Below are positions 1-64,000 of a stretch of DNA of 64,000 nucleotides, piece by piece. Within the stretch, counting starts at the first letter, position 1, and every line of letters starts with the position of its first letter. Both the position numbers and the translations under genes were made by a program. The DNA is taken from NCBI RefSeq assembly GCF_000526375.1, contig NZ_JAFY01000007.1, positions 806,001-870,000 of the forward strand, read 5' to 3'. This stretch comes from Aminiphilus circumscriptus DSM 16581. Lineage in GTDB: Bacteria; Synergistota; Synergistia; Synergistales; Aminiphilaceae. The notes under the pieces were generated by a model, which saw only the letters and a program-made list of their open reading frames with translations, ran no database searches and had not been told where the DNA came from.

Positions 1-1287
1 ATACGCATCCCAACTCGTGCAAGCGGGAGAGAGGAGAACCATCATTCCCGGTCTGGCGAGGGACCTCGAAATCATCAGGGCCGCTTCCATATCAGCCGCC
101 CGCTCATATTTGTCATACCCCACCTCGTCAAGTGCACGGCAGATATGTTCCCTTTCGCTACCCATCACCACTGCTCGTTCGGCATGGTCTCGTACCGCCT
201 CGGCAAGTCCGCCATACGATTCTCCTTTACCCTGCCCGCCTAAAATGACGATTTTCGGTTTTTCGAGCGAAGTCAGAGCAGTAACTGTAGCAGCCACATT
301 TGTTCCCTTGGAGTCATCCACGTATTCAACACCATCAATGGTTGCAATAATTTCGCATCGATGCGGCAAAGAGCGAAATGTCTTCAACCCTTCCGTCAAG
401 CACTCGGGACACTCCCCCAAGAGAACTGCCGCTGCCATGGCCATGGCGGCATTTTCCGCATTGTGTTTTCCTGGAATAGGCACTATTCGCCGATCAAAAA
501 GAAACATTCTCTCGTCACCCTGGCGCAAAAAACAGGACTCCTTCTCGAAAAAGACCACTCGTTCGAGTTCCTTCGAATCCTCCCAGGCGAAGGGCACTGT
601 CGGCATCCTCTCGTGAGTCCTGTAGAGAACCCGTTCCCGCTCCTGCCCGATTAAAGCTCCACCGTCGGTGAGGAGATCGAAAAGGCGGAACTTCGCTTGC
701 ACATACTTTTCAAAGGAACCGTGCCAATCCAAATGGTCCGGATCAAGATTCGTAATGATACCAAGATGAACAGCGATATTTTTTGTCCAGTGAAGTTGAA
801 AACTGCTCAATTCCATGACGACATCGTCGTACTCGACATCCGCGATATCACCAAGGGGAAGGCCGATATTGCCCGCCACAACAACATTTCGGCCCACACC
901 CCGAAGGAGATGTCCCAAAAGGGATACCGTAGTACTCTTTCCGTTGCTCCCTGTGATAGCGACAAGACGCCCCCGAAGAAAAGGAGCCACCGCATCAAGC
1001 TCTCCAGTCACCCTTATATTCAATGAAAGCGCATGCTCCACCAAAGGTGCTTTTGGCGAAACACCCGAGCTGAGAAGTAATTCGTCACAAGCACAGGCTC
1101 GTTCGGAATGTCCCTCTTCCCACGATATTCCCTCGCGGAAGAAGAGAGCTTTTGTCGACTCCGAGAGTGTTTTCTGCTCCGTAACGAACACCTGTGCTCC
1201 TTTTCGTCGGGCAAAACACGCCAACGACACCCCGCTGACGCCCGCTCCCAAAACCGTTATCCTTTTGCCTGCAAACCTTTCCAACAC
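1..1287 (-). CDS. murD: UDP-N-acetylmuramoylalanine--D-glutamate ligase (3' end outside window)
   Basis: Cytoplasmic Mur ligase that adds D-glutamate to UDP-MurNAc-L-Ala, using ATP. The minus-strand frame reads GAGVSGVSLA at the N-terminal UDP-binding fold, the ATP loop GSNGKSTTVSLL, then NLDPDHLDWHGS and IPGKHNAENAAMA, all Mur-ligase hallmarks, and runs off the edge at LLSPACTSWDAY, close to the usual C-terminus. About 429 codons are visible against roughly 450 for the family. I chose the GTG at 1287 because AAGGAG lies 9 nt upstream; a GTG at 1293 is also possible. It follows mraY by about 41 nt and is the last gene seen of the mra/mur operon. Confidence 0.95.
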   Translation of the reverse strand, partial: MLERFAGKRITVLGAGVSGVSLACFARRKGAQVFVTEQKTLSESTKALFFREGISWEEGHSERACACDELLLSSGVSPKAPLVEHALSLNIRVTGELDAVAPFLRGRLVAITGSNGKSTTVSLLGHLLRGVGRNVVVAGNIGLPLGDIADVEYDDVVMELSSFQLHWTKNIAVHLGIITNLDPDHLDWHGSFEKYVQAKFRLFDLLTDGGALIGQERERVLYRTHERMPTVPFAWEDSKELERVVFFEKESCFLRQGDERMFLFDRRIVPIPGKHNAENAAMAMAAAVLLGECPECLTEGLKTFRSLPHRCEIIATIDGVEYVDDSKGTNVAATVTALTSLEKPKIVILGGQGKGESYGGLAEAVRDHAERAVVMGSEREHICRALDEVGYDKYERAADMEAALMISRSLARPGMMVLLSPACTSWDAY

Positions 1288-1328
1288 CGCCACCGTCTCC
1301 TTGCCACTCCATTTTCATCAAAAAGTCA

Positions 1329-2285
1329 TCAAAAAAAGAAGAATTTCAACAACACAAACGTTGCAAGCATACCACACGCATGAACAATCCAGAAACGAGC
1401 TACGATTTGTGTCTCACTCCAACCCACTAGTTCAAAGTGATGGTGTAATGGACTCATGAGAAAAATCCGCCTCCGGAAACCCCTGATCGCTAGTATTTGC
1501 AGAATCACCGAGATGATCTCGACCAAAAAGAGAAACGACAGTGAAACAACAAGAATGGGAGTACCCGAGAAAATAGCCGTGCTCATGAGCAATCCGCCAA
1601 AGAAATGAGCTCCCACATCCCCCATGAAGATTTTCGCCGGATGTGCATTGTGCCAGAGAAACCCCAAAGCGGTAACCAAACCAGTCATCCCCGCCCAGGA
1701 AACGGCCTTCTCCACATCACCCAATGTAAGAAGTCCCGTAAAAGAGATGACCGCTGCGCCAGCGGCGAGTCCATCCAACCCATCGGTGACATTAAAAGCA
1801 TTGAGAAAACCGACAGATGCGAACGTCAAGAGCATCGCGGCAAGTAAAAATTCCGGACGAAAACCTGGAAAAAATTCCAAATTCTGCGCCGCAACAAACA
1901 ATGACCACGGTAAGCATACTGCGATCTGTGCAAAAAACTTTCCACGACTTGAGAGGCCTTCACTGGAGCGATGCGAAAACTTGAGCCAATCATCAACAAA
2001 TCCCACAAGTCCGGCGGCGAAGGGAAGGCTCCAGATCTCGACAAGAAGCCGCCTCTCCGAAGAGAGGAAGCAAAAAGCAAGGAAACATCCTACAATCGCC
2101 ACGCCGAGAAAAACAACGCCTCCCATTGTGGGCGTTCCACCCTTACGCTCAAGGTGCCCTTGAGGTCCGTACAATTTAAGGAATTGTTCTATTCGTAACG
2201 TTTTTTGTTTTTTCAACCACCATTCCTGCATGACCACATTCAACACAAGCAAACAAACGCCAACAGCAATCGCCGTTATCGTCAT
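1329..2285 (-). CDS. mraY: Phospho-N-acetylmuramoyl-pentapeptide transferase
   Basis: Integral membrane enzyme that moves phospho-MurNAc-pentapeptide from UDP to undecaprenyl phosphate, making lipid I. The 318-residue protein is strongly hydrophobic with about ten membrane segments. It shows the family signatures FVDDWLKF (Mg-binding Asp pair), NAFNVTDGLDGLA, NAHPAKIFMGDVGAH and the C-terminal HHHFELVGWSE. Early PQGHLERKGGTPTMGG is also typical. The start ATG overlaps the murF stop by 4 nt, indicating translational coupling. Length is slightly short of the E. coli enzyme (360) but normal for the family. Confidence 0.96.
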   Translation of the reverse strand: MTITAIAVGVCLLVLNVVMQEWWLKKQKTLRIEQFLKLYGPQGHLERKGGTPTMGGVVFLGVAIVGCFLAFCFLSSERRLLVEIWSLPFAAGLVGFVDDWLKFSHRSSEGLSSRGKFFAQIAVCLPWSLFVAAQNLEFFPGFRPEFLLAAMLLTFASVGFLNAFNVTDGLDGLAAGAAVISFTGLLTLGDVEKAVSWAGMTGLVTALGFLWHNAHPAKIFMGDVGAHFFGGLLMSTAIFSGTPILVVSLSFLFLVEIISVILQILAIRGFRRRIFLMSPLHHHFELVGWSETQIVARFWIVHACGMLATFVLLKFFFF

Positions 2286-3715
2286 GTCCTCCGGGTCAAT
2301 CCCCGCACCACCTTTTCCAGTTCGTAATGCCGGGATCCCTTGACAAGGAGAATGTCCTCCGGCGCAAGCAAGGATTCTACCACGGCAAGAGCCTCTTCGG
2401 CATTGGCAACGCGGAAAACGTGATTACTCCGGAAACCGCGCTCTCCATCAACATGGACGTCTTCCCACTCCTTACCCACGAGAAGAACAACGTCACAACG
2501 AAGCGCTTTTTCAAGGAGACGCTCATGCCAAATCGGACTCTCCCTACCCAATTCACGCATGCCTCCGAGGATGGCTACGACGCGCTCCTCTCCCTTCTTC
2601 CTTATTGCAAAAAGGTTGTCCAACGCAACCGAAAGAGAAGCTGGGTTCGCGTTGTAGGCCTCATCGACGAGCAATCCGCCCCCCTCTCGAAAGAGGATGA
2701 CTCCCCGGCCTTGCGGCGGTGTCATTGTACCGATCCTTCGGACAAGCTCTTCCAAAGGTTGTTCGAACGCAACACCCAGAGCGAATCCAAAGGCAGCAGT
2801 ATAGGCATGCTGGATGCCGAAAAGAGGCACGGAACAGTCGAGAACTTTTCCAAAAACATCGTAACGAACGGACAATTGCGGAAGCATACCGTCAAAGCGT
2901 GATTCCGCATGAAGAATACGCACTCCCTGCCCCGAGGGAACCTGATACCCTATGGGAAACAGTCGCCAAGGTCGGCCAGCGGTTTCCACACGCCTCCTCA
3001 GGAGATCATTATCATAATTATAGGACAAGACGCGAAGCTGCTGCGAACAGGTAATCTCCCATTTTGCACCGAGAACTCCCTCAATGGAACCGAATCCTTC
3101 AAGGTGCGCCGGAGAGATTTCGGTAATCACTGCTGTATCGGGCTCATAGGTTTCGGTAAGCTCACGTATTTCTCCCGGAGCATTTGCACCCATCTCCAAA
3201 AGGAGAACTTCCGTGGAAACGGGCATGGAAAGCACGGTGAGCGCGCATCCTATCCGGGTGTTGTGACTCTTGGCAGCGGGATGGACACGTAGAGCGGGAG
3301 AAAGGACGTTACGCACAAGCTCCTTGGTAGTGGTTTTTCCTACACTTCCGGTCACAGCAATGCGCCGGCGAGGTACGAAACGTGCGAGATAGGCAAGTGC
3401 CATGTCCTCCAGGGCTTTTTCTGTATTTTCCACCCAAAGGACAGCGTTCTCGTTGCCAAAAGAATCCACGGAGAATAAATCCCTTCTGTCGCTTTGCAGA
3501 ACGAAGAATGTCGCACCCCTCGAAAGAGCGTCCGAGACGAAGCGATGACCATCCACAGAGGCACCGGGAATCGCGGCAAATCCCTCGCCTGGCTGCACCT
3601 CCCTGCTGTCGGTCCGAAACATCGATGGCATCACACCATCCGGCCCTGTCAGGAAACCTTTCGTCGCCACCGCCGCCTCGCTGCGCTTCCAGAACGATGC
3701 CTGCGTCATTCCCAT
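2282..3715 (-). CDS. murF: UDP-N-acetylmuramoyl-tripeptide--D-alanyl-D-alanine ligase
   Basis: Adds the D-Ala-D-Ala dipeptide to UDP-MurNAc-tripeptide in the cytoplasm. The 477-residue product has the Mur ligase layout: an N-terminal UDP-substrate domain with MFRTDSREVQPGEGFAAIPG, the ATP loop GSVGKTTTKEL near residue 122, the central EITEISPAHLEGFGS block and a C-terminal domain with VDEAYNANPASLSVAL and LLVKGSRHYELEKVV. It overlaps murE by 10 nt and mraY by 4 nt, so it sits inside one operon. Confidence 0.96.
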   Translation of the reverse strand: MGMTQASFWKRSEAAVATKGFLTGPDGVMPSMFRTDSREVQPGEGFAAIPGASVDGHRFVSDALSRGATFFVLQSDRRDLFSVDSFGNENAVLWVENTEKALEDMALAYLARFVPRRRIAVTGSVGKTTTKELVRNVLSPALRVHPAAKSHNTRIGCALTVLSMPVSTEVLLLEMGANAPGEIRELTETYEPDTAVITEISPAHLEGFGSIEGVLGAKWEITCSQQLRVLSYNYDNDLLRRRVETAGRPWRLFPIGYQVPSGQGVRILHAESRFDGMLPQLSVRYDVFGKVLDCSVPLFGIQHAYTAAFGFALGVAFEQPLEELVRRIGTMTPPQGRGVILFREGGGLLVDEAYNANPASLSVALDNLFAIRKKGEERVVAILGGMRELGRESPIWHERLLEKALRCDVVLLVGKEWEDVHVDGERGFRSNHVFRVANAEEALAVVESLLAPEDILLVKGSRHYELEKVVRGLTRRT

Positions 3716-5202
3716 GAAATACTCCTATCTTTCGCCCAACGTAAAAAAGCATCCTTGTCGCTGTAGGGAATTCTTCGGTTTTCCCGAAGAATGTAGCGCT
3801 CCGGTCCCTTTCCTGCAAGAAGAACGATGTCACCCGGACCTGCCGCATCCAAAGCGGTGCGAACTGCCTCTTCTCGTTCGAGAATAACGAGGGCTCGTTC
3901 TTCACCACCGGCTTCGCGTATTCCCTCCAAATTCTGTTGCGCTATCGCTGCGGGATCCTCGTTTCTTGGATTGTCCATGGTAACAACAATGCGATCTGCC
4001 AACTCGGCCATTATTTTCCCTATGAGGGGTCGATTTTCTGCGTAGCGTTCCCCACCTGATCCGAACACCACAATAATACGTCCGGAACAGATCTCTCGAA
4101 GTGCACAAAGCACTTTCTCCATCGCATCCGGACTGTGGGCGTAATCAATGATACACGCGAACCCGCTGTGCGTTCGAAACCGCTCCATCCGCCCCGGAAT
4201 CTGAGGAACATTCCGCAGACCGACAAGAATCATCTCCGGATCAATACCTACCGCATAAGCCAGGGCCGCCGCACCCAAGGCATTTGCAAGGCTGAATTTC
4301 CCTGCAAGGGGAACGGAGAAGGCAATTGGGGATTTGCCAGGAAAATGAAGTTTACCGGACACTCCTTCGAGCGTCGAGGAAATGTCGCTTCCGTACACGG
4401 CGACACCATTTCCAGGTGTACAGCCAAATCCCAACAAGGAGTTCCCGTATTTCGACAGGAGGCGTCTTCCATAGGCGTCATCTACATTCACTGCGCCTTT
4501 CCAGCCTTTCAAGGTATATTCATCGAAAAGCAGCGTTTTTGCCTCGAAATAATCCTCCATTGTTCCATGAAAATCTAAATGTTCCGATGTGAGATTTGTA
4601 AAAAGTGCACCTTCAAAGAGACAGCCACGGAGTCTACCGAGCATTAAACCATGAGAGGACGCTTCAAGAACACAAATGGAGCACCTGTTCCTCACCATAC
4701 GCGCCAACCAGTGTTGAATATCGCTCGCCTCAGGTGTAGTCCGCTCTGCATACTCATCCACCATGCCGTCATTGTAGGTGATTGTTCCCAGGAGACCACA
4801 GGTCTCCCCCGCTGCTTGAAAAATTGAGCGTAAAAGATATGTGGAAGAGGTTTTTCCATTCGTACCCGTAACCGCAAACATGCGCAGTTTTTCCGCTGGG
4901 TAGCCTTCCAGTGCGGCAGCAACGTACCCAAGCGACTTGCGAATATCCGACACAAGAATCTGGGGGAATGGCAACGAGAGAGGCTCTTCACACAGGAAAG
5001 CCGCAGCCCCTGCGGCTGCGGCCAATTCTGCGAAATCCCGACCATCATGTTTTTTCCCTCGGATGCAGCAGAAGAGGGAGCCCGGAGAAACCTGCCTGTG
5101 GTCGGCCACGACATTCTCCAAAGAAGGGTCCTGCTCCCCATGCAGGGTACGAATGCGTATCCCTTTGCTCTCAAGTTCTCGACACAACAAAGAGTATTTC
5201 AC
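3706..5202 (-). CDS. murE: UDP-MurNAc-L-alanyl-D-glutamate--2,6-diaminopimelate ligase
   Basis: Adds the third residue of the peptidoglycan stem. The ATP loop GTNGKTSSTYLL, NLTSEHLDFHGTMEDY (with the carbamylated-Lys region following) and VIDYAHSPDAMEKVL are present. The specificity block reads MDNPRNEDPAAI; DNPR is the motif associated with meso-diaminopimelate rather than lysine, so the wall is predicted to be DAP type. The GTG at 5202 is preceded by GGGAGG with 8 nt spacing. A 182-nt gap separates it from the upstream penicillin-binding protein; I see no supportable gene in that gap, although a short reading frame ending near 5305 has no convincing start. Confidence 0.95.
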   Translation of the reverse strand: MKYSLLCRELESKGIRIRTLHGEQDPSLENVVADHRQVSPGSLFCCIRGKKHDGRDFAELAAAAGAAAFLCEEPLSLPFPQILVSDIRKSLGYVAAALEGYPAEKLRMFAVTGTNGKTSSTYLLRSIFQAAGETCGLLGTITYNDGMVDEYAERTTPEASDIQHWLARMVRNRCSICVLEASSHGLMLGRLRGCLFEGALFTNLTSEHLDFHGTMEDYFEAKTLLFDEYTLKGWKGAVNVDDAYGRRLLSKYGNSLLGFGCTPGNGVAVYGSDISSTLEGVSGKLHFPGKSPIAFSVPLAGKFSLANALGAAALAYAVGIDPEMILVGLRNVPQIPGRMERFRTHSGFACIIDYAHSPDAMEKVLCALREICSGRIIVVFGSGGERYAENRPLIGKIMAELADRIVVTMDNPRNEDPAAIAQQNLEGIREAGGEERALVILEREEAVRTALDAAGPGDIVLLAGKGPERYILRENRRIPYSDKDAFLRWAKDRSISWE

Positions 5203-5384
5203 GACACCATCCTCCCACGTTCTCTCATCTTTGAGGAGCCTCTGAAAAATGCCGTGCCGATCTCGGAAAAACGCGATGCAATCGAAAATCGAGAGAGGGC
5301 GATTCCTACTTGATCAGGGTTTCCTTGAAACATACCCCTTGTTTTTGTTGTGCAATACACTCTTCCTGCATTGACAGTACGTGC

Positions 5385-7100
5385 TCATCGATTTTCAGTG
5401 ATCGGAGTTACCATCTCAGCATCCAGAAGAAGCATCGCCTCAACGATTTCTTTGAAGAGCGGGGCTGCAATAAGCCCGCCCATGTCCTTTCCGGCTTTGG
5501 GTTCTCCCAAAATGACCAACAAGACGTTCTCCGGTTTATCCGAGGGCCAGAAACCGACGAAAGAGGCCACATATCGATGTTCCAGGTACTTGCCTTTTTC
5601 TGCAATTTGGGCAGTACCCGTCTTTCCGGAGACGGAAACACCTTGCACGTTCGCCCGTTTTCCAGTCCCGCGAAGAATGACTTCTCGCATGGCATTTCGT
5701 AACCACGCAGCCGTTTCTTCGCTTAACACCTGCCCCCTGGGGGTTCTCCGTCCTTCATAGATTTTTTTCCCCGATCCATCAGACGCCTCTTGCACGAGGT
5801 AGGGCTGAAGCAGTGTTCCTCCATTGACGATAGCACTGATGGCGGTAGCCAGCTGAAGCGGAGTGACAGCGATTCCCTGGCCGATGGCTATATTGGACGG
5901 AATCGCCCCGTACCAGCGTTCAGGGGTGTATACGAGCCCTTCTTCTTCTCCCGGAAGTTCAATGTTGGTCCGTCTTCCAAAACCCCACTGTGTAAGGGTC
6001 TCGTACATCTGCTGCGTGCGGAAACGCATCCCGATCATAGCCATGCCGACATTGCTCGAATTGACAAGAACATCCGTGAGCGTTTGTGTACCGTGGGCTC
6101 TTCCCTGAACTTCGCGAATAGTTGTATCCGCTACTTTGATCCTGCCAGGACAATTGTGAAAGATTTCCCCTTTGGAGACGTAACCATGCTCAAGGGCAAT
6201 CCCCATTATAACGGGTTTGAGTGTCGACCCTGGTTCGTAGACGCGACCAATGACATTGTTCCGTTTCGCCTCGGCAACCTCAAGTGTTTCCCTCTTGTTG
6301 GCGTCGAAAGAAGGCCAACTCACCATACCTTTGACAGCACCGGAGTTGGGATCGAGACAGACCGCCGCCGCCCAGGAGACGTTCTCTCTCACTGCCGCCT
6401 TTTCGACAATTTCCTCCATTATATGTTGGATTCGCGCATCTACAGTGAGAATGACTTTGCCTGCCCTTGGAGCGGTAATTTCTGCAAGAGGCGACAGGAG
6501 ATCCAGCGTTTCTCCTCCCGCAGTTCTCACGACGATCCGCACCTGGGGTGGAGAAAAAAGGACACTGTTCCACGCTCGCTCAATGCCGGAAAGCCCATTG
6601 TCGTCGATATCGCAATACCCCAGAATATGAGACAGAGAAGAACCGTGCGGATAGACTCTTTTCTGCTCTTTCATGGTGAAAAGACCTTCCAATTTGAGTT
6701 TTTTCAGTTCTTCGCCACGTTCTCCGTCGATTTTTCGCGCCACCCAATGAAACCGCCCTCGGAGAGCCCCCGAAAGTTTCCGTATCGTGCTTTCCTCGAA
6801 TTTTCCTTTCAACTGCTGCGCCGATTCGGCTTTCCATTCCTGAGGGTCAACGAAGAAGCTGATGCTTGGAATGGAAATCGCCAGTGGAATACCATTTCGG
6901 TCAAAGATGGTACCTCTACTTGTGCTCACCGTCACTTGCGCCCAGTACTGTTTTTTCGCCTGCGCCACAACCCGGGGGTCCGGAAACAACTGAATCTCTA
7001 CGGTACGCCCGGCGAGAAAGAAAAGAGCTGATACAATCCAAAGCCACGGATTCCGCAACGCTCTGAACAACCGCACGTCACCCCATGAACCAGATGTCAT
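5385..7100 (-). CDS. ftsI: Class B penicillin-binding protein, FtsI/PBP2B-like transpeptidase
   Basis: Septal peptidoglycan DD-transpeptidase anchored in the inner membrane. Residues about 13-30 (NPWLWIVSALFFLAG) form the single N-terminal membrane anchor. The dimerisation domain follows, with STSRGTIFDRNGIPLA. Catalytic motifs are intact: YEPGSTLKPV (SxxK), VNSSNVGMAM (SxN) and VSGKTGTAQ (KTG). At 571 residues it ends shortly after the transpeptidase domain and has no PASTA repeats, which argues for FtsI rather than SpoVD. Its ATG overlaps the ftsL stop (ATGA), matching the usual ftsL-ftsI pairing. Confidence 0.93.
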   Translation of the reverse strand: MTSGSWGDVRLFRALRNPWLWIVSALFFLAGRTVEIQLFPDPRVVAQAKKQYWAQVTVSTSRGTIFDRNGIPLAISIPSISFFVDPQEWKAESAQQLKGKFEESTIRKLSGALRGRFHWVARKIDGERGEELKKLKLEGLFTMKEQKRVYPHGSSLSHILGYCDIDDNGLSGIERAWNSVLFSPPQVRIVVRTAGGETLDLLSPLAEITAPRAGKVILTVDARIQHIMEEIVEKAAVRENVSWAAAVCLDPNSGAVKGMVSWPSFDANKRETLEVAEAKRNNVIGRVYEPGSTLKPVIMGIALEHGYVSKGEIFHNCPGRIKVADTTIREVQGRAHGTQTLTDVLVNSSNVGMAMIGMRFRTQQMYETLTQWGFGRRTNIELPGEEEGLVYTPERWYGAIPSNIAIGQGIAVTPLQLATAISAIVNGGTLLQPYLVQEASDGSGKKIYEGRRTPRGQVLSEETAAWLRNAMREVILRGTGKRANVQGVSVSGKTGTAQIAEKGKYLEHRYVASFVGFWPSDKPENVLLVILGEPKAGKDMGGLIAAPLFKEIVEAMLLLDAEMVTPITENR

Positions 7101-7498
7101 TCACGAGCATTTGCAGGCGTTCCCCAAAGAAAACCACTCTTTTGGGCATGTCGCTCTCCCTCGAAAGCAACAAGAGGTTGTCGTTCCGAACCTGAGGATA
7201 GACCAGAAGGAATCCGAACAAAAACAAGATAGGAAGGCGGAACCATTCCGAGCGTTGATCGAGCGGTTCCGTAGATTTTCTGAGGGGAGACGAGTGAGGC
7301 CAGTTGCATTTGAAGATAGGCAAGCTCTTCTGAAGCTTTTTCCGTTCTCTGGGAAAGCTGAGACAGATGATTTTCGAGACTCAGGCTATAGAGACGCAGG
7401 CCACCTAATCCAAGGAAGAAAATACCAAGGATGACACAGGCAATTGCGCAAAACGGCGCAACACGAACGTTGCCTCCGATTCGACTGGAAACTGCCAT
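7097..7498 (-). CDS. ftsL: FtsL-like cell division protein
   Basis: Small bitopic membrane protein of 133 residues. A basic N-terminus is followed by one hydrophobic segment (about residues 13-37, VAPFCAIACVILGIFFLGLG) and then a heptad-like stretch (LENHLSQLSQRTEKASEELAYLQMQLASL) predicted as periplasmic coiled coil. Sequence of FtsL is poorly conserved, so the call rests on topology and on position between rsmH and the ftsI-type gene, which is the standard dcw order. It would act with FtsB/FtsQ to activate septal synthesis. The long polar tail after residue 95 is unusual for FtsL. Confidence 0.8.
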   Translation of the reverse strand: MAVSSRIGGNVRVAPFCAIACVILGIFFLGLGGLRLYSLSLENHLSQLSQRTEKASEELAYLQMQLASLVSPQKIYGTARSTLGMVPPSYLVFVRIPSGLSSGSERQPLVAFEGERHAQKSGFLWGTPANARE

Positions 7499-7511
7499 GC
7501 CTCACCCTCCT

Positions 7512-8405
7512 CTACGCGGAAAAGATAAACCCTCTTAGTTTGGCACTCCTTGCCTTGTAGTTCGCATCGATTTCCTCATCATCGGCAACAAGAAGCTTTC
7601 GATTCCATCTCTTCCCTAAGCCCTCAGTCTCCCACTTGCGAAAAGCCTGTTTGACGAGACGATCCTCAAGGGAGTGATAGCTCACAAAAACGACGACAGA
7701 TCCCCCACTCACGATGCGGGAACACTGCTCCAAAGCTGCATTCAAAGCTCCTAACTCGTCGTTGACATGGATCCGAAGCGCTTGAAAAAGCTTCCGAGCA
7801 GGATGCCCACCCATTTTTCGCTGCATTGGCGCGGGCAAACCTCTTCGAAGCACCTCCACAACATCCGTCGTGGTGTGCAGTCCCCCGCTTCGCTCCCTTT
7901 CGGCACAGATGAGCTTTGCCATGAGGTAAGCATGTCGTTCTTCTCCATAATCGCGAAAAATGCGCGTCAACTCGCCGCAAGATGCCGTATTCAAGACTGC
8001 TTCAGCAGTCAATGACGCATCAGGTCCCATTCGCATATCGAGAGGCCCCTCGTTCTGAAACGAAAAGCCACGCCGAGGTTCCGAAAGTTGGAAATTTGAC
8101 ACTCCAAGGTCAAAAAGGATTGCCTTTGCCGGAGAAAAGCCCTGATCACAGACCAGGGTCTCCAAATTTCGGAAATTACCCTGGACAGCGACAAATCGCT
8201 CTCCAAAAGACGCCAGCCTTTCCTTGGCAAATTGCAACGCCTCTTCATCCCGATCGATACCGAGCAGGCGAACCTCTTTTCGGGAAGAAAGAATTCGTTC
8301 CGCATGTCCTCCGAGCCCAAGAGTCGCATCCACAACATTTCCGTAACAGGCGCACTCTTCCAATATTTCCATAACTTTTCCAAGAAGCACCGGGGTGTGA
8401 TGCAT
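7512..8405 (-). CDS. rsmH: 16S rRNA (cytosine(1402)-N4)-methyltransferase
   Basis: SAM-dependent methyltransferase acting on C1402 of 16S rRNA. The 297-residue protein begins HTPVLLGKVMEIL and has the SAM-binding DATLGLGGHAERIL, followed by LGIDRDEEALQFA, FDLGVSNFQLSEPRRGFSF and DMRMGPDASLTA, all typical of RsmH/MraW. The C-terminal VVFVSYHSLEDRLVKQAFR block is also present. Its start shares bases with the mraZ stop at 8405, so the two are translationally coupled, and ftsL follows 13 nt after the stop. Confidence 0.96.
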   Translation of the reverse strand: MHHTPVLLGKVMEILEECACYGNVVDATLGLGGHAERILSSRKEVRLLGIDRDEEALQFAKERLASFGERFVAVQGNFRNLETLVCDQGFSPAKAILFDLGVSNFQLSEPRRGFSFQNEGPLDMRMGPDASLTAEAVLNTASCGELTRIFRDYGEERHAYLMAKLICAERERSGGLHTTTDVVEVLRRGLPAPMQRKMGGHPARKLFQALRIHVNDELGALNAALEQCSRIVSGGSVVVFVSYHSLEDRLVKQAFRKWETEGLGKRWNRKLLVADDEEIDANYKARSAKLRGFIFSA

Positions 8406-8833
8406 CAGAGCCCTCCAAGCTCTCTGGCAATGGCGGAGAAATCTTCAGCCAGAACTTTTTCCTGATGGCGCATCCAACGTTCACGATCCCATATTTCCAC
8501 ATGATCACCGTTGCCGATGATGCAAAGCTCTTGATTCAACGCAGCATGTTCACGAAGAAATGGAGAAAGGAGCATTCGCCCCGCACCGTCAAGTTGGATT
8601 TCGTTGGCCGTTGCAAAGAGAACCCGCATGAAATCCTTGAGTTGTGCTCTTGGGAGAGGCAAGGCTTCTAATTTTTCGAGAAGGGATTCCCAACCTGTCT
8701 GAGGATAGATGGCAACGCAACGCTGCATGCCGGCACTGGCAACGACATCACGCCCCAATCCCTGGCGAAACCTGGAAGGGAGAACGATACGGCCTTTCTC
8801 GTCAAGGCGATGCTCATACATCCCCACAAACAT
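8405..8833 (-). CDS. mraZ: MraZ, transcriptional regulator of the division/cell-wall cluster
   Basis: DNA-binding protein with tandem AbrB-like (SpoVT-AbrB) domains. From the ATG at 8833 it reads MFVGMYEHRLDEKGRIVLPS, the conserved MraZ N-terminus; a second similar repeat follows (EIQLDGAGRMLLSPFLREHA). Length is 142 residues, as expected. This start is chosen over upstream in-frame codons because GGGAGG sits 7 nt before it and the family begins here. First gene of the dcw operon; it probably represses its own promoter through the TGG repeats immediately upstream. Confidence 0.95.
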   Translation of the reverse strand: MFVGMYEHRLDEKGRIVLPSRFRQGLGRDVVASAGMQRCVAIYPQTGWESLLEKLEALPLPRAQLKDFMRVLFATANEIQLDGAGRMLLSPFLREHAALNQELCIIGNGDHVEIWDRERWMRHQEKVLAEDFSAIARELGGL

Positions 8834-8843
8834 GGGAATTCCT

Positions 8844-8878
8844 CCCAATTTATACCATTCTACTCCACTACGACCCAC
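8844..8878 (-). promoter_or_regulatory. Predicted MraZ operator: four TGG repeats with 10-bp period
   Basis: Read on the minus strand upstream of mraZ, pentamers GTGGG, GTGGA, ATGGT and TTGGG occur at 8874-8878, 8864-8868, 8854-8858 and 8844-8848, exactly 10 bp apart. MraZ in other bacteria binds such TGGGN repeats spaced by 10 bp. The last repeat overlaps the ribosome-binding region, so occupancy could block transcription and perhaps initiation. The exact -35/-10 of the mra promoter is not clear to me. Confidence 0.7.
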
Positions 8879-8980
8879 TCTACCATGCTTTGCGCAGGAG
8901 GAATGAGTCTCAGGAACTATTTTTCCTGAAAAATTCTGCGACGAACGACTCAAAAAGAACACTTCAATAGGAGTCTGACG

Positions 8981-9044
8981 AGACAAAACAACAAAAACCG
9001 TGCACTTCCTCAGTCCTCAGTCACCTGAGGAAAGGGGTGCACGG
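8981..9044 (-). terminator. Rho-independent terminator downstream of rnpB
   Basis: Nested stem on the minus strand: outer arms CCGTGCAC/GTGCACGG (8998-9044) enclosing inner arms TTCCTCAG/CTGAGGAA, followed on the minus strand by the T-rich GGTTTTTGTTGTTTTG tail at about 8982-8999. It separates the RNase P RNA transcript from the mraZ operon. Confidence 0.8.
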
Positions 9045-9118
9045 TCGTGTTCCTTGTTATTTTGTGCCATGACAGGAAGAGATTCTTAAACTACACTGTG
9101 AAGTGGTAAAGCAGAAAT

Positions 9119-9463
9119 GAGCGGGAGAGCATCGCGTAAGCCGGGTTCTGTCGTGGGCAACCATTTATCTAGGGCAATAGCTCGCGCTATGCCTCAAGCG
9201 ACCGTACCCGGGAGTCAGCGGGCCGCCTCATCCTCCCCTATTCGGCCTTGCTCCGGGCGGGGTTTGCCTAGCCCGCCAGTCACCTGGCGGCTGGTGGGCT
9301 CTTACCCCACCTTTTCACCCTTACCTCGAAAGGCGGTATGTTTCTGTGGCACTTTCCTTGGGTTCACACCCACTGGACGTTATCCAGCGCCCTGCCCTGT
9401 GGAGCCCGGACTTTCCTCTCCTCGCGAAAGGCGAGCAGCGGTTGCCTGAGATACTCTCCCGCG
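9119..9463 (-). ncRNA. rnpB: RNase P RNA, bacterial class A
   Basis: Catalytic RNA that removes 5' leaders from pre-tRNAs. The minus strand reads GAGGAAAGTCCGGGCTCC near the 5' end, then AACCCAAGGAAAGTGCCACA, GGTAAGGGTGAAAAGGTGGG, TAAGAGCCCACCAG and, near the 3' end, ACAGAACCCGGCTTA, all universal RNase P core blocks. Terminal helix P1 pairs GCGGGAGAG at the 5' end with CTCTCCCGC at the 3' end, which sets the boundaries to within a few bases. About 345 nt. It has its own promoter and a terminator. Confidence 0.96.
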
Positions 9464-9469
9464 GAAAGT

Positions 9470-9498
9470 AGTATAGCAGCTCCTGCATTGAAAGCGAA
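9470..9498 (-). promoter_or_regulatory. Promoter of rnpB
   Basis: TATACT at 9470-9475 lies 7 nt before the inferred 5' end of RNase P RNA, with a weak -35 (TTCGCT, 9493-9498) 17 nt further upstream. The -10 is convincing; the -35 is poor. Confidence 0.6.
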
Positions 9499-9644
9499 TT
9501 CTTCCGCATATTGCTCTTTTTCCCGTTTCATGGTAGTTGTGTTGAACCCGAGACAACACTACTGACCTGGTTCTTTTACTCCATCAAGACACGACGACAT
9601 TTCGGATATTTTTTGTTCCCTATTCCACGGGAGGAGGTCTCTCT

Positions 9645-10448
9645 GTGATCGAAAAAACGTACCCCGCTCCGCCGGAATACGATGTCTTTAAGAGGAAGGT
9701 CAGAGAACTGACTGGCATCGATCTAGACTCGTACAAGTTCCAGATCCATCGCCGTGTCCACATGCTGATGCAACGATGGGGAATCACCGATTATGACATG
9801 TTTTTCAAAACACTTTCTCAAAACGGAGACAAGCTCCGCGAATTCCTCGACTACCTGACGATCAACGTCTCGGAATTTTTCAGAAACCCGAACAGATGGT
9901 GGGAGCTCAAGGACCAGATCATCCCCACGTTATTGCGCGAACGCAACGACAAAAAACTGCGCATCTGGAGCGCCGGAGCCGCAACGGGAGAAGAACCCTA
10001 TTCTCTCGGTATCCTTTCCCTCGAATGTGGTCTTGTCATTCCTCCAAAGGTCAAGGCCTCCGATATCGACGCGGGAGCGTTGAAAAAAGCGGAAGAGGGG
10101 CTTTATCATAAGCGGCAGCTCGTCAGCGTGCCTCCCGCGTGGCTGGAGCGCCACTTTTCTCCGGTGGATGCGGAAACCTTCAGAATCAAACCTTCCGTCA
10201 AGGAGCGCGTGCAATTCGTCCGAGAAAATCTCATTGAGGACAAATTCGAAGAAGGAATGGACATCATTCTTTGTCGCAATGTCGTGATCTATTTCTCGCC
10301 GGAGACAAAGCTGAAGCTCTATGAAAAATTCTTCCACGCCCTTCGTCCCGGAGGATATCTCATGGTCGGCTCCACCGAACAGATTTTCGAATACCGGCGT
10401 CTTGGGTTCGAGTCTGCGGGACCGTTTCTCTATCGCCGTCCCAAATAG
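9645..10448 (+). CDS. cheR: CheR-type chemoreceptor glutamate methyltransferase
   Basis: SAM-dependent methyltransferase that methylates glutamates on chemotaxis receptors. The 267-residue protein has the small helical N-terminal domain (VFKRKVRELTGIDLDSYKF) and a catalytic domain with NVSEFFRNPNRWWEL, the SAM motif IWSAGAATGEEPYSL and DIILCRNVVIYFSPE, then PGGYLMVGSTE near the end. The start is a GTG preceded by GGGAGGAGG about 8 nt upstream. No other chemotaxis gene is nearby. Its last 19 nt overlap the convergent gamma-carbonic-anhydrase-like gene. Confidence 0.93.
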   Translation: MIEKTYPAPPEYDVFKRKVRELTGIDLDSYKFQIHRRVHMLMQRWGITDYDMFFKTLSQNGDKLREFLDYLTINVSEFFRNPNRWWELKDQIIPTLLRERNDKKLRIWSAGAATGEEPYSLGILSLECGLVIPPKVKASDIDAGALKKAEEGLYHKRQLVSVPPAWLERHFSPVDAETFRIKPSVKERVQFVRENLIEDKFEEGMDIILCRNVVIYFSPETKLKLYEKFFHALRPGGYLMVGSTEQIFEYRRLGFESAGPFLYRRPK

Positions 10449-10954
10449 CTTCGTGCGAGCGTCACATAGGTTTCGGCATGTTCCCGGATATGCAGGATCT
10501 CTTCGGGCACAAGCGATCGCACCGTCTTGCCGGGAATTCCCATGACGAGCGATCCTGGAGGAACAAACCTTCCCTCGGGGACAAGTGCTCTTGCGGCAAT
10601 GATGCTTCCCTCCCCGACGACCGCTCCGTCGAGCACTGTGGCGCCCATACCGATGAGACAATCGTCTTCGATCCGACAACCGTGCAGGATCACGCCATGC
10701 CCCAGAGTGACCCGCTTCCCCACCAGGACAGGCAATTCCCTGGTGACGTGCAGGAGACACCCGTCCTGCACATTGGAAGAATCTCCAACCTCAATGAAAT
10801 TGATGTCGCCTCGTAATACCGAAGCGAACCACACGCTTGCATCCTTGCCGACACGAACATCTCCCACGAGAACGGAGGAGGCGGCAATAAACGCCGCCTC
10901 CTCCGTCTTGGGAAACAGGCCGTCATAGGAAAAAAGCGGTCCTTCTCCATTCAC
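10430..10954 (-). CDS. Gamma-carbonic-anhydrase-like hexapeptide protein
   Basis: Left-handed beta-helix protein of 174 residues made of hexapeptide repeats (VGDVRVG, VWFASVLRGD, GVILHGCRIEDDCLIGMGATVLDGAVVGEGSIIAA). Three histidines, in CLLHVT and GHGVILHG, match the metal ligands of the gamma carbonic anhydrase/YrdA/PaaY group, and LRGDINFIEVGDSSNVQDG is the conserved trimer-interface block. Cytosolic. Many relatives are metal-binding proteins without proven carbonic anhydrase activity, so the reaction stays open. It follows the V-ATPase D gene by 46 nt on the same strand and could be its last cistron. Confidence 0.88.
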   Translation of the reverse strand: MNGEGPLFSYDGLFPKTEEAAFIAASSVLVGDVRVGKDASVWFASVLRGDINFIEVGDSSNVQDGCLLHVTRELPVLVGKRVTLGHGVILHGCRIEDDCLIGMGATVLDGAVVGEGSIIAARALVPEGRFVPPGSLVMGIPGKTVRSLVPEEILHIREHAETYVTLARSYLGRR

Positions 10955-10999
10955 GACGGTACTCCTCCCTCGTGCTGCACTTTGTTCATCCTTCCACTG

Positions 11000-11626
11000 T
11001 CAATGAGACCGGACGATCTCCTTAATTCGCATGAGGCGACTTAGATTCGCCCTCTCCTGTTCGTCCAACTTCATGGTGATGAACCGGATCGTCTCCACAA
11101 AAGAGGGAATCAACACATGTTCCAGAGCGTTGACACGGCGACGCGTCCGTTCGATTTCCTTTGCCATGAGCTGGAGAGCCTTTTCCTCGGCGGCCAACGT
11201 GATCAATTTTGGAATGAGACGAGAAAAACGCTCCAATGCCACGTCAAGGCTTCCCGTGGAGGTGGCGAGCCCGTAATTGAAAACATTGCCTTCCTGATGC
11301 ACCGTATACTCCGGTATAAGCACACTCATCACGTTCCGCTGCGTTCGCGTCAGGGTGCACACGGAACCGGAAATGAGCAACGCCTGTTCCAGCATGACAG
11401 GAAGTGTCTGGGCTCTGGCCAAGAGGAAATTCCGGTAACAAGCCAGAAGCTCTTCTTCCGCACGTTCACGCATATCTTTGACTTCCCGTGCTCGTTTCAG
11501 AAATTCCTTGATGAGCGCATCCTGCTTGTCCTTCAGCAGTTTGTGCCCCCGCTTCGCCACAACGAGACGTTTTTTGAGGCGGGAGAGCTCCATCCTATTC
11601 GGATTGACGGTCAGCTGCTTTGCCAT
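11000..11626 (-). CDS. V-type ATPase subunit D (first operon)
   Basis: Central-stalk subunit that rotates inside the A3B3 head and links it to the membrane ring. The 208-residue protein starts MAKQLTVNPNRMELSRLKKRL and has the two long antiparallel helices expected of subunit D (LVVAKRGHKLLKDKQDALIKEF at the N-terminus; EKALQLMAKEIERTRRRVNALEHVLIPS near the C-terminus). It is the last V-ATPase gene of the operon, 15 nt after subunit B. Confidence 0.95.
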   Translation of the reverse strand: MAKQLTVNPNRMELSRLKKRLVVAKRGHKLLKDKQDALIKEFLKRAREVKDMRERAEEELLACYRNFLLARAQTLPVMLEQALLISGSVCTLTRTQRNVMSVLIPEYTVHQEGNVFNYGLATSTGSLDVALERFSRLIPKLITLAAEEKALQLMAKEIERTRRRVNALEHVLIPSFVETIRFITMKLDEQERANLSRLMRIKEIVRSH

Positions 11627-11641
11627 GACACGACCTCCTGC

Positions 11642-13060
11642 CTAAACCGCAGCCGTCTCGGTTACGGCCTCTTCCTCCTTGACGAGTCGCGGCTTGAGGT
11701 ATTTCTCGATGTAGGCGTCACGCACACGCTTCAATTCTTTCACCGGAATGATCGCGAGCAAATCCCAACCGAGTTCGAGCGTTTCCTCCACAGTCCGATT
11801 CTCGTATTCACCCTGGCGAACGTAGCGATTCTCAAATTCGTCAGCGAACTTGGCGAAGGCTTTGTCTTCCTCGGTAAGAGCTCCTTCGCCGAGGATCACC
11901 GCAAGTTCCTTGGCTTCCTTTCCTCGCGCATAGGCAGCGAAGAGCTGGTTCATGAGGTCCGCGTGATCCTCTCTGGTCTTGCCCTTCCCGATTCCTTTGT
12001 CCTTGAGTCGGGAAAGAGAGGGCATGACATCCACGGGAGGATAGATGCCCTTGCGATGGAGTCCTCTGCTGAGGATGATCTGTCCCTCGGTGATGTACCC
12101 CGTAAGATCCGGAATCGGGTGAGTCTTGTCGTCCTCGGGCATTGTGAGAATCGGAAACTGGGTGATAGAACCGCTTTTTCCGCGCAGACGCCCAGCCCGT
12201 TCATAGAGCGTCGCCAAGTCGGTATACAGGTATCCCGGGTAACCCCGACGGCCCGGAACTTCCTTTCGTGCGGCGGAAATTTCCCGCAGGGCCTCGCAGT
12301 AGTTGGTCATGTCCGTGAGAATGACCAGCACGTGCATATCTCGCTCGAACGCCAAATACTCTGCACAGGTAAGCCCGAGCCGAGGCGTGGTGAGACGTTC
12401 GATGGCGGGGTCGTCGGCAAGGTTGATGAACATGACGGTCCGTTCAATGGCACCGGTACGGCGAAAGTCCTCCATAAAAAAGGACGCTTCTTCGAAGGTA
12501 ATACCCATGGCGACAAAGACGACAGCAAAGGCCTCGTGGCCACTGATGACCGTAGACTGGCGTGCAACCTGAGCGGCGATGCGATTGTGCGGGAGTCCGC
12601 TTCCGGAAAAAATAGGCAGTTTCTGACCACGCACAATGGGGTTCATGCCGTCGATGGTGGAGATCCCTGTCTGGATGAATTCCGACGGATAGTCCCTGGA
12701 ATAGGGGTTCATGGGATAACCGTTGATGTCCAAACGCTTCTTGGGGATGATCTGGGCCCCTCCGTCGATGGGTTCCCCTCGTCCATTGAAGACGCGTCCG
12801 AGCATCTGTTCGGTGACAGGCAGGGTCAGAACTTTTCCAAGAAAACGAACTTTCGTCTCCTCGAGATCAATCCCCGTCGTCCCCTCGAAAACCTGCACAA
12901 GAGCCTTGTCCGTCGTGATCTCCAGCACGCGCCCCCGGCGGCGTTCTCCCCCGCTGAGTTCGATTTCCACAAGTTCGTCGTAACGAACCTGGTTGACTTT
13001 TTCGACAACCATGAGCGGTCCGGAAAGATTCGTGACGGTACGGTATTCCTTAGGCAACAT
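11642..13060 (-). CDS. V-type ATPase subunit B (first operon)
   Basis: Non-catalytic nucleotide-binding subunit of the V1/A1 head. From the ATG at 13060 it reads [19 protein letters not shown], then [48 protein letters not shown] and [18 protein letters not shown] canonical P-loop is absent, as expected for B. About 472 residues. An in-frame GTG at 13072 is an alternative start; either one overlaps the end of subunit A, so A and B are coupled. Confidence 0.96.
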
Positions 13061-14843
13061 CGGTCTCACCACCCTCGGGCATGACTTCGCCGATCTGATC
13101 GCTCATTTCTTTCAACAGTGCGTCGAGTATCTGCATGTTCTTCTCCTCCACATAGCGCATGCGTGCAATACTCTCCCGGACAGGAAGCTCAAGGACCGTC
13201 TTCAAGAGAGCCCCGCGGGAAAGTGCTTCCATGCTCATGTGGTGAAATTCCAGGATGTTGCGGAGCATTTTGAACTGCTTATCCATGGAGGCGTAGGTAT
13301 CGATCTCGTGAAAGGCATTCTGGTGCAGAAAATCCTCTCGAATGGACTTTGCCGTTTCGAGGACCATTCGCTCCTCCTTCGAGAGGGAGTCGATGCCCAC
13401 GAGGCGAACAATCTCCCGAAGCTTGTCCTCGTCCTCCAGAAGAGACATTGCCTCGGTACGAAACACGCTCCATTCCTCATCGTAAATGGCGTCCCAGTAA
13501 GCCCCCAGCGTGTCCGCGTAGAGAGAGTAGCTTGTGAGCCAGTTGATCGCTGGAAAATGCCGCTGGTACGCAAGAGCCGCGTCGAGACCCCAGAAGACCT
13601 TGGTCACCCGGAGGGTGTTCTGCGTCACCGGTTCCGAAAGGTCGCCACCCGGAGGTGAGACGGCTCCGATGACGCTGACGGCACCTTCTCTGCCGTCGGA
13701 GCCATGACAGATGCACCGTCCGGCACGCTCATAGAAAGAGGCCAGACGGGTTCCCAGATAGGCGGGATACCCCTCCTCCCCGGGCATTTCCTCGAGTCGC
13801 CCGGAGATTTCCCGGAGAGCTTCCGCCCAGCGACTCGTCGAGTCCGCCATGAGCGCGACGGAATACCCCATGTCGCGAAAATACTCCGCAATAGTGATCC
13901 CCGTATAGATACTCGCTTCTCGGGCCGCCACGGGCATGTTCGACGTGTTGGCGATGAGCACCGTGCGTTTCATGAGGGGATGTCCGGAACGGGGGTCTTC
14001 CAGTTCCGGAAATTCAAGGAGCACGTCGGTCATCTCGTTTCCCCGCTCACCGCAGCCGATGTAGACGACGATTTCCGCATCGGCCCACTTTGCCAGCTGG
14101 TGCTGAATCACGGTCTTTCCCGAGCCGAACGGTCCGGGAACGCAGGCAGTTCCGCCTCTTGCCAAAAGGAAGAACATGTCCACGACACGCTGTCCGGTCG
14201 TCAGGGGAACCTCCGGAGGAAGGCGTTTTGCCACGGGACGAGGTTTGCGAACGGGCCAGCGTTGGAGCATGCGAACCTCATGGATCTTTTCTCCCTCGGC
14301 AATCAGGACAACGGGTTCTTCCACCGTTTTCTGGCCGGAGAAGATCTTCTTCACCGTCCCCTTGACTCCTAGAGGGACAAGGATCCGATGTTCCACAAGA
14401 ACTGTTTCTTGAACAATCCCCAGGATATCTCCCTGGGCAACGGTATCTCCTTCCTGCACCGAGGGAACGAATTCCCATTTCCTATCCCTCGGAACTGCGG
14501 GAACGGCAATACCCCTAGAAATGTACGGGCTTTTCGCGGCATCTTCGATAAGCATGAGGGGACGTTGTACACCGTCATAAAACTGCTCAATCATCCCGGG
14601 TCCCAATTCGACACTCAGGGGTTCTCCAGTGCTGACAACCCGTTCTCCAGGCATAACACCGGAGGTTTCCTCATAGACCTGAATGGAAGCCGTATCTCCC
14701 TTAATTTCAATGATCTCTCCGACGAGGCCAAGATCTCCCACCCGAACTACATCATACATGCACGCCCCGGACATCCCCTCGGCAACAACGAGAGGGCCTG
14801 AAATCTTCGCAATCTTACCCACTATCGTTTTTTCCTGGGCCAC
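13050..14843 (-). CDS. V-type ATPase catalytic subunit A (first operon)
   Basis: Catalytic ATP-hydrolysing subunit of the head. The 597-residue protein shows the N-terminal barrel ([23 protein letters not shown]), the bulge domain unique to A subunits ([23 protein letters not shown]), the P-loop [33 protein letters not shown], and [30 protein letters not shown] (given here as family blocks). Length is standard. A 117-nt gap lies between it and subunit F, with no gene visible. Together with the sodium-type K subunit this points to a sodium-translocating enzyme. Confidence 0.96.
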
Positions 14844-14960
14844 CGGTTATCCCCTCCAAATGAACGATCTCCTCGGCTATGCCCTTCGGCGACTTCCGCT
14901 CGAATCGTTCAGAATCATCATTTCTGTTCTTTTGTTCTTGCCCGAAAGGTAAACAGGAAG

Positions 14961-15308
14961 TCAGGATTGGACTGAAAAAATATCCATTCCCACAGCCTGT
15001 TCCACGCTTTTTTTGATGTTGCGGACACCAACACCCCAGGAACCTCGTTGATCCGGGATCGGAATAATGCTTACGGGAAAAGTGTCATTCAATTCATCCA
15101 CAAGTTCTCTCAGCTCTTCAAACCAACGTTCCATGAGAAACACCACGGCATGCGTCGCGGCAAGACGTTGCAGGACCTGCCTCATCTCCGCCACCTCGTT
15201 TCCGGGAATGAAGGGTTCCACGCCTACCGCCTGAAAGGGCAGCACCGTTTCGTAATCACCCACTGCTGCCATACGCTGTTCCGCCGTTTGGTTTTTACGC
15301 GACGTCAC
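14961..15308 (-). CDS. V-type ATPase subunit F (first operon)
   Basis: Small central-stalk subunit, 115 residues. It has the Rossmann-like alternation of subunit F: MAAVGDYETVLPFQAVGVEP, then ATHAVVFLMERWFEEL and PVSIIPIPDQRG, a conserved F-subunit block followed by GVGVRNIKKSVEQAVG. The start at 15308 overlaps the subunit C stop by 14 nt; the internal ATG at codon 13 is a possible alternative because the family usually begins there. Confidence 0.92.
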   Translation of the reverse strand: MTSRKNQTAEQRMAAVGDYETVLPFQAVGVEPFIPGNEVAEMRQVLQRLAATHAVVFLMERWFEELRELVDELNDTFPVSIIPIPDQRGSWGVGVRNIKKSVEQAVGMDIFSVQS

Positions 15309-16311
15309 GGCGCATCAACCCCCTCACCACATCCCTGTTCATCCCGCTCGCCTTGGAGACGAGAAGAATGCGCAGATTGCGCGTTTCCATCTCCTTGAGC
15401 CAGAGATAGCGAAGTACATTTTCCGGGGCAAAGGGAAGGTAGGCACTCTTCCCGAGAATCCACGTGATGAAATCATCCAAGCCCTTTTCCAATTCCACAA
15501 GAAAGGCTCCCGCGTCCTCGAAGTTTTCAATTTCCCGAAAAACGCGGCTCACATCCGCATAAGCAATGGACCTTCCCCATCCTTCGAAAGGTTCTGCGTA
15601 AAGACCAAGAACGTGCTCCCGGGAAATTGCACCTCCATCATGCACAAACTGCTCCACCAATGACTGATCGAAACCAAAACGCCGAAGGCGAAGGATGGTC
15701 CGAAGATTTTCCGCATCCACACGCCCTTTGAACCATGCTGTCACACCGGCAAACCCAAGCTTTCCAACCTGTTCACCCATAACTTTGAAAAGCTGTCGGT
15801 CAAGTCGCCGTTCAATCTCCAAAAGATCCTGTGTCTGTTCCCAATGGGCGACACACCCCGGAAGGAGCTGAGTCAACCCGAAGGGAAGGAGACGGTAATC
15901 CTCGCTTTCTATCGCGGTGACGAGATCATCTCCAGAGATACTTCCCAATGAGGTCAGCAAATCCCACCGCCGAGGCTGCCCCCTCCGTTGCCGAAAAAGG
16001 CTTTTAAGAACGACTTTGACGTTGTGGAAATCGTAGGGAAGCTGAAAAAGAAGCAACAGTTCTTTATCGGGAACAAACTGACGAAGCTGGTCGTAAATGA
16101 AAAGAAGCTCTTTCTCGATGAGACTGTCGAAATCAACATCACTCTTCATTTCCGGCAACCACGAAGCATATCCCGTTTCAGAGAGCATCTTGAGCGCGGA
16201 AGCAAGATCCTCCGCGTCAAGAATGCGCAGCAAGGTACTTTCTTCGACGAGTCGGCGTTCCATCGCCCGCAGGCGAGCTATGACATATTCGTATCTCCCT
16301 GCCCGGGCCAT
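15295..16311 (-). CDS. V-type ATPase subunit C (first operon)
   Basis: Funnel-shaped socket (AtpC/NtpC, eukaryotic subunit d homologue) that joins the central stalk to the proteolipid ring. The 338-residue protein starts MARAGRYEYVIARLRAMERRL, the expected RYxYxxARxRxME pattern, and continues as an all-helical protein with DFHNVKVVLKSLF and a C-terminal FAPENVLRYLWLKEMETRNLRILLVSKASG, typical of the family. The gene lies 17 nt downstream of subunit E and overlaps F. Confidence 0.93.
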   Translation of the reverse strand: MARAGRYEYVIARLRAMERRLVEESTLLRILDAEDLASALKMLSETGYASWLPEMKSDVDFDSLIEKELLFIYDQLRQFVPDKELLLLFQLPYDFHNVKVVLKSLFRQRRGQPRRWDLLTSLGSISGDDLVTAIESEDYRLLPFGLTQLLPGCVAHWEQTQDLLEIERRLDRQLFKVMGEQVGKLGFAGVTAWFKGRVDAENLRTILRLRRFGFDQSLVEQFVHDGGAISREHVLGLYAEPFEGWGRSIAYADVSRVFREIENFEDAGAFLVELEKGLDDFITWILGKSAYLPFAPENVLRYLWLKEMETRNLRILLVSKASGMNRDVVRGLMRRDVA

Positions 16312-16328
16312 GTGTTCACCTCCTCGCG

Positions 16329-16910
16329 TCAGGAGGGAAAGAGGCGCTGTACCACTTCGGCCTCAATCTCTTCCTGGACAGATCGCACCAACATTTCCAA
16401 CGTGCAGTTGATGTCCACCTTTCCTCGCTGCAGCACAAATCCTCCACTGGCTGCAACACGTCTATCTCCCAACGTGACGGACATACCTTTTTTCTGGTTG
16501 AACCCATCCAGCCACGCCTGATCAAGATGGCGCTCTTCCGTTGCCAGAAGAAGCACATCCTTTTCCTCCGGCTGGGCATTTTCCAGAAGGGAGGTCATGA
16601 AAGCAATGTATTTCGCCTTTGGAACAGCCGCCAGAGCACGCAAGGCTTCGTCGTAGGTTCTTTCAATAAGAGAACGGCGCACACCCAGCTCTATCTTCTT
16701 CACATCCAGATCCGCCACGATCTCCCTGCGACGAAAGATCTCCTTCTCCTCTTTCTTAAGACGTTCCGCCGAAGCACGTTCCAAACTATCGATCTCTTCT
16801 TGTGTCTTGAGAGCAATCTGACGTTTTTTCTCTTCCGCCCTCTCAAGAATCTCTTCCGCTTCCCGCTGAGCTTCTCCTTCTATTTTCTTCTTGATATCCG
16901 CGAGAGCCAT
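16329..16910 (-). CDS. V-type ATPase subunit E (first operon)
   Basis: Peripheral-stalk subunit. From the ATG at 16910 (AAAGGG 8 nt upstream) the protein is about 193 residues. The N-terminal half is a long charged coiled coil (EGEAQREAEEILERAEEKKRQ onward), and the C-terminal globular half contains VTLGDRRVAASGGFVLQRG, the usual subunit E beta region. It pairs with the H/G protein at the head of the operon to form the stator. It starts 20 nt after the K stop. Confidence 0.92.
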   Translation of the reverse strand: MALADIKKKIEGEAQREAEEILERAEEKKRQIALKTQEEIDSLERASAERLKKEEKEIFRRREIVADLDVKKIELGVRRSLIERTYDEALRALAAVPKAKYIAFMTSLLENAQPEEKDVLLLATEERHLDQAWLDGFNQKKGMSVTLGDRRVAASGGFVLQRGKVDINCTLEMLVRSVQEEIEAEVVQRLFPS

Positions 16911-16929
16911 TACACCCACCCTTTTACGC

Positions 16930-17433
<504 letters not shown>

Positions 17434-17465
17434 TCACTCAAAAATAGAATGAACAGTTCGTTTGG

Positions 17466-19475
17466 TTATTCCGGATAATCCTTGCAGATGAAAACATAGC
17501 GGGTTTCGTAGCGCAAAGGATTGATGGCTCTTCCGCCAGCGCTGAAGAATTTGCTGAAAAATTCCACATACTGGAGACGCAGCGAGTGAATGAAGGCACC
17601 CAGAATGTTTACCGCCAAACTGAAGACGTGCCCTCCGAAAAAGATCAACAATGCAAGCGCCCAACCCACATAAGGGATGTCCCACACAAGCGTCGCGAGC
17701 ATGTTCACGATCATTGCGATGGCCGCCGATGCCAATCCGAGCGCCAAAAGACGACTATAGCTGAGAATGTCCCCCAGATAGGACGTCACGTTATACAGAC
17801 TGAGCATGCCTGAAATGGCCTTGCCCAGCACTCCGGGCTTCTCCCTTCCCTGCGTCACCACGAGAAGCAACGCACCGAGCAGGCTCATTCCCTTGGCCAG
17901 CGAAACAAGAACCGGTGAAAGGAGGCCCTGAGTCCCGACACCAAGAAGCAGAAGCCCCACCAGGAGAAGCAGCCATCCTCCCTGATCTCCCACCCCGGCG
18001 AGGTATTCTCCCTTGCGGAGATTTTCCACCAGAGCAATGCAGAGACCAAAGAGGATCTGCACGACTCCCAACGCGAGAGAAATACCGAGAAACGTGATCG
18101 GATCATTCATGGGATCAAGCACCATCACCTTGTCCTTCAGCGGTTTCAACACCGAAAGGAAAGGAAAGGCGTCGATCATGTTTCCCATCCAGGTTCCTGT
18201 GAGCATGCCCACAAACACCGTGGAAATTCCTCCCAGGAAAAGAAGGACAAAAAACTTTTTCGTTTCTCCCGTGATCGGAAATTTCCGCAGCGCATAGAGA
18301 AGAAGTCCAGCCATGATGAGCCCATATCCGCCGTCTCCGAGACACATGCCGAAGAACACGAAAAAGAAAGGGGCCATGAATGCCGTGGGATCAACACCAC
18401 CATAGGAAGGAACTCCGTAAAGCTTCGTGAGAGGCTCGAAGGGATGAACCCAACTTGGATTCGAAAGCACCGTCGGTGGCGAGTCGGAAGAATCTGGATC
18501 CTCGGCGAGGAGTTCCATTTCCGTCTCGAAGGGGGACAGTACTTTCTTTACGTCGGGAACCCGACTTTCAGGGCACCAGACCTTGGAGATAACCACTTGC
18601 TCCGTCCGTTCACCCCGGACCAGGGTGTCAAGCCGAGAGCGCAAGACAGTCAGGTAATCCAATAATTTCCGAATATCCGGAACGAGTTCTGCCGCATCGG
18701 TGTCGATCATGCGCAACAACGCCCGCTCCTCCGCACCAAGTTCTTCAAGAAGAGCCGTGAGGCGCTGTTGTTCATTTTCCACAGAGTCGGAAAGCTCTGC
18801 AGGCAATTCAATCCGGGAAAAAGCAAAGACACTAAGAGCCTCTTCAACCCTTTTGGCAGAATCCGTCGGGAAAAAGAGAGCGACCAAGGCGTCTTTGTCC
18901 TTTTTTTCACCACCATCGAAGACAAGCACTTCTCCGAGCGATCCCGTCTCTTCCGCAATATCCGACTGAAACGCGTCGATGGAGTCCTTCGGTAAAGAAC
19001 CGAGCATACCTCGCACCCTCTCGGTCCCCCGAGTCAAAATTGAAAGATTATAGGGAAACCCCTGCAACTTCTCCAGCAACTTGAGAAGTCCTGTGCAACG
19101 TCCCACTTCGGACCGGATTTCGGAAAGACGCCGTTCTCGGTCCCGGAAGACTCCGGCAAGATTTCTCACGCCTCGTTCCCCGAGGAGGGTTTCAAGTTCC
19201 TCCAGGTGGACACTCGGTCTCTTCCCCAACGCACGGGCCAACGCACTGTCTGGATCGGAAAAATGAGGTTCCAGAAACCGAAGAACAAATCGCACATCCG
19301 CCAACGCGTCGTCCACATCCTGAAGACGGCGCAACGTACCTTGCGCCTCCACCCCTTCGCCGCCGGAACTCTCGATGAGTTCACAGCATCCGAGAGATTG
19401 AATGAGGTCCAGCACACGCTCCTCTGCGGAACGATGGATGACAATGCTCAGTTTTTTAACCCTTTCCACTGCCAT
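17466..19475 (-). CDS. V-type ATPase subunit I/a (first operon)
   Basis: Membrane stator subunit that supplies the ion half-channels. The 669-residue protein has a soluble N-terminal half with coiled-coil regions (VERVKKLSIVIHRSAEERVLD start; heptad-rich 190-300) and, from about residue 365, seven to eight membrane segments including FFFVFFGMCLGDGGYGLIM, typical of subunit a/I, and LGDILSYSRLLALGLASAAIA with the key arginine after YS. It overlaps the H gene by 20 nt and lies about 56 nt before K. Confidence 0.95.
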   Translation of the reverse strand: MAVERVKKLSIVIHRSAEERVLDLIQSLGCCELIESSGGEGVEAQGTLRRLQDVDDALADVRFVLRFLEPHFSDPDSALARALGKRPSVHLEELETLLGERGVRNLAGVFRDRERRLSEIRSEVGRCTGLLKLLEKLQGFPYNLSILTRGTERVRGMLGSLPKDSIDAFQSDIAEETGSLGEVLVFDGGEKKDKDALVALFFPTDSAKRVEEALSVFAFSRIELPAELSDSVENEQQRLTALLEELGAEERALLRMIDTDAAELVPDIRKLLDYLTVLRSRLDTLVRGERTEQVVISKVWCPESRVPDVKKVLSPFETEMELLAEDPDSSDSPPTVLSNPSWVHPFEPLTKLYGVPSYGGVDPTAFMAPFFFVFFGMCLGDGGYGLIMAGLLLYALRKFPITGETKKFFVLLFLGGISTVFVGMLTGTWMGNMIDAFPFLSVLKPLKDKVMVLDPMNDPITFLGISLALGVVQILFGLCIALVENLRKGEYLAGVGDQGGWLLLLVGLLLLGVGTQGLLSPVLVSLAKGMSLLGALLLVVTQGREKPGVLGKAISGMLSLYNVTSYLGDILSYSRLLALGLASAAIAMIVNMLATLVWDIPYVGWALALLIFFGGHVFSLAVNILGAFIHSLRLQYVEFFSKFFSAGGRAINPLRYETRYVFICKDYPE

Positions 19476-19788
19476 ATCTCGCCATCACCTCTTCCGCGAT
19501 CCATTGCGCCACATCCTTAACGCGTTTTTCCACCTCCGAGGCAAAAGCATTTGCGCGTTCTTTTCCTTGGTGCACAATCTCCCGCGCCTTCTCTTCAGCC
19601 GCAGCCTCGAATTTCTCGACGCTCTCCTTGAAGAAACGGGTGGTTTTCTGTTTCGTCTCCTTCAAGCGAATATCCATCTCATTCTGAGCCGCAGCAATGA
19701 GACGAGCACCCTCGATACGTGCATTCTGCACAGTTTGGCGAGCATTTTCTTCTACGGTGCGAATTTCCTCAGCGATATCCTGTACCAT
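19456..19788 (-). CDS. V-type ATPase peripheral-stalk subunit G/H (first operon)
   Basis: Soluble 110-residue protein that is almost entirely predicted coiled coil (VQDIAEEIRTVEENARQTVQ, later FEAAAEEKAREIVHQGKERA), rich in Ala, Glu and Lys. Sequence alone would not identify it; being first in the operon and overlapping subunit I makes it the G/H partner of subunit E in the stator. A strong promoter lies 85 nt upstream. Confidence 0.82.
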   Translation of the reverse strand: MVQDIAEEIRTVEENARQTVQNARIEGARLIAAAQNEMDIRLKETKQKTTRFFKESVEKFEAAAEEKAREIVHQGKERANAFASEVEKRVKDVAQWIAEEVMARYGSGKG

Positions 19789-19872
19789 ACCGACTCCACC
19801 CCCTTCCCTTCACTGTTCCTGAACACACACTCTCAGTAATACGAACTCCGGGGAATTGCATATGCCTTCGGT

Positions 19873-19902
19873 ATTGTATGACGTGCCTGCAAATTGTGTC
19901 AA
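19873..19902 (-). promoter_or_regulatory. Promoter of the first V-ATPase operon
   Basis: Minus strand: TTGACA at 19897-19902, 18-nt spacer, TACAAT at 19873-19878. Near-consensus sigma-70 type, leaving a leader of roughly 78 nt before the first gene. Confidence 0.75.
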
Positions 19903-20004
19903 ACGTAACAATCTTTCTGGCCAACCGAAAAAGGAAATGCCGACAACTCTCACATTTTTCGCTTGCAAAGGAAGAGAGAACAAATGGCACCATATCAAGT
20001 CATT

Positions 20005-20037
20005 TATAGCATAAAAGGAGGCCATCTGGCCTCCTTT
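20005..20037 (-). terminator. Terminator downstream of tRNA-Gly(CCC)
   Basis: Perfect 10-bp stem AAAGGAGGCC/GGCCTCCTTT (20014-20037) with a 4-nt loop, followed on the minus strand by TTTTATGC. It ends the tRNA-Gly(CCC) transcript 14 nt after the gene. Confidence 0.8.
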
Positions 20038-20051
20038 ACAGAACAGAAAAA

Positions 20052-20127
20052 TGGAGCGGAAAACGGGACTCGAACCCGCGACCCTCAGCTTGGGAAGCTG
20101 ATGCTCTACCAACTGAGCTATTTCCGC
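20052..20127 (-). tRNA. tRNA-Gly(CCC)
   Basis: Full cloverleaf on the minus strand: acceptor GCGGAAA/TTTCCGC, D-arm AGCTCAGTTGGTAGAGC, anticodon stem TCAGC/GCTGA with loop TTCCCAA (anticodon CCC), T-arm GGGTTCGAGTCCC. The 3' CCA is encoded. It reads GGG codons. Confidence 0.95.
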
Positions 20128-20153
20128 ACTGAAATACACTGCAACAAGAATCA

Positions 20154-20182
20154 ATTATAGATGGCTCCAAAAGGCTTAGCAA
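20154..20182 (-). promoter_or_regulatory. Promoter of tRNA-Gly(CCC)
   Basis: Minus strand: TTGCTA at 20177-20182, 17-nt spacer, perfect TATAAT at 20154-20159. The tRNA starts about 27 nt after the -10, so the precursor has a short 5' leader. Confidence 0.7.
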
Positions 20183-20520
20183 CAGCCCCTCTAGACGCAG
20201 GCAGAATCTCTTTGGCTTGTTTTTCCCCCACAGTGAACGTCCAACAAGATCTTGCCCGTCGAGACAAACCCAGAAAGACCAAATGCTCACGACACCTCAT
20301 CAGAGGAACCCAGTCGGAGACTATATTCCTCTTCTTATTCCCACACCGTTTAACCCACCGATCCCCTATGAAGAACTTCTTTGTTGATTTTTCAAAAAAC
20401 AACGCATTTTTTAAACCTTTTTCTGATGATATTTTTAAAAATTTTAGCTTTTTAATAACCAAACCACAGACACGCTTGCTTTAGTCCATTTACCTCATGA
20501 TACTTCAGAAAAATTGGAGT
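20183..20520. other. Intergenic segment between tRNA genes; no supported gene
   Basis: Between the tRNA-Gly(CCC) promoter and the 3' end of tRNA-Gly(TCC). The right part (about 20370-20470) is very A+T rich, unlike its surroundings. A 103-codon minus-strand frame (20151-20462) begins ATGGTTATTAAAAAG and ends VAKPFGAIYN, but it has no ribosome-binding site I trust and it overlaps the tRNA promoter. I recognise no family and no structured RNA here. It may be a relic of an insertion, because base composition changes sharply inside it. Confidence 0.4.
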
Positions 20521-20597
20521 TGGAGCGGGAAACGGGATTCGAACCCGCGACCTACGGCTTGGAAGGCCATCGCTCTAGCCAGCTGAGCTATTCCCGC
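20521..20597 (-). tRNA. tRNA-Gly(TCC)
   Basis: Minus strand: acceptor GCGGGAA/TTCCCGC, D-arm AGCTCAGCTGGCTAGAGC, anticodon stem ATGGC/GCCGT with loop CTTCCAA (anticodon TCC), T-arm GGGTTCGAATCCC. CCA is encoded. Last of three genes transcribed as Ala-Pro-Gly from the promoter at 20825-20853. Confidence 0.95.
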
Positions 20598-20618
20598 TTA
20601 TTTCCCAATCCTTTCTGA

Positions 20619-20696
20619 TGGTCGGGGCGAAAGGATTCGAACCTTCGACTCCCTGCTCCCAAAGCAGGTGCGCTAACCAGACTGCGCTACGCCCCG
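20619..20696 (-). tRNA. tRNA-Pro(TGG)
   Basis: Minus strand: acceptor CGGGGCG/CGCCCCG (the C1-G72 pair is usual for tRNA-Pro), D-arm with AGCGCAGTCTGGTTAGCGC, anticodon stem CCTGC/GCAGG with loop TTTGGGA (anticodon TGG), T-arm AGGTTCGAATCCT. Discriminator A and CCA are encoded. Located 21 nt from tRNA-Gly(TCC). Confidence 0.95.
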
Positions 20697-20730
20697 CTCT
20701 TTGCCAAAATGCCCTTCAATTCGATAAAAA

Positions 20731-20805
20731 TGGTGGAGCTGGGGGGACTCGAACCCCCGACCTATTCCTTGCGAAGGAATCGCGCTCCCTCTGCGCTACA
20801 GCCCC
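20731..20805 (-). tRNA. tRNA-Ala(CGC)
   Basis: Minus strand: acceptor GGGGCTG/CAGCTCC with the G3:U70 wobble that defines alanine identity, anticodon stem ATTCC/GGAAT with loop TTCGCAA (anticodon CGC), T-arm GGGTTCGAGTCCC, encoded ACCA end. First gene of the Ala-Pro-Gly transcript. Confidence 0.95.
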
Positions 20806-20824
20806 TTCTTGGGTGACGGCGACC

Positions 20825-20853
20825 ATTGTAGTAAGGCTGTTCCGCCTTGTCAA
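20825..20853 (-). promoter_or_regulatory. Promoter of the tRNA Ala-Pro-Gly(TCC) transcript
   Basis: Minus strand: consensus TTGACA (20848-20853), 17-nt spacer, TACAAT (20825-20830), 19 nt before the first base of tRNA-Ala. One of the strongest promoter matches in the window. Confidence 0.85.
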
Positions 20854-21123
20854 GTTTGAATTCGCCTTCTCTTCCGCGTCGTGGCCCCATTCGTGACTTT
20901 TTTCCCGTCTCCTGAGCTAAGATGATAGAATATGATGCTCTTCGCTCCTCTGGAAAGCCTCTCCAAATTTCACATGCTGTCGTGCTCGAGAAAAGCAAGG
21001 ACAAGAGCGGCGCGAGGCTCAGGGCGAGCACGAAACAAATGATCAAGGCAAGCATTTAATGAGTTCTCATTTTAATTTATTAAATATGAATTTTACCGTT
21101 TAAAAATTAAATATTTTGATTGT

Positions 21124-21153
21124 TTGTCGTCGAGAAAGTGTCCGTGTTATATT
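21124..21153 (+). promoter_or_regulatory. Possible promoter of the NFACT gene
   Basis: TTGTCG (21124-21129), 18-nt spacer, TATATT (21148-21153), about 58 nt before the NFACT start codon, in an A+T-rich stretch. It would now drive only the interrupted 5' fragment and perhaps read into the IS element. Confidence 0.5.
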
Positions 21154-21211
21154 TTTGTACATCTTCGCCCCCTGCGGGGATCAAATCACTGTCCATTCGG
21201 AGGGTCAAGAC

Positions 21212-21251
21212 ATGTCTCTCGGACCGGAACTTGTTCGCAAGTGGGTTTGGG
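21212..21251 (+). pseudogene. NFACT/RqcH-like gene, 5' fragment cut off by the IS element
   Basis: Start ATG at 21212 with GGAGGG 7 nt upstream; encodes MSLGPELVRKWVW before the reading frame enters the IS element and stops at 21266-21268. MSLGPELxxKW resembles NFACT N-termini. The last 6 nt (TTTGGG, 21246-21251) are repeated directly after the element at 23731-23736. Deleting the element plus one copy of this repeat (2,485 nt) joins this fragment in frame to the large 3' part, giving MSLGPELVRKWVWECNKIF and onward. Confidence 0.85.
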
Positions 21252-21277
21252 TGGTTTTGGCATTCTAAAATTGATCA
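21252..21277 (+). repeat. Left terminal inverted repeat of the IS21-family element
   Basis: Matches the inverse complement of 23705-23730 in 20 of about 26 positions, with the outer 8 bases (TGGTTTTG) and inner TTGATCA identical. Confidence 0.85.
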
Positions 21278-21377
21278 CTTTTTGAGGGAACGCTAGCCGA
21301 AAATTGACCACCTGACCATCGCTCCGGATATCATCGTCGAGAACGCACACCATGACGATGAGACCGGAGGAGAAAGG

Positions 21378-22883
21378 ATGCTGAAGGTGGACCAATACGA
21401 ATACATACGGACCGCTCACCGGGTGTACGGAAAGAATGTGAGCGAAATAGCCAGGGAAACAGGACATTCTCGAAACACCGTGAAGAAAGTGCTTCGTGGT
21501 GAATTCACGGGCTATTCCCCAAGAAAGATCCAGCCTTCTCCGGTGCTCGGTCCCTATCACGAAATCATTTACCGATGGCTGAAGGAGGACATTGAAAGCC
21601 CGAAGAAGCAGCGCCATACGGCAAAAAGGATATATACCCGTTTGGTGAGCGAATATGGCTTTACCGGAAGCGAAACGACGGTGCGCCGTCACGTATCTTC
21701 GGTCAAGAGAAGCCTCGGTCTGAAAAGCAGCGAAGCCTTCGTGCCTCTTGAGCCCTCTCCGAGGGGAGAAGCCGAGGTCGACTGGGGGAGTGCCACGGTT
21801 TTCCTCGGCGGAGAGGCCGTGCGGGTAAAAATCTTCTGCATGAGATCGAAGTACTCGGGAAACCCCTTCGTCCGCCTCTACCCTTGTGAACGGCAGCAGG
21901 CGTTTTTCGACGGACTGAGCCGTGGATTTCTCTATTATGGAGGCGTCTTTCCCGTAATGATCTTTGACAACCTGACGGCGGCAGTGGAAAAAGTGCTTCT
22001 CGGAAAAGAGCGGAAAGAACAGGCAAGCTTCGTCCGGTTCCGTTCCTGGTACACCTTCGAGAGCCGTTTCTGCTCTCCCGGTCGGGGAAACGAAAAGGGC
22101 GGAGTAGAGGGGCTCGTCGGATTCGCCCGCCGGAACTTCCTGGTTCCCCTTCCTCGGGGAGAAAGCCTGGAGAGCATCAACGACAGACTGCTGGAAGAAT
22201 GCATCGCCTACGGTTCCCACAGGATGACCGGCCGGGAGGGAAGCATACGGGAACTGCACGATGCGGAAAAGAGGATCCTCATCCCCCTTCCCCGCCATCC
22301 CTACGGCAACGAACAGACCGTCTCGGTGAAGGCGGACAAGTACGCCACCGTCATGGTGGACAAGAACCGGTACTCCGTCCCCGCCGCCTACGCCGGCCGG
22401 CCCCTCCGGGCACTGCTCACCGTGGACGAGGTCGCACTCTACAGCGGAGAAAAGCGGCTCGCCGTCCACGGAAGAAAGTACGGCAACAACCACTGGGTTC
22501 TCGAGGCGGACCACTACCTCGAACTCCTCCGGGAACGTCCCGGAGCCTTCCGGGACGCCCGGCCCCTTTCGGAGTGGAAAAAGACCTGGAGCGACTCTCT
22601 GAACTCCCTTTTGGAACAATTCCAGGCGCGACAGGGAGAAAACCGGGGAATCAAGGAATTCATCGACGTGCTGCTCCTCGCGAGGCGTTACGGGCAAAAG
22701 CGGGTGGAAGCCGCCGCCTCGCAGGCCCTGAAAAACGGACTGAGCGACGCCGCCGGAATCCGCCATCTCCTTGAGTCGGCCGAAAGACAGGAAGAAACAC
22801 CCACGTCCCTTGAGTCGGAGCGGTGGACCGTCCTCCCCGCGGCGGACGTATCCGTCTATTCCGTCTTGGAGGCCGGACGATGA
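21378..22883 (+). CDS. istA: IstA transposase (IS21 family)
   Basis: DDE recombinase of 501 residues. N-terminal helix-turn-helix (VYGKNVSEIARETGHSRNTVKKVL), then the catalytic domain with EVDWGSATVFL (first Asp), PVMIFDNLTAAV (second Asp) and GNEKGGVEGLVGFARR (Glu), all in the IS21 spacing. It cuts and joins the IS ends, with IstB choosing the target. Its final codons overlap the istB start. No frameshift seen. Confidence 0.95.
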   Translation: MLKVDQYEYIRTAHRVYGKNVSEIARETGHSRNTVKKVLRGEFTGYSPRKIQPSPVLGPYHEIIYRWLKEDIESPKKQRHTAKRIYTRLVSEYGFTGSETTVRRHVSSVKRSLGLKSSEAFVPLEPSPRGEAEVDWGSATVFLGGEAVRVKIFCMRSKYSGNPFVRLYPCERQQAFFDGLSRGFLYYGGVFPVMIFDNLTAAVEKVLLGKERKEQASFVRFRSWYTFESRFCSPGRGNEKGGVEGLVGFARRNFLVPLPRGESLESINDRLLEECIAYGSHRMTGREGSIRELHDAEKRILIPLPRHPYGNEQTVSVKADKYATVMVDKNRYSVPAAYAGRPLRALLTVDEVALYSGEKRLAVHGRKYGNNHWVLEADHYLELLRERPGAFRDARPLSEWKKTWSDSLNSLLEQFQARQGENRGIKEFIDVLLLARRYGQKRVEAAASQALKNGLSDAAGIRHLLESAERQEETPTSLESERWTVLPAADVSVYSVLEAGR

Positions 22884-23674
22884 ACACCGGGCGCCTTCTG
22901 CAGCTTCACGAGAACCTGAAGAACCTGACCCTCGGCAATGCCGCCCGACACCTCGAAGAACGGCTCCGTCAGGCCGAAGAACGGGGCGTGAGCTACGAGG
23001 AATTCCTCCTGGAACTCACGGAACTGGAACTCCAGATCCGCTTCGAGAACAGGGAAAAGAGGCGGTTGAAAGAAGCCCGTTTCCCCCTGGTCAAAACTCT
23101 GGGGAGTTTTGCCTTCGAAGAAGCGCCGCAGCTTGACAAAAGACTCATCGGTGAACTGGCCGCCGGAGACTATATCTCCCGACACCGGAACATTCTCTTC
23201 CTGGGTAAAAGCGGGTGCGGGAAAACCCATCTTGCCACAGCCCTGGGAATAGAAGCCTGCCGGAAGAACCTTCGGGTCCGGTTCACCACGGCCTGCAATC
23301 TCGTCAACGAACTTCTGGAAAGCCGGGGAGAAAAGACCCTTGCCCGAGTTCTGGGCAAGTACACTCGGTATGACCTGCTCATAGTGGACGAACTGGGATA
23401 TGTTCCCTTTTCGAAGGAAGGCGGAGAACTGCTGTTTCAGGTCTTCGCGGAACGGCACGAGCGGGGATCGGTCATCGTGACGACGAATCTCGGATTCGGA
23501 AGCTGGACGGAGGTCTTCGGGGATCCGAACATGACGGCGGCTCTGCTCGACCGGATGACCCACAAGGCGTACATCATCGAGTGCACGTGGGAAAGTTACA
23601 GACTGAAGGAAACCCTGAGGGAGGGAAGAAAGAGAAGCCAAATACAACTCAAAACGGCGGCCGCGGAAGAATGA
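22880..23674 (+). CDS. istB: IstB ATP-binding transposition helper (IS21 family)
   Basis: AAA+ ATPase of 264 residues, from the ATG that overlaps the istA stop (ATGA). Walker A LGKSGCGKTHLATAL, Walker B LLIVDELGYVPFSKEG, sensor region VIVTTNLGFGSWTEVFGD and the C-terminal RMTHKAYIIE block are the IstB signature. IstB filaments select target DNA for IstA. A longer in-frame start at 22823 exists but would add a 19-residue stretch not found in the family. Confidence 0.95.
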   Translation: MNTGRLLQLHENLKNLTLGNAARHLEERLRQAEERGVSYEEFLLELTELELQIRFENREKRRLKEARFPLVKTLGSFAFEEAPQLDKRLIGELAAGDYISRHRNILFLGKSGCGKTHLATALGIEACRKNLRVRFTTACNLVNELLESRGEKTLARVLGKYTRYDLLIVDELGYVPFSKEGGELLFQVFAERHERGSVIVTTNLGFGSWTEVFGDPNMTAALLDRMTHKAYIIECTWESYRLKETLREGRKRSQIQLKTAAAEE

Positions 23675-23704
23675 CCGGGGTGGTCAAAATTCGGCTGTCC
23701 CTGG

Positions 23705-23730
23705 TGATCAAATTTGCATTGACAAAACCA
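23705..23730 (-). repeat. Right terminal inverted repeat of the IS21-family element
   Basis: Inverse complement begins TGGTTTTG and ends TTGATCA, mirroring 21252-21277. The host sequence resumes at 23731 with the second TTTGGG copy. Confidence 0.85.
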
Positions 23731-25403
23731 TTTGGGAATGTAACAAAATCTTTCGGCGTCCCGGACGTGTACGGAAAGTGGAAGGTGGCACCACATGGCT
23801 TTCGCTCCACTTTTCCGACGGAAAGGAAGGCCTCTTTTTTTCCTGGGACCCTTCCGCATATGGATGTTCTTCCGTCACGGAAAAACAAATTGGTGATCTC
23901 CTCTGTGGCGACAAGGGGCGACATCCGCTGATCGCTGCTACGAAGGCGCACCTTCAGGGAAGCGTCCTCGTACTTGCGGAACAAATCCAGGAAGATAGGA
24001 TCCTCGCCTTGACTTTTCAGCGCACTGTAGGTTCGGGCTTCCTCTCTCAGCGAAAACTTTTTTTTGAAGCAACCGAGCGCTACAGTAATCTGATCCTCAC
24101 TGACGGAGAGGGTCTCATTCTGGAATGTGCAAAACATGTACATCCGGAAATCAACCGTTACAGAACGCTCATTCCGGGGCATCCATATGTCTGCCCGCCT
24201 CCGTGGAAAGGGACGAGCCTTGCGGATCTTCTTTCCGGAGAAAAACACGCCACGCGAGAAAACTTCCTGAATCTTCGTGGCTTTGGAAAACCTCTCCTCA
24301 CGCATCTCTGGCGCCACCGGGCTCCTTCCACCAACATGATCGGGCCGGAGCAATTGCGTTGCCTTGCTCACAATATTGCGGAATGCGTACCCTGCTTTCT
24401 CGGGGATTATCTGACCGTTTTTCCCAATCCTCTTCCCGAAAGTGTTCCGCTTCCCCGGAAAAGCGGATTGGAAGCAACCTGGGACGTAACGGGAGCACGC
24501 CTTCTTGCCAGATATCTCAACCGATGTCGCGCAAACCTCGCGGGAGACCTGGCGAAGCAAAAAGCCCGCATTGAGAAAGAACTTGAAGGCGTCGCGGAAC
24601 AACAACGACGGTTTCTTGCCGCGGAGACATTCCGAGAAAAGGGGGAGCTGCTGCTCGCCCACGGGAAAACCATCGCTCCAGGCTCCTCTGTCGTGCAACT
24701 CACATCCTGGGAGAATCCCGGAAGGAGCGTGGAAATTCCGTTGAACCCGGAATGTTCGGTCTCGGATAACGCGCAGAATTATTTCAAGATTTATAAAAAA
24801 TGGAAGAGCTACGGCACAATCCTGGAAACACGTGCTGAAACGCTCTCTCAGACCCTTGAGGAGGTAATCGAACAGGAATCCGTCCTGTTCGCTCTTGATG
24901 ATGTGAGAGAACTGCATCTTCTCCAAGAATCGTTGTCCGCGGAAAAACACGGGACACCGCAGAACCCGAAACGACGGAAGAAACGGCTTCCCGCTCCGCC
25001 GCCGCATCTGATCTTCCAGCTTCCCGGAGGAATAATCTTCGTCGGTCTCAATGTGAAGGGAAATCGCTACGTGACGTTTCAGATTGCCGGTGCGGACGAT
25101 CTCTGGTTTCACGCCCAGGGAGTGCCAGGTGCCCATGTGGTGGCAAAGGTGGAAAATCTACGCGGGAAAAAGCGGGAGGATTTTCTTCTCTGTGCCGCGA
25201 CCCTGGCTGCCCACTACGGGAAAGCCGCCCACAATAGTTCGGTTCTCGTGGACTACACGGAGAAAAAACATGTCCGCCACATCCCGGGTAAAGGACCTTC
25301 CCACGTTCGTTACGAGGCATTCAGAACACTGCGCGTCAATCCCGAATCGTGGCGTCAAAAACTCGAAGCATTGCAACAAGCTCTTGAGGAAGACAACTCC
25401 TGA
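23731..25403 (+). pseudogene. NFACT/RqcH-like ribosome quality-control protein, 3' part
   Basis: Host gene remainder of about 555 codons; with the 5' fragment the intact gene would encode 568 residues. RqcH-type proteins bind stalled 50S subunits and recruit tRNA-Ala to add C-terminal alanine tails. Visible: GRVRKVEGG of the NFACT-N domain, EDRILALTF with the Asp-Arg pair linked to tailing, a coiled-coil middle, and the NFACT-R domain (DLWFHAQGVPGAHVV, DYTEKKHVRHIPGKGPSHVR). The first usable start left is a GTG at 23778 with no good ribosome-binding site, so the product is probably absent or lacks about 28 N-terminal residues. No other damage seen. It converges on and overlaps rluD by 68 nt. 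Confidence 0.88.
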
Positions 25404-26340
25404 ATCCGATTTCTTCCCATGTTCGTGGATGAGGGAAACGCAATTTCCACGCGTGAAGAAAAATTCGTTCCACTGGAGGCGGTGGATATCCCGGTCCATA
25501 AAGAGCATCTCCAACCAGAGGATGCCCGATTGCCGATGCATGAACCCTGATCTGATGTGTTCTCCCCGTGTACAGACGACAGGCGAGCAACGTAGCCTTG
25601 CGAAAACGGCGAAGGACGTGAAATGTGGTATGCGCTTCCCTCCCCTCGGGATGCACGGACATGCGCACTCTATTGCAGGGGTCACGCCCTATGGGGAGAC
25701 GCACCTCCCGAACTTCCCAGGGAACGGATCTCCACACGAGCGCGAGATACTCCTTGCCCACAAAACGCTTCTTGAACGCCAGAGAAAGCCTTTCGTGAGC
25801 CCACTGATTCCTCGCAATCACCATGAGCCCCGAGGTTCCCGCGTCGAGGCGGTGAACAATGCCTGGACGGCGTGCACCGCTCAGTTTGCCAAAATCTCCG
25901 TAGCGAAACAACAAACCGTGCACAAGCGTTCCAGTCCAGTTTCCCGGCGCAGGGTGCACGACGATACCCGAGGGTTTGTCGATCACCAGAAAATCAGGAT
26001 CTTCGTGAAGTACATCGAAGGGAACATCCTCCGGTTCAATATCCATTTCCTCCGGCTTAGGCAGTCGGACTCGCACGTATGTTTCAGGAGGACATTTGAT
26101 GGAGGGTTTCATCACGTTCGGCGGGGGATCAAGGCTTACCGCCCCCTTGCGGATGAGTTTCGTCGCGTACGCTCTGGAAATGCCAAGTTCCCGTGCTACC
26201 AAAGCATCCAGCCTAAGCAAGGACAAAGATTCGTCGATACAAAAAACGACACAAGAGTCCTCCTCGTTCTCTAAGAGTTCGTGAGGCTCAATCTCTGCAT
26301 TTCCACAAGGCGACAACTCTCCGTTTTGTCGCGCCGTCAC
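25336..26340 (-). CDS. RluA/RluD-family 23S rRNA pseudouridine synthase
   Basis: Isomerises uridines in structured RNA, most likely 23S rRNA. An N-terminal S4 domain (LRLDALVARELGISRAYATKLIRKGAV) precedes the catalytic domain with FLVIDKPSGIVVHPAPGN, the active-site block GIVHRLDAGTSGLMV (catalytic Asp) and LYTGRTHQIRVHASAIGHPLVGD. About 334 residues from the GTG at 26340, which has AAGGA 9 nt upstream; an in-frame GTG at 26370 lacks a ribosome-binding site. RluD-like by the S4 domain, but exact target position is not predictable by reading. Its 3' end overlaps the NFACT gene. Confidence 0.92.
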   Translation of the reverse strand: MTARQNGELSPCGNAEIEPHELLENEEDSCVVFCIDESLSLLRLDALVARELGISRAYATKLIRKGAVSLDPPPNVMKPSIKCPPETYVRVRLPKPEEMDIEPEDVPFDVLHEDPDFLVIDKPSGIVVHPAPGNWTGTLVHGLLFRYGDFGKLSGARRPGIVHRLDAGTSGLMVIARNQWAHERLSLAFKKRFVGKEYLALVWRSVPWEVREVRLPIGRDPCNRVRMSVHPEGREAHTTFHVLRRFRKATLLACRLYTGRTHQIRVHASAIGHPLVGDALYGPGYPPPPVERIFLHAWKLRFPHPRTWEEIGFRSCLPQELVAMLRVFDATIRD

Positions 26341-26369
26341 TTGATCACATCCTTGTCTTGGGCGGAACA

Positions 26370-26413
26370 CATCCCGACGGCGTCTTCACATAGAGAGAAT
26401 CGCCGTCGGGATG
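26370..26413. repeat. Long perfect inverted repeat (13-bp arms) upstream of rluD-type gene
   Basis: CATCCCGACGGCG at 26370-26382 and its exact complement at 26401-26413, separated by 18 nt. No T-run follows on either strand, so it is not a classical intrinsic terminator. It lies 30 nt upstream of the rluD-type start and could be an mRNA stem-loop or protein-binding site. Confidence 0.6.
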
Positions 26414-26443
26414 CGTCGGAGCATTCGGTTCAAACCAAGGGAT

Positions 26444-26533
26444 CTCTGAATAAGGCTGCGTCAGCCCCGCAGGGCGCCTCGCAGAGCCTGATGCGACCCG
26501 AGTCAAGGGAAAGCGAAAGGCCTTTATTCAGAG
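26444..26533 (+). mobile_element. 90-bp MITE-like element, copy 1
   Basis: Bounded by the inverted repeat CTCTGAATAA/TTATTCAGAG and carrying no transposase. A second copy of exactly the same length lies inverted at 32586-32675; the two differ at 6 of 90 positions, all transitions. This copy ends 23 bp past the ileS stop codon. Confidence 0.8.
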
Positions 26534-26556
26534 CTTCCCAACTTTTATCAATTATT

Positions 26557-29343
26557 TCAGTTCCCTCTGTCGAGGACAGAAGCACACCGCTGGCAAAGTC
26601 CACGATCGTCTGGGGGAACGGCATATTTCCAGCAGCGTGGGCATTTTTCACCTTCGGCTCGCACCACAGAGATCCGGACCCCCGCCTCTTCGTCGAGGAA
26701 TGCATCCTCGGGAAGATCCTCGACGCACAAAAACGCAGAGACAATGCAAAGTGTAGTCCAGAATTCCTCCTCGTCTCCGTGGGGAATCGTCTTCCCCGCT
26801 CCCGACGGGGAAATGCGCACCATCGCGTCCAGCGAATGTCCAATGGCACCCGTACCGCGTGCACGCTCCAAGGCACGGACAACGGCGGCACGAACGGAGA
26901 GGATTTCATCCCATTCCGATTGAAGAGCCTCGTCCTGCAAGGACGTACATTCCTCAGGCCAGGAAGCGAGAAAAACACTTTCCTCAAGATCCGGATCCAA
27001 TCGCCGCATGGACTGCCAAATCTCTTCGGCGGTGAAACTCAGGATGGGCGCGACGAGTCGCGTGAGTCCCCGGAGCAATTCCCAGAGGACGGTCTGACAG
27101 CTTCGCCTCCCGGGATCATCTTCTCGGTCCGCATAGAGGCGGTCTTTGCTCACGTCAAGGAAGAGAGAACTCACTTCGTTCACGCAGAACTGATGAATTA
27201 CATAGGTAGGAATATGGAACTCATAGTTTTCGAACCCCTCCGTAGCCTTCCGGATCACCTGCTGGAGGCGGGAAAGAATCCAACGGTCCATGAAAACGAG
27301 CTTTTCCATGGGAACCATATGTTTCTTCGGATTGAACCCGTTGAGATTACCCAGGAGGAATCTCGCGGTATTTCGGATTCTTCTGTAAGATTCTACCAGG
27401 TTATCAATGATCTTCTGGGAAATGCGCACATCATTACGATAATCTGTGGAAGCGACCCAGAGACGAAGCACATCCGCACCGTAAGCGTCGATGATCTCCT
27501 GAGGGAAGATGACGTTGCCCAAGGATTTGGACATTTTTCGCCCTTCCCCGTCCACAATGAAACCGTGAGTCAAAACGGATTTGTACGGCGCCTTCCCTTT
27601 TGTCGCCACGGAAGTGAGAAGCGATGTCTGAAACCAGCCCCGGTGCTGATCGCTTCCTTCAAGATAGAGATCTGCGGGCCACTGGAGTTCGGGGCGCGTC
27701 TCCAAAACAGCCCGATGGCTGACACCAGAGTCGAACCATACATCCATGATGTCCGTTTCCTTCCGGAGCTTTCTGCTCCCGCAGGAAGGACAAAAAGCGA
27801 GATCTCCCACGAGTTCCTCGGGAGAGTTTTCCCACCAGATATTGCTTCCCATGAGGCGAACTTTTTCCTGAACCCTGCGGACCCTGTCCGGAGAGACGAC
27901 CAGCTCGCCACACTCCTCGCAGACAAACGCGGGAATGGGCACACCCCAGATGCGTTGTCTACTGATGCACCAATCGGAGCGATCGCGGACCATGTTGGTG
28001 ATACGTTCCTCACCCCAGGCAGGCACCCACCGAACATGTGCGATCTCCTCCAGAGTCGCCTCTTTGAAGGCCGCCACCGAGACAAACCATTGTCTCGTGG
28101 AACGGAAAATAACCGGATTTTTGCACCGCCAGCAATGAGGATAGGAGTGCTTCACCTTGCCGGAACCGAGGAGCCGCACATTGTCCCGGAGCACCTCCAG
28201 TACCCGCTCCGCTCCCTTCTCAAGAGAGAGTCCACCCACGAGGGGCGTCTCTTCAAGGAAAAAGCCCCGGTCGTCCACAGGGTTGAAAATTTCCAGCCCA
28301 TATCGGATACCTGTTTCAAAGTCCTCCACGCCGTGTCCCGGAGCAGTGTGCACACAGCCCGTTCCTTGATCGAGGAGAACGTAATCGGCCAGAACGAGGG
28401 GGACAGAACGTTCGCCGTAAAAAGGATGTTCGGCGAAGAGCCCTTCGAGTTCCTTCCCAGTACACGTGAGCAGGGAGTCCTGCAGCGCGAGTTTCGTCGC
28501 CGCCACGAATTGGGGCACGAGTTCCTTGGCGAGCAGGAAGACTCGACCATCTTCAGAGGGAACGAACACATAGGTGTATTCGGGATGCAGTGCCACAGCC
28601 ATGCTCGCGGGCAATGTCCAGGGGGTCGTTGTCCAGATCACCACGGACACGTCTTGCCCCTCGAACACACCGAACCGCGTCGCCACATCCTTTAAAGGAT
28701 ACGCCACAAAGATAGACGGAGATGTCTCGTCTTCGTATTCAATTTCCGCCGCCGCAAGAGCGGTCTGACAATCCACGCACCAAAAGACAGGCTTATGGCC
28801 CTTGTAGACCAATCCTTTCTCGACCATCTCGGCGAAGACGCCTAATTGCGCTGCTTCATATTCGGGCTCGAACGTAACGTAGGGGGCGTCCCAGTCACCC
28901 AGTACACCCAAACGCTTGAACTCGTTGCGCTGGACATCCAAGTACTTCATCGCGTAGGAAGTGCAACGAGTCCGCAGCTCTGCCGGAGAGACGTCGTCCT
29001 TCGCAAGCCCCTCGTCCTTCAGAACCCGCAACTCGATGGGAAGTCCGTGGGTATCCCATCCGGGAACATAGGGCGCCCGAAAGCCGCGCATCCACTTGTA
29101 TTTGGGAATGAAATCCTTCAGTATTTTGTTGAAGGCTGTCCCGATATGAATGTTGCCGTTCGCATAAGGAGGTCCGTCATGAAGCACGAAAAGAGGGGCA
29201 CGTTCCCGTTCTTTCATGAGTTTCCCGTAAATGTCCCGCTCCTTCCAAAACGAGAGGAATTCAGGTTCCCGTTTCGCGAGATTCGCCTTCATGGGGAAAT
29301 CGGTCTTCGGAAGGTGTAACGAGTCCTTGAAGTTCTGTGACAT
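26557..29343 (-). CDS. ileS: Isoleucyl-tRNA synthetase
   Basis: Class I synthetase charging tRNA-Ile, 928 residues, cytoplasmic. The HIGH-type motif is PPYANGNIHIGTAFNKILKD and the second signature is KMSKSLGNV. The editing (CP1) domain lies between them (FWCVDCQTALA, WTTTPWTLPASMAV, GTGCVHTAPGHGVEDF). The C-terminal zinc site GEKCPRCWKYAVPPDDRGLCQRC is present, placing it with bacterial type 1 enzymes. TTGAGGAGGTTTTTAC precedes the ATG. I saw no T-box leader; the upstream gap is only 100 nt. Confidence 0.97.
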   Translation of the reverse strand: MSQNFKDSLHLPKTDFPMKANLAKREPEFLSFWKERDIYGKLMKERERAPLFVLHDGPPYANGNIHIGTAFNKILKDFIPKYKWMRGFRAPYVPGWDTHGLPIELRVLKDEGLAKDDVSPAELRTRCTSYAMKYLDVQRNEFKRLGVLGDWDAPYVTFEPEYEAAQLGVFAEMVEKGLVYKGHKPVFWCVDCQTALAAAEIEYEDETSPSIFVAYPLKDVATRFGVFEGQDVSVVIWTTTPWTLPASMAVALHPEYTYVFVPSEDGRVFLLAKELVPQFVAATKLALQDSLLTCTGKELEGLFAEHPFYGERSVPLVLADYVLLDQGTGCVHTAPGHGVEDFETGIRYGLEIFNPVDDRGFFLEETPLVGGLSLEKGAERVLEVLRDNVRLLGSGKVKHSYPHCWRCKNPVIFRSTRQWFVSVAAFKEATLEEIAHVRWVPAWGEERITNMVRDRSDWCISRQRIWGVPIPAFVCEECGELVVSPDRVRRVQEKVRLMGSNIWWENSPEELVGDLAFCPSCGSRKLRKETDIMDVWFDSGVSHRAVLETRPELQWPADLYLEGSDQHRGWFQTSLLTSVATKGKAPYKSVLTHGFIVDGEGRKMSKSLGNVIFPQEIIDAYGADVLRLWVASTDYRNDVRISQKIIDNLVESYRRIRNTARFLLGNLNGFNPKKHMVPMEKLVFMDRWILSRLQQVIRKATEGFENYEFHIPTYVIHQFCVNEVSSLFLDVSKDRLYADREDDPGRRSCQTVLWELLRGLTRLVAPILSFTAEEIWQSMRRLDPDLEESVFLASWPEECTSLQDEALQSEWDEILSVRAAVVRALERARGTGAIGHSLDAMVRISPSGAGKTIPHGDEEEFWTTLCIVSAFLCVEDLPEDAFLDEEAGVRISVVRAEGEKCPRCWKYAVPPDDRGLCQRCASVLDRGN

Positions 29344-29370
29344 GTAAAAACCTCCTCAAGAATACGGGAT

Positions 29371-29398
29371 GCCGCCTTCCGGAAACGCAGAAGGCGGC
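29371..29398 (-). promoter_or_regulatory. Stem-loop in the ileS leader, with extended -10 upstream
   Basis: GCCGCCTTC (29371-29379) pairs with GAAGGCGGC (29390-29398) around a 10-nt loop, 28 nt before the ileS start. Upstream on the minus strand is TGCTATAGT (about 29419-29427), an extended -10 without a clear -35. No T-run follows the stem, so termination is doubtful; it may instead mark the 3' end of the TRAP transcript. Confidence 0.4.
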
Positions 29399-29443
29399 AA
29401 AAGTGCTTCCACACCGCTACTATAGCATGTTTCCCTTGTCTTT

Positions 29444-31552
29444 TTAGCGTTTCATCTGGCCTTTTCTTGCCCGAGCGGTCTGGAAGAGATGAATCGTCGC
29501 AAGAACAAAAATACCCACAGAGTCCGAGACAATGCCGGGAACCAAAAGCCCGAGAGCACCCCCCAGAGCCAATGCGCGCATCCAGGAAGGCATGGCAATC
29601 TTGTAGTACCCCACCGTACTCATTCCAAGAAGAAACACGCCGATGAGGGCCGTGATAATAGCGAGAACGAACTGGAGCGGTATTTCTCCTCCGTGAATGA
29701 GATAGGCCAGTACGGCAAGGGAGAGCGCGGCGGCGGCGCCCCAAGCGATACGCACTCTGGGTGTTTTCTCCCGGTTGAGGATGGAGAGAAGCGCAATACC
29801 GAAGACCACCACCACCAAAACAGCGAGGAGTGCTGTTTTGGATTCCACTCCCACAAGAACAAGAATCGGATTGAACACGTAGATGTAGGGAACGAGAAAT
29901 CCCGCCAGAGCGAGTTTCACTGCGTTCATCCCCGTCCGCATGGGGTCGGCCCCCGCAATGCCGGCGCCCGCATATGCCGCCAGGGCGACGGGAGGACTCA
30001 GATCCGCCGCAATTCCGAAATAGAGAACAAACATGTAGGTCGCCATGGGCGGCACTCCGAGCTTGAAAAGCGCCGGAGCAGCCATGGTGCTCGTGACAAT
30101 GAAGTTCGCCGTCGTGGGAAGCCCTGCACCGAGAAGAATACAGGCCACCATGGTCAGCATGAGCGTCGGCAACATATATCCTCCCGCGAGCTTAACGATG
30201 GCATTGGCGATGGACAGTCCAAGGCCCGTCAGGGTTGCGGTACCCACCACAATACCCACGGTGCCGCAGGCACAAGCCACACCCATAGCGCCCCGTGCGC
30301 CACCTTCGAGCGCATCCTTCAATTTGGGCAGCGTCAACCGTGTTTCCCTTTTGACATACGACACGGCGATCGTGAGCAGAATTCCGTTGAAGGCCGCTTT
30401 CAGCGGCGTATACCCGGCGATGAGAAAGTAGATGATCCCGAAAAGAGGGATCAGCAAATGCCCCTTGGATTTGAGCAGAGGAATGATCAAAGGAAGCTGT
30501 TCCTTCGGGAGTCCTTTGAGTCCGAGGCGGGTGGCCTCGAAATGCACCTGGACCATGACGGCGAAATAGTACAGCAGGGCCGGAATAACCGCCGCCGCCG
30601 CGACTTCGAGATAAGGGACTTCCATCATCGTCGCCATGATGAACGCCGCGGCACCCATCACGGGAGGCATGATCTGTCCTCCCGTTGACGCAACCGCTTC
30701 CACGGCGCCTGCGAAGGCAGGGCGATAGCCTACGCTTTTCATGAGAGGAATGGTGAACATTCCTGTCGTGCACACATTCGCCACAGAGGACCCGGAGATG
30801 GAACCCATCAGCCCGGAACTCAGGACAGCCACTTTGGCGGGACCCCCTGTGGAATGCCCGGCCAGTGCCATCGCAAGGTCGATGATGAAACGCCCCATGC
30901 CCGTTTGTTCCAGAAAGGTGCCGAAGAGGATGAACATGAACACGAACGTGGCCGACACATAGAGAGGCGTTCCAAAGACGCCTTCTGTGCCGAGATACAT
31001 GTGGTTGATGATCCGCATCGTGTTATAGCCTCGATGCGCGAAGATCGACGGGAAATACCGTCCGTAGTAACAATAGAGAATAAAGAAAATGGCGATGATG
31101 GGCAACACGGGATTGGAGACACGTCGGGTCCCTTCCAGCAAAAGTGCTATGCCGGTAAAACCCACGATGATATCCCTGGTGGTGGGCAACCCTGGCCGCA
31201 AAACAAGCTCATTATAGTAGATGACGTGATACATTACCGCATAGGCTGCCGCGAGTGCCAAAAGAAAATCGTACCAGGGAATACGATCCCGAGATGCTTT
31301 TTTGTGACCCGGATAGAGGAGAAACACCATGAAAAGAATAAGCCCCAAGTGAATGGAAAGCTGAATGGTCTGGGGCATCAACCCCATTCCCGCCGTCCAG
31401 AGGTGAAAAAGTGAAAGACCAATGGAAACGACAGTGACAAGCAAAGCTTGCCATCCCGAAAGAGAACGATAGCGCGCCTCCGTGTCGAATTTTTTGCGCA
31501 ATTCGTCGAGATCGATCTCCGTGCGCATTTCCGGAGCCTGATCCTCCTGCAT
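29444..31552 (-). CDS. TRAP transporter permease, fused 4TM-12TM type
   Basis: Inner-membrane secondary transporter for organic acids, driven by an ion gradient. About 702 residues with roughly 17-18 hydrophobic segments; the small DctQ-like part (residues 40-190) is fused to the large DctM-like part containing GTFLEQTGMGRFIIDLAMALAG, GGQIMPPVMGAAAFIMA and GAGLPTTANFIVTSTMAAPAL. This is the fused class that works with TAXI-type binding proteins and often sits with DUF1850. The ATG at 31552 is chosen; an in-frame TTG at 31588 is possible. No binding-protein gene lies next to it. Confidence 0.93.
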   Translation of the reverse strand: MQEDQAPEMRTEIDLDELRKKFDTEARYRSLSGWQALLVTVVSIGLSLFHLWTAGMGLMPQTIQLSIHLGLILFMVFLLYPGHKKASRDRIPWYDFLLALAAAYAVMYHVIYYNELVLRPGLPTTRDIIVGFTGIALLLEGTRRVSNPVLPIIAIFFILYCYYGRYFPSIFAHRGYNTMRIINHMYLGTEGVFGTPLYVSATFVFMFILFGTFLEQTGMGRFIIDLAMALAGHSTGGPAKVAVLSSGLMGSISGSSVANVCTTGMFTIPLMKSVGYRPAFAGAVEAVASTGGQIMPPVMGAAAFIMATMMEVPYLEVAAAAVIPALLYYFAVMVQVHFEATRLGLKGLPKEQLPLIIPLLKSKGHLLIPLFGIIYFLIAGYTPLKAAFNGILLTIAVSYVKRETRLTLPKLKDALEGGARGAMGVACACGTVGIVVGTATLTGLGLSIANAIVKLAGGYMLPTLMLTMVACILLGAGLPTTANFIVTSTMAAPALFKLGVPPMATYMFVLYFGIAADLSPPVALAAYAGAGIAGADPMRTGMNAVKLALAGFLVPYIYVFNPILVLVGVESKTALLAVLVVVVFGIALLSILNREKTPRVRIAWGAAAALSLAVLAYLIHGGEIPLQFVLAIITALIGVFLLGMSTVGYYKIAMPSWMRALALGGALGLLVPGIVSDSVGIFVLATIHLFQTARARKGQMKR

Positions 31553-31705
31553 CTTCTCACTCGGCAAGTGAACATCCGCTCCCTTCAAATCCGTTTCGAC
31601 CAGAACCCCTCAGGGGTCCATCGCCACCCTTGGACACGCTCACGACACGGCACACCATGAAGACGACTTTCTTTTCGTACCGGAACGTCCGGCACCCCCT
31701 CATCG

Positions 31706-32263
31706 TCATTTCAAAATGAAGCTCCTGCCGATCTTTCCGACGAGCGGAGACATTGCAACGAAAAGACGAAGCCTCTCCTGCGGAACTTTTTCGTACAACT
31801 TCAACACGATTGAAGGTGGAAGAAAAAGTTCGTTGACGCCGAGTTCCGCAGTGCCCACACGATAATGGATGATAGGAAAACGTGCTCGTCCACCCTGGAA
31901 AACAAACCACCCATCTTTTGTGAGAAAACGTCCGTTTCGAGAAGGCGCAACAGGCAAACCCGCATTGTGGGATTTGACTCTCTCTTCCCACTGCCACAGG
32001 ACGCCTCCCCTTATCACAAACACGTCCTCCACGGGAGTCAATTCCACAGAGTGAATATAACGAGTCACAACAAACTGTCCCGGAAGAATCGGATAGGCGA
32101 GAAGAGTAGTGTCGGCGTTTGTGACGACGAGAAACGGAACAGGAGTGAAAAAAAGAACGGCGCATGTGAGCAACATGAGAACAACGACTGTGACTGTCTG
32201 AAATTTTATTAACCTTAACGCAAAAGAAAAGGGAAATTTTTTCACTTCGACAATGAGTCCCAC
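31706..32263 (-). CDS. DUF1850 protein associated with TRAP permease
   Basis: 185-residue protein with one N-terminal membrane segment (about residues 22-42, FQTVTVVVLMLLTCAVLFF) and an exported remainder containing FVVTRYIHSVELTPVEDVFVIRGG, the DUF1850 core. Family function is unknown; the genes are regularly found beside fused TRAP-TAXI permeases, as here, so an accessory role in that transporter is inferred. It precedes the permease on the same strand with a gap of about 150 nt in which I see no gene. Confidence 0.85.
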   Translation of the reverse strand: MGLIVEVKKFPFSFALRLIKFQTVTVVVLMLLTCAVLFFTPVPFLVVTNADTTLLAYPILPGQFVVTRYIHSVELTPVEDVFVIRGGVLWQWEERVKSHNAGLPVAPSRNGRFLTKDGWFVFQGGRARFPIIHYRVGTAELGVNELFLPPSIVLKLYEKVPQERLRLFVAMSPLVGKIGRSFILK

Positions 32264-32361
32264 ACCCCTCCGTTCTTTCTGTGAACAACAAAAAAGAGCG
32301 GCTCCATGGCACTCCCCTATTCGGCGACCACCGATCCGCTCCGTCAGCGATGTTCACGTTT

Positions 32362-32438
32362 TGGCGGGCCCGGCCAGATTCGAACTGGCGACCTACGGCT
32401 TAGGAGGCCGTCGCTCTATCCTACTGAGCTACGGGCCC
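32362..32438 (-). tRNA. tRNA-Arg(CCT)
   Basis: Minus strand: acceptor GGGCCCG/CGGGCCC, D-arm AGCTCAGTAGGATAGAGC, anticodon stem ACGGC/GCCGT with loop CTCCTAA (anticodon CCT, reads AGG), T-arm CAGTTCGAATCTG. Discriminator G and CCA encoded. Confidence 0.95.
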
Positions 32439-32464
32439 AAAACGTTCCCAAAGAGCCGAAGAGA

Positions 32465-32494
32465 AATATACCCCAGAAACCCTTTCAGCGTCAA
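32465..32494 (-). promoter_or_regulatory. Promoter of tRNA-Arg(CCT)
   Basis: Minus strand: TTGACG (32489-32494), 18-nt spacer, TATATT (32465-32470), 26 nt before the tRNA. The rest of the 32439-32803 gap holds only the MITE-like element and no gene I can support. Confidence 0.7.
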
Positions 32495-32585
32495 CGTTTA
32501 CCACGTTGGATATGTATTCCGTCCGGAGTTTTGCTCTCACGAATACGCATGAAAACCAGGGTTCGAAAACAAAGTTTCAGAAAAG

Positions 32586-32675
32586 CTCTGAATAAAAATC
32601 TTTCGCTTTCCCTTGACTCGGGTCGCATCAGGCTCTGCGAGGCGCCCTGCGGGGCTGACATAACCTTATTCAGAG
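32586..32675 (-). mobile_element. 90-bp MITE-like element, copy 2
   Basis: Same 90-bp unit as 26444-26533 in inverted orientation, with ends CTCTGAATAA and TTATTCAGAG. The differences from copy 1 cluster at element positions 13-16 and 77-79, just inside the terminal repeats. It lies 128 bp past the ribF stop. Nothing else recognisable lies between it and ribF. Confidence 0.8.
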
Positions 32676-32803
32676 ATTCCTCAGGGGGGGAAACCCGCGC
32701 TTTCGTCTATCTACCAATACTCGGGGATACGGTCATTTTCCGATCTCCATCGACAAGGCAACATATTGCTTCCCCTCTCGCATCGAGGTGAAACGGAAGG
32801 GGG

Positions 32804-33769
32804 TCATTCGACGGAAACCGTACACCTTTCCTGAACGAGCAGGTTCTTGTCTCCCGAAAGGCGCTCCAATACCGAGTCCTCTTCCGGTGAAAGGAGTGCC
32901 ATTACATGTCTTGCCATGGCAACGTCTTCCTTCACTCTGGCGACAAGCTCCGCGGGGCCGGAGAAGTGACGCTCCGCCCGCAAATGTTGCAAGAGAAAAA
33001 CTGAAAGAACCCGATCGTAAAGATCGGCATCGCACTCGAGAATATGAACTTCGAAACGTCGCGCTCTCGCACCGGGAAATGTCGGATTTGTCCCGATGTT
33101 TACCGCTGCGACATGCCGTTTCCCGTCAAGGAAAACGACACCAGCATAGACCCCATTTGGAGGAAGAAGCTTCATCGCAGGAACAGCCACGTTTGCCGTA
33201 GGAAACCCCAGCGTTCTTCCCCGCCCATCGCCATGGACAACCGGGCCGGAGACAAAAAAGGGATACCCGAGCAATTCCGCCGTTTCCGTCAGGTTTCCCT
33301 CCAGAAGAACACGACGGACGCGAGTGCTACTGACGGGCTTTCCCCCCAGTCGTATCTGTTCGAGAGCGGTAAAGAACCACCCGCGACGTCGGCTCTCTTG
33401 TTCAAGAAAGAGGACATTTCCCGAGCGCCCCTTGCCAAAACGAAAATCGTTCCCTACAACAATTCCCTTAATTCCGCAGGGAGCCAACTGCACATCAAGA
33501 AATTCCGAGGGAGACAGATCCGCCGTCTCTCTCGTAAACGGAATGCGGACATACTGCGGCACGGAAAGAAAACGGGCGAGACGGCGGCGTTCCTGCTCGG
33601 TAAAGAGAAGCGCAGGAGATTTCGGGGAGAAAAGGAGCTGCGGGTGGGGAGTCAACGTGACGACACCCCATCTTTCCCCTGAAAAATCACTCAATCTGCG
33701 AGCTTCTTTCAAAAGTGCCTGATGCCCTTTGTGAAATCCATCGAATGCACCGAGTGCAGCAATCATCAC
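32804..33769 (-). CDS. ribF: Bifunctional riboflavin kinase/FMN adenylyltransferase
   Basis: Converts riboflavin to FMN and FMN to FAD. The N-terminal adenylyltransferase domain has GAFDGFHKGHQALL and VTLTPHPQ; the C-terminal kinase domain has GRGRTLGFPTANV and PPNGVYAGVVFLDGKRHVAAVNIGTNPTF, the flavokinase motif. 321 residues. Its start overlaps the truB stop (4 nt). Final gene of the rimP-nusA-infB operon; truB followed by ribF is a common order. Confidence 0.95.
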   Translation of the reverse strand: MMIAALGAFDGFHKGHQALLKEARRLSDFSGERWGVVTLTPHPQLLFSPKSPALLFTEQERRRLARFLSVPQYVRIPFTRETADLSPSEFLDVQLAPCGIKGIVVGNDFRFGKGRSGNVLFLEQESRRRGWFFTALEQIRLGGKPVSSTRVRRVLLEGNLTETAELLGYPFFVSGPVVHGDGRGRTLGFPTANVAVPAMKLLPPNGVYAGVVFLDGKRHVAAVNIGTNPTFPGARARRFEVHILECDADLYDRVLSVFLLQHLRAERHFSGPAELVARVKEDVAMARHVMALLSPEEDSVLERLSGDKNLLVQERCTVSVE

Positions 33770-34701
33770 ACAACCTCCGAAGCTTTCACGATGATTGTCT
33801 CGGGTTCAAAGCGGGGAATCCCCTCATAGACAATTCTCCCCAATGTCACATGCCTGGAGGATTCAACCACCACCGGAGAATGCCGGGCTATATTTCCCCA
33901 ACAGATTCTCGACAACTCCCTCAGAGAGAAGGCACCTCCATTGGCAAGACGCTCTTCTAGGCCGGACAAAACCTGGAACGTGACAAAGTGTCGCAAGAGA
34001 TCGGATATGGGACGAATCCACGACTCCACCTCGACGCGGGAAGACGCGTAAAGGACATCCCCCGGCGCGGCATCCTCCAAAGAGAGGCGACCGACACGGC
34101 TTCGTTGCAACGAAGAAACGTGGGCACCACAGCCAAGAAACGAACCGAGATCCCTGGCAAAGCTACGAATGTAGGTACCCTTACCACATTCTATACGAAA
34201 ACGAAGAATGCTTTCCTCCAATCCTTCCGCCGCCTCCACGTCGATCCTATGAAAATAGACGTACTTTTCGGCAATGTCCGGAGAAATGCCCGCACGAGCC
34301 ATTTCATGCGCCCGTCTCCCACCCACGTGAACCGCGGAAATAGAGGGCGGACGCTGAAGACGATGGCCAAGAAAACCGGGAAGGCAATGCCTTACATTTT
34401 CCAGAAGAATATCTTTCGGCGGGACCTCGGAGGTGGCAATCACCTTCCCCGTGGCGTCATCCGTATCAGTGACAACACCGAAACGAACCGTCGCAACATA
34501 GGTTTTGGGAAGCTCCATCGCGTAACGACTCAATCGAGTCGCACTACCGAGAAGAAGCACCAGAAGCCCTTCAGCACCAGAATCGAGCGTGCCCGCATGA
34601 CCCAATTTCTGGTCCTTTCCGAGACGCCTTCGGATTTTCCCCACACAGTCGGTACTTCTCATACCGACGGGTTTATTCAAAACGAGAATTCCCTGTTTCA
34701 T
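33766..34701 (-). CDS. truB: tRNA pseudouridine-55 synthase
   Basis: Makes pseudouridine 55 in the tRNA T-loop. From the ATG at 34701 it reads MKQGILVLNKPVGMRSTDCV, then LGHAGTLDSGAEGLLVLLLG with the catalytic Asp, and IECGKGTYIRSFARDLG; about 311 residues with a C-terminal PUA-like part. GGAGG sits 7 nt upstream of this start; a longer frame to 34851 overlaps nrnA and has no family similarity. It overlaps nrnA by 29 nt. Confidence 0.95.
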   Translation of the reverse strand: MKQGILVLNKPVGMRSTDCVGKIRRRLGKDQKLGHAGTLDSGAEGLLVLLLGSATRLSRYAMELPKTYVATVRFGVVTDTDDATGKVIATSEVPPKDILLENVRHCLPGFLGHRLQRPPSISAVHVGGRRAHEMARAGISPDIAEKYVYFHRIDVEAAEGLEESILRFRIECGKGTYIRSFARDLGSFLGCGAHVSSLQRSRVGRLSLEDAAPGDVLYASSRVEVESWIRPISDLLRHFVTFQVLSGLEERLANGGAFSLRELSRICWGNIARHSPVVVESSRHVTLGRIVYEGIPRFEPETIIVKASEVV

Positions 34702-35674
34702 ACAAGTCCTCCAGCTGCGAACCAAGTTTTTTAAGGACCTCTTCCAGAGGAACGGGGACCCTGAACGCAGCAGCCTGAGGATGTCCTCCTCCACCCCAGG
34801 AACGAGCGATAGGTTGAGCGGGAACAGCTCCTCTCGAACGGAGGCTCGCATGAGTCTGACCGTCCTGCTCCGAAAGGAGGACAGCGAAGGTCACATTGCG
34901 GATACGAAAAAGCTCATTCACGAGCCCTTCCAAATTTGACCTTTCACAGCCGCTCGCGATGAAATCCTCGTCTCTAAGAAATGTGCACGCCACCTGCCCA
35001 TTCGCAAAAGACACGATTCGCGACAAGGCGAGACCCCAAAGCCGCAACCCTTCTTCCGTATTACTCGAATGGACACGTTCGCTGATCTTCGACGGAAGAA
35101 CACCACGGGCAACGAGTTTCGCCGCCGCCAAAAAGGTACGCTCGGTGGTGTTCTCGTAGGAAAAGTTTCCCGTATCCGTTGCAATGGCCGTATAGAGAGC
35201 TTCCGCTGCATCCAAAGGAAAGGGCCATTCGACGGCCTGTTCGAAAAGATCCAGAATCATCTCTCCCACCGCCGCCGCAGAGGAGTCAACGATGGAGAGA
35301 GCGCCGTAACCGGAATTGTCTCCGTGGTGGTCCAAAACGATCAGAGGCGCTTTGCCTTCGTACGTCGCAAGGGGCACCAACGCTCTCTCAGGTGTGCTCG
35401 TGTCCACCACAACAAGACAAAGCGCCCCATCCTCCTCCAGGACTTCCTCCGGAAGTGACTTCATCGTCTCATATGCGGCCGAGAAGGGCAAAAAAGTGAG
35501 GGAAGAAGGAATGGGATCCTTGCCCACCCATCTCCAACGTTTCCCTAATGCCTCTGCGACCACCGCAAGAGCGGCGGCACTGCCTAAAGTGTCTCCATCG
35601 GGCTTTTCATGTGAAATCAGTATCCATGTATCCGCCTTTTGAAGAAGAGAGATAACCGCAGTGAAATCACGCAC
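34673..35674 (-). CDS. nrnA: DHH-family phosphoesterase, NrnA-like oligoribonuclease
   Basis: Predicted nanoRNase and/or pAp phosphatase, 333 residues. DHH domain motifs: ISHEKPDGDTLGSAAAL, LVVVDTSTPERA, VLDHHGDNSGYG, TDTGNFSYENTTE. The DHHA1 domain carries the C-terminal ARSWGGGGHPQAAAF block. The GTG at 35674 follows a purine-rich GGAGGAGGGG and overlaps the rbfA end by 8 nt. Location between rbfA and truB is the usual place for this gene in many Gram-positive and related operons. Confidence 0.9.
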   Translation of the reverse strand: MRDFTAVISLLQKADTWILISHEKPDGDTLGSAAALAVVAEALGKRWRWVGKDPIPSSLTFLPFSAAYETMKSLPEEVLEEDGALCLVVVDTSTPERALVPLATYEGKAPLIVLDHHGDNSGYGALSIVDSSAAAVGEMILDLFEQAVEWPFPLDAAEALYTAIATDTGNFSYENTTERTFLAAAKLVARGVLPSKISERVHSSNTEEGLRLWGLALSRIVSFANGQVACTFLRDEDFIASGCERSNLEGLVNELFRIRNVTFAVLLSEQDGQTHASLRSRGAVPAQPIARSWGGGGHPQAAAFRVPVPLEEVLKKLGSQLEDLYETGNSRFE

Positions 35675-36032
35675 GCGATTCCCCTCCTCCGTCCTTTCCC
35701 GCAATACGATCGAGAAGCGCATCGATCTGCCGCGCCCGCTCTTCGCTGTGGTCGTAGAAAAAATGCAGCTCTGGAATGTGACGCAACCGCATCATTTTCC
35801 CCAACATTCCACGAATCTTTCCCGCCACATTTGTCAATGCCTGATTCACTTCCTCTTTTTCGGAAGGATCGAGAAGCATGAAATGAATCTTTGCATAAGA
35901 AAGATCGCGGGAACACTCCACGCCAGTCAGAATCACTTTCTTGACAGACTCATCCTTGATTCTCCGCTGAAGAATCTCCGAAATCTCCCGAAGCATTTCT
36001 TTGTTGATACGTTCGATACGAAATGTCGCCAT
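35667..36032 (-). CDS. rbfA: Ribosome-binding factor A
   Basis: 30S maturation and cold-shock factor with a KH-like fold, 121 residues. Starts MATFRIERINKEMLREISEIL and contains DESVKKVILTGVECSRDLSYAKIHF and the C-terminal RLRHIPELHFFYDHSEERARQIDALL, both standard. The gene lies inside the 3' end of the DUF503 gene by 83 nt and overlaps nrnA by 8 nt. Confidence 0.95.
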   Translation of the reverse strand: MATFRIERINKEMLREISEILQRRIKDESVKKVILTGVECSRDLSYAKIHFMLLDPSEKEEVNQALTNVAGKIRGMLGKMMRLRHIPELHFFYDHSEERARQIDALLDRIAGKDGGGESRA

Positions 36033-36336
36033 AGCTCATAACCTCTCGATTTCTTCTCTGGACTTCAAATTCGCCCTGGTTTTCGAGATGAGCGATGTGT
36101 TTTTCCAGTACATCGACTCTGGCGTTTGCGAGCGCGAAAGACCCTGCCAACACAGCCGCGGAGACAACAGCCGTACTCCACGAACCATCAGGTCCGAGAT
36201 CAAGAACCGATGCGTTGCCCTTCCTTTGCAGATGGTCCAGAAGCGAACGGACGATTCGCCGCCTATCCTTGAGGCTCTTTGCTCCCATGATGCGGAACTC
36301 AACGACAAGGAGTCCGACAAATGGTTCCATAAGCAT
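35950..36336 (-). CDS. ylxP: DUF503 protein (YlxP-like)
   Basis: Small protein found between infB and rbfA in many bacteria; function not settled. The first 95 residues fit the family: FVGLLVVEFRIMGAKSLKDRRRIVRSLLDHLQRKGNASVLDLG. The ORF then runs on for about 30 residues (after VMSYGDISY) inside rbfA, making it 128 residues against about 92-95 usual, with an 83-nt overlap. It starts 3 nt after the infB stop. Confidence 0.82.
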   Translation of the reverse strand: MLMEPFVGLLVVEFRIMGAKSLKDRRRIVRSLLDHLQRKGNASVLDLGPDGSWSTAVVSAAVLAGSFALANARVDVLEKHIAHLENQGEFEVQRRNREVMSYGDISYRTYQQRNASGDFGDSSAENQG

Positions 36337-36339
36337 ACC

Positions 36340-38322
36340 CTATTCGAGGTTTCTCTTTTCCTCGATGATTTCGTAAGCCTCCACCACATCCTGCTCACGA
36401 AAGTCCTGAAAATTGTTAAAGCTCATTCCGCATTCGTATCCTGCCGCAACTTCGCGGACATCGTCCTTGAACCGCTTGAGTACCGAGAGAGTGCCCTCCC
36501 AGAAAACAACGCCCTCGCGAATGAGCCTGACCTTGGCGTTCCGTTTCATTTGGCCTTCTGTAACGTAACATCCTGCGACTTTGCCGGATTTGGGAACCTT
36601 GAAAACGGCACGGATTTCCGCCTGTCCGAGAATATGTTCTCTCAGTTTGGGCGCAAGCATTCCCTCCAGTGCAGCTTTCACATCATCAATGACATCGTAG
36701 ATGACGCGATAAAGACGGATCTGCACGCCTTCCCGTTCGGCAATTCTGCTCGCATTGCTGTCCGGACGAACATTGAAGCCAATGACGATCGCATTCGATG
36801 CTGCGGCCAACATGACGTCGGATTCGGAAATCCGCCCGACACCTTCGTGCACGATGAACGTGCCGACTTCATTCGTGGCAAGCTTCATCAAAGAGTTTCG
36901 TAATGCCTCAAGAGACCCCTGCACGTCGCATTTGAGCAACAGGTTCAGCTGAGGCGTTTCTCCCTGCTGCATCTGCTGGTAGACTTCCTCCAGGGTAAGA
37001 CGTTTCGTACGGGTTGCGTCCTCTTCGCGGCGAATCTGCGCCTGCAAAGAAATGGTGTCCCGAGCTTCTCTTTCATGTGCAACCTTTCGGAAACGCTCTC
37101 CCGGCTGGGGAACACCATCAAGCCCTAGTATTTCCACAGGCGTGCTCGGGCCCGCCGTATCGACGAAGTTGCCACGGTCATCAAGCATGGCCCGCACTCT
37201 TCCCCAGGTAGTCTCCGCCAAGACGATATCCCCCCGCATGAGCGTGCCTTCCTGGACGATCACCGTCGCAACGGGGCCTTTCCCTTTGTCGAGCTTCGCC
37301 TCGACGACAATTCCTTCAGGGTCCACTGTGGGATCTGCGCGCAGTTCCCCCAACTCGGCCACGAGAGTGATCATTTCGAGGAGCTGTTCTACCCCGAGCC
37401 CCTTCTTAGCGGAAACATCCACCATGATGGTGTCGCCGCCCCACTCCTCGGGAACCAGCCCTTGATCGGAAAGTTGTTGCCGTACCCGGTCGGGCCGTGC
37501 GTCGGGCTTGTCGATCTTGTTGATCGCAACGATGATGGGCACTCCTGCGGCTTTTGCATGGTTGATCGCCTCGATGGTCTGCGGCATAAGGCCGTCATCC
37601 GCTGCAACGACAAGAACGGCGATGTCCGTGACTTGAGCACCCCTTGCTCTCATCGCCGTGAAGGCTTCGTGGCCAGGAGTGTCGAGAAAGACAATGCGCT
37701 CATTCTGATGGATCACCGTGGAGGCGCCAATATGCTGCGTAATACCTCCGGCTTCGCTTTCCGTAACGTTCGTCTTGCGAATATAGTCAAGCAGTGTGGT
37801 CTTTCCGTGGTCCACATGCCCCATGACCGTCACGATGGGAGGGCGCGGAACGAGATGAGCCCCTTTGGGGGCGGATTTGCCTGTCGGTCGCGGCGCGCTC
37901 TCCACAGTTTTTTCGAACTCGCCTCCGGAAACGGGACGGGAGAGTTTTTTCCCAAAGGCAGAAGCGAGCACACCGAGTGCCTTGTCGTCGACTTTTGCGT
38001 TTGCAGGCAGCATCAATCCCGCAGTGACAAGAGCTTTCACGGCATCCGCCGGAGACACACCAAGAAGAGACGCCGTTTCGGCCACGGTGGACTCGTAGGC
38101 GACAATCACCCGTTCTTCAGACGTCGAAATCTTCTCTTCCTTGATTCCAACAGAAGCACCCGCGTCATTGCGTAAAGCATCTTCGACAAGTTGCGCAACA
38201 TCCGTATCAATAGAACTCATGTGTGTTTTCACATCCACATCAAGACTTTTTAAGATTTCCATCAACTCTTTGTTTGTTTTGCTCAAGAGTTTGGCGAGTT
38301 CATACACCCTTATTTTACTCAT
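36340..38322 (-). CDS. infB: Translation initiation factor IF-2
   Basis: GTPase that brings initiator tRNA to the 30S subunit. From the ATG at 38322 it is 660 residues, starting [20 protein letters not shown] (IF2N domain) followed by a second IF2N-like region and a short linker. G-domain motifs: [25 protein letters not shown] and VAINKIDKP. Domains II-IV follow, with [11 protein letters not shown] and [18 protein letters not shown]. The N-terminal linker is much shorter than in enterics. GGGGGGC 8-9 nt upstream and overlap with ylxQ support this start. Confidence 0.96.
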
Positions 38323-38671
38323 TCCTTTCGCCCCCCTTTGCAGCAAATTCCTCAATTTTGCGCGCCAACCCATGTGTCTCCGGAAGCCCGAAGATCTGAG
38401 TCAAACCGAGTCCCGTCATTCCGTGCATCTCCTCCCGTGTCGCCGCCAGGAAAAGCTGCCGACACATACCGCGCGCGACATACCCTTTCAATGCTCTCTG
38501 GACATTGACGGAACTGTCACTCGTGAGAAGAACGAGAATCCGGTCGCCCCTCCGCAGAGCCCTCCGGATGTCATCCTGTCCCAAAAACAGGACTCCTGCC
38601 CTCCGCGCCAAAGAGAGAAGCGACGCCACCCGAAGAGAGTCCTGGGATGAAACGTTACGCGCCCCCACCAT
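38315..38671 (-). CDS. ylxQ: L7Ae/L30e-fold RNA-binding protein (YlxQ-like)
   Basis: 118-residue protein, from the ATG at 38671 (GGAGGGG upstream). VASLLSLARRAGVLFLGQDDIRRALRRGDRILVLLTSDSS is the L7Ae/L30e-type core found in YlxQ between ylxR and infB. Predicted to bind a kink-turn RNA, perhaps on the ribosome. The in-frame extension to 38734 overlaps ylxR and lacks similarity. Overlaps infB by 8 nt and ylxR by 17 nt. Confidence 0.85.
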   Translation of the reverse strand: MVGARNVSSQDSLRVASLLSLARRAGVLFLGQDDIRRALRRGDRILVLLTSDSSVNVQRALKGYVARGMCRQLFLAATREEMHGMTGLGLTQIFGLPETHGLARKIEEFAAKGGERNE

Positions 38672-38969
38672 TCCGCCCCTCCTCTCCTTCAACTTCTCCG
38701 GCGAGCAAAGTGAGGACGTCGTCATAAAGCTCAACGGGAACCTTGCTCTTCAAAGCGCGGGAAAGGGTGTCCCTCTTTTTTGCGGCAAGCACACATTCCT
38801 TCCGAAAGCAGAGATACGCACCCCTTCCAGGCGTACGCCCTGTCGTATCAATTTCAATGCGACCATCAGGACAACGTACAACCCTAACCATGTCCCGCTT
38901 GGGAGATTCCTCCCCACATCCGGAACACGTCCTCGGGCGCTGTCTTGTCACTCCTGTTTTTCTTCCCAT
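38655..38969 (-). CDS. ylxR: YlxR/DUF448 RNA-binding protein (RnpM-like)
   Basis: 104 residues with the family core RTCSGCGEESPKRDMVRVVR, GRTPGRGAYLCFRKECVLAA and ALKSKVP. In Bacillus this protein (RnpM) binds RNase P RNA and modulates its activity; that role here is inference. It overlaps nusA by 22 nt, as in the conserved nusA-ylxR pair. Confidence 0.92.
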   Translation of the reverse strand: MGRKTGVTRQRPRTCSGCGEESPKRDMVRVVRCPDGRIEIDTTGRTPGRGAYLCFRKECVLAAKKRDTLSRALKSKVPVELYDDVLTLLAGEVEGEEGRNGGGA

Positions 38970-40072
38970 ATATCGGAAGAACCTCCCTTGATTATATCTT
39001 CAAAGAGATCCTGAAGAGTAGGCATCCTCTCCGGCTCGAGAACCTTGATATCGATTTTCCACCCCGTGAGTCGCGCCGCAAGTCGAACATTCTGTCCAGC
39101 CTTGCCGATAGCCAAAGACAATTGGTCAGGACGTACATAGACACGCACAGCACGGTCTGTTTCCAGCACAGGTTCCACTTTGAGGATCTTCGCCGGAGAG
39201 AGCGCGTTCCGGATAAACTGCAAAGGATCACTGTGCCAGATGATGATGTCCATGCGCTCCCCACGCAGCTCTGAACTGATGGACTTGATCCGGCTCCCCT
39301 TGGTCCCGACACAGGCTCCGACGGGATCGACATTTGGATCCAGCGTAGCCACGGCAATCTTCGAACGCGTTCCTGCCTCTCGGACAATACCCCGGATTTC
39401 CACCACGCCTTCCTGGATTTCCGGAACCTCCAGTTCCAAAAGACGGCGCAGAAGGCCAGGATGGGTTCTCGACACGACAATACGAGGTCCTCTCGTGGTA
39501 CGACGGACATCCAGCAGAAAGAATTTCATGCGTTCATTCGGGGAGTAGGTTTCGCCCACAATCCGTTCCTCCCGAGGAAGGATCGCCTCGGTGCGGTCGT
39601 TCAACCGAACGAGGATGTGCTCACCTTCAGTCTTGAAGATGATCCCATTCACAAGATCACCCACACGATTCGCGAATTCGTCGAAGATGATCTGTCGTTC
39701 CGCATCCTTGATTCGTTGGATGATGACCTGCCTTGCGGTCTGTGCCGCGATTCTTCCGAATCCCTCCGGAGAAACTTCAATTCTGATAACGTCTCCATGC
39801 ACAACGTCCGAATAGCCCATTTCATGTGCCTGTGCGAGAGATAACTCGAGATCCGGCGAAGACACGTTTTCCACAACCATCCGAATTTCAAAGAGAGAAA
39901 TCTCTCCGTTTCCCAGATCGAGATGAACCTCGAGGTTTTGGTCGCCTCCCTTGTGTTTCCGATACGCCGAAACCAGTGCCGCTTCCAAGCTCGAGGCAAT
40001 GATTTCAATGGGGAGCCCCTTCTCTTCTTCTATCTGGCGAAGTGCTTTGAGGAAATCACGACCTAACTGCAT
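38948..40072 (-). CDS. nusA: Transcription termination/antitermination factor NusA
   Basis: RNA polymerase-binding factor, 374 residues from the ATG at 40072 (AGAAGGATC upstream). It starts [20 protein letters not shown] and has the RNAP-binding domain, the S1 domain ([19 protein letters not shown]), and KH1/KH2 with [14 protein letters not shown] and [24 protein letters not shown]. It lacks the C-terminal acidic repeats of proteobacterial NusA, like Gram-positive versions. Upstream in-frame residues (to 40198) lie inside rimP and are not family-like. Confidence 0.95.
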
Positions 40073-40589
40073 GATCCTTCTCCTTCCCGCTCTTCTTTTT
40101 TTTCTGTTTTTGACCGCCTTCTTCAATCTCAAAGACAAGATGAGCTCGAGTAATTGTATCGAAAGGAATCGTTTCCTCGGAAGCGTCTTCCAAAACAAGA
40201 GTCACCGACAGCTCTGACACTGAAGCGAGACGCCCCACGATATCCCGGTGCTTTCCCTTTCCTTTGGAGATGCGCACAAGCGCCTTCTTGCCGAGAAATC
40301 TCAGAAAATCGGAATATTTTACAAGAGGACGCTCAACACCCGGAGAACTCACCTCAAAAAAGTATTTTACATTTGAAAAATCCATTTCATCAAGAATAGC
40401 GTTGATTTTCCTTGAGACTATCTCGCAATCCTTGATGGTAATGCCACCAATAGAATCGATAAGAACACGCAGAATTTTCCTTTCGTTCTCCACGGTCCAC
40501 TCCAGGTCGACGAACTCGAATCCGAGCTCTTCGACGCAACGCACAACCACGTCCTTCTGGAGAGCGACATTTTTTCCTCGCTCCTTCAC
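40056..40589 (-). CDS. rimP: Ribosome maturation factor RimP
   Basis: 30S assembly factor, 177 residues from the GTG at 40589, which has GGAGG 7 nt upstream. Family blocks: CVEELGFEFVDLEWTVENE, LRVLIDSIGGITIKDCEIVSRKI and FFEVSSPGVERPLVKYSDF. A Lys-rich tail (QKQKKKKSGKEK) ends the protein. First gene of the operon ending with ribF. The in-frame sequence upstream of 40589 spans a terminator and is not coding. Confidence 0.93.
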   Translation of the reverse strand: MKERGKNVALQKDVVVRCVEELGFEFVDLEWTVENERKILRVLIDSIGGITIKDCEIVSRKINAILDEMDFSNVKYFFEVSSPGVERPLVKYSDFLRFLGKKALVRISKGKGKHRDIVGRLASVSELSVTLVLEDASEETIPFDTITRAHLVFEIEEGGQKQKKKKSGKEKDHAVRS

Positions 40590-40621
40590 GACGACACCTC
40601 CGTTTTCCACGGAAGGGGACA

Positions 40622-40654
40622 CAAAAAAGGAAGAGTGGGCACAGCCCACTCTTC
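40622..40654 (-). terminator. Intrinsic terminator/possible attenuator before rimP-nusA
   Basis: Perfect 11-bp stem GAAGAGTGGGC/GCCCACTCTTC (40630-40654) with 3-nt loop, followed on the minus strand by CCTTTTTT. It lies downstream of a promoter-like site (40693-40721) and only 32 nt before the rimP start, so it may both end the guaB transcript and attenuate the rimP operon. Confidence 0.85.
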
Positions 40655-40692
40655 TCGACAATCCTCCCCGTCCACACGATCTATACGAATGG

Positions 40693-40721
40693 AGTATAGC
40701 ATGTGCCCCCAGACTCTACAA
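40693..40721 (-). promoter_or_regulatory. Possible promoter of the rimP-nusA-infB operon
   Basis: Minus strand: TTGTAG (40716-40721), 17-nt spacer ending TGC, TATACT (40693-40698), that is an extended -10. The transcript would start near 40686 and meet the terminator stem about 30 nt later. Confidence 0.55.
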
Positions 40722-40904
40722 GCAGTCTCCCACGATAAAATCCGGCCACCATTCGTCCAATCCCACACTGAAGGACTCTTCGATAGGAATCTCCATCAAG
40801 GAGTCTCCGAGCACTTCCTCCTCCAGCATAGGCAGAAAGAGGTTTCCCATCCATACTCGCTGTTTTTCGTTCTGATCGAGGAAAAACAACCGTCCTGGGG
40901 ACAC
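40716..40904 (-). CDS. Small hypothetical protein downstream of guaB
   Basis: Unrecognised 62-residue acidic protein starting 19 nt after the guaB stop, on the same strand, from the GTG at 40904 with GGAGG 8 nt upstream. It reads SPGRLFFLDQNEKQRVWMGN and ends EWWPDFIVGDCL; no membrane segment, signal peptide or cysteine motif apart from the C-terminal Cys. The opening (RLFFLDQNEKQRVWMG) suggests a short beta-hairpin. Operon position and ribosome-binding site support coding; no function is proposed. Confidence 0.55.
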   Translation of the reverse strand: MSPGRLFFLDQNEKQRVWMGNLFLPMLEEEVLGDSLMEIPIEESFSVGLDEWWPDFIVGDCL

Positions 40905-40923
40905 GACGAGCACCTCCTCGCTG

Positions 40924-42423
<1,500 letters not shown>

Positions 42424-43614
42424 TCATATCTGATCCGCCTCGTTTTCGAACCGACGAAGCGTGGCCACTGCATGGCACACCATGGCCTCGCCTCTGCCGA
42501 CACTTCCCACATGCTCTCCGGATTTCACCTTCACATGCACCCACCGGCTCGTCTTCCCACCGGAATTTTTCTTCCAAACTCTGTTGAAGACAGCGTTCAA
42601 TGCGGACTCGATCTCCGGAACAAAGACTCCCAGTCGAGGGACCTGGGCTATCAGCGTAACATCCACCCACTCCACGCCCCACGCCCTAGAGAAAATACGC
42701 CTACACACCTCGTCCAAAAGCACCATGCTGTCCGCATCCCGGTAACGTTCTTCCGAGGCGGGAAAGAGCGTTCCCAGATCAGGTTCTCCTGCCGCCCCGA
42801 GCAGCGCGTCGGCGACGGAATGGGCGATCACGTCGGCATCGGAATGCCCCTGAAGCCCCAGGGACGAGGGAATGCGAACTCCCGCGAGAAAAAGCGGACG
42901 GTGAGGGACGAGAGGATGCACATCGTACCCGTGACCTGTCCGAAGGACATCTTTTGCCTGTACTTTCGCCAGCATCTGCGCCATTGCCATATCCTCTTCG
43001 TAGGTGATCTTGAAATTCCTTCTTTCTCCAGGGACAGTCGCAAGAGGCATGCCCGCGGCGATCCACGCCTCTGCTTCGTCCTTCACCCCACGCTCCGCCC
43101 GCTCAAGAACACTGAGCAAGAGATGCCGAGGGAAAACTTGCGGCGTCTGTGTTCTGAAAATCCCCTCTCTGGAGACAGGCATCACTTCTCCTGTCTCCGA
43201 TATCCGTTTGAGTGCGTCCGTCTCAGGCAGAACAGGAATAGCTCCGCCTTCTCCAGCAGCACGAAGAAGGCGCCTGCAGAGATCGATCGAAACAAAGGGA
43301 CGCGCCGCATCGTGCACAAAAACCATTTTCCCCGAGGCCTCTCGAAGGCCGGACAGGACCGAATCGACTCGTTCCATTCCTCCAGGGGCGAAACGCAATG
43401 GGATCTCGAAAAAATTGACATCCAATTCCATTTTCCCCACATCAGGAATGACAAGAACGCATTCGCCGACAAAGCCTTCACGAAACAGAGCGTTCGCCAC
43501 GAGGGCACTCCAGTTCCACATAGGCATGGAACCAAGCTGACAGAACTGTTTTGGAGTCCCTCCCATGCGCGTTCCTTTTCCCGAGGCAACGATAATGAAA
43601 GAAGCCTCCATCAC
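42424..43614 (-). CDS. ispDF: Bifunctional IspD/IspF (MEP pathway)
   Basis: Two MEP-pathway enzymes fused in 396 residues. Residues 1-230 are IspD (CDP-ME synthesis): IVASGKGTRMGGTPKQF, VFVHDAARPFVSIDLCRRLL and TVPGERRNFKITYEEDMAMA. Residues about 237-396 are IspF (MEcPP synthesis): GHGYDVHPL with the zinc ligands, LGLQGHSDADVIAHSVADALLGAAGEPDLG and VDVTLIAQVPRLG. Intervening IspE activity is encoded elsewhere. The start overlaps the PIN-TRAM gene stop. Confidence 0.95.
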   Translation of the reverse strand: MMEASFIIVASGKGTRMGGTPKQFCQLGSMPMWNWSALVANALFREGFVGECVLVIPDVGKMELDVNFFEIPLRFAPGGMERVDSVLSGLREASGKMVFVHDAARPFVSIDLCRRLLRAAGEGGAIPVLPETDALKRISETGEVMPVSREGIFRTQTPQVFPRHLLLSVLERAERGVKDEAEAWIAAGMPLATVPGERRNFKITYEEDMAMAQMLAKVQAKDVLRTGHGYDVHPLVPHRPLFLAGVRIPSSLGLQGHSDADVIAHSVADALLGAAGEPDLGTLFPASEERYRDADSMVLLDEVCRRIFSRAWGVEWVDVTLIAQVPRLGVFVPEIESALNAVFNRVWKKNSGGKTSRWVHVKVKSGEHVGSVGRGEAMVCHAVATLRRFENEADQI

Positions 43615-44792
43615 AGGTGTGAATCCCTCCGCAATCTTCCGAACACCATACGACCCGCCGACGTCTGCAGCATGGACGTAACTACCACGTCAACCCTTCG
43701 CCCTACATAGCGGTCCCCTTCCTCGACGACAATCATGGTCCCATCATCAAGATATCCCACACCCTGATGCGGTTCCTTCCCCTCCCGAATGAGGTCGACC
43801 GTGACGCTTTCTCCCGGAAGAAGCATGGGTTTGAGCGCGTTCGCCAAATCATTAACATTTAACACTGGGACCCCCTGGATCTGGGCAATTTTATTCAAAT
43901 TATAGTCCGTCGTGATGATTTTTCCCGAGATCTGCTTCGCCAGAGCAACCAAACCCTGATCCACGGAATCGACTTGCAGTTCCTTGAGAGAAATTTCCAG
44001 GATTTCCACACGCAGGGTGGCGAGTTTCTGCAGTTCGTTGACGACATCGAGACCTCTCCGTCCTCTGGTCCTTCGGGTAGGATCCGAAGAATCCGCCACA
44101 CCCTGGAGTTCCGTGAGCACAAATCTGGGCAGAACAAGTGTGCCTTCGAGAAATCCCGTTGAAGCAACGTCGAGAATCCTTCCATCGATGGCCACACTGG
44201 TGTCGAGAATCTTAACATCCATGCCATCGCTGGAGAGGGTAATCTCCTTCTCTCCCTTTCCCCCCCGAATCCGCCGGACCTTCGGCAGAATCCTGCCCTT
44301 CAATTCTCCGACAGTGGAGACCATGTTCACGATATCCTCACGGCGTTTCAGAAAGATGCGGACAAAGGTGTATCCCAAAACGACGTTCAACAATACCGCA
44401 ATGTAACTTCCCACGCCGGGAAAATCCGCAAAGGGCAGTGCAAGGAGATTGGCCACAAGAAGACCGATGATGAGCCCGACGATGCCTACAGTGAGATCCG
44501 TCCAACTGATGGACTGGAGCTGGCTCTCAAAGAGCAGACCGAATCGGAGCAATGCCCGAAGAAACAGGGGTGTCACCAAATATCCTATACCCGCCATAAA
44601 AATGATAAGGAAGCCGAGAAATGCGATATTCGCCGAAAAATTCCCCCAAGGCCAGTAATTCCTGAACAGAGGAATCTCTTGAAAGACCTGGTCGCGCAAG
44701 TACTGCGCCAATTGGTACCCCGCAAAACCACCGAGAAAGGACAACAACGTACGAACGACTCCTCTGAGGATAACAACGAGACCATGTTCCAT
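43611..44792 (-). CDS. Membrane-anchored PIN-TRAM domain protein (YacL-like)
   Basis: 393 residues. The N-terminal third has four membrane segments (about 8-28, 52-75, 100-120, 130-148). A PIN nuclease-like domain follows (KILDTSVAIDGRILDVASTGF, LTELQGVADSSDPTRRTRGRRGLD, IITTDYNLNKIAQ) with conserved acidic residues, then a TRAM domain (HQGVGYLDDGTMIVVEEGDRYVG). This is the architecture of Bacillus YacL. RNase activity is plausible but unproven. It precedes ispDF, a neighbourhood seen in other bacteria. Confidence 0.9.
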   Translation of the reverse strand: MEHGLVVILRGVVRTLLSFLGGFAGYQLAQYLRDQVFQEIPLFRNYWPWGNFSANIAFLGFLIIFMAGIGYLVTPLFLRALLRFGLLFESQLQSISWTDLTVGIVGLIIGLLVANLLALPFADFPGVGSYIAVLLNVVLGYTFVRIFLKRREDIVNMVSTVGELKGRILPKVRRIRGGKGEKEITLSSDGMDVKILDTSVAIDGRILDVASTGFLEGTLVLPRFVLTELQGVADSSDPTRRTRGRRGLDVVNELQKLATLRVEILEISLKELQVDSVDQGLVALAKQISGKIITTDYNLNKIAQIQGVPVLNVNDLANALKPMLLPGESVTVDLIREGKEPHQGVGYLDDGTMIVVEEGDRYVGRRVDVVVTSMLQTSAGRMVFGRLRRDSHL

Positions 44793-44801
44793 GAACGCGA
44801 T

Positions 44802-45428
44802 TCACCTCCCCTTCTGTGGGTTTCCGTTTTTCGATGCTTCCCTTCGGCTCTCCAGCGCCGCATGCAGCGTTACCCTGTCCGCGAAACCGATGCTCCCCCC
44901 CACGGGAAGACCGTAGGAAAGACGGGTAATTTTTCCTTCGAAATCCTTCAATGCATCCAGAACGGAATAATAGGTCAAATCACCTTCAACCCTCGGATTC
45001 GTGGCAACGATGACCTCCTCCGCCGAAAGGCTTTTCACTCTGGAGAGTAATGCATCCAACCTCTCCACGGACAATTCTTCTCCATCCAAAGGAGAAACTC
45101 TTCCCCCCAATACAAAATAGAGACCGAAGTAGATTCCCGCCTGCTCGATGCTGATGAGATCCTCCGCTGTTTCGACAACACAGAGAGTCTTTCTGTCCCG
45201 CATGGAATCCCGACAAAGAGAGCAGGGATCGGTGTCTGTCATGTTGCCGCAGGCGGAACAAGGCGCCAGACGAGAGCGGAGGTCAACCAAGGCTGCGGCA
45301 AGTTCCTGTGCATAGGTCTGACTCTGGTGGAGAACGAAAAAGGCCATTCTCCGGGCACTTTTCTCCCCAATCCCGGGAAATTTCTCGAAAAGCGCAACGA
45401 GCTTTTCCAGGGGCTCCGGTAAAGACAT
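44802..45428 (-). CDS. recR: Recombination mediator RecR
   Basis: Works with RecO/RecF to load RecA on gapped DNA. 208 residues: helix-hairpin-helix FEKFPGIGEKSARRMAFFVL, C4 zinc finger CSACGNMTDTDPCSLCRD, and Toprim domain with LCVVETAEDLISIEQAG, YFVLGGRVSPLDG and EVIVATNPRVEGDLTYY. It follows ybaB by 8 nt, as in most genomes, but dnaX is not next to them. Confidence 0.96.
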   Translation of the reverse strand: MSLPEPLEKLVALFEKFPGIGEKSARRMAFFVLHQSQTYAQELAAALVDLRSRLAPCSACGNMTDTDPCSLCRDSMRDRKTLCVVETAEDLISIEQAGIYFGLYFVLGGRVSPLDGEELSVERLDALLSRVKSLSAEEVIVATNPRVEGDLTYYSVLDALKDFEGKITRLSYGLPVGGSIGFADRVTLHAALESRREASKNGNPQKGR

Positions 45429-45436
45429 GGCACTCT

Positions 45437-45745
45437 CTAAAAGAGCCCGGGTACGTTGAGCCCCATACCTCCAGCGAGTTGGCCCATCCGCTGATTGGCC
45501 AGCTCTTTGCTGAGACGCAATGCCTCGTTCACTGCGGCAAGAACAAGATCCTCCAGCATCTCCGGATCCTGAGGATCGATAACTTCGGGCGAGATCGTGA
45601 CGGAAAGGATATCGCCCTGGCCGTTCGCGACAACGCGAACCATGCCTCCTCCGGCCGCACCCTCCACTTTTTCCTCCGCAAGACGTTCCTGGATCTGAAC
45701 CATTTGGGTCTGCATCTTTTGAGCCTGTTTGAACAATTTATCCAT
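45437..45745 (-). CDS. ybaB: YbaB/EbfC-family nucleoid-associated protein
   Basis: DNA-binding protein of 102 residues from the ATG at 45745 ([25 protein letters not shown]). The core [21 protein letters not shown] and [15 protein letters not shown] are standard. GTG codons 6-9 nt upstream have better spacing to AAGGAG and may be the true start. Usually co-transcribed with recR. Confidence 0.92.
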
Positions 45746-45787
45746 CTTCACCACACACCACACTCCTTCTCCGAAAGGCTAATGCGA

Positions 45788-46252
45788 TCAATGATGGTAC
45801 CGCATTCCATGACGAATGGAAACAGCCCGATAGAGTTGTTCAAAAAGAAGAACAAGACAGAGTTCGTGAGGGAATGTCATGGGAGAAAGAGAGACTCTTT
45901 CCGCTGCGCGGCTCTTGATTCGTTCCCCCACACCATGCGCTCCCCCGACAACGAGCAGTAAACGCCCGGGCACGCTCTGAAGAGACTCGTAAAGCCATAT
46001 CGAAAAATCCCTGCTGGAACGACATATTCCCGCCTCATCAAGAAGCACCGGATAGTCTCTCTCGGTGATGCGTTGCAGAATGCGCTCTTCCTCTTTTTTA
46101 CGCACAGCCTCGACATTTTTGATGCCCCGAGCTTCCGGAACCGTTTCCCACGTTAGAGGAAGAAGTTTTTCAACTCTTTTTTCATACTGAGAACATCCCT
46201 CGAAAGCCCAAGCAGCTCGAGGCATCCCCACGGAAAGAATCACGAGTTTCAT
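45788..46252 (-). CDS. rlmH: 23S rRNA (pseudouridine(1915)-N3)-methyltransferase RlmH
   Basis: SPOUT-fold methyltransferase of 154 residues acting on 23S rRNA helix 69. SAM-knot residues: LLLVVGGAHGVGERIKSRA, LSPMTFPHELCLVLLFEQLYRA, and the signature ending GMRYHH. The N-terminus KLVILSVGMPRAAWAFEGC is somewhat variable. Overlaps the DUF951 stop by 4 nt. Confidence 0.95.
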   Translation of the reverse strand: MKLVILSVGMPRAAWAFEGCSQYEKRVEKLLPLTWETVPEARGIKNVEAVRKKEEERILQRITERDYPVLLDEAGICRSSRDFSIWLYESLQSVPGRLLLVVGGAHGVGERIKSRAAERVSLSPMTFPHELCLVLLFEQLYRAVSIRHGMRYHH

Positions 46253-46455
46253 TTCTCCGCCTCACCCAGGACAGCGCTGCGAAGCGCGAGAGGTTCCATA
46301 TCCAAGCATCGTCCACACACACGGCAACGAACTCGTATCAGCACTCCCACACGCACCACTTCCCAGATCCGGGAACCACAGGGATGTTTTTTCTTCAGTT
46401 CCAGAAGCGTTCCCGGTTCAATGGGATTTCTATAATAGCCCATTTTCGCACTCAT
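46249..46455 (-). CDS. DUF951 small protein
   Basis: 68-residue protein: PIEPGTLLELKKKHPCGSRIWEVVRVGVLIRVRCRVCGRCL is the DUF951 pattern, with paired cysteines that may bind metal. The family is common in Firmicutes, often near rpsF or other translation genes; function unknown. It overlaps the end of the second V-ATPase D gene by 26 nt; the ATG at 46443 is an alternative start. Confidence 0.85.
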   Translation of the reverse strand: MSAKMGYYRNPIEPGTLLELKKKHPCGSRIWEVVRVGVLIRVRCRVCGRCLDMEPLALRSAVLGEAEK

Positions 46456-47083
46456 GGGAGATGAAACGACTTTTGCGGGACATCTTCTTCAGAGTGTATC
46501 GGTCCTGTCGTTCCCGTTCCGCAAGAATTTCTCGAATTCGTTTGTATTCCGCGCGCAACGTCGGGAGAACAGCGTGTTCCAGGTTGTTGATTTTCCTCAT
46601 GGTGTTTCTCAGGTCCTTTTCAAGGGCCACGAGTTTTGCCCTTACATTGATATAGCGCCAGAGGATCTCGTCCACATCGGAAAGAGCCGACAAAAGATCG
46701 TCAAGATGAATAGAGGAGAGTGCAGGATCGTATTTCATCGTAGAGGGATGCAATTCATCCTCCGATTGGGCAGGACGAAACTGCGCAAAGGTACACCCCA
46801 TGAGAGAATGACGTTCCATAACCACAACGAGAGGAATCTGCCCCGGATGGAGAAGAGACAACATGTGTTGCCCTTCGTACATACGAACCAGCGCATAGAC
46901 CATGGAAATGCGCACACATAACTCACGGAACCTTTTCCCGAGCGAAGCGAAAAGGCGTCGCTCCTGTTCGATCGCGAGAACAAGAGCATCCCTTTTTTTC
47001 TGGAGAAGCCCCATTCCGTACCGGATCGTTTCCGTCCTGCGCCTGAGCGCAAGCATTTGTTCCCTTGTCGGAGAAAGTGCCAT
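46430..47083 (-). CDS. V-type ATPase subunit D (second operon)
   Basis: Central rotor shaft, about 217 residues from the ATG at 47083, starting ALSPTREQMLALRRRTETIR. Long helices flank the middle (LLQKKRDALVLAIEQERRLF; ALEKDLRNTMRKINNLEHAV, the conserved RRVNALEHV-like block). It differs strongly from the D subunit at 11000-11626, so the two operons are not a recent duplication. It follows subunit B by 2 nt and overlaps DUF951. Confidence 0.92.
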   Translation of the reverse strand: MALSPTREQMLALRRRTETIRYGMGLLQKKRDALVLAIEQERRLFASLGKRFRELCVRISMVYALVRMYEGQHMLSLLHPGQIPLVVVMERHSLMGCTFAQFRPAQSEDELHPSTMKYDPALSSIHLDDLLSALSDVDEILWRYINVRAKLVALEKDLRNTMRKINNLEHAVLPTLRAEYKRIREILAERERQDRYTLKKMSRKSRFISHECENGLL

Positions 47084-47085
47084 GT

Positions 47086-48483
47086 CTAGGTCGCTCTTCC
47101 TTCGGCCATGCGTTGCAGAGACTCCTCGGGAAGCCGATAAAGCTCGTCCCTGGGAAGAAGCGAGAGACACTCCATGCCTACTCTCATGGAACTCTCGAGT
47201 GAACGATCCTCTTTCCCCTGGTGAACAAAACGCTCCTCAAAGACTTTCGCAAAGGAGAGATAATTTTGTTCCACGGGACTCAATCCTTCTTCTCCCACAA
47301 TGAGTTTCAACCGTTCGAGATCTTTTCCCTTCGCGTAGGAAGCGTAGAGTTGATCGGCCAAAGCCCTGTGTTCGGGAAAGGTCTTCCCCCGCCCGACACC
47401 CTTGTTCATAAGCCGACTCAGACTGGGAAGGACACTCACGGGAGGAAAGAGACCGCGTTCATTCATATCCCTGGAAAGAACGATCTGTCCCTCGGTAATA
47501 TACCCGGAAAGGTCCACCACCGGATGGGTCATGTCGTCATCAGGCATAGTGATGATGGGAATTTGCGTGATGCTTCCACTTCTTCCCTTGACACTGCCAG
47601 CTCGTTCGTAGATCGTCGAAAGGTCCGAATACATGTAGCCTGGGAAACCGCGACGGCCTGGCATTTCCTCCCGGGCTGCACTGATTTCCCGAAGGGCCTC
47701 GCAGTATTGCAGCATGTCCGTGAGGACCACGAGAACATCGTAGTCCAGGGTAAACGCAAAGTATTCCGCCACAGCAAGGGCCATACGGGGGGTAAGTAGC
47801 CGCTCCACAGGGGAATCACTCGCAAGGTTGAGAAAAAAAACACCATGGGCAAGGACACCCGCCTCAGAAAAAACATCCATGAAATAACGAGCTTCCTGCT
47901 GCGTAACCCCCATGGCAGCGAAAACCACGAGAAAAGACTGTTCACTCCCGGGAACACGTGCCTGGGTGGCGATCTGCGCGGCAATTCTTGCTGCCGGAAG
48001 ACCGGCTCCGGAGAAGATCGGCAGTTTTTGGCCCCTGACAAGGGTATTCATAAGATCGATGGTGGAAATGCCCGTTTCGACGAACTTGTCTGGTCCAATT
48101 CGTTGTGTAGGATTGAGCGGCTCTCCCTGAATCGACATCAACTCACCGCCCAACGGCGCGGGTTTCCCATCAAGAGGTCGGAAGCGCCCGTCGAGAATGC
48201 GTCCCATGAGCATCTTGCCCACGGGAATCCGTACAATATCTCTTTCGAGATACACCGTACTCCGAGGCGCATCGAGTCCCATGGTTCCCTCGAAGAGCTG
48301 AATTGCACAATAGCATTCCTCCACCAGCAGGATCTGTCCCGTGGCAATACCCTGAGGACTTTCCACCGTGACCGTTTCTCCGTATCCCGCATTCCGTACT
48401 CCTTCGACGAAAAGAAGAGGACCCACGATATCCCGAACGGTCCGATATCCTTCGCGATAGAGTGGTCTCATTGCAGGGCTCAC
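47086..48483 (-). CDS. V-type ATPase subunit B (second operon)
   Basis: Non-catalytic head subunit, 465 residues: [79 protein letters not shown] and MYSDLSTIYERAGSVKG. The GTG at 48483 overlaps the subunit A stop and has GAGGTGA 6 nt upstream. No P-loop, as expected. Confidence 0.95.
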   Translation of the reverse strand: MSPAMRPLYREGYRTVRDIVGPLLFVEGVRNAGYGETVTVESPQGIATGQILLVEECYCAIQLFEGTMGLDAPRSTVYLERDIVRIPVGKMLMGRILDGRFRPLDGKPAPLGGELMSIQGEPLNPTQRIGPDKFVETGISTIDLMNTLVRGQKLPIFSGAGLPAARIAAQIATQARVPGSEQSFLVVFAAMGVTQQEARYFMDVFSEAGVLAHGVFFLNLASDSPVERLLTPRMALAVAEYFAFTLDYDVLVVLTDMLQYCEALREISAAREEMPGRRGFPGYMYSDLSTIYERAGSVKGRSGSITQIPIITMPDDDMTHPVVDLSGYITEGQIVLSRDMNERGLFPPVSVLPSLSRLMNKGVGRGKTFPEHRALADQLYASYAKGKDLERLKLIVGEEGLSPVEQNYLSFAKVFEERFVHQGKEDRSLESSMRVGMECLSLLPRDELYRLPEESLQRMAEGRAT

Positions 48484-50249
48484 AGGGCGATCACCTCGGT
48501 CTCATCGAGTACTTTGGAAAATCTTGCGCTCCATTTGGCCATTTCCAGAGGGAAGTGTTCGTCATCCTCACTCCGCAGTCGGATCAGCTCGACACGCATG
48601 CCCGCTGTGGGAATCTGCTCGAAAAGAAGTCCCTGGTCAATGCGGTTGCGCACGAGAAGGTCCGTGTCCCGAAGAAAACACAGCAGGTCGTTCTGCCTTG
48701 CGAGAGGACAAAATGCGTCTACCGCGTCGAAGGCATTCTGCTGCAGATACACCACACGCAGAAGTTCCGAGAGAAACAACACCCATTTATCGGTTTCGGA
48801 GAGGCCATCCCTTCCGACAAGCTGTACCAATTCCAGAAGTTCCTTCTCCCTTGCAAGAGCCTCTCGAAGAAACCGTTTCCCCTCTTTCCATTTCTTTCCC
48901 AAAAGGTTCTCGAAATAGCCGTCCATCTGTTCCTCGTAGAGGGAATAGCTCGTTTTCCAGTTGATGGCCGGGAAATGCCGCTGTTGCGCCAGCGTTTTGT
49001 CGAGAGACCAAAAGACTCCGGAAAGGCGCAGGCTTCCCTGGGTCACCGGTTCGGAAAAATCGCCTCCTGGAGGCGACACGGCGTTGATGACGCTCACCGA
49101 ACCGAGCCGTTCCGGAGAACCAAGGGAGACGACCTTTCCGGCCCTCTCGTAATATTGAGCGAGACGAGAACCGAGATAGGCGGGATACCCCTCTTCTCCG
49201 GGCATCTCTTCCAAGCGTCCTCCGATTTCACGAAGTGCTTCGGCCCAGCGAGAAGTGGAATCCGCCATGATCGCAACGTGGAGTCCCATGTCCCGAAAAT
49301 ATTCTGCAATGGACATACCGAGATAGATGCTCGCCTCCCTGGCGGCAACGGGCATATTGGACGTGTTGGCGATGAGCACCATACGTTCCATCAAGGGAAA
49401 TCCATTATGAGGATCCACAAGCGTGGGAAATTCCTCCAGGACCTCCGTCATTTCATTTCCTCGCTCGCCGCAGCCGATATAGACGATCACCTGGGCATTG
49501 CACCATTTTGCAAGAGATTGCTGCGTCACGGTCTTTCCAGTTCCGAACCCTCCCGGAATGACCGCTGCACCACCCAATGCCAAAGGAAACAGTGTATCGA
49601 GAATGCGCTGTCCCGTTACCAGAGGGACATCCAAGGAAAGCCTCTTCGCCACAGGCCTCGTTTTACGGACTTCCCAACGCTGCATCATAGAGAAGGGAGG
49701 GGTATCCTGAAAAAAACACAAAGGAGCCTCTACCTCGTAGACCCCTTCCGAGGCGATTTTTTGAACCACACCGCCGGGGAAATCGGGTGGTGCCATCAAT
49801 CGATGCTCAATCGCCCGCCCTTCCCTGACAACACCCCAGCAATCGCCAGCCTTGAGAAAAATATTCTCCGTGACGGACGGTGTGAACTCCCACCGCGCCG
49901 TCCTGTCCAACGTAGCCGCGTCAGCCCCTCTCTGAATCCACAGGGAATCCTTACCAAGCGTGTAAAGAGGACGTCCGATACCATCGAAAACCTGCCCGAG
50001 CAACCCGGGGCCAAGCTCCACCTCGAAGAGGCGACCGGAAAAGTATACGGGCTCTCCTGCACGCACTCCCGTCGTCTCCTCGTAGACCTGAATATCCACT
50101 CCAGCGCCGCGAATGCGTACCACTTCTCCCATGAGCATGAGTTCGCCAACGTGAGCGACTTCGAACATGCGCACAGGAAAATCAATGGAGGCGCGTATCA
50201 CCGGCCCGGCCACCGCACGCACACGGCCGACTCGCGTCATTGTCGTCAC
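48480..50249 (-). CDS. V-type ATPase catalytic subunit A (second operon)
   Basis: Catalytic subunit, 589 residues: VGRVRAVAGPVIRASIDFPV, the bulge block MQRWEVRKTRPVAKRLSLDV, the P-loop GGFGTGKTVTQQSLAKW (GPFGSGKT in the first operon), [16 protein letters not shown], and [20 protein letters not shown]. All catalytic blocks look intact, so this enzyme should be active. Subunit F lies 1-2 nt upstream. Confidence 0.95.
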   Translation of the reverse strand: MTTMTRVGRVRAVAGPVIRASIDFPVRMFEVAHVGELMLMGEVVRIRGAGVDIQVYEETTGVRAGEPVYFSGRLFEVELGPGLLGQVFDGIGRPLYTLGKDSLWIQRGADAATLDRTARWEFTPSVTENIFLKAGDCWGVVREGRAIEHRLMAPPDFPGGVVQKIASEGVYEVEAPLCFFQDTPPFSMMQRWEVRKTRPVAKRLSLDVPLVTGQRILDTLFPLALGGAAVIPGGFGTGKTVTQQSLAKWCNAQVIVYIGCGERGNEMTEVLEEFPTLVDPHNGFPLMERMVLIANTSNMPVAAREASIYLGMSIAEYFRDMGLHVAIMADSTSRWAEALREIGGRLEEMPGEEGYPAYLGSRLAQYYERAGKVVSLGSPERLGSVSVINAVSPPGGDFSEPVTQGSLRLSGVFWSLDKTLAQQRHFPAINWKTSYSLYEEQMDGYFENLLGKKWKEGKRFLREALAREKELLELVQLVGRDGLSETDKWVLFLSELLRVVYLQQNAFDAVDAFCPLARQNDLLCFLRDTDLLVRNRIDQGLLFEQIPTAGMRVELIRLRSEDDEHFPLEMAKWSARFSKVLDETEVIAL

Positions 50250-50250
50250 C

Positions 50251-50523
50251 TCAATCCTCTCGGAGCTTCATATCGGGAAAAGGGACCCACACGGGACGCC
50301 CCATATGGTGTATCCGCTGCTTCACAGGATGAGGAAGGCGATCAAACCACCCTTCCTCGACGAGGATGAACGCTACCCTGTCCTCCACAAGCCTGCTCCA
50401 AACAGTGCGAACATCCTCGGGATGTTCACAATTGACGGGAACAAATCCCTTCACAGACCAAAGATCGATGAAGAGTCGCGTTCCAAGAACAAGTGTTTCG
50501 TAGGTTCTCTCGTCCACGGACAT
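50251..50523 (-). CDS. V-type ATPase subunit F (second operon)
   Basis: About 90 residues from the ATG at 50523: ETLVLGTRLFIDLWSVKGFV, then VEDRVAFILVEEGWFDRL and HHMGRPVWVPFPD. The Rossmann-like alternation and position between C and A identify it; sequence similarity to F is modest and the C-terminal helix is short. The longer in-frame extension to 50778 lies within subunit C and is not coding. Confidence 0.82.
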   Translation of the reverse strand: MSVDERTYETLVLGTRLFIDLWSVKGFVPVNCEHPEDVRTVWSRLVEDRVAFILVEEGWFDRLPHPVKQRIHHMGRPVWVPFPDMKLRED

Positions 50524-50531
50524 CAGCCTTT

Positions 50532-51584
50532 TCAGTTCTTGATTCCAATCAGCCGTTCGAAGATGCCTTCGGGAGAAAGTCCCAGGGCTGCGCCGACGAC
50601 GATGGTGTTGAGATTCTGCCACTCCGTAATCTGCCTGGCCACATAACTGATGGCAACTTCGATACCAAGGGGGTTTTTCCTCATGAGCCCTATTTGCCAC
50701 TGCAAAAAAGCGCCGTGAAGAGCACGTTGAAATTCCGAAGGCGTCGTCTCGGCGATATTCCGTACCCAGGAACGCCACGTTGTTCCATGGACCACTTCCG
50801 CGAGGGAGCGGGCGAGAACGAGACGGCGGGGCGACAGGGAATATCCTTCGGGCACGTACTCGCTTTCCTGATGAGGCGTTTCCTCATAGCCCGTGTGATG
50901 CCTGAGCCAGATTCCAATATTCCAAAGATCGATGAGACGACCGAGATACTCTCTTACACGTGTGCCATTGGAGGAGGTGAAGGAAGACATTTCACTCCGG
51001 AGTGCCTCGAGTATCCCCAAAAGAAACCTGCGTTCAGCCAATACGAGAGGATGTCCCCGGGCAAGCGCTGCAGCGGCTTCTCCTATGGCTCCAGCAAAAG
51101 GATGCACAACGGCTCTGCATCGTTCGCAAAGCTCGAGAAGCGATGCGCTCTCCCAAAGTTCATGGTAGAGATCCCCTGACATACTGCCGTATTCATGCCA
51201 GAGAGGCTGAAGCAAAGCATCTCGACGAGGAACTGCGAAAGAGCGTAACAAGAGGCGACCGTTGTGCAAATCCGCCCTCGTCAGGAGAACCGACAGCAAC
51301 GCTGCCGGTTCTCCCTGAGCGAGAGATCGCACAAAGTGAAGTTCCTCGGCAACTCCCAGGGCAAGAGCCGTTTCAAGACGTTTGAGGGAAGACGTTTCGG
51401 TGGACACCAACTCAAACCGGTACGCTCTTGCGTACCGGCTTTCAAGAAGGAACGCTTCCACACCGCGCAACCCACCTCTGGCGAGAGAAGCGTATTGCTC
51501 ACTCCGGAGAAACGACGTGGATCTGGCTCTTAGAGAGGCATTAAGATAACCGTAGTTCTCTGGAGATCCTATCCACTTCTTCAA
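50532..51584 (-). CDS. V-type ATPase subunit C (second operon)
   Basis: Ring-to-stalk connector, about 350 residues, all-helical. The family N-terminal pattern appears as NYGYLNASLRARSTSFLRSE and a later block reads RRFLLGILEALRSEMSSF. No ATG or GTG fits this N-terminus; the nearest candidate is a TTG at 51584, inside the 3' end of subunit E, so the start is uncertain. Position between E and F supports the call. Confidence 0.8.
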   Translation of the reverse strand: MKKWIGSPENYGYLNASLRARSTSFLRSEQYASLARGGLRGVEAFLLESRYARAYRFELVSTETSSLKRLETALALGVAEELHFVRSLAQGEPAALLSVLLTRADLHNGRLLLRSFAVPRRDALLQPLWHEYGSMSGDLYHELWESASLLELCERCRAVVHPFAGAIGEAAAALARGHPLVLAERRFLLGILEALRSEMSSFTSSNGTRVREYLGRLIDLWNIGIWLRHHTGYEETPHQESEYVPEGYSLSPRRLVLARSLAEVVHGTTWRSWVRNIAETTPSEFQRALHGAFLQWQIGLMRKNPLGIEVAISYVARQITEWQNLNTIVVGAALGLSPEGIFERLIGIKN

Positions 51585-52179
51585 AAAAAGGAATAAGGAA
51601 TCGATCAAGCTCCCGCCCCACTTCGGCGCGACATCGTCTCCATCTGGTCTGGAGAGTATTCTCAACGAATATTCGTTTATCCGAGGCAGTGTAGACCGTA
51701 CAACCACCCCAAGGATCGTCGATCTCCTCCCTGACCTCAACGATCTCCGGTCTGGAAGAAAGGCGCTCTGCGGTACCCGGTGGAACGCAAACAACGCAGG
51801 GAGTTCCCGCAACAAAAAGCGCCTCGGCTACCAAACGCTCAAGAGAGGAGATACCGGAACCGAAAGCATCCTCTTCTTTCAGGCGAGCCGCTATTTTTTC
51901 TTCCACCGCATTCAGAAGCTCTTCTCCCCAAAAAGCCACTCTATCCCGAAGCTCTTGAAGGAGAAATCGTTTCCGCACGCAAAGGCGACGTGCTTTTTCC
52001 GACGCAATCTCCCGTCTCAACAGAACGACCTGCTTTTCAACCTGCCGACGACGCTCCGCGACGCGATCCTCGATCTCTTCTTCCATGCGACGCCTTTCGG
52101 AGGTTATTCGAGCCTCGTATTCCACGCGCAATGCCTCTTTGAACGCCTCAAGTCGTGTTTCCACATCGTTCTGAGACAC
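51541..52179 (-). CDS. V-type ATPase subunit E (second operon)
   Basis: Peripheral-stalk subunit, about 212 residues from the GTG at 52179. The N-terminal half is a charged coiled coil (VEYEARITSERRRMEEEIED and on), with a globular C-terminal half (DPWGGCTVYTASDKRIFVEN) matching the WGGxV/I pattern of subunit E. The frame is open to 52254, but that would overlap K. Highly diverged from the first-operon E. Confidence 0.85.
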   Translation of the reverse strand: MSQNDVETRLEAFKEALRVEYEARITSERRRMEEEIEDRVAERRRQVEKQVVLLRREIASEKARRLCVRKRFLLQELRDRVAFWGEELLNAVEEKIAARLKEEDAFGSGISSLERLVAEALFVAGTPCVVCVPPGTAERLSSRPEIVEVREEIDDPWGGCTVYTASDKRIFVENTLQTRWRRCRAEVGRELDRFLIPFFEEVDRISRELRLS

Positions 52180-52210
52180 GAAAACCACCGTTCCCGTTTC
52201 TGTCTCGTTC

Positions 52211-52429
52211 TCAGGCAAATCGAAGAATGAGCATGATAGCCACAACGAAACCAAGAATCACCATCGTCTCCGGAATGGCCTCGAGAATGATCATCGTTCC
52301 TGCGGTTTCCGGCTTCTCCGCCACGGTGCCGGCACCGGCACTCCCGATCTTGGCCTGTGCATAGGCCGTGGCAAGGGCGGGAACTCCCACCGCGAGAGCC
52401 GCAGCAAGAGCTATCAGGGCTTTTTCCAC
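52211..52429 (-). CDS. V-type ATPase proteolipid subunit K, single-hairpin type (second operon)
   Basis: 72-residue rotor-ring subunit with two membrane helices, from the GTG at 52429 (AAAGGAGGAG 8 nt upstream). It reads TAYAQAKIGSAGAGTVAEKP in the polar loop region and LEAIPETMVILGFVVA with the ion-binding Glu54. Half the size of the K subunit at 16930-17409 and of the archaeal/clostridial A-type pattern. Q25 and T55 could support sodium binding, but the ion cannot be decided by reading. Overlaps subunit I by 16 nt. Confidence 0.92.
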   Translation of the reverse strand: MEKALIALAAALAVGVPALATAYAQAKIGSAGAGTVAEKPETAGTMIILEAIPETMVILGFVVAIMLILRFA

Positions 52430-54321
52430 GAAGGACTCCTCCTTTTCCCGAACGGTCGATAGGCAATACCGCCCCCGACGTAAAACTTCCCCAGAAACTC
52501 GACGTAATGGAGCCTGGCAGCATGCAACCCCGACCCCGCGAGAGCCAGAACGAAATTGAGGAGATGCATGGCCAACGCCATCATGATTCCCAAAATAGAA
52601 ATACCGAGAACATCCACGAAAGAGGATGCGACCATGGCGAGAATTGCGGAAGAAAGACCGATGGCACCGATTCGCACGTAACTCAGGACATTGCCAACGG
52701 TTCCGAGATATTCGATGATTCCTCCCAGCCCACCTCCCATGAGAAGAACCACCGTGCCAACGATGACAGCGGAGAGAGAAACCGAAAAAAGTTTGTCGGG
52801 AAGCCATCCCTTGAAGATGACAATCCCTAGGACAAGACCGGACATAATGACGAGATTGCCTAATTTTTCCATCCAGAGGTGTTTGTGGCGGTGACGAATT
52901 CCTTCAATGAGTCCCAAGAAGTGACCGAGACAGACGTGAGCCAGTCCCAACATCACCGTGAAAACGAGTACCGGCATGACCGCTGCGGATCGCTCCACCC
53001 AGAGAGGCCTCATGTGCAGAAGACGATGCCCCGTATCCCCGAAGAATTCGCCGTAGGCAATTCCCCAGGCGATACTCCATCCCGCGATGAAATAGAGAAT
53101 GCTTCCTATGTGTGAGGCAAGCACAGATTTTCCGAAACGCCGCGCAAGAAAACCGAAGAGGGCGATAAAAAGACCGTAGCCGATGTCGCCGACCATGCAA
53201 CCGGAGAAAAAGGGGAAAAAGATGCCGACGAGAACGGTAGGATCAAGTCCGGAATATTTCGGCGGAGAAAGAAGCTTGAGAAAGAGTTCGAAGGGAGCGA
53301 ACGGCCCTGGGTTGGATAGCGCTGTAGGCACTTGGTGCCATTCGTCATCCGAGGGATAGCGCCAGGAAAGAAGCACATCTCTGTCAAAGCGTTCGCGCAG
53401 ACGTGACACGACGGAAGAAAGTGCATCACCGGGAACCCAGCCTTCGACGAAAAACAGTTCTCCTTTCTCCGTCAATCCCCTCTCTACCTCGACAACCTCT
53501 GCCTGTTCATCCAGAGCAATGAAGAGCGCAGCGAGCTTCGGTCCCCATTCCTTCCTTGTCTTCGACAGCTCCCTTTCGATCTCGTCGAGGCGGGCGGGCA
53601 ACCATTGCAAGCCCTCCTCCACCGCCGAAAAGGATGCGTAAGGCGTCTTTTTCTCGAAGACATGAGGAGCCCGCCACGCCGCTGCGCCGTTCTCCCGAAA
53701 GAGCGTTTCCACCTCTTCAAGCGCAGACGGAGGAACGCTCACGGCAAGCAACACATCCTTTTCCACGCGAACGCTATGGTACCGAAGTGATACACGTTCC
53801 TTGACAGAGGTGTATTTCTTGAGGATCTTTCGTACGCGCCCCAGGAGAGAACTCTGCAGGGACGGAACGATCCACCACAGGGACACCTCGTTTCCAGAGG
53901 CACGCTCTTCTTTGAGAAACCCGGAAAAATGAGAGGTGATTTGGTGAGATTTCCTCAGGGCTCTATGGGATTCCTCAAGGGCTTCTTTTTCCTGGAGAAG
54001 GTTGCCAAGTCGTGCTCTGAACGACTCGATGCTTCGCTCAACCTCATTGACAAGCTCAGGAGTGAGTTGGTCGAGTCCCGCCCGAGCCCGTTCGAGCTGC
54101 ACGTCGTCCAAGGTATTCCATTCGTCCCAGGAAAGAACCTCCAACATCCCCAACAGCGTCGCTCCGATAACTCTCATCTTGTGGAGGTCTCCGTCGGGCA
54201 GCGACGTCACACGAGGAGAAGCAACGAGGTGAAAAATCCCCATCTCATGCAGCGTTCGAACCAATTCGTTTTTTCTGCTCGCGACACCCCAGAGGGCGAG
54301 CCGCACCATAGGGCGTATCAA
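52414..54321 (-). CDS. V-type ATPase subunit I/a (second operon)
   Basis: Membrane stator subunit, 635 residues. The soluble N-terminal half includes coiled-coil stretches (RARLGNLLQEKEALEESHRA). From about residue 340 there are seven to eight membrane segments with GIFFPFFSGCMVGDIGYGLF and LGTVGNVLSYVRIGAIGLSSAILA, which contains the conserved arginine. Starts 4 nt inside the H gene end. Confidence 0.94.
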   Translation of the reverse strand: MIRPMVRLALWGVASRKNELVRTLHEMGIFHLVASPRVTSLPDGDLHKMRVIGATLLGMLEVLSWDEWNTLDDVQLERARAGLDQLTPELVNEVERSIESFRARLGNLLQEKEALEESHRALRKSHQITSHFSGFLKEERASGNEVSLWWIVPSLQSSLLGRVRKILKKYTSVKERVSLRYHSVRVEKDVLLAVSVPPSALEEVETLFRENGAAAWRAPHVFEKKTPYASFSAVEEGLQWLPARLDEIERELSKTRKEWGPKLAALFIALDEQAEVVEVERGLTEKGELFFVEGWVPGDALSSVVSRLRERFDRDVLLSWRYPSDDEWHQVPTALSNPGPFAPFELFLKLLSPPKYSGLDPTVLVGIFFPFFSGCMVGDIGYGLFIALFGFLARRFGKSVLASHIGSILYFIAGWSIAWGIAYGEFFGDTGHRLLHMRPLWVERSAAVMPVLVFTVMLGLAHVCLGHFLGLIEGIRHRHKHLWMEKLGNLVIMSGLVLGIVIFKGWLPDKLFSVSLSAVIVGTVVLLMGGGLGGIIEYLGTVGNVLSYVRIGAIGLSSAILAMVASSFVDVLGISILGIMMALAMHLLNFVLALAGSGLHAARLHYVEFLGKFYVGGGIAYRPFGKRRSPSWKKP

Positions 54322-54674
54322 GGGAATTTCTCCTCGGGCGACTCAAGAACGAGACGTCCCCAGGCGTATCGATAAAGGGTCTCCACAATCTCCGCTTTGT
54401 CGAGGGTTGCAAGAAGGAGTGCCATCTTGGACTCCACGGATTCTCGCAGAAGCCGCTCCTCCTCTTCCACCTCTTTTAAAGACAGTGTTCGTTCCGTTTG
54501 AATATCCTCCAGTGTCCTTACCGCCATTTCCTCCAATTTTTCCAATGCGAGGAGGCGCTCTTTCTCGATGGCATCCTTCTCTCTGAGGAAAAGATCCTCA
54601 TACTCGAGGCGAAGGCTCTCCAGTTCTCGACGGATACGTTCCTGATTTTCAGCGCTTGTTTCCTGTTCTTTCAT
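54318..54674 (-). CDS. V-type ATPase peripheral-stalk G/H-like subunit (second operon)
   Basis: 118-residue, highly charged coiled-coil protein (ERIRRELESLRLEYEDLFLR; LLALEKLEEMAVRTLEDIQT). Called from architecture and from its place immediately upstream of subunit I, matching the first operon. It overlaps the CBS gene end by 26 nt and subunit I by 4 nt. Confidence 0.75.
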   Translation of the reverse strand: MKEQETSAENQERIRRELESLRLEYEDLFLREKDAIEKERLLALEKLEEMAVRTLEDIQTERTLSLKEVEEEERLLRESVESKMALLLATLDKAEIVETLYRYAWGRLVLESPEEKFP

Positions 54675-55128
54675 CGAATGTCTCCGCTTCCATCATGAAT
54701 TCACAGAACGCCCCTCTGTCAATGATCCCCACGAGTTTACCATTCTCCGAAACGGGAAGGCGCTTGATCCGCTTTCGGAGCATGAGATCCGCCACAGTCA
54801 TGAGACTCGTTGTGGGTTCCACGGCAATGAGGTTCACGGACATGAAATCGCTCACCTTTCGGTGAGCAAGAACCTTGAGGCGATCGAGAAAACTTCCCTC
54901 CGAATCCTCAAGGAACGTGCTCTGTGCAAGAACTTCCAGATAGGTGGGAACCGCAGCCCGAAGAATATCCGTCTCAGAAAGATATCCCACCAGATACCAA
55001 TTGTCCCGTACCACAGGGATGCCGGAAATACGCTGAGAATACATGACACGAACCGCTTCCAACACGGAGTCGTCCTCGGCAATCGCCGTCAAATCTCGCA
55101 CCATGAACGCTGCTGCGGGGGTATTCAT
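54649..55128 (-). CDS. CBS-pair protein
   Basis: 159 residues from the ATG at 55128, which overlaps the preceding glycosyltransferase stop (ATGA). Two CBS motifs: AAFMVRDLTAIAEDDSVLEA with QRISGIPVVRDNWYLVGYLS, and VSDFMSVNLIAVEPTTSL with KRIKRLPVSENGKLVGIIDR. Such pairs usually bind adenine nucleotides. Coupled to the second V-ATPase operon, it might sense ATP/AMP for that enzyme; this is inference from position only. Confidence 0.88.
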   Translation of the reverse strand: MNTPAAAFMVRDLTAIAEDDSVLEAVRVMYSQRISGIPVVRDNWYLVGYLSETDILRAAVPTYLEVLAQSTFLEDSEGSFLDRLKVLAHRKVSDFMSVNLIAVEPTTSLMTVADLMLRKRIKRLPVSENGKLVGIIDRGAFCEFMMEAETFDERTGNKR

Positions 55129-56864
55129 TCTTCGTTTCGCACCTTTCCAAGCAAGCCGAACCTCGTTAAAAGGACGGCGAGAGCATAAAGGGGGAGCTTC
55201 ACTATCCGTTTCCACCGCCAAGGTTCCTGAAGAAGACGAAAGAGCCATTCGCAACCGGCGCGTTGCCACCTTTCAGGGGCACGCCTGAGGCATCCTGCAA
55301 AAATATCGAAGCTGCCTCCCACTCCCATGGCAACGAGGGAGCCCAAGGCATCCCGGTGCTCTGAAATCCACAGTTCCTGGCGAGGTGATCCGAGAGCGAC
55401 AAAAAGCAACTTCGCCTTGGAAGCCGAAATCCTTTCACAGATCTCCAAGGAAGCCGCCTCATCAAAAAAACCATCCTCCACTCCGGCAACGAGAAGTTTC
55501 GGATATTTTTCCACGAGGCAGTGCGATGCCTTTTCAGCAATCCCCGGTTTTCCTCCGAGAAAGAAAACAGGCCACCCCTCCCCCGCCGCAAGCCGGCAGA
55601 GTTGCTCCATGAAGTCGACACCGGGAATCCGTTCCTGCACGGGATGGCCCAGGAAATTCATTCCCCAGAAAAGCCCCATGCCATCGGCGATCGCCAGGTC
55701 AGCCTCTCGGAAAACTTTGAACAGCTCCTTGTTTTTCCTGCATTCATAGACAGCGAGCGCATTGGGTGTGACGATGGAAGCAAATCGGCCCTCCTCGTTG
55801 ATCCACATGCGCACCTTTCCGAGAGCATACTGAGTGGAAACGTTGTCCACAGGCACTCCCCAAATCTCCGGCCTGCGCTCCGGCTTATGTTCTTTCACAC
55901 TATAGAGCACGCTCCACACATACAGACCGGCCCCGCAAAGTGCAAAAAAAGCCACCAGCATGCCAGGCCCCTCCGGACTGAGCTGATACGCGGCAGCGGA
56001 AAATCCCAAAGACGCACAGACCACCGCCACGGCCCGGACGGCGCTCGGGTGATCAACACCTTTGTTCACAAGCTTCCGATAGAGGAACATGGTTCCTCCC
56101 CTCTCCTTTTCGTTCCGAAAGGCCCTGCTTATGGCGTTCACCGAGGCTTCCATGAGAGGAACGGCAAAGAGTCCGAGGGGAAGCAGGAGCAAGGTCGAAA
56201 ATGTAACCCCCTTATTCACTCCCATCATGGACGTACCTGCGACGAGGACGCCCCAAAACGCCGCGAGAGGCTGCCCCAAGCGTCGATACATGTGTCCGTG
56301 CCTGCTCCAGAACACGGCAAGCAACGCAAGTCCCCCCGTGCACATGAAGAGGGATTCCTCAAGGAATTGCCCGGAGAAAAGGGTGACACCGCACATGATG
56401 CTCCAGGCCAGAGCCAGGAGATACCCTGTCAGGCCGGAAATATGGTCGAGTTCCTGCATGAGCAGCGGGAAAAGGCCAACCCAGAAGGCTGTAGCAGCAA
56501 TGGAACCCAGGAAGGAAAGATAATGGTACCTGCCGTCGGGAAGCGCGATGAAGCTGATCTGGGGACCAATCAGAGCCAAAACGGCCCCGAGAAGAAAGAA
56601 AAACGGACGGACATCTTTTCCGGAAAACCGTTGATACAGTCCCAGCAATGCCGCCGCAGCCCCCGCAAGAACGACATGTCGCGCTCCGGAACTCCCACTC
56701 CAGAGCGCGACGAGAATCCATCCGCAGATGAGCATGACATCCCGAAGATAGTCATACTGGTCACGGTCGAGAAAGACCCGCAGAAAGCGCTGGGCTAGAA
56801 AAAAGGCGCTCATGATAATCAGCAGTATCGAGAAAGCGAATACCGGCGAGGCCATCGTCTCCAT
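55125..56864 (-). CDS. WecG/TagA-family glycosyltransferase fused to a degenerate WecA/TagO-like membrane domain
   Basis: 579 residues from the ATG at 56864 (AGGAGG 9 nt upstream). Residues about 335-579 are a WecG/TagA/CpsF (GT26) domain: VTPNALAVYECRKNKELF, ADLAIADGMGLFWGM with the presumed catalytic Asp394, RIPGVDFMEQL, VFFLGGKPGIAEKA and LFVALGSPRQELWI. Residues 1-325 are ten or so membrane segments whose order resembles WecA/TagO; LDHISGLTGYLLAL sits where NxxDGLDGLA is expected and LYRKLVNKGVDHPSAV where HLHHRLLxxGxSxxxAV is expected, but the catalytic Asp/Asn and His residues are missing. Probably transfers an N-acetyl-mannosaminyl-type sugar to a polyprenyl-linked acceptor. Confidence 0.85.
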   Translation of the reverse strand: METMASPVFAFSILLIIMSAFFLAQRFLRVFLDRDQYDYLRDVMLICGWILVALWSGSSGARHVVLAGAAAALLGLYQRFSGKDVRPFFFLLGAVLALIGPQISFIALPDGRYHYLSFLGSIAATAFWVGLFPLLMQELDHISGLTGYLLALAWSIMCGVTLFSGQFLEESLFMCTGGLALLAVFWSRHGHMYRRLGQPLAAFWGVLVAGTSMMGVNKGVTFSTLLLLPLGLFAVPLMEASVNAISRAFRNEKERGGTMFLYRKLVNKGVDHPSAVRAVAVVCASLGFSAAAYQLSPEGPGMLVAFFALCGAGLYVWSVLYSVKEHKPERRPEIWGVPVDNVSTQYALGKVRMWINEEGRFASIVTPNALAVYECRKNKELFKVFREADLAIADGMGLFWGMNFLGHPVQERIPGVDFMEQLCRLAAGEGWPVFFLGGKPGIAEKASHCLVEKYPKLLVAGVEDGFFDEAASLEICERISASKAKLLFVALGSPRQELWISEHRDALGSLVAMGVGGSFDIFAGCLRRAPERWQRAGCEWLFRLLQEPWRWKRIVKLPLYALAVLLTRFGLLGKVRNEE

Positions 56865-56938
56865 TGAAAGCTTCCTCCTGCGGTTTTTCGCACGGGCTGT
56901 ACTTCGGCATTCCGTCTGAACATAACACCACATTTTTT

Positions 56939-56984
56939 AAGTGGTCCGCACAGAAAAGACCACTTCATAAGTCAGATAATTTTA
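56939..56984 (-). promoter_or_regulatory. Possible promoter and 5' stem-loop before the WecG-fusion/V-ATPase operon
   Basis: Minus strand: TAAAAT at 56979-56984 (no clear -35), followed within about 15 nt by the 8-bp inverted repeat AAGTGGTC/GACCACTT (56939-56965). The transcript would begin with a hairpin, about 75 nt before the gene. The rest of the 56865-57138 gap shows no gene. Confidence 0.4.
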
Positions 56985-57138
56985 CCATACATATCGGAGG
57001 TCGAAAAAGCCCGTCTTTCCAAGCAAGGAGCACACCAATATTCGCCATGTCGAGAATTTTCTCCCCGACACTCGCCTGCCCATCGAAACGTTTCCACCCG
57101 CTCTCTTCGGATGAAAAACTCCACCGCAGCGAAGACGA

Positions 57139-58416
<1,278 letters not shown>

Positions 58417-58902
58417 TCATTCCCCCTTGGTGTGTCGAATTTCCCGCAGCAGGTCCGTCATCTCCAGAGCCGCCAGGGCGGCCTCGACTCCCTTGTTTCC
58501 CGCCTTACTGCCTGCTCTGGCGAGAGCCTGGTCGAGGTTGTCACAGGTCAGTACACCGAAGGAAACAGGGGTCCGCTGATCGAGTGCAATGTGTGCCAGT
58601 CCTTTGGAAACCTCCGCCGCGACATAGTCGAAATGAGGCGTATCCCCTCGAATGACCGCGCCGAGGGCGATCACCGCGTCATATTTCCCGGACAGAGCAA
58701 TTTCCTTGACGACAAGGGGAATCTCCCAGGCTCCGGGAGCCCAGAAGACATCCATGTCCTGATGACGTATCCCATGGCGAAGGAGCGCGTCCTTCGCGCC
58801 CTCGAGGAGGCGGGACGTGATCAGTTCGTTGAACCGCGACACCACGAGAGCAAAACGTTGTCCCGCTCCCACCAGCTTTCCCTGAAACGTCTGCATGGTC
58901 AT
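58417..58902 (-). CDS. ribH: 6,7-dimethyl-8-ribityllumazine synthase
   Basis: Condenses the RibBA and RibD/pyrimidine products to lumazine. 161 residues: FALVVSRFNELITSRLLEGA, WAPGAWEIPLV, ALGAVIRGDTPHFDYVA with the active-site His, and PVSFGVLTCDNLDQALARAG. Lies 35 nt downstream of ribBA. Confidence 0.97.
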   Translation of the reverse strand: MTMQTFQGKLVGAGQRFALVVSRFNELITSRLLEGAKDALLRHGIRHQDMDVFWAPGAWEIPLVVKEIALSGKYDAVIALGAVIRGDTPHFDYVAAEVSKGLAHIALDQRTPVSFGVLTCDNLDQALARAGSKAGNKGVEAALAALEMTDLLREIRHTKGE

Positions 58903-58937
58903 TCCTCCAATCCTCGTTCACCCCTCACCGGGGCACT

Positions 58938-60170
58938 TCATTTCACCACATCCCGCAAATGAAGGATGTGCCCCATCTTCTCACGTTTCGTCTCCAGGTA
59001 GTACTCGTTGTACGGATTCGGCTCCACTTCCAGGGCGACTCGTTCCGTCACCTCGAGACCGTATCCTTCGAGACCGACGATTTTTCTGGGATTGTTCGTG
59101 ATGAGGCGGATCTTCCGCAACCCCAGATCGGCCAGAATCTGCGCTCCAATGCCGTAATCGCGCAGATCCGGGTCGAAACCGAGGGCAACGTTCGCCTCCA
59201 CCGTGTCCAGTCCCTGCTCCTGCAACTCGTAGGCCTTGAGTTTCGGCAGAAGGCCGATGCCCCGCCCCTCCTGACGCATATAGAGGAGGACACCCTGCCC
59301 CTCCTTTTCGATGAGCGTCATGGCCGTATGGAGTTGAGAACCGCAATCACAACGCAAGGAGCCGAAAACGTCTCCCGTGAGGCATTCCGAATGGACCCGA
59401 ACGAGAACATCGTCCTTGTTCCGGACATCCCCCTTTACAAGAGCCAAGTGAGGGCGATCCAGGGAATCTTCCAAAAGAGATCTGTAGGCGTGGGCGACAA
59501 AGGTCCCGTAGGAAGTGGGGAGCCGTATCGTGGAAAGGCGTTCCACGAGCTTATCCCGGAGATGACGGTAACGAATGAGCTGTTTGATGGTGAGGATCTT
59601 CAATGCATGCCTCCGGGCAAATTCCTGGAGATCGCCGAGCCTCGCCATGGAGCCATCTTCGTTCATGATTTCGCAGATTGCCCCGGCAGGCCGGAGTCCC
59701 GCGAGACGGGCCAGATCGACCGCAGCCTCAGTGTGCCCCGCCCGTTTCAGGACACCTCCTTTGCGTGCCTTGAGGGGAAACACATGACCAGGCTTTCGGA
59801 AGTCCTTCGAACCCGACGAGGGATCCGCCAGAAGGCGCACCGTCAGCGCACGCTCGAACGCGGAGATTCCCGTCGTAGTCCCCTCGTGGGCATCGACGGA
59901 AACGGTGAAGGCCGTTCCGTGAAGGTCGGAATTCTCCTCGACCATCATCTGCAACTGAAGTGCCTCCACGCGTTCTTCCGATAAGGGAACACAGACGAGC
60001 CCCTTTCCGAAGGTCACCATGAAATTGATAATCTCCGGAGTCACCTTCTCCGCTGCGGCGACAAGATCACCTTCGTTCTCCCTGTCCTCGTCGTCCACGA
60101 CGATGACCATCTTTCCGTTTCTGATGTCCTCAAGCGCCTCTTCCACTTCGCAAAACCGGATTTCCTCCAC
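58938..60170 (-). CDS. ribBA: Bifunctional 3,4-DHBP synthase/GTP cyclohydrolase II
   Basis: Two first-stage riboflavin enzymes in one chain, about 410 residues from the GTG at 60170 (AGGGAGA 5 nt upstream). The RibB half has [17 protein letters not shown] and [13 protein letters not shown]; the RibA half has [20 protein letters not shown] with zinc cysteines and [16 protein letters not shown]. An ATG at 60233 overlapping ribE is a possible longer start with a basic N-terminal extension. Confidence 0.95.
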
Positions 60171-60223
60171 GACGCTCTCCCTTCCTCTACATCGCGTTCC
60201 CTTTGCAATGCGAGTCTTGGCGT

Positions 60224-60892
60224 TCACGTCCATCCATACTCGCGCAATCTGTCCCAGGTGATTCCTTCTGTCTGTCTCCGTTTCTCCTCACCATTTCCGG
60301 TGAGAAAGCCCTCCAGGGTCCGCCGGACATACTTTCCCAGCATGTCCGTCTCAAGGTTCACCCAGTCTCCGGAGCGGAGGGCTGCCAAGGTCGTTTCTCC
60401 CAATGTCGTCGGAATGAGACCGACGCTGAAAGACTTCGGCAACACGTCGATCACGGTAAGGCTCACACCATCCACGGCGATGGACCCCTTGGGAACGATC
60501 TCACGGAGCAATGCCTCCTCCACAGAAATCTCCAGGAGTTTCGTCCTGCCCTCCCCGGAGAGGCGAAGCACATCCCCCATACCGTCAACATGCCCCGAGA
60601 CGAAATGACCGTCGAGTCTCGCTCCCATCGTCAGGGCCCGCTCCAGGTTTACGCGGTCCCCTTTGCGGCGCTGCCCCAGCGTCGTACGATCCCTGGTTTC
60701 CGGCATCATTTCCGCCTCGAAAAGAGTTTCCCGAACATCCACTACGCTGAGACACGCTCCGGAAACGCAGACGGACTGACCAAAGACGAGGGCCGGTGCC
60801 AGTCTCCGCGATTCGATCACGAGGCGCGTCACCTCTCCGAACGAACGGACCTCCGCAATGGTTCCCACGGTTTCTACAAGACCGGTGAACAT
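60224..60892 (-). CDS. ribE: Riboflavin synthase alpha chain
   Basis: Dismutates two lumazines to riboflavin plus a pyrimidine. 222 residues with the two internal repeats of the family: [15 protein letters not shown] and later [40 protein letters not shown] marks the second barrel. Overlaps ribD by 19 nt. Confidence 0.96.
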
Positions 60893-61986
60893 GCAGGTCT
60901 CCCCTCCAGCCAGTAATCATTGCCCACGGTGCGTATTGTAACAGCTTCCAGGGAGAAGAGTCCTTCCATGGTTGTAAAATGCAGGGAACCGGAGAAACGT
61001 TTTCCAACTCCCATGATCCGGGGAGCGAGAAAAAGCGAGACATGGTCCGCGAGTTTTTGGCGAAAACAGGAGGCGACCACCTCTCCGCCTGCCTCGACAA
61101 GAACGGAAAGAATCCCCCTTCGGGCCAGCTCGAAAAAGAGAGACACGAGATCCACTCGGCCATTGATCGCAGGAAGACGCAGGACCTCCGCTCCTCCATC
61201 GCACAGAACCCTCTCCCTGGACACCGGAGCTTTTTCCGTGCAGGCAAGGATCGTGCCGGGACGTCGCAACACCTTGGCATGAGGAGGAATTTCAAGGAAA
61301 CTGTCGAGGACGACAACCCGGGGTGAAAAACCGGGAACGGCGCGAACGGAAAGCTCCGGATCATCCGCGAGAACCGTCCCCTTTCCCGTCAGTATCGCGT
61401 CGTGTTCCGACCGGAGCAAGTGCCCGGCTCGCCTCGACGCGGCACAGGTAATCCATCGACTCTCTCCGTTCACCAAGGCGATGGCTCCATCCAAAGATGC
61501 CGCGGCCTTCACGGTAATCCAGGGCCTTCCAAGGGTCATGACTCGGAAAAATCCTCTGTTCATCCACCGACACTCCGTCTCGAGCACTCCACGAACAACT
61601 TCGACTCCCGCTTCTTTGAGAAGGGCGATTCCTTTCCCGTTCACTTCGGGGTTCGGATCGTCCGTGCCGATCACGACCCTCGTAATGCCCGCCTCAACGA
61701 GACGAGGCGCACAGGGAGGAGTCTTTCCGTAGTGGGAACAGGGCTCGAGTGTGACATAGGCAGTGGAGTTCTGGGCTGATTCTCCGGCTCTCGCCAGTGC
61801 CTCCACCTCCGCATGGGGACCGCCGCAACATTGGTGAAACCCCTTGCCGACCACGTGTCCATCCCGGACAAGGACGCATCCCACCCGCGGATTCGGGGAG
61901 ACGCATCCCGTACCGCGCGCAGCCAGAGAAAGCGCCATACGCATGTAGTACTGGTCAAGCATCACCTGGGACGCCATTCCCATCAT
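60874..61986 (-). CDS. ribD: Bifunctional riboflavin deaminase-reductase RibD
   Basis: Deaminates and reduces the pyrimidine intermediate. 370 residues: deaminase zinc site CCGGPHAEVEALARAGE and TLEPCSHYGKTPPC; reductase domain from about residue 145 (RPWITVKAAASLDGAIAL, SVLVEAGGEVVASCF). Start ATG pair at 61986/61983 with AGGGAG upstream lies inside the uvrC end by 32 nt. I saw no FMN riboswitch. Confidence 0.96.
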   Translation of the reverse strand: MMGMASQVMLDQYYMRMALSLAARGTGCVSPNPRVGCVLVRDGHVVGKGFHQCCGGPHAEVEALARAGESAQNSTAYVTLEPCSHYGKTPPCAPRLVEAGITRVVIGTDDPNPEVNGKGIALLKEAGVEVVRGVLETECRWMNRGFFRVMTLGRPWITVKAAASLDGAIALVNGESRWITCAASRRAGHLLRSEHDAILTGKGTVLADDPELSVRAVPGFSPRVVVLDSFLEIPPHAKVLRRPGTILACTEKAPVSRERVLCDGGAEVLRLPAINGRVDLVSLFFELARRGILSVLVEAGGEVVASCFRQKLADHVSLFLAPRIMGVGKRFSGSLHFTTMEGLFSLEAVTIRTVGNDYWLEGRPACSPVL

Positions 61987-63439
61987 CCATCTCCCTCAAC
62001 GCGTTCCGTATTTTTCTCGCCAGAGCGGGACCGATCCCCGGCACACTGCCAAGGGCCTCCTCGTCGGCGGTGCTCAGTCTGCGCACACTGCCGAAGACGG
62101 CGAGCAGAGCGGCGGCCCGTTTTTTGCCCAATCCCGGGATCTCTTCCAGAGCAGACCGGCGCAAGCGGATGTTCCGTTTTCCCCTGTGAGACGTCACGGC
62201 AAAACGGTGCGCCTCATCCCGAACTCTCTGCAGCAGCAGCAGTGCTGGATCGTTCCGCTCGAGACGCAACGGCGACATTTCCCCGGGAAGATAGAGTTCT
62301 TCCTCCCTCTTCGCCAACGCGACCAGCGGAACATCCTCCACATGATGCGCTTCGAGAGCCTGTTTCGCAAACACCAATTGCTGCGGTCCTCCGTCGATGA
62401 GAATGAGCTGCGGCATAGGCTCCTGTCCCTCCAGAACCCGTCCGTATCTCCGTCCCACCACTTCCTCGATGGAACGGAAATCGTCGATCCCTTCCACGCT
62501 CTTCACGGAAAATCGCCGATAGAGCGAAGGATTGGGAACTCCCTGCTCGAAGACCACCACGACACCCACGGTCTCCTTTCCGGAGAAATGCGAGATGTCG
62601 AAGCCGTCGATTCTCCACGGAATCGTGTCGAGGTGCAACACCTCCTGTACTCTCCGGAGAACGCTCCAGGTCGACCAGTCGAGGTCTCCCTGTTCCGACG
62701 CGTTGTTCCGCTGCCCTCGATAGATCCAAAGAGCACGAATCGTGTCACGATAACGAGCCGCTTCTTCAAAAGCAAGAGTCTGGGACGCCCGCTCCATGCG
62801 GGAACGGAGACGCTCCACGAGATGCGAGGTGTTTCCTTTCAACAAAAGCAGAATGTCCGCAATCCGCTCTCCGTATTCACTTTCGGAGCAACGCCCCGCG
62901 CAGGGAGCGAGACAACGTCCCAAAGCATGCCTCATGCAGGGACGTGTCTCGTATGGCCCCTCGTCCAGATTGCGGGAGCAGCTCCGGAGAGGGAAATAGC
63001 GCTCCACCAAGCGCAAGAGACGGCGGATTTCCGTTACCCTGGTAAAAGGGCCAAGGTAGGTTCCACCATCCTCCTCCCGGTGCCTGGTGATCACAATTCG
63101 CGGAAAACGTTCCCTGGTTATCTTGACGTAGGGATAGCGCTCGCCCATTTTCAGTTCCACGTTGAAAAAGGGTTGATACTTTTTGATGAGCTTCGCCTCG
63201 GTGATGAGCGCCTCCGCCTCGGATTCTGTACGGATCGTGGAAATGTCGGATACCGAATCCACAAGTTTGCGCAATCGGGGCGAGGCATATCCCGTGCGCC
63301 GGAAATAGGAAGCCACTCGCTTCCGCAAAGACTTGGCCTTTCCCACATAAAGAACATTTCCCGCTGCGTCGTGCATGAGATAGACTCCGGGACGATCCGG
63401 AAATGTCCTTATTCGTTCGAGCAGTTTCTCCCTTTCCAT
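61955..63439 (-). CDS. uvrC: Excinuclease ABC subunit C, shortened form
   Basis: Dual-incision nuclease of nucleotide excision repair. 494 residues versus about 600 usual. GIY-YIG domain (RPGVYLMHDAAGNVLYVGKA; ESEAEALITEAKLIKKYQP with the catalytic Glu), Cys-rich block (CMRHALGRCLAPC), UVR motif about 200-236, RNase H-like nuclease starting FDISHFSGKETVG (Asp281) with LILIDGGPQQL and RDEAHRFAV, and a C-terminal double helix-hairpin-helix (IPGLGKKRAAALL, VPGIGPALARKI). Roughly 115 residues that lie between UVR and the nuclease in E. coli are absent, with no frameshift visible. Confidence 0.95.
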   Translation of the reverse strand: MEREKLLERIRTFPDRPGVYLMHDAAGNVLYVGKAKSLRKRVASYFRRTGYASPRLRKLVDSVSDISTIRTESEAEALITEAKLIKKYQPFFNVELKMGERYPYVKITRERFPRIVITRHREEDGGTYLGPFTRVTEIRRLLRLVERYFPLRSCSRNLDEGPYETRPCMRHALGRCLAPCAGRCSESEYGERIADILLLLKGNTSHLVERLRSRMERASQTLAFEEAARYRDTIRALWIYRGQRNNASEQGDLDWSTWSVLRRVQEVLHLDTIPWRIDGFDISHFSGKETVGVVVVFEQGVPNPSLYRRFSVKSVEGIDDFRSIEEVVGRRYGRVLEGQEPMPQLILIDGGPQQLVFAKQALEAHHVEDVPLVALAKREEELYLPGEMSPLRLERNDPALLLLQRVRDEAHRFAVTSHRGKRNIRLRRSALEEIPGLGKKRAAALLAVFGSVRRLSTADEEALGSVPGIGPALARKIRNALREMDDGNGVPGDA

Positions 63440-63585
63440 GCCGCTTGCTCCATTCTTCCGGGGAAATTTTCGAAATGTCGCTGTCGCGTTTCACCTGTCA
63501 AGCAGCGTGGTTTGCTTCGACAGGCTTTTCCTTTCCCTTGTGACGGTATAGGATAACATGAAGAGCAATCGAGGAGGTGCCTGTC
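63440..63585. other. Divergent intergenic region between uvrC and cysS
   Basis: 146-bp space from which uvrC (minus) and cysS (plus) start. GAGGAGGTG precedes the cysS ATG. GGTATAGGATAAC near 63546-63558 could hold the cysS -10, but I cannot assign a convincing -35 on either strand. Confidence 0.4.
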
Positions 63586-64000
63586 ATGGCATTGACATTG
63601 TACAACGATCTCACCCGGACAAAAGAACCTTTCGTTCCGCTTCATCCAGGCAAGGTCGGTTTCTACGCCTGCGGCCCAACCGTCTATGACTATTTTCACA
63701 TCGGAAACGCCCGCCCCTTCATCGTCTTCGACGTGCTCCGGCGTTACCTGGAGCACTGCGGATATGACGTCACGTTCGTGCAGAACTTCACGGATATCGA
63801 CGACAAGATGATCACCCGGGCCAGAGAACTGGGCATCTCCGTTCCCGAGTTGGCGAAACGCTTCATCGAGGCTTATCGGGAGGACGCGGCGGCGCTAGGA
63901 ATCCGCCCGGCCACAGTGCACCCCCTCGCCACGGAACATGTGGCGGAAATCATTCGCCTTATTGAGGACATCCTTGAAAAGGGACATGGATATGTCATGG
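63586..64000 (+). CDS. cysS: Cysteinyl-tRNA synthetase (5' part; 3' end outside window)
   Basis: First 138 codons of a class I synthetase. [20 protein letters not shown] leads to [20 protein letters not shown], which carries the zinc-binding Cys and the HIGH-type signature, then [20 protein letters not shown]. The ATG at 63586 has GAGGAGG 8 nt upstream. The KMSKS part lies beyond the window. Confidence 0.96.

Follow-up and report, generated by a model that had tools for sequence, protein, structure and literature searches.

The window, a stretch of 64,000 nucleotides from Aminiphilus circumscriptus, contains a gene that almost certainly encodes an inactivated domain of the PNPT fold fused to a glycosyltransferase of family GT26 that is competent by its residues. 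Both domains are of known kinds, and what is new is the presence of a dead first-step enzyme and a live second-step enzyme in one chain. No description of a pseudo-WecA or of a WecA-WecG fusion was found in the open-access literature searched, and to our knowledge no pseudo-enzyme has been described in the WecA/MraY superfamily. Nearly the whole phylum Synergistota has fixed this dead copy of the preceding pathway enzyme onto the transferase. A preliminary description of the same DNA, made from the letters alone, had proposed a WecG/TagA transferase fused to a membrane domain that resembles a dead WecA/TagO, and this proposal is upheld by the PF03808 match, the predicted fold and a residue tally. 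The open frame given there was correct, while the strand had to be corrected: the gene lies on the minus strand, with the ATG at 56864 and the stop codon at 55125-55127 (Table 1).

Table 1. The fusion gene, the regions and positions discussed in its product, and related or neighbouring features of the window.
Feature	Position in the window	Strand	Basis
Fusion gene, pseudo-WecA membrane domain and GT26 (WecG/TagA/CpsF)	55125..56864	-	Open frame, 579 aa; orthologues in 178/188 Synergistota genomes
AGGAGG, probable ribosome-binding site of the fusion gene, ~8 nt upstream of the ATG	56874..56879	-	Sequence
N-terminal domain, residues 1-325, predicted MraY/WecA fold, catalytic residues lost	55890..56864	-	PF00953 in f11 orthologues, hhalign, AlphaFold and Foldseek
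GT26 domain with C-terminal appendage, residues 335-571	55152..55862	-	PF03808, Foldseek to TagA, conserved catalytic residues (111 orthologues)
Q78-R79, position of the canonical catalytic Asp-Asp pair (loop B)	56628..56633	-	hhalign register
D140-H-I-S-G144, position of DGxDG	56433..56447	-	hhalign register, residue tally
G197-Q198, position of the metal-binding Gly-Asp	56271..56276	-	Residue tally
F260-L-Y262-R263, position of HxHH (loop E)	56076..56087	-	hhalign register, residue tally
serS (seryl-tRNA synthetase), conserved upstream neighbour of the fusion gene	57139..58413	-	Synteny in relatives
mraY, intact member of the WecA/MraY superfamily	1332..2285	-	PF00953 match; motifs DGLDGLA, FMGD

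The sole Pfam domain found in the protein is PF03808, at residues 388-554 (E 6e-63; 212 bits versus a cut-off of 27.4), and the NCBIfam superfamily model TIGR00696 was also reached (174 versus a cut-off of 69). The equivalog cut-offs were missed, both for TarA (NF041710; 146.7 versus 350) and for WecG (NF002980; 151.6 versus 323), and thus the exact sugar is not certain. The residues important in TagA of Thermoanaerobacter italicus map to T366, N368, D394, R412, Q496, E497, R543, R550 and R553 (PMC6493773). In 111 distinct orthologues from Synergistota, T366, D394, Q496, R543 and R550 are invariant, and E497 and R412 are present in 109 and 104, respectively; judged by these catalytic residues, the GT26 domain is competent. 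Like TagA/TarA of T. italicus and Paenibacillus alvei, the transferase has the GT-E fold (TM 0.95 of target), the catalytic Thr/Asp/Gln-Glu and the appendage arginines are common to both, and the transfer of ManNAc to a GlcNAc-PP-lipid is probably the same. However, TagA/TarA are single-domain, peripheral proteins, whereas the fusion has a polytopic pseudo-WecA domain at its N-terminus. At N368, the Asn of a T-P-N motif (window 55761-55763), the orthologues are split cleanly into two states, Asn in 58 and Asp in 53 of the 111, which might mark a difference in the donor sugar.

For the N-terminal domain of the window protein alone, no significant match was found in Pfam or NCBIfam, PF00953 included, and its profile had no match among the PDB sequences; YVC1_C and Csx18 appeared in the Pfam and NCBIfam searches as chance matches only. 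With no library match at hand, the likeness to WecA in the preliminary description had been drawn from patterns, and the strings quoted for it, LDHISGLTGYL, MYRRLGQPLAAF and LYRKLVNKGVDHPSAV, are indeed found in the protein, from residues 139, 192 and 261 onwards. The same lack of matches is what could be said for an unrelated membrane protein, a transporter or flippase that is WecA-like by pattern only. This reading is virtually refuted by the PF00953 scores of distant orthologues, by profile comparisons with a negative control and by the fold search. In f11, a family related to the A. circumscriptus genome at phylum level only, the N-terminal domains of two out of three members exceed the PF00953 cut-off of 27, with 37.8 and 39.1 bits (the third has 24.1), and the full proteins consist of Glycos_transf_4 and Glyco_tran_WecG, so that the PNPT-WecG architecture is recoverable with Pfam for members of f11. 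The N-terminal domains of f11 and of the core set form one family (hhalign E 2e-22). A profile of 30 N-terminal domains, compared by hhalign with 17 WecA/MraY-type sequences from Synergistota, yielded a probability of 96.5 and an E value of 8.8e-10 over 225 columns. Weaker values were obtained with close relatives only (probability 78, E 1.8e-5), with a larger core set without f11 (E 0.002) and with all orthologues (E 1.6e-5), and the sequence case thus relies on a balanced alignment and on f11 as an intermediate group. The negative control in a parallel comparison set was V-ATPase subunit I, an unrelated family of membrane proteins; it gave E values of 0.2-0.5, which together with the f11 orthologues above the PF00953 cut-off rules out a chance likeness.

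The fold search is independent of the sequence case to a degree; the f11 sequences were in its alignment. AlphaFold2 modelled the full protein with a pLDDT of 89.8 and a pTM of 0.71, and the N-terminal domain alone with 90.5 and 0.89. With the full model, Foldseek retrieved TagA and then MraY/DPAGT1. With the model of the N-terminal domain, the first 29 matches in the PDB were all MraY or DPAGT1, with a probability of 1.00, and the next matches had probabilities below 0.2, which rules out a transporter or channel fold. Judged by the f11 scores, the profile-profile comparisons and the predicted structure, the domain belongs by descent to the WecA/MraY/DPAGT1 (PNPT) superfamily, and the suspected kinship with WecA is borne out. 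Neither of the outcomes that the preliminary description had named as refuting it, an unrelated predicted fold or profile hits to another transporter family, was observed.

The multi-pass domain that had been described at residues 1-325 is present, but its helix count had to be amended to ten MraY-like helices plus an eleventh in the model. From the helix order and the comparison with MraY, a topology is predicted with the N-terminus outside, five cytoplasmic loops (A-E), and helix 11 returning the chain to the cytoplasm. The distribution of Lys and Arg agrees with this prediction, with the cytoplasmic loops carrying ~10.6 per sequence and the periplasmic ones 2.9. Fold, helix order, the broken helix 9, the periplasmic hairpin and the loop positions of DGxDG and HxHH are common to the domain and to WecA/TagO and MraY (PF00953). 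Unlike the fusion, these enzymes have kept the active residues, and the fusion carries a GT26 domain in addition.

The role of these catalytic residues in WecA and MraY is established. They were tallied in the 111 orthologues, in the register of the hhalign alignment of the N-terminal domain with WecA/MraY. At the canonical Asp-Asp pair, Asp is present in one and two of the 111, mostly replaced by Gln/Glu and Arg/Lys/His. In DGxDG, all orthologues have the first Asp (D140) and none has the second, which is Pro in 91. In place of the metal-binding Asp of Gly-Asp, three have Asp, 52 have Glu, and the remainder have ten other residues. The three His residues of HxHH are found in 2, 0 and 6 sequences, respectively, and its middle position is Tyr (Y262) in all 111. 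The complete catalytic set is kept in none, and D140 is its only invariant member. The preliminary description had stated that the residues of DGLDGLA, FMGD and HLHH are replaced; this is true throughout the phylum, with the exception of the first Asp of DGxDG. By residue content, the domain is CATALYTICALLY dead, and transfer of a sugar phosphate is not to be expected. The losses at Asp-Asp, at the second Asp of DGxDG, at Gly-Asp and at HxHH make it a homologue and not a member of the active WecA/MraY enzyme family, and because the same residues are lost in f11, the inactivation is older than the split of the families examined. An active enzyme with an altered site, in which the N-terminal domain would still transfer sugar phosphate and a single chain would perform both steps, could be argued from the invariant D140 and Y262 and from the frequent Glu at position 198 (52/111) and position 78 (32/111). 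Nevertheless, we regard it as very improbable: there is no conserved acidic set, twelve different residues occur at position 198 and nine at position 78, and a canonical WecA exists in addition.

A survey across Synergistota revealed a match to the fusion protein in 178 of 188 genomes, and in 115 of the 116 genomes of good quality. PF03808 was found in 175 of the 188, nearly always as a single copy; the frame is ~560-620 aa long in nearly all cases, with a few shorter frames, three of which begin within 700 bases of the first base of a contig. A search for plasmids found nothing. A separate WecA was likewise matched in 175 of 188 genomes, with intact motifs in the 20 that were read. The wecA gene of A. 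circumscriptus, the intact-motif copy that the preliminary description had suggested to look for, is situated at C7:714351-715250, next to mnaA and ~146 kb from the fusion gene. Since the chain is fit for the second step only and needs a separate WecA, the earlier term 'single-chain glycolipid machine', taken strictly, is incorrect.

How GT26 enzymes gain access to a membrane lipid-bound sugar is not settled; in the literature, either a C-terminal appendage is proposed to fold at the membrane or the lipid substrate to retain the enzyme. In our proposal, the N-terminal domain derives from a phosphoglycosyl transferase of the WecA type, has become a pseudo-enzyme and would anchor the GT26 domain at the inner membrane. 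The acceptor, Und-PP-GlcNAc, would be supplied by the separate WecA with intact motifs, and on the cytoplasmic side the GT26 domain would add ManNAc to it, with UDP-ManNAc provided by MnaA. The old active-site cleft, with the invariant D140 and Y262, would dock polyprenyl-diphosphate-GlcNAc and hand it over in cis to the GT26 site. The models leave the relative arrangement of the two domains uncertain (pTM 0.71 for the full protein versus 0.89 for the N-terminal domain).

Whether the domain docks the lipid actively or merely anchors the transferase appears evenly balanced to us, and to call it a 'polyprenyl-lipid-binding scaffold', as the preliminary description did, goes beyond the evidence. 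A plain membrane anchor, holding the transferase at the membrane with no specific ligand, would be compatible with the loss of the catalytic residues, and the fusion would provide permanently the membrane contact that other, peripheral GT26 enzymes need for activity (PMC6493773). It is nonetheless rather unlikely, as D140 and Y262 are conserved in 111/111 orthologues, which is unexpected for a bare anchor. The domain is under constraint, as indicated by the correlation of the identities of the two domains between orthologues (r 0.86; means of 41% for the N-terminal and 50% for the C-terminal domain). Loops A, C and D, helices 8-9 and the periplasmic hairpin are highly conserved, and helices 1 and 11 are the least conserved parts; the conserved cytoplasmic loops and helix 8 beside variable helices 1 and 11 speak against an anchor alone and make a retained cleft likelier. 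The conservation of the periplasmic hairpin, however, counts against the docking proposal, since it is not accounted for by a docking cleft on the cytoplasmic side.

Precedents from other GT26 enzymes favour the docking of Und-PP-GlcNAc by the pseudo-WecA domain. TagA of T. italicus needs a membrane-binding appendage for activity (PMC6493773), and lipid I reportedly keeps enterobacterial WecG, a GT26 enzyme, at the membrane (reviewed in PMC12212991). The likeness to the fusion lies in a membrane residence that is tied to the lipid substrate; WecG is retained by a short C-terminal helix together with the lipid, whereas in the fusion a dedicated domain may do so.

The lipid might instead be handed over in trans, if the N-terminal domain paired with genuine WecA and thereby placed the GT26 domain beside the WecA site. 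Members of the WecA/MraY superfamily form dimers, with MraY-type proteins pairing with themselves, and nearly all genomes with the fusion also have WecA. This co-occurrence is uninformative, since both genes are near-universal, and helices 1 and 10-11, which we take to be the dimer side of MraY, are among the less conserved ones, so that such a partnership seems quite improbable. A related arrangement exists in eukaryotes, where DPAGT1 (ALG7), a protein of the PNPT fold, works next to the second-step transferase ALG13/ALG14. DPAGT1, however, is an active and separate protein, in contrast to the PNPT domain of the fusion, which is inactive by its residues and covalently joined. With the dead domain and the transferase joined in one chain, mutations could separate acceptor binding from transfer.

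In the A. circumscriptus genome, the PF03808 search found no GT26 protein besides the fusion, which is therefore most likely the TagA step of a route to a pyruvylated wall polymer, with the sugar and the tether role deduced from gene content. In P. alvei, a pyruvylated ManNAc-GlcNAc lipid precursor is built by MnaA, TagA and CsaB (PMC6030368). The steps of the TagO-MnaA-TagA-CsaB-LCP route with SLH proteins are all represented in the genome (wecA, mnaA, CsaB family, LCP, SLH). A CsaB-family match is present in 175 of the 188 Synergistota genomes, in 122 of them, including A. circumscriptus, above the curated cut-off; about a third of the matches are below it, which counts against the route. 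A protein of the LytR-CpsA-Psr (LCP) family with a LytR_C domain is encoded at L211:1901-3226 (C7 ~781.4-782.7 kb). An SLH protein (L209:1562-3175; C7 ~201,060-202,675) has a signal peptide, an SLH domain with TRYE and a long C-terminal part that ends in Phe; this part is likely a beta-barrel, judging from the sequence, and the protein would then be an OmpM-like stalked porin and the reader of the wall polymer. Binding to pyruvylated wall polymer is known for OmpM-type proteins of some diderm Terrabacteria, with OmpM acting as a tether of the outer membrane (PMC10628300). The product of the fusion would most likely be pyruvylated by CsaB and ligated by LCP, and the resulting wall polymer would be gripped by SLH/OmpM porins, thereby tethering the outer membrane.

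A ManNAc-GlcNAc wall-polymer route is rather probable in our opinion. For the explanation as a whole, in which a dead WecA docks the acceptor, the fused transferase performs the TagA step and the polymer serves as a tether, belief and doubt are about equal. Doubt slightly outweighs confidence for the proposal that the dead site still binds its ancestral product, Und-PP-GlcNAc, and passes it on in cis as a committed step of the outer-membrane tether polymer throughout the phylum. The fusion gene is in any case a near-universal component of the envelope biology of Synergistota, a diderm phylum that has been little studied. It should be noted that an LCP protein, as in the attachment of wall polymers in Gram-positive bacteria, occurs here in a diderm phylum. 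The CsaB-family match lies in a frame of 911 codons (L208:115-2847; C7 ~51.1-53.8 kb), of which residues 589-853 only are covered by the Pfam match; the protein may be shorter, if begun at the nearest Met, or its N-terminal part may be another domain.

Confinement of the fusion to Synergistota is provisional, with Acidobacteriota, the phylum of Granulicella, as the other phylum sampled: no PNPT fusion was found among the readable GT26 frames of 149 genomes. Two of eight longer GT26 frames from Acidobacteriota were read (L191:1565-2923 and L197:1522-2748), and in both TagA is followed by an apparent STAS domain. Within Synergistota, the fusion gene is set among housekeeping genes (riboflavin, serS, V-ATPase) and outside any polysaccharide cluster, which counts against the proposed envelope role. 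It lies behind serS wherever its position was checked, f11 included, and the order uvrC-ribD-ribE-ribBA-ribH-serS-fusion is common to the loci compared, those of f11 sharing the part upstream of the fusion. Phylum-wide conservation of the fusion in a fixed gene order argues that it is not due to chance. Downstream, a CBS-domain gene and V-ATPase genes follow in many families among these loci. In the window, a CBS-domain-like gene at 54649-55269 on the minus strand has a frame that overlaps the fusion gene at its 3' end, and the V-ATPase genes come after it; a regulatory tie to the V-ATPase is possible, and this neighbourhood recurs in several families.
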